Positions 1 to 10,105 of a stretch of 10,105 nt of DNA are shown here, in pieces. Under the pieces are notes generated by a model. The model saw only the letters and a program-made list of their open reading frames with translations, had not been told where the DNA came from and did not search any database. Position numbers and translations under genes: made by a program. How positions within the stretch are numbered: position 1 is the stretch's first letter; each line of letters starts with the position of its first letter. Where the stretch lies: the NCBI GenBank assembly GCA_023230265.1, contig JALNXR010000055.1, positions 1 through 10,105 of the forward strand, read 5' to 3'. This stretch comes from Bacteroidales bacterium (lineage in GTDB: Bacteria; Bacteroidota; Bacteroidia; Bacteroidales; UBA932).

Positions 1-1172
1 TTCTTATTTCCAATTTGTTGCTTTTTAGGATATTGAGAGAGATGATTTTTCCTGATAATAACACAGCAGCTTTGGGCGTTGATGGAATTAATAAAGACAG
101 AAAAAAGTTAACCAGAGGAAATCTGGCAGCTGTAGCCATGTATGTAACACTGGCTGCCGGACCTGTAGTGCTTTCACAGGTGATTTACCACAACTATAAA
201 GAGAAGCCTGATCCCAAAGAATTTTTGATAATACAACCCAATATTGATCCCTACAGCGATAAATTCTCCGGAATGAGTCAACAGGAACAGGATCAGATTC
301 TTTTATCCATAGCAAGAGATAATGTAACAGAGAGAACAGCTATGATAATTGCTCCGGAGACATTCACAAGCAATGTGTTGGAAAACAGTCCATACAAGAA
401 CTCAACCATAACCGGAGGTGTAGAACTTTTAAAAGCCACAGGTACAGGCAATCTGCTGATGGGGGCACAGTCTTTTAGAATCTATCCCTCCCATGAATTC
501 CATGATCAGCCTACTCTTACAGCCCGTAAAACTGACGGGGGGTGGTATGATTCATTTAATACAGCTCTCTATTTGGATAGCACCGGAGGTATAAGTTTCT
601 ACCATAAATCCAAACTTGTTGTTGGAGTGGAGTATCTGCCTTATCCAAAATATCTTGGTTTTCTCAATAATATGATGATAGATCTGGGCGGTGCAACAGG
701 AAGCTACGGGACACAGGAAGAGAGGTACGTCCATTCAACTCTTGACGGAACTGTTAAAATCGGAGCAGCAATATGTTACGAGTCAGTTTACGGGGATTAT
801 TACCGGGATTATATACTCAATGGAGCCAATGTAATGTCGATAATTACCAATGACGGATGGTGGGGGAACACTCCAGGATACAGGCAGCATCTCCGGTATG
901 CCTCCCTCAGGGCCATCGAGACCAGGAGATCGATTGCAAGAAGCGCAAATACAGGTATCTCAGCCCTGATCAACCAGAGGGGAGATGTAATAAACGAATT
1001 GGGATGGTGGGAGAGGGGATACCTCCGGGGCGAGCTGAATCTCAATGAAAAGGAGACCGTTTTTGTCAAATACGGAGATTACATTGGCAGGATAGCATAT
1101 GTTTCGATGCTTCTTTTTGTCTCCCTGGCACTTCTCACCCTTTTTGGAATCTCAGTGAAGGGGAAGAGATAA
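1..1172 (+). CDS. lnt: Apolipoprotein N-acyltransferase, 3' part (5' end outside window)
   Basis: Transfers an acyl chain from phospholipid to the N-terminal cysteine of apolipoproteins, the last step of lipoprotein maturation, at the periplasmic face of the inner membrane. The frame is open to the left edge, so the gene is truncated by the window; the TTG at nt 15 is not a start. What is visible is the end of the membrane region and the complete carbon-nitrogen hydrolase domain. Counting from the codon at nt 15, a membrane helix lies near residues 35-57. The catalytic triad matches E. coli E267/K335/C387: E115 in APETF, K198 in HKSKL and C254 in AAICYES. The essential E343, Y388 and E389 correspond to E206, Y255 and E256. 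The NDGWWG motif and a C-terminal membrane helix (about 357-378) also fit. The missing part should hold about five to six more N-terminal helices. The 3' end overlaps the convergent ubiD-family gene by 38 bp. Confidence 0.95.
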   Translation, partial: LISNLLLFRILREMIFPDNNTAALGVDGINKDRKKLTRGNLAAVAMYVTLAAGPVVLSQVIYHNYKEKPDPKEFLIIQPNIDPYSDKFSGMSQQEQDQILLSIARDNVTERTAMIIAPETFTSNVLENSPYKNSTITGGVELLKATGTGNLLMGAQSFRIYPSHEFHDQPTLTARKTDGGWYDSFNTALYLDSTGGISFYHKSKLVVGVEYLPYPKYLGFLNNMMIDLGGATGSYGTQEERYVHSTLDGTVKIGAAICYESVYGDYYRDYILNGANVMSIITNDGWWGNTPGYRQHLRYASLRAIETRRSIARSANTGISALINQRGDVINELGWWERGYLRGELNLNEKETVFVKYGDYIGRIAYVSMLLFVSLALLTLFGISVKGKR

Positions 1173-2844
1173 ACTCTCCTATTCCAAGAGTGTTCCATTT
1201 TCTATCCACTGATTCGATTGTTTCGTCAGAAGACCGGACTACAGAGGGCCACTCCCGTGTGTGTTTACCTGCATTCTTTCTTCTTGCATCCATTATCAAC
1301 CTGCCGTTTTCAAAACGGCTGTCTCTTACAGGATCACAGTTCGCTCCCCAAAGCCAGAATCCCAGGTATTGATCCCCGGAAGCAAATTCCTTGTCCAGAA
1401 CAATGTTTATCAACCCTCTAAGATCCTTTTCGTCACAGGTAAAATGAAAAGAGGCCGGGTGTTCACTCACTGCCTGCACTCCTCCCTCCTCAGGAAGTTT
1501 TACTGTGGCATCTATCAGCATTTTACCCCCCAGCCCGCAAACAGGGGCAGCATGATCCAATACATCCAACGGGCCTCTGCTAAAGTGAGAGTCCCTTGCG
1601 GGGTGATAGTTAGCTTCAATTGCCCTGCAGAGCTGTTTTCTGTCCCGGATATCCACCTCTTCATCAACAACTATCATTATCTTGTTGAACATCATTTGGC
1701 CGGCACCCCAGAGGGAGTGAGCCACTTTAACAGCCTGCCCGGGATACCTTTTCTTTATGCTCACAACTGCCAGATTGTGTCCGGTACCCTCTTCCGGAAG
1801 ATGAAGATCCCTTATCTCGGGAGAGAGAGCAAACTGTATCGGAGTTAAAAAAATCTTTTCTGTGGCCATTGCAAAATATTTGTCCTCCTGAGGCGGAACA
1901 CCAGTGAGCGTAGCCGGGTAGATTGCATCCTTCCTGTGAGATATACAGGTAATATGCATTACCGGATAGAGATCTTCCGGAGAGTAAAAACCTGTGTGGT
2001 CTCCAAAGGGTCCTTCGACTCCAAAAGGAGCTTTTTTTTCTATGTAACCTTCTATCACAAAATCGGAGTCTGCAGGGACGCTCAAAGGCTGGGTGAGGCA
2101 TTCGGTGAGAGAAACCGGTTTGTTTCTCAGAAATCCGGCCAGCAGATATTCGTCAATACCCTCCGGCAGCGGTGCTGTTGCTGCATATGTATATACCGGA
2201 TCTCCGCCCAGTGCAACAGCTACGGGAAATCTGTCACCTTTGAATTCAGAAAAGTGTACGGCACCTGTTTTGTGTCTGTGCCAGTGCATAAATACAGAAG
2301 ACTCAGAAATAATCTGCATTCTGTACATTCCAAGGTTTCTGCTTCCATTCTCCGGATGTATCGTATGAACCAGGGGAAGCGTGACAAACCTTCCGCCGTC
2401 GAGCGGCCAGCACCTTAAAACGGGTAATCTGGAGAGTTCAGGTTTATAGAGAATCCTTTCCTGACAAGGTGCCACGCCTTTGTGTCTTACCGGCATCCAT
2501 CCTGCAACCTCCTTGAGTTGTGGCAGAAATCTGAGCTTTTCTGTAAGAGTTCTTCTCTCTTTTAACACCTCTTTAAGCAGGTTTTCAAGTATCTCACCGG
2601 TATCATCAAGAGAGTCAAGTCCCAGAGCCAGTGCAATTCTTGTAACCGATCCCATCATATTGGTAATAACGGGAAATTCTGTTCCTGTATTCTCAAAGAG
2701 GAGAGCCTTTCCACCTCCGGGCTGCTTGGAAACTCTGTCTGTTATCTCAGCAATTTCGTATTGTGGATCTGTAAACTCCTTTATTCTTATTAATTCCCCC
2801 TTAGAATCAAGCAGGGTGATATATTCCTGTAAACTCTTATACAT
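1135..2844 (-). CDS. UbiD-family prenylated-FMN-dependent decarboxylase
   Basis: 569 residues, somewhat longer than E. coli UbiD (497). The family performs reversible non-oxidative decarboxylation of aromatic or unsaturated acids using prenylated FMN made by UbiX. Residues match the catalytic set of the family: N170 and R175 in RNLGMYRMQ, a His-rich metal/cofactor segment MHWHRHKTG (186-194), and E277-x4-D282 in EGPFGDHTGFYS. The Glu-Asp pair is the UbiD version of the Glu-Glu pair of fungal Fdc1. GVPPQED (315-321) is also typical. The substrate cannot be told: Bacteroidota make menaquinone rather than ubiquinone, so 4-hydroxy-3-polyprenylbenzoate is doubtful. A role in a futalosine-type menaquinone route or in aromatic-acid metabolism is possible. 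No ubiX or ubiA lies in the window. It is last in the operon, 13 bp after the thioredoxin gene, with only a weak GAGAAA before the ATG, and its stop codon lies inside lnt. Confidence 0.9.
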   Translation of the reverse strand: MYKSLQEYITLLDSKGELIRIKEFTDPQYEIAEITDRVSKQPGGGKALLFENTGTEFPVITNMMGSVTRIALALGLDSLDDTGEILENLLKEVLKERRTLTEKLRFLPQLKEVAGWMPVRHKGVAPCQERILYKPELSRLPVLRCWPLDGGRFVTLPLVHTIHPENGSRNLGMYRMQIISESSVFMHWHRHKTGAVHFSEFKGDRFPVAVALGGDPVYTYAATAPLPEGIDEYLLAGFLRNKPVSLTECLTQPLSVPADSDFVIEGYIEKKAPFGVEGPFGDHTGFYSPEDLYPVMHITCISHRKDAIYPATLTGVPPQEDKYFAMATEKIFLTPIQFALSPEIRDLHLPEEGTGHNLAVVSIKKRYPGQAVKVAHSLWGAGQMMFNKIMIVVDEEVDIRDRKQLCRAIEANYHPARDSHFSRGPLDVLDHAAPVCGLGGKMLIDATVKLPEEGGVQAVSEHPASFHFTCDEKDLRGLINIVLDKEFASGDQYLGFWLWGANCDPVRDSRFENGRLIMDARRKNAGKHTREWPSVVRSSDETIESVDRKWNTLGIGEFISSPSLRFQKG

Positions 2845-2857
2845 TATTTTCTGTTTC

Positions 2858-4405
2858 TCATTTTGTCAGCTTTTCCAAAGTGTTGATATCTATTCCTCTT
2901 GCAACAATTCGCCAATTATTATCCAAAAGGTAAACAGCAGGTATTCTGTTTGCTATATACTTGTAGTAGAGTTCCTGTCTCTGGTTTGACGGCGGAAAGA
3001 GTGCTTCCCATTTTATCCGGTTTTTCTTTAAATAGTTCACAAAATCTTTTTCTTCTCCCATTATATCAATTCCGACAATCTTAACTCTTCTTTTTCTGAG
3101 TGTTTTGTAGATATCTTTCAGCTGCTCTGTCGCCAGGCTGCATACGGGACACTCCTGGGTATAAAAGAAGAGGAGGGTGAATTTTTTCCCCCGGTGAGAA
3201 CTGAGAGTAGAAATTTTTCCCCTTTTATCAGCTAAATATAAGTCATTTGCTACTTCTCCCGGACGATTCGTCCTGATCCTGGAGATCACCTTGGGAACAT
3301 GTATCTCAGGAATTGAGTTGTCCCACCAGAGCTCCCTCCTGTTTTCTATGTAATTCTCCCCGAGCCACACTGCAGCATCCTCAAGTGAATCCACCCCGGA
3401 AGCTGCCAGGTATTCAAACATTTCCAGAAACAGTGTACGATATAATCCGGGATCTTTTTGCCCTGAGGAATGTTCGAACAGTGGCTCAAATGCACTTCTG
3501 AGTTCACTGGTGTCTTTGAGATTAAAAAGTGGCAGATAGGACCATAAAAAATTTGCAGTCACAGGGGACAGGTTGTTTAGCCTTGCAGTTTCTGCAGAGA
3601 GCAGCTCCCTTAGAGACCTGCTCTCAAGGTTTCTCCCGATTATTTTCTGATCCTTGTCCAAAAGAAATAGCTGCGGTGTGGATAAAACATTGTAAAGCAG
3701 ATGGAATCCGCTTTCAAATCCGGGATCCCATACAAAATGCCATTTTACTGATGTATCGGCAGCTCCGGATATATCATTAAATGCTGATAATATTTCTCCG
3801 GCGGAATTTTTGAAATCTTCACCGGATGCCTGGGTATAGACTGCATAAACCGAGATGTCCAGAAATTCAAACTGTCTGAGAATCTCTTTCATAACAGGCA
3901 ATTCTGTTTTACACCTTGAGCACTTGTCATCATAGAAATAAACCAGAGTGTATGTGCTCTGTAAATTCCTCAACGACAGTGTGTCTCCGTTTTGATCGGG
4001 GAGTCTCAGTTCAGGGGCTTTCATGCCGATGAGTGAGTTTTCGTTTAGCCTGACAAAAAGGGAGATAAGAAATTTTTCATCCTCGTTCGCAGGTTTTACT
4101 CTTCCGTTAAGGTAGTACTCTTTTCCAATGTAAACTGCGACACTCTCCATACCCATTACCAGAGAACTGCGGAATTTATTGTAGAGATATCCTGTGATAT
4201 GGGATCTGATCAGAGAATCATCGCTAAAAGCTATAAGGTAATCAGAAGCGGCTATAAGAGAATCGGTCACCGGAGGGACAGACTCAAGGTAACTATCTAT
4301 ATATGTTTGAAGTGTCCGTATATAATCCTTCTCCTTCTTCTCCTGGGCAAAAGATTGTGTAAGAAGAAGTAAAAAAACGATAATAGTCTTTAACCTTTTG
4401 AACAT
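2858..4405 (-). CDS. Exported tandem thioredoxin-fold (TlpA/ResA-like) protein
   Basis: 515 residues. Residues 1-20 form a Sec signal peptide (KRLK, then a Leu-rich core, ending SFA before Q21); there is no lipobox cysteine, so a soluble periplasmic protein is expected. It contains two thioredoxin-like domains. The first (about 128-270) has the redox motif C162-S-R-C165 and a cis-Pro candidate P244 in LSTPQLFLLD. The second (about 383-515) has C419-P-V-C422 and P489 in NRIPAVYLLD. Each is preceded by a helical segment ending in a similar motif (GMESVAVYIGKEYYLNG near 85-101, GVDSLEDAAVWLGENYIEN near 337-355), so the protein looks like a duplicated module. The N-terminal segment resembles the DUF5106-type regions that precede thioredoxin domains in Bacteroidota; this is from memory and tentative. 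Likely role: thiol-disulfide exchange in the periplasm, partner unknown. It starts 9 bp after the coaD stop and lies 13 bp before the ubiD-family gene. Confidence 0.85.
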   Translation of the reverse strand: MFKRLKTIIVFLLLLTQSFAQEKKEKDYIRTLQTYIDSYLESVPPVTDSLIAASDYLIAFSDDSLIRSHITGYLYNKFRSSLVMGMESVAVYIGKEYYLNGRVKPANEDEKFLISLFVRLNENSLIGMKAPELRLPDQNGDTLSLRNLQSTYTLVYFYDDKCSRCKTELPVMKEILRQFEFLDISVYAVYTQASGEDFKNSAGEILSAFNDISGAADTSVKWHFVWDPGFESGFHLLYNVLSTPQLFLLDKDQKIIGRNLESRSLRELLSAETARLNNLSPVTANFLWSYLPLFNLKDTSELRSAFEPLFEHSSGQKDPGLYRTLFLEMFEYLAASGVDSLEDAAVWLGENYIENRRELWWDNSIPEIHVPKVISRIRTNRPGEVANDLYLADKRGKISTLSSHRGKKFTLLFFYTQECPVCSLATEQLKDIYKTLRKRRVKIVGIDIMGEEKDFVNYLKKNRIKWEALFPPSNQRQELYYKYIANRIPAVYLLDNNWRIVARGIDINTLEKLTK

Positions 4406-4414
4406 CAGGGATTA

Positions 4415-4885
4415 TTACTTCAAATACCTTTCAATGTGAGTTCCGGGAGGTAAAAAAAGGGTGGCATCACCTCCGTTAAGCAAAACATCCCTGACAACTG
4501 TGGATGATATAAAAGAACAACTGGGAGAGGAGGGAATAAATACAGTGATGATTTCTGGCTCCATCCGGGAATTTGCCTGAGCTACGACGCTCTCCATCTC
4601 AAAGTCTGTGGTTGTTCTCAACCCCCTTACAATAAAATTTACATTGAGATCCCTGCAAAGATCCACTGTCAGCCCGGTATAGCTGCATATCTCAACATTG
4701 TCGGTTTCCCGGGTAGCATTCTCAATAATCTCAACTCTTTCTTCCACAGAAAAAAGACTCTTCTTAAGCACATTGTTCCCAACTGCAATTATCACTTTAT
4801 CGAACAATTTGAGAGAAGAATATAGAACATCCAGGTGCCCCAGAGTGAAGGGATCAAAAGAACCAGGAAATATTGCCGTTTTCAT
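4415..4885 (-). CDS. coaD: Phosphopantetheine adenylyltransferase
   Basis: Converts 4'-phosphopantetheine and ATP to dephospho-CoA, the penultimate step of coenzyme A synthesis, in the cytosol. With the start chosen here the protein has 156 residues, normal for the family. It opens with the nucleotidyltransferase motif GSFDPFTLGH, where T14-x-G-H17 is the HxGH-type signature. RGLR (87-90) matches the E. coli RGLR substrate-binding loop, and ISSTVVRD (126-133) is the second nucleotide-binding signature. The frame extends upstream to an ATG at 4924, which would add 13 polar residues (MSSPAKSKSENLN) and overlap dapF by 29 bp. I prefer the ATG at 4885 because CoaD proteins begin right at this MKxAxFPGSFDP segment and it leaves a 10-bp gap after dapF. 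The upstream sequence is AT-rich with no Shine-Dalgarno. Confidence 0.95.
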   Translation of the reverse strand: MKTAIFPGSFDPFTLGHLDVLYSSLKLFDKVIIAVGNNVLKKSLFSVEERVEIIENATRETDNVEICSYTGLTVDLCRDLNVNFIVRGLRTTTDFEMESVVAQANSRMEPEIITVFIPSSPSCSFISSTVVRDVLLNGGDATLFLPPGTHIERYLK

Positions 4886-4895
4886 ATTTAAATTT

Positions 4896-5744
4896 TCAGA
4901 TTTGGACTTCGCAGGAGAAGACATATGTGGCAGGTCCGGTCAGTTTGATTCCTGTGTAATTATCATCTCCCTTAAAAGTGAATTTAACCTGTAGAATATC
5001 CTTGAGAGTCTGTACTCTGACAATACTTTCTGCAGAAGAGGAAACAGCAGCATAACCAGTATTGAAAGAAGTCTTTTTAAAGAGTTTATGGAATGCAATA
5101 GCAGAAGCTGTCACCCCGGTGCCACAGGCATAGGTTTCATCCTCAACACCTCTTTCGTATGTTCTCACAGCAATATCTGCATCGTCGCTGATAGAAGAAC
5201 GGCCCCATCCTCCCTGAACAAAATTCACATTGATGCCTTCCGGAAAATGGGGATGGTTTCTCCACAGTTTACCTTGTCCGAGGACATCGTAATCCTTGAG
5301 CTTTTCTACAAAAATTACAAGATGAGGAGATCCGGTGTTTATTATAAGACTTTTTGGAGAGTACTCCCGTATGTTTGTAACATCAATCATCCCGAGTTCA
5401 ACAATTGATTCAATATCTGAATATTTGTGAATCAGTGCATTGTGAATGCCGTCAACAGCTTCAAAATTAAAATTGGTTATCCCCATCCTGGCGGCAAATG
5501 CTACCAGACACCGTCCTCCATTTCCGCACATAGTCCCTTCTCCTCCGTCGGAGTTAAAATACCGCATGGTAAAAGAGAGCTTTTCGCTCTTTTCCAATAA
5601 CATGAGCCCGTCAGCGCCAATTCCGAACCTCCTGTCGCAAAGGTTATTTATCATCTTTTTGGTTAGAGAAATATCCCCTTTCCGGTTGTCAAAAATCAAA
5701 AAATCATTTCCGGCTCCCTGGTATTTATATGCCTTATGAATCAT
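4896..5744 (-). CDS. dapF: Diaminopimelate epimerase
   Basis: Interconverts LL- and meso-diaminopimelate without a cofactor, supplying meso-DAP for peptidoglycan and lysine. The protein is 282 residues, close to the usual 270-285. The N-terminal YQGAGNDFLIFDN segment matches the family start. The two catalytic cysteines are present: C73 in MCGNGGRC and C207 in YACGTG, each in its substrate-phosphate-like binding loop. FGIGADGLML (40-49) and the C-terminal LTGPA segment (268-272) are also typical. The ATG overlaps the 3' end of the lpxB-ogt fusion by 11 bp, indicating translational coupling. An AGGAGA directly abuts the ATG; the spacing is too short for a normal Shine-Dalgarno. The 3' end precedes coaD by 10 bp. 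Confidence 0.97.
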   Translation of the reverse strand: MIHKAYKYQGAGNDFLIFDNRKGDISLTKKMINNLCDRRFGIGADGLMLLEKSEKLSFTMRYFNSDGGEGTMCGNGGRCLVAFAARMGITNFNFEAVDGIHNALIHKYSDIESIVELGMIDVTNIREYSPKSLIINTGSPHLVIFVEKLKDYDVLGQGKLWRNHPHFPEGINVNFVQGGWGRSSISDDADIAVRTYERGVEDETYACGTGVTASAIAFHKLFKKTSFNTGYAAVSSSAESIVRVQTLKDILQVKFTFKGDDNYTGIKLTGPATYVFSCEVQI

Positions 5745-6300
5745 TCTCCTGTTCCTTTATTGTTTTTGTAAAAAGATTATAGTCCGAATTTAGATAAGCC
5801 TTTTCCAGATCCAGAAGATAGCTCTTCTTTTCAAGACCGATGTTAAAGCCTGTAAGCTTGTTATTTGAACCTATCACTCTGTGGCATGGTACAACAATTA
5901 GCAGAGGGTTCATTTTGCATGCATTGCCCACAGCTCTGCTGGCATCTGCTGTCTCAACAGTTGCTGCAATCTCTCCATAGCTTTTTACATGACCATAAGG
6001 GATTTTCCGAAGTTCTTCCCATACCCTTCTCTGGAATTCTGTTCCTCTGAGTTTAATGGGAATATCAAAGTCCCGTCTCTTTTCGCTAAAGTATTCGTCG
6101 AGTTGTTTTACAGCTTCAATCAGTACGCCTGGTTCCTGATCTGTCAAAGATGATATCTTTTTTTTGCGTAATCTCCCCTTGTCAGAAATTGGTCCGGTTA
6201 CCTCTTTTTCAGAAGGGGGGAGATAAGAGATCTCCAGCAGAGCTTCATCGTCACTTATCAATTCCAGGGTTCCCATAGGACTTTTGTACAGTCTGGAGAA
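5734..6300 (-). other. Ogt/MGMT domain at the C-terminus of the LpxB fusion
   Basis: This part of the fusion (residues 379-566) is a full-length methylated-DNA-protein cysteine S-methyltransferase. It begins RLYKSPMGTLELIS, matching the start of free-standing Ogt proteins. The DNA-binding and active-site half contains FQRRVWEELRKIPYG (467-481), the nucleotide-flipping Tyr in SYGEIA (Y486), and the 'arginine finger' R500 in SRAVGNA. It also has M508-N-P, the suicide cysteine C517 in PCHRVIG, and E544. The C517/H518/E544 spacing equals human C145/H146/E172, so all catalytic elements look intact. About 20 residues after E544 (to ENDS) are a non-conserved tail. The family transfers the alkyl group from O6-alkylguanine irreversibly to the cysteine. 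Confidence 0.93.
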
Positions 6301-7434
6301 TCTCCTGTTCTGCTTTATAGTTTTAAGTTCACTTATAATTGAAGCAGCAATCTTTTCAGATGCTCCGCTGTTTCCCAACATTTGTCTTAGCTTTACAAAC
6401 TTCTGCTTCATTCTTGCACTTACATCGGGACTGAGAAGCCTTTTGAGCTCTTTAACGAGATTGTCAACGGTGCAATCATTCTGTAGAAGCTCTTTTACTA
6501 CCTCCTTGCCGAAAATAAGGTTTGTCAGGGCTACGAATTTCACCTTAATCAGCTTTTTAACAATAAGGGATGATATGGTGTTTGTCCTGTAGCAGACTGT
6601 ATTGGGTGAGTCAAGCAGTGCTGCTTCCAGACTTGCAGTACCGGAGCAGACAACGGAAGCCTGCGAATATTTAAGTATAGAATAAGTCTGCCCGAAGATA
6701 AGCTTTATATCTATTCCCTGCAGGTATTTGAAGTAATCCTTTTCTGACATTGAGGGGGCACCTGCCAGTAAAAACTGATAATCGGGAAAATGGGAGGGAA
6801 GCTCTCTGTAAAGAGGCATGAGCTTATTGATTTCACTCTCCCTGCTCCCGGCCAGAAGGGCAATTACAGGTCTTTCATCCAGTTTGTTTACCCTAAAGAA
6901 CTCCTCTTTACCCGGAGTCTGGCTGTTCTCCAGTACTATACTGTCAAGGAGAGGATTCCCAAAATAGTGAACCTTGTGTCCTTTTTTACGGTAGAATTCC
7001 GATTCAAATGGAAAAATCACATATATACGGGAGGAGAAAGCTGTCAGTTTTTTAATTCTCCACCCTTTCCACGCCCACACCGTAGGCGGAATATAATAGA
7101 ATACAGGGATACCCAATCCGGCTGCAAATTTGGATATTCTAAAGTTAAATCCGGGGAAATCGACCGGAATAACCACATCGGGACGGAATTCTTTAATATC
7201 CTCTTTGCATAACCTGATGTACTTTAAAAGTTTGGGGAGTTTGGATAAAACCTCTGTAAAGCCCATTGCAGTGATCTCCCTGTAGTGTTGTACCATCTCC
7301 CCTTTGAGTGATGCCATTCTGTCACCACCCCAGAAGCGGATCTGTGCATCAGGGTCTTTTTTTAGCAGATACTTCATCAGGTTACTGCCGTGCAGATCGC
7401 CTGATGCTTCGCCGGAAATGATGTAATATTTCAT
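5734..7434 (-). CDS. lpxB: LpxB-Ogt fusion: lipid-A-disaccharide synthase joined to O6-alkylguanine-DNA alkyltransferase
   Basis: 566 residues in one open frame. Residues 1 to about 375 are LpxB (GT19, GT-B fold), which joins UDP-2,3-diacylglucosamine and lipid X to give the lipid A disaccharide at the inner membrane. Visible motifs are GEASGDLHG (8-16), D92 in VDFPGF, IPPTVWAW (115-122), GNPLLD (159-164), R198 in LAGSRESEI and SGTASLEAAL (264-273). D92 and R198 correspond to residues known to be essential in H. influenzae LpxB (D98, R201). Residues about 379-545 are a complete Ogt/MGMT protein, described in its own entry. LpxB alone is normally 375-390 residues, so the fusion begins right where LpxB should stop. 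The start overlaps the surE stop by 4 bp (ATGA), and the 3' end overlaps dapF by 11 bp. surE next to lpxB is common in Bacteroidota; the Ogt extension is not something I recognise from LpxB proteins. Confidence 0.93.
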   Translation of the reverse strand: MKYYIISGEASGDLHGSNLMKYLLKKDPDAQIRFWGGDRMASLKGEMVQHYREITAMGFTEVLSKLPKLLKYIRLCKEDIKEFRPDVVIPVDFPGFNFRISKFAAGLGIPVFYYIPPTVWAWKGWRIKKLTAFSSRIYVIFPFESEFYRKKGHKVHYFGNPLLDSIVLENSQTPGKEEFFRVNKLDERPVIALLAGSRESEINKLMPLYRELPSHFPDYQFLLAGAPSMSEKDYFKYLQGIDIKLIFGQTYSILKYSQASVVCSGTASLEAALLDSPNTVCYRTNTISSLIVKKLIKVKFVALTNLIFGKEVVKELLQNDCTVDNLVKELKRLLSPDVSARMKQKFVKLRQMLGNSGASEKIAASIISELKTIKQNRRFSRLYKSPMGTLELISDDEALLEISYLPPSEKEVTGPISDKGRLRKKKISSLTDQEPGVLIEAVKQLDEYFSEKRRDFDIPIKLRGTEFQRRVWEELRKIPYGHVKSYGEIAATVETADASRAVGNACKMNPLLIVVPCHRVIGSNNKLTGFNIGLEKKSYLLDLEKAYLNSDYNLFTKTIKEQENDS

Positions 7435-8207
7435 AACTTCCAGATTGATTCCAGTCTTTGTAACTCATCGTAGTCCGTAGTGTCTATCTTGTGCGGCACT
7501 ATACTTACATAACCCATCTCCATAACATTGTGATCAGATTGCAAATTGTCAGGTTCCAGGTTAAAAAACTCACCGGTCATCCAGTAGTAGTTAAAACCAT
7601 AAGGATCGGTTCTCTCTTCAAACTCTTTGATCCATTTCCCTTTTCCCTGGTGTGAGAACCGGATTCCCTTAGCCTCCCCGGGTTTTAGTGCAGGGAAGTT
7701 TACGTTTAGAAAAACATCTGCTTTGACCGGATTTTTGAAGAAATTATCCAATATTATTTTACCGTATACTTCAACTATGGAGAAATCTGCTTCCGGATTG
7801 TGTGAACAGAGAGAGAAACCCAGAGAGGGTATCCCGTAAACTGTACCCTCTGCAGCTGCACCCAGAGTGCCGGAGTAGAGAGAGGCAACTGATGCATTGG
7901 AGCCATGGTTTATACCTGAGATAAGAAGGTCAGGCAAGGAACCTTTATAAAGCTGGTTCATTGCCATTTTGACGCAGTCAGCAGGAGTTCCGGTGCAGGC
8001 ATAGACCCTCAGACCTTTCTCGTTTTTGAGCTCAGTGAGCCGCAGGGGTTTTCCTATGGTAAGAGCAGCCGACATACCGGACTGGGCTTCTAAGGGTGCA
8101 ACTACGGTTACATCTCCGTATGATGTCATCATTGCAGTTAGTACAGAAATACCCTTTGATTTAATGCCGTCATCATTTGTTATCAGAATGCTCCTTCTTT
8201 TTTCCAT
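7431..8207 (-). CDS. surE: 5'/3'-nucleotidase SurE
   Basis: Metal-dependent phosphatase acting on nucleoside 5'- and 3'-monophosphates, cytosolic. With the chosen start it has 258 residues, standard for SurE. The N-terminal ILITNDDG carries the metal ligands D12 and D13; S43 in AQSGMS and N100 in SGINHGSN complete the metal site. YSGTLGAAAEG (111-121) is a conserved signature. The frame extends to an ATG at 8264, but the extra 19 residues (MLSLFLTFVKDRNINIFNL) lie before the conserved N-terminus. That start would also lie upstream of the best promoter box at 8240-8247, so I use the ATG at 8207 (MEKRRSILITNDDG). It is first in the minus-strand operon and overlaps lpxB by ATGA. Confidence 0.95.
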   Translation of the reverse strand: MEKRRSILITNDDGIKSKGISVLTAMMTSYGDVTVVAPLEAQSGMSAALTIGKPLRLTELKNEKGLRVYACTGTPADCVKMAMNQLYKGSLPDLLISGINHGSNASVASLYSGTLGAAAEGTVYGIPSLGFSLCSHNPEADFSIVEVYGKIILDNFFKNPVKADVFLNVNFPALKPGEAKGIRFSHQGKGKWIKEFEERTDPYGFNYYWMTGEFFNLEPDNLQSDHNVMEMGYVSIVPHKIDTTDYDELQRLESIWKL

Positions 8208-8239
8208 AAGATTAAAAATATTAATATTTCTATCTTTTA

Positions 8240-8247
8240 CAAAAGTA
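8240..8247 (-). promoter_or_regulatory. Candidate Bacteroidota -7 box for the surE operon
   Basis: TACTTTTG on the minus strand fits the Bacteroidota -7 consensus TAnnTTTG and ends 32 bp before the surE ATG at 8207. I do not see a -33 TTTG at the right spacing; the nearest TTTG is 14 bp upstream. A second match (TAACTTTG, minus strand, 8291-8298) lies farther up and is an alternative. Confidence 0.4.
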
Positions 8248-8281
8248 AGAAAAAGTGAAAGCAAAGTTGCATAAAAGTGTG

Positions 8282-8289
8282 TATATTTG
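8282..8289 (+). promoter_or_regulatory. Candidate Bacteroidota -7 box for gapA
   Basis: TATATTTG is a perfect match to TAnnTTTG, 34 bp upstream of the gapA ATG, predicting a leader of roughly 25-30 nt. A TTG at 8267-8269 is too close to be a standard -33 element. There is no Shine-Dalgarno before gapA, only an A-rich stretch, which is normal for highly expressed Bacteroidota genes. Confidence 0.5.
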
Positions 8290-8308
8290 CCAAAGTTAGT
8301 AACGATAA

Positions 8309-9328
<1,020 letters not shown>

Positions 9329-9349
9329 AGGGCTTTTATAATTTTTTCC

Positions 9350-9382
9350 GAGTCTTCCGTATTTTTCCGGAAGACTCTTTTT
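9350..9382 (+). terminator. Rho-independent terminator after gapA
   Basis: A perfect 10-bp stem, GAGTCTTCCG (9350-9359) paired with CGGAAGACTC (9368-9377), with an 8-nt loop and followed by TTTTT. It lies 21 bp after the gapA stop. The other strand has no U-tract after the stem, so it should act only for gapA. Confidence 0.92.
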
Positions 9383-9398
9383 ATTTAAAACAAATCAA

Positions 9399-9406
9399 TA
9401 CATTTG
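9399..9406 (+). promoter_or_regulatory. Candidate -7 box for the downstream membrane sensor gene
   Basis: TACATTTG matches TAnnTTTG, 17 bp before the ATG at 9424. This would give a very short leader. No TTTG is seen at the expected -33 position, where the gapA terminator U-tract lies. Confidence 0.4.
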
Positions 9407-9415
9407 TACACAAAT
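9402..9415. repeat. Short inverted repeat overlapping the -7 box
   Basis: ATTTGT-AC-ACAAAT, 6-bp perfect arms with a 2-bp centre, overlapping the candidate -7 box and its expected transcription start. It could be a repressor-type operator or a chance feature in AT-rich DNA. Confidence 0.25.
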
Positions 9416-9423
9416 TCTTTATT

Positions 9424-10105
9424 ATGGGTATCAGAAAGAAAGTGTCACTGGGCTTTGTTGTGATCGGTTCAATACTCTTTTTCTCAAGTCTGGTGCTGAT
9501 TTTTGAATTCAACAGAATGAGAAAATCTGTGACCACCCTTATGCAGGAGAATATCAACAGTGTGAATATCTCAAGAGAACTCACCGGAATGACAGATAAA
9601 TACAACCTGCTTTTAGCCGGGAGGATGTTTGATGACTCTCTTTCAAGAAAGATTCCTGTTGTCTATGATGCAAAGTTCGATAAATACATCTCCGGAATCA
9701 AGAGAAGTTTCTCCTCCGAATCGGCCAACCTTATTGCAGATTCTCTTCAGCAGGCATATGCTGAATATATTGCGGTTCTGAGCCATTCTGAGGAGATAAT
9801 GAAACTGGAGAAGCATCAACAGACTCAGTGGTATAGGGAGATACTGCTCCCTTCATACAACAAGTACAGAAAGTTTGCCGGTGCAATTGTAGAGATGACA
9901 TCGGACAACCTATCCGGAAGCACACAGGAGATGCAGGAGCGTTACTACAGGAGTATTATGCCCGGAGTTATTGCCGTGGGTGCTGGTATCCTTCTGATAA
10001 TTCTTTTTAACTATTTCCTGAACATATATTTTATAAATCCCTTGCTCTCAATATCAAAAGGGATAAAAAGTTACAGGGATTATAATAAGAGTTACAATGT
10101 AAGTT
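9424..10105 (+). CDS. Two-pass membrane signalling protein, N-terminal part (probable HAMP sensor; 3' end outside window)
   Basis: An open frame from the ATG at 9424 to the right edge, 227 codons with no stop. It begins MGIRKKVSLGF with a membrane helix near residues 7-27. A mostly helical extracytoplasmic region follows (about 28-178). It is rich in polar and charged residues with no cysteine, resembling four-helix-bundle sensor domains of the MCP type. A second membrane helix spans about 181-204, then INPLLSISKGIKSYRDY (204-220) looks like the start of a HAMP linker, including the conserved Pro (P206). This layout is that of sensor histidine kinases or chemoreceptor-like proteins; the output domain lies beyond the window, so the class cannot be decided. 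The ligand is unknown. It has its own candidate promoter after the gapA terminator and no Shine-Dalgarno. Confidence 0.75.
   Translation, partial: MGIRKKVSLGFVVIGSILFFSSLVLIFEFNRMRKSVTTLMQENINSVNISRELTGMTDKYNLLLAGRMFDDSLSRKIPVVYDAKFDKYISGIKRSFSSESANLIADSLQQAYAEYIAVLSHSEEIMKLEKHQQTQWYREILLPSYNKYRKFAGAIVEMTSDNLSGSTQEMQERYYRSIMPGVIAVGAGILLIILFNYFLNIYFINPLLSISKGIKSYRDYNKSYNVS

Follow-up and report, generated by a model that had tools for sequence, protein, structure and literature searches.

An unusual reading frame raises the question of whether an enzyme of lipid A synthesis (LpxB) and a suicide DNA-repair protein, O6-alkylguanine-DNA alkyltransferase (Ogt, also MGMT or AGT), are made as one polypeptide, and what such a union would mean for the cell that carries it. 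The window, which is the whole stretch of 10,105 nucleotides of Bacteroidales DNA that was analysed, contains the gene on its minus strand. No description of an LpxB-Ogt fusion was found in the literature searched, whose reach stopped short of most subscription papers.

Architecture of the fused protein

The lpxB-ogt gene (5734..7434, minus strand) is a single uninterrupted open reading frame with an ATG start that encodes 566 amino acids. The chain consists of a complete LpxB (residues ~1-373) joined directly to a complete Ogt/MGMT (residues ~379-566), as a preliminary description of this DNA had claimed, and all Pfam and NCBIfam matches lie above their cut-offs. The Pfam matches are to LpxB (PF02684) at residues 4-349 with 271 bits, above the curated cut-off, to Methyltransf_1N (PF02870) at 381-462 with 36.3 bits (cut-off 21), and to DNA_binding_1 (PF01035) at 466-545 with 107.7 bits (cut-off 27). 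Among the NCBIfam models, the lpxB equivalog TIGR00215 matches at 5-366 with 246.9 bits (cut-off 190.25) and the ogt model TIGR00589 at 465-544, again above its cut-off. By sequence, the nearest solved chain is E. coli LpxB (5w8s) for residues 5-367 and M. tuberculosis OGT (4wxc) for residues 433-555. LpxB and OGT chains were also among the top matches of a fold search with the fusion; the LpxB superposition has an rmsd of ~21 Å, perhaps owing to a C-terminally swapped crystal chain, and other GT-B chains score almost as high. The AF2 model used here represents one chain, not a dimer.

The LpxB half (lipid-A-disaccharide synthase of the GT-B fold, residues 1-373; 6316..7434, minus strand) is defined by PF02684, TIGR00215 and alignment to 5w8s. 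In that alignment D92, R198, T266, E270 and N305 correspond to E. coli D98, R201, T277, E281 and N316, and each of these catalytic or UDP-contact residues, whose roles follow the E. coli LpxB work (PMC5785501), is present in all 125 full-length fusions. S197 (E. coli S200) is invariant across a 75-sequence alignment. LpxK is present in 24 of 24 fused relatives searched. The LpxB half is predicted to be a working glycosyltransferase. Unfused LpxB proteins stop 3 to 15 residues past the position equivalent to 366 (42 rows, with one truncated row, L096, set aside), and the Ogt domain has therefore been attached almost at the natural end of LpxB.

The Ogt/MGMT half (residues 379-566; 5737..6300, minus strand) is defined by PF02870, PF01035 and TIGR00589, and its nearest solved chain is the M. 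tuberculosis OGT. The acceptor cysteine, C517, is encoded at 5884..5886 (minus strand) within a PCHRV motif. The acceptor Cys of the PCHR motif is absent in ATL proteins. The preliminary description had listed the Cys, His, Glu, Arg finger and flipping Tyr as intact, and the claim extends well beyond the window: P516, C517, H518, R519, E544, N509, R500 and Y486 are each found in 125 of 125 fusions. We take R500 to be the Arg finger, Y486 the flipping Tyr, N509 the expected Asn and PCHR the acceptor motif. Pfam finds neither a regulator nor a sensor domain in the fusion protein. Alkyl transfer to the cysteine is the predicted activity of this half, with the roles of His and Glu in the alkyltransferase triad drawn from PMC10779285.

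A junction of fixed length

The junction between the halves (residues 367-386; 6277..6336, minus strand) combines low sequence conservation with a fixed length, the stretch from A363 to G388 measuring 26 residues in all 125 fusions. Among 36 stretches of the protein that are at least as variable as the junction, only three are length-invariant, and these, with starts at 365-367, are the junction itself. Length invariance is frequent across the rest of the protein (368 of 534 stretches), and the invariant length of the junction could partly reflect shared ancestry. In the AF2 model almost nothing separates the last LpxB helix (358-376) from the strand with which Ogt opens (379-385). A constant junction length suggests a defined arrangement of the two halves, as opposed to a floppy tether.

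Genomic context

The fusion gene lies within a run of minus-strand genes. Upstream is surE (7431..8264, minus strand; PF01975), the end of which overlaps the start of lpxB by 4 bases; its own listed start, a TTG, probably lies too far upstream. Downstream, dapF (4896..5744, minus strand; PF01678, TIGR00652) overlaps the end of the fusion by 11 bases and is followed in the same run by coaD (4415..4924, minus strand; TIGR01510). The gapA gene (8324..9328, plus strand; PF00044, PF02800) is divergent from surE.

In fused loci that reach that far, surE is directly upstream. Unfused relatives keep the surE-lpxB pair with no ogt alongside (29 + 12 loci, some ended by contig edges), and a halfway state of separate but adjacent lpxB and ogt genes was found in none of these partly contig-limited loci. 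Synteny extends to a divergent gapA in 19 of the 29 unfused lpxB loci, and dapF immediately follows lpxB in 11 of the 29. In the 18 neighbourhoods of unfused ogt genes (17 genomes, up to ~3 kb on each side), neither lpxB, surE, dapF nor dnaN was present. An apparent SurE-LpxB fusion in one relative (L138) was rejected as merely an overlong upstream start.

Distribution and copy number

Database chains with both domains, which the preliminary description had proposed to look for, account for 106 of 120 proteins among the matches listed; one of them is the window's own protein, which occurs on 4 contigs, and the remaining 105 are further entries. The 125 full-length fusions form 29 groups at 72% identity. 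The sharing of this architecture across listed entries and groups excludes chance. Within one Bacteroidota family the full-length, one-frame fusion is present in 32 of 398 sampled genomes, and three further genomes of the family carry it in pieces. At class level, the matches listed for 395 genomes show the fusion in the fused centre genome alone. In 72,556 plasmid records no single place covers 80% of the query. The preliminary description had been prepared to abandon the fusion on finding a stop or frameshift, or relatives that were all unfused; instead, many relatives share it in one frame. The fusion is not an artefact, and the joining of neighbouring genes by faulty assembly or sequencing has next to no probability, given the four contigs, the 105 further two-domain entries and the 32 family genomes.

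A separate ogt elsewhere in the genome, another possibility raised at the outset, is nearly always missing from fused relatives: with Pfam models, 34 of 35 fused genomes (24/24 and 10/11) have no MGMT domain other than that of the fusion, a count that includes MAGs of unstated completeness. The remaining genome (G610) has a second MGMT match on a small contig. A single LpxB match was obtained in 33 of the 35; the other two have LpxB in two pieces each, nearly abutting in G016, and partial and overlapping in G109, where a second copy may exist. The Ada_Zn_binding domain, not found in the fusion protein, was matched in 0 of 24 fused genomes and in 6 of 14 control genomes; a Bacteroides control also lacks it, and the lack therefore does not set the fused genomes apart.

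Selection and origin

Estimates of dN/dS are 0.037-0.109 for the LpxB half and 0.022-0.092 for the Ogt half, from the 12 of 22 closest pairs that were computable in both; dS was saturated in the other 10 and exceeds 2 in several of the pairs used. At the level of sequence, both active sites are intact and under selection.

The phylogenetic evidence on the number of fusion events is mixed. The quick LpxB tree requires two changes of state and the quick Ogt tree separates near and far groups of fusions, yet constraining the fusions to one clade was not rejected for either half (LpxB, p 0.786; Ogt, p 0.866), and the constrained trees have higher likelihood than the quick trees. A SurE+GapA tree gives a support of 34 for a single fused clade, and its fused set contains no unfused row. 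A single old fusion event is favoured because the junction length is shared, although the near and far groups may stem from two separate events. A mirror-tree comparison of pairwise identities in the two halves gave a weak correlation in the near group (r 0.222, 325 pairs); with the far group added r was 0.650 (406 pairs), from which no claim is drawn.

Explanations for the fusion

The explanation that we consider probable is one old fusion in one lineage that gave rise to a single two-enzyme protein and to constitutive, growth-coupled repair. An ogt gene would have been joined to the 3′ end of lpxB within the surE-lpxB operon of one Bacteroidota lineage, and the resulting gene would yield a single 64-kDa product in which both enzymes work. 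Its LpxB half would produce the lipid A disaccharide, and the Ogt half would move an alkyl group from O6-alkylguanine onto C517 once and then be spent. Because the fusion is nearly always the sole MGMT domain and a search for the Ada sensor gave no match in 24 genomes, the capacity for O6-alkylguanine repair is probably constitutive, at a level dictated by how strongly an essential envelope gene is translated. We infer single-chain production, both activities, a constitutive growth-coupled supply and a single origin; judged from sequence, alkylation repair is most likely tied to essential lipid A synthesis. The suggestion in the preliminary description of a neutral read-through that stayed functional comes close to this explanation.

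A functional coupling, in which the link itself is useful, either by placing Ogt at the inner membrane or because alkylation of C517 unfolds Ogt and lowers or alters LpxB, is unlikely but has several observations on its side. The preliminary description had raised both membrane placement and an effect of C517 alkylation on LpxB level. The junction keeps its length while its sequence drifts, the modelled helix passes almost directly into the Ogt strand, the fused set of the SurE+GapA tree is free of unfused rows, and PMC5751216 describes a loss of stability on alkylation for an archaeal and for the human OGT. Under one variant alkylation damage would slow envelope growth. Its most specific form, for which our expectation is lower still, is that a rigid junction attaches the cell's sole domain for O6-alkylguanine repair to a membrane-bound LpxB dimer at the inner membrane; suicide alkylation of C517 would then shift LpxB stability or activity, slowing lipid A synthesis and growth. 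Against a coupling, two genomes of the family (as read from the DNA) have the unrelated HydG fused to the LpxB C-terminus, so a partner can be gained here with no link to repair. It is likewise improbable that one gene yields two products, the halves being separated by a post-translational cut or by an internal Ogt start. Position 366 is Met in 121 of 125 fusions as against 28 of 42 unfused LpxB rows (21 of 28 family-labelled and 7 of 14 class rows), and a Met occurs somewhere within 367-386 in 68 of 125 fusions. However, Met366 is already common in unfused LpxB and is not necessarily a new start. In the window this residue is Ile, and ATG, GTG and TTG are all missing in frame between residues 353 and 387. 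A fixed length also ill suits a disposable linker. Met366 was accordingly rejected as the internal start of a free Ogt, firmly for the window and less firmly for other fusions. That the partner enzyme has no known role on DNA could indicate that the Ogt half has become a non-repair module, for example one that stabilises LpxB or serves as an anchor by binding DNA; the retention of the acceptor Cys and of the His, Asn, Arg, Tyr and Glu throughout the 125 fusions, and the sole-copy status in 34 of 35 genomes, make this very improbable.

The full-length fusions displayed carry the source name 'lipid-A-disaccharide synthase', so the MGMT domain is easily missed and genomes could be scored as lacking MGMT. 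A suicide repair protein on an essential envelope enzyme is also an unusual natural test of how a spent repair domain affects its partner; as the junction is constant and the fusion nearly always the sole copy, a functional link can be tested directly. The HydG fusion, for its part, suggests that the LpxB C-terminus can carry large partners.

Comparison with known systems

Relative to LpxB of family GT19 (E. coli 5W8N, 5W8S and 5W8X), the fusion has the full domain, the TIGR00215 equivalog match, the catalytic residues and the place after surE, and differs in that a C-terminal Ogt replaces the normal end. With the free-standing alkyltransferases (M. tuberculosis OGT 4BHB and human MGMT) it shares both subdomains, the PCHRV motif and the helper residues, whereas here the domain directly follows the last LpxB helix and, in the window, lacks a start codon of its own. 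Ada, which consists of MGMT, an AraC-type regulator and Ada_Zn_binding, likewise holds its MGMT domain within a larger chain, but the fusion protein has no regulator or sensor and its genomes (0/24) no Ada_Zn_binding. Among the matches listed, Ogt proteins with PF00730 or GNAT domains (PF13302 or PF00583) are also natural multi-domain MGMTs, but with other partners, and the Ogt tree places them outside the near LpxB-Ogt clade. The alkyltransferase fusions described in PMC10779285, the archaeal AGT-EndoV and ATL-EndoV and C. elegans AGT-2, similarly join the domain to another protein, which is an endonuclease or a histone-like domain in those cases and a lipid A enzyme here. MGMT fusions are already known as a kind.

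The fused gene and its neighbourhood

The LpxB-Ogt fusion is encoded by a single open reading frame with an ATG start that spans window positions 5734-7434 on the minus strand and specifies 566 residues. The LpxB domain (PF02684) occupies residues 4-349, and the two Ogt domains, PF02870 and PF01035 (the MGMT DNA-binding domain), occupy residues 381-462 and 466-545; the protein also matches TIGR00215 (lpxB) above the equivalog cut-off and TIGR00589 (ogt) above its cut-off. Judged by these matches, the protein belongs to both the LpxB and the Ogt families, and its C-terminal part is by its domains a complete O6-alkylguanine-DNA alkyltransferase, bearing out the preliminary description of LpxB and a complete Ogt in one frame. 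The nearest solved chains by sequence are Escherichia coli LpxB and Mycobacterium tuberculosis OGT.

The gene lies in a tight run (surE, lpxB::ogt, dapF, coaD, a thioredoxin-like gene and a UbiD-family gene) from which gapA is divergent, and it overlaps surE by 4 bases and dapF by 11 bases. The TTG start listed for surE (7431-8264, minus strand) is probably 19 codons too early; an in-frame ATG ahead of a KRRSILITNDDG-like sequence fits the usual SurE start.

Distribution and copy number

A protein database search, in which scores came from the Ogt segment only and the full-length fusion determined the lengths of candidates, gave 1402 matches; among the 120 listed, 106 carry both LpxB and the MGMT DNA-binding domain and 104 are at least 500 residues long. 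The window's own protein was found on four contigs. The fusion is not an artefact, and the assembly error that the preliminary description had allowed for finds no support among these chains. Source names of the relatives are Bacteroidota or, where finer, Bacteroidales or Rikenellaceae (among them Bacteroidetes bacterium GWF2_40_14, Rikenellaceae bacterium, HGW-Bacteroidetes-10 and -14, and Bacteroidales bacterium STF1_254).

Statements about whole genomes concern relatives' genomes rather than the window's own. Locus L001 belongs to genome G001, and in a sample of 398 genomes from G001's family 32 have a full-length fusion, comprising a near group of 22 genomes (50-70% identity to the window protein) and a far group of 10 (37-40%). 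Three further family genomes hold the fusion in pieces, which are spread across contigs in G016 and G109, while part of LpxB is in a separate frame in G141. Among 395 class genomes no full-length fusion beyond G001 was present in the matches listed; these reach down to ~332 bits, under the 373 bits of the weakest full-length fusion in the family sample, so a fusion of either group among the class genomes should have shown. From the family and class counts, the trait seems, within these samples, to be restricted to part of a single family.

PF01035 occurs exactly once, always within the fusion, in 24 of 24 fused genomes (completeness unstated), and 11 more (completeness unstated) comprise 10 with a single match and G610 with two. 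This extra match, the sole one among 35 fused genomes, is on a small contig (C234:112-351) and represents either contamination or a real second gene. PF02684 is found once in 33 of the 35 (completeness unstated); LpxB is split into two pieces in G016 and is present as two overlapping partial pieces in G109, where a second copy is conceivable. LpxK is present in 24/24 fused genomes. For 26 unfused relatives (completeness unstated), MGMT matches number zero in four genomes, one in 17 and two to five in five. Some Ogt matches in unfused relatives (loci L097, L098, L102, L103, L106 and L107) have stop-to-stop frames 321-367 residues long and cluster in the Ogt tree with the Ogt-GNAT proteins P0111-P0113 and P0118-P0120, suggesting another type of MGMT fusion in the same family.

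Conservation and the junction

By sequence, both halves are retained. Full-length fusions numbering 125 were aligned, 104 of them database proteins and the other 21 taken from genome loci, with some genes possibly represented twice. Across this alignment, Ogt P516, C517, H518, R519, N509, R500, Y486 and E544 are invariant, and these include the Cys, His, Glu, Arg finger and Tyr (C517, H518, E544, R500 and Y486) noted at the outset. The roles of His and Glu are from PMC10779285. The other residues are assigned the roles usual for MGMT. The counterparts of E. coli LpxB D98, R201, T277, E281 and N316, with roles from PMC5785501, are likewise invariant. From 22 coding sequences, Nei-Gojobori dN/dS was taken for the 22 pairs nearest to each other; it was 0.037-0.109 in LpxB and 0.022-0.092 in Ogt for the 12 pairs computable in both halves (some dS above 2), with dS saturated in one or both halves in 10 of the 22; for the window and L047, its closest pair, LpxB gave 0.059 and Ogt was saturated.

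In 42 rows from unfused relatives LpxB ends 3 to 15 residues past the counterpart of residue 366, so ogt is joined almost at the natural end of LpxB, where the preliminary description had placed it. The stretch from A363 to G388 is exactly 26 residues in 125 of 125 fusions, near and far. Length is invariant in 368 of 534 windows of 20 residues, mostly well-conserved stretches; 36 of the 534 are at least as sequence-variable as the junction, and 33 of these change length, the only three of constant length being the junction itself. In an AlphaFold2 model (mean pLDDT 85, pTM 0.76) the last LpxB helix (358-376) runs almost straight into the first Ogt strand (379-385), and residues 410-431 within Ogt are poorly defined. 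The model and constant length suggest that the halves have a fixed arrangement relative to each other, and shared ancestry may account for part of that constancy.

Origin of the fusion

Among 29 unfused lpxB loci, gapA is divergent in 19 and dapF directly follows lpxB in 11; ogt is beside lpxB in none of the 29, nor in 12 further loci, and lpxB, surE, dapF and dnaN are found in none of 18 unfused ogt neighbourhoods. Far fusions (L057-L064) have a 374-residue gene and then another gene in place of dapF-coaD; at L057 the two are dnaN and a gene for an ExoX-like exonuclease, so this fusion adjoins replication/repair genes. Two separate origins are conceivable, as a quick LpxB tree requires two changes of state and a quick Ogt tree sets the near and far groups apart. 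However, constraining the fused rows to a single group raises the likelihood of both trees and is rejected neither for LpxB (p 0.786) nor for Ogt (p 0.866). In a SurE+GapA tree, a weakly supported branch (34) separates the 22 fused rows from the rest. A single origin is the simpler reading.

Possible working of the fusion protein

The product is most likely one chain with both LpxB and Ogt activities. Between residues 353 and 387 the window has no ordinary start codon from which a free Ogt could be translated. Most other fusions have Met at 366, and because this Met is common in unfused LpxB too (28 of 42 rows), internal Ogt starts in those fusions are unlikely. The Ogt half would be spent once per repair, making its supply dependent on new synthesis that would track translation of an essential envelope gene. 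Supply would probably be constitutive, since no Ada sensor (Ada_Zn_binding) was found in the 24 fused genomes; a Bacteroides control genome also lacks this domain, so its absence is not special to the fused group. Spent OGT is destabilised in archaeal and human proteins, according to PMC5751216. A spent Ogt half that became unstable in this way might harm LpxB, and Ogt may be held at the membrane.

The LpxB C-terminus is also joined in frame to HydG, the [FeFe]-hydrogenase maturase, in G062 and G142 of the same family, at loci L139 (2780-5503, plus strand; HydG complete) and L140 (1080-3806, minus strand), and in neither fusion does the HydG part begin with Met. LpxB of G758 lies within a 918-residue open frame, a length suggesting that it may be a third such fusion. 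That LpxB can be extended by a partner without obvious link calls for caution over a functional reason for the Ogt fusion.

Comparison with known MGMT fusions

In line with the preliminary description, which knew of no such fusion, no mention of LpxB-Ogt was found in the open-access literature searched. Fusions of MGMT to EndoV and histone-like partners are already known (PMC10779285), and PF00730 and GNAT partners were seen among the matches listed in the Ogt-part search, whereas the partner in the window is LpxB.
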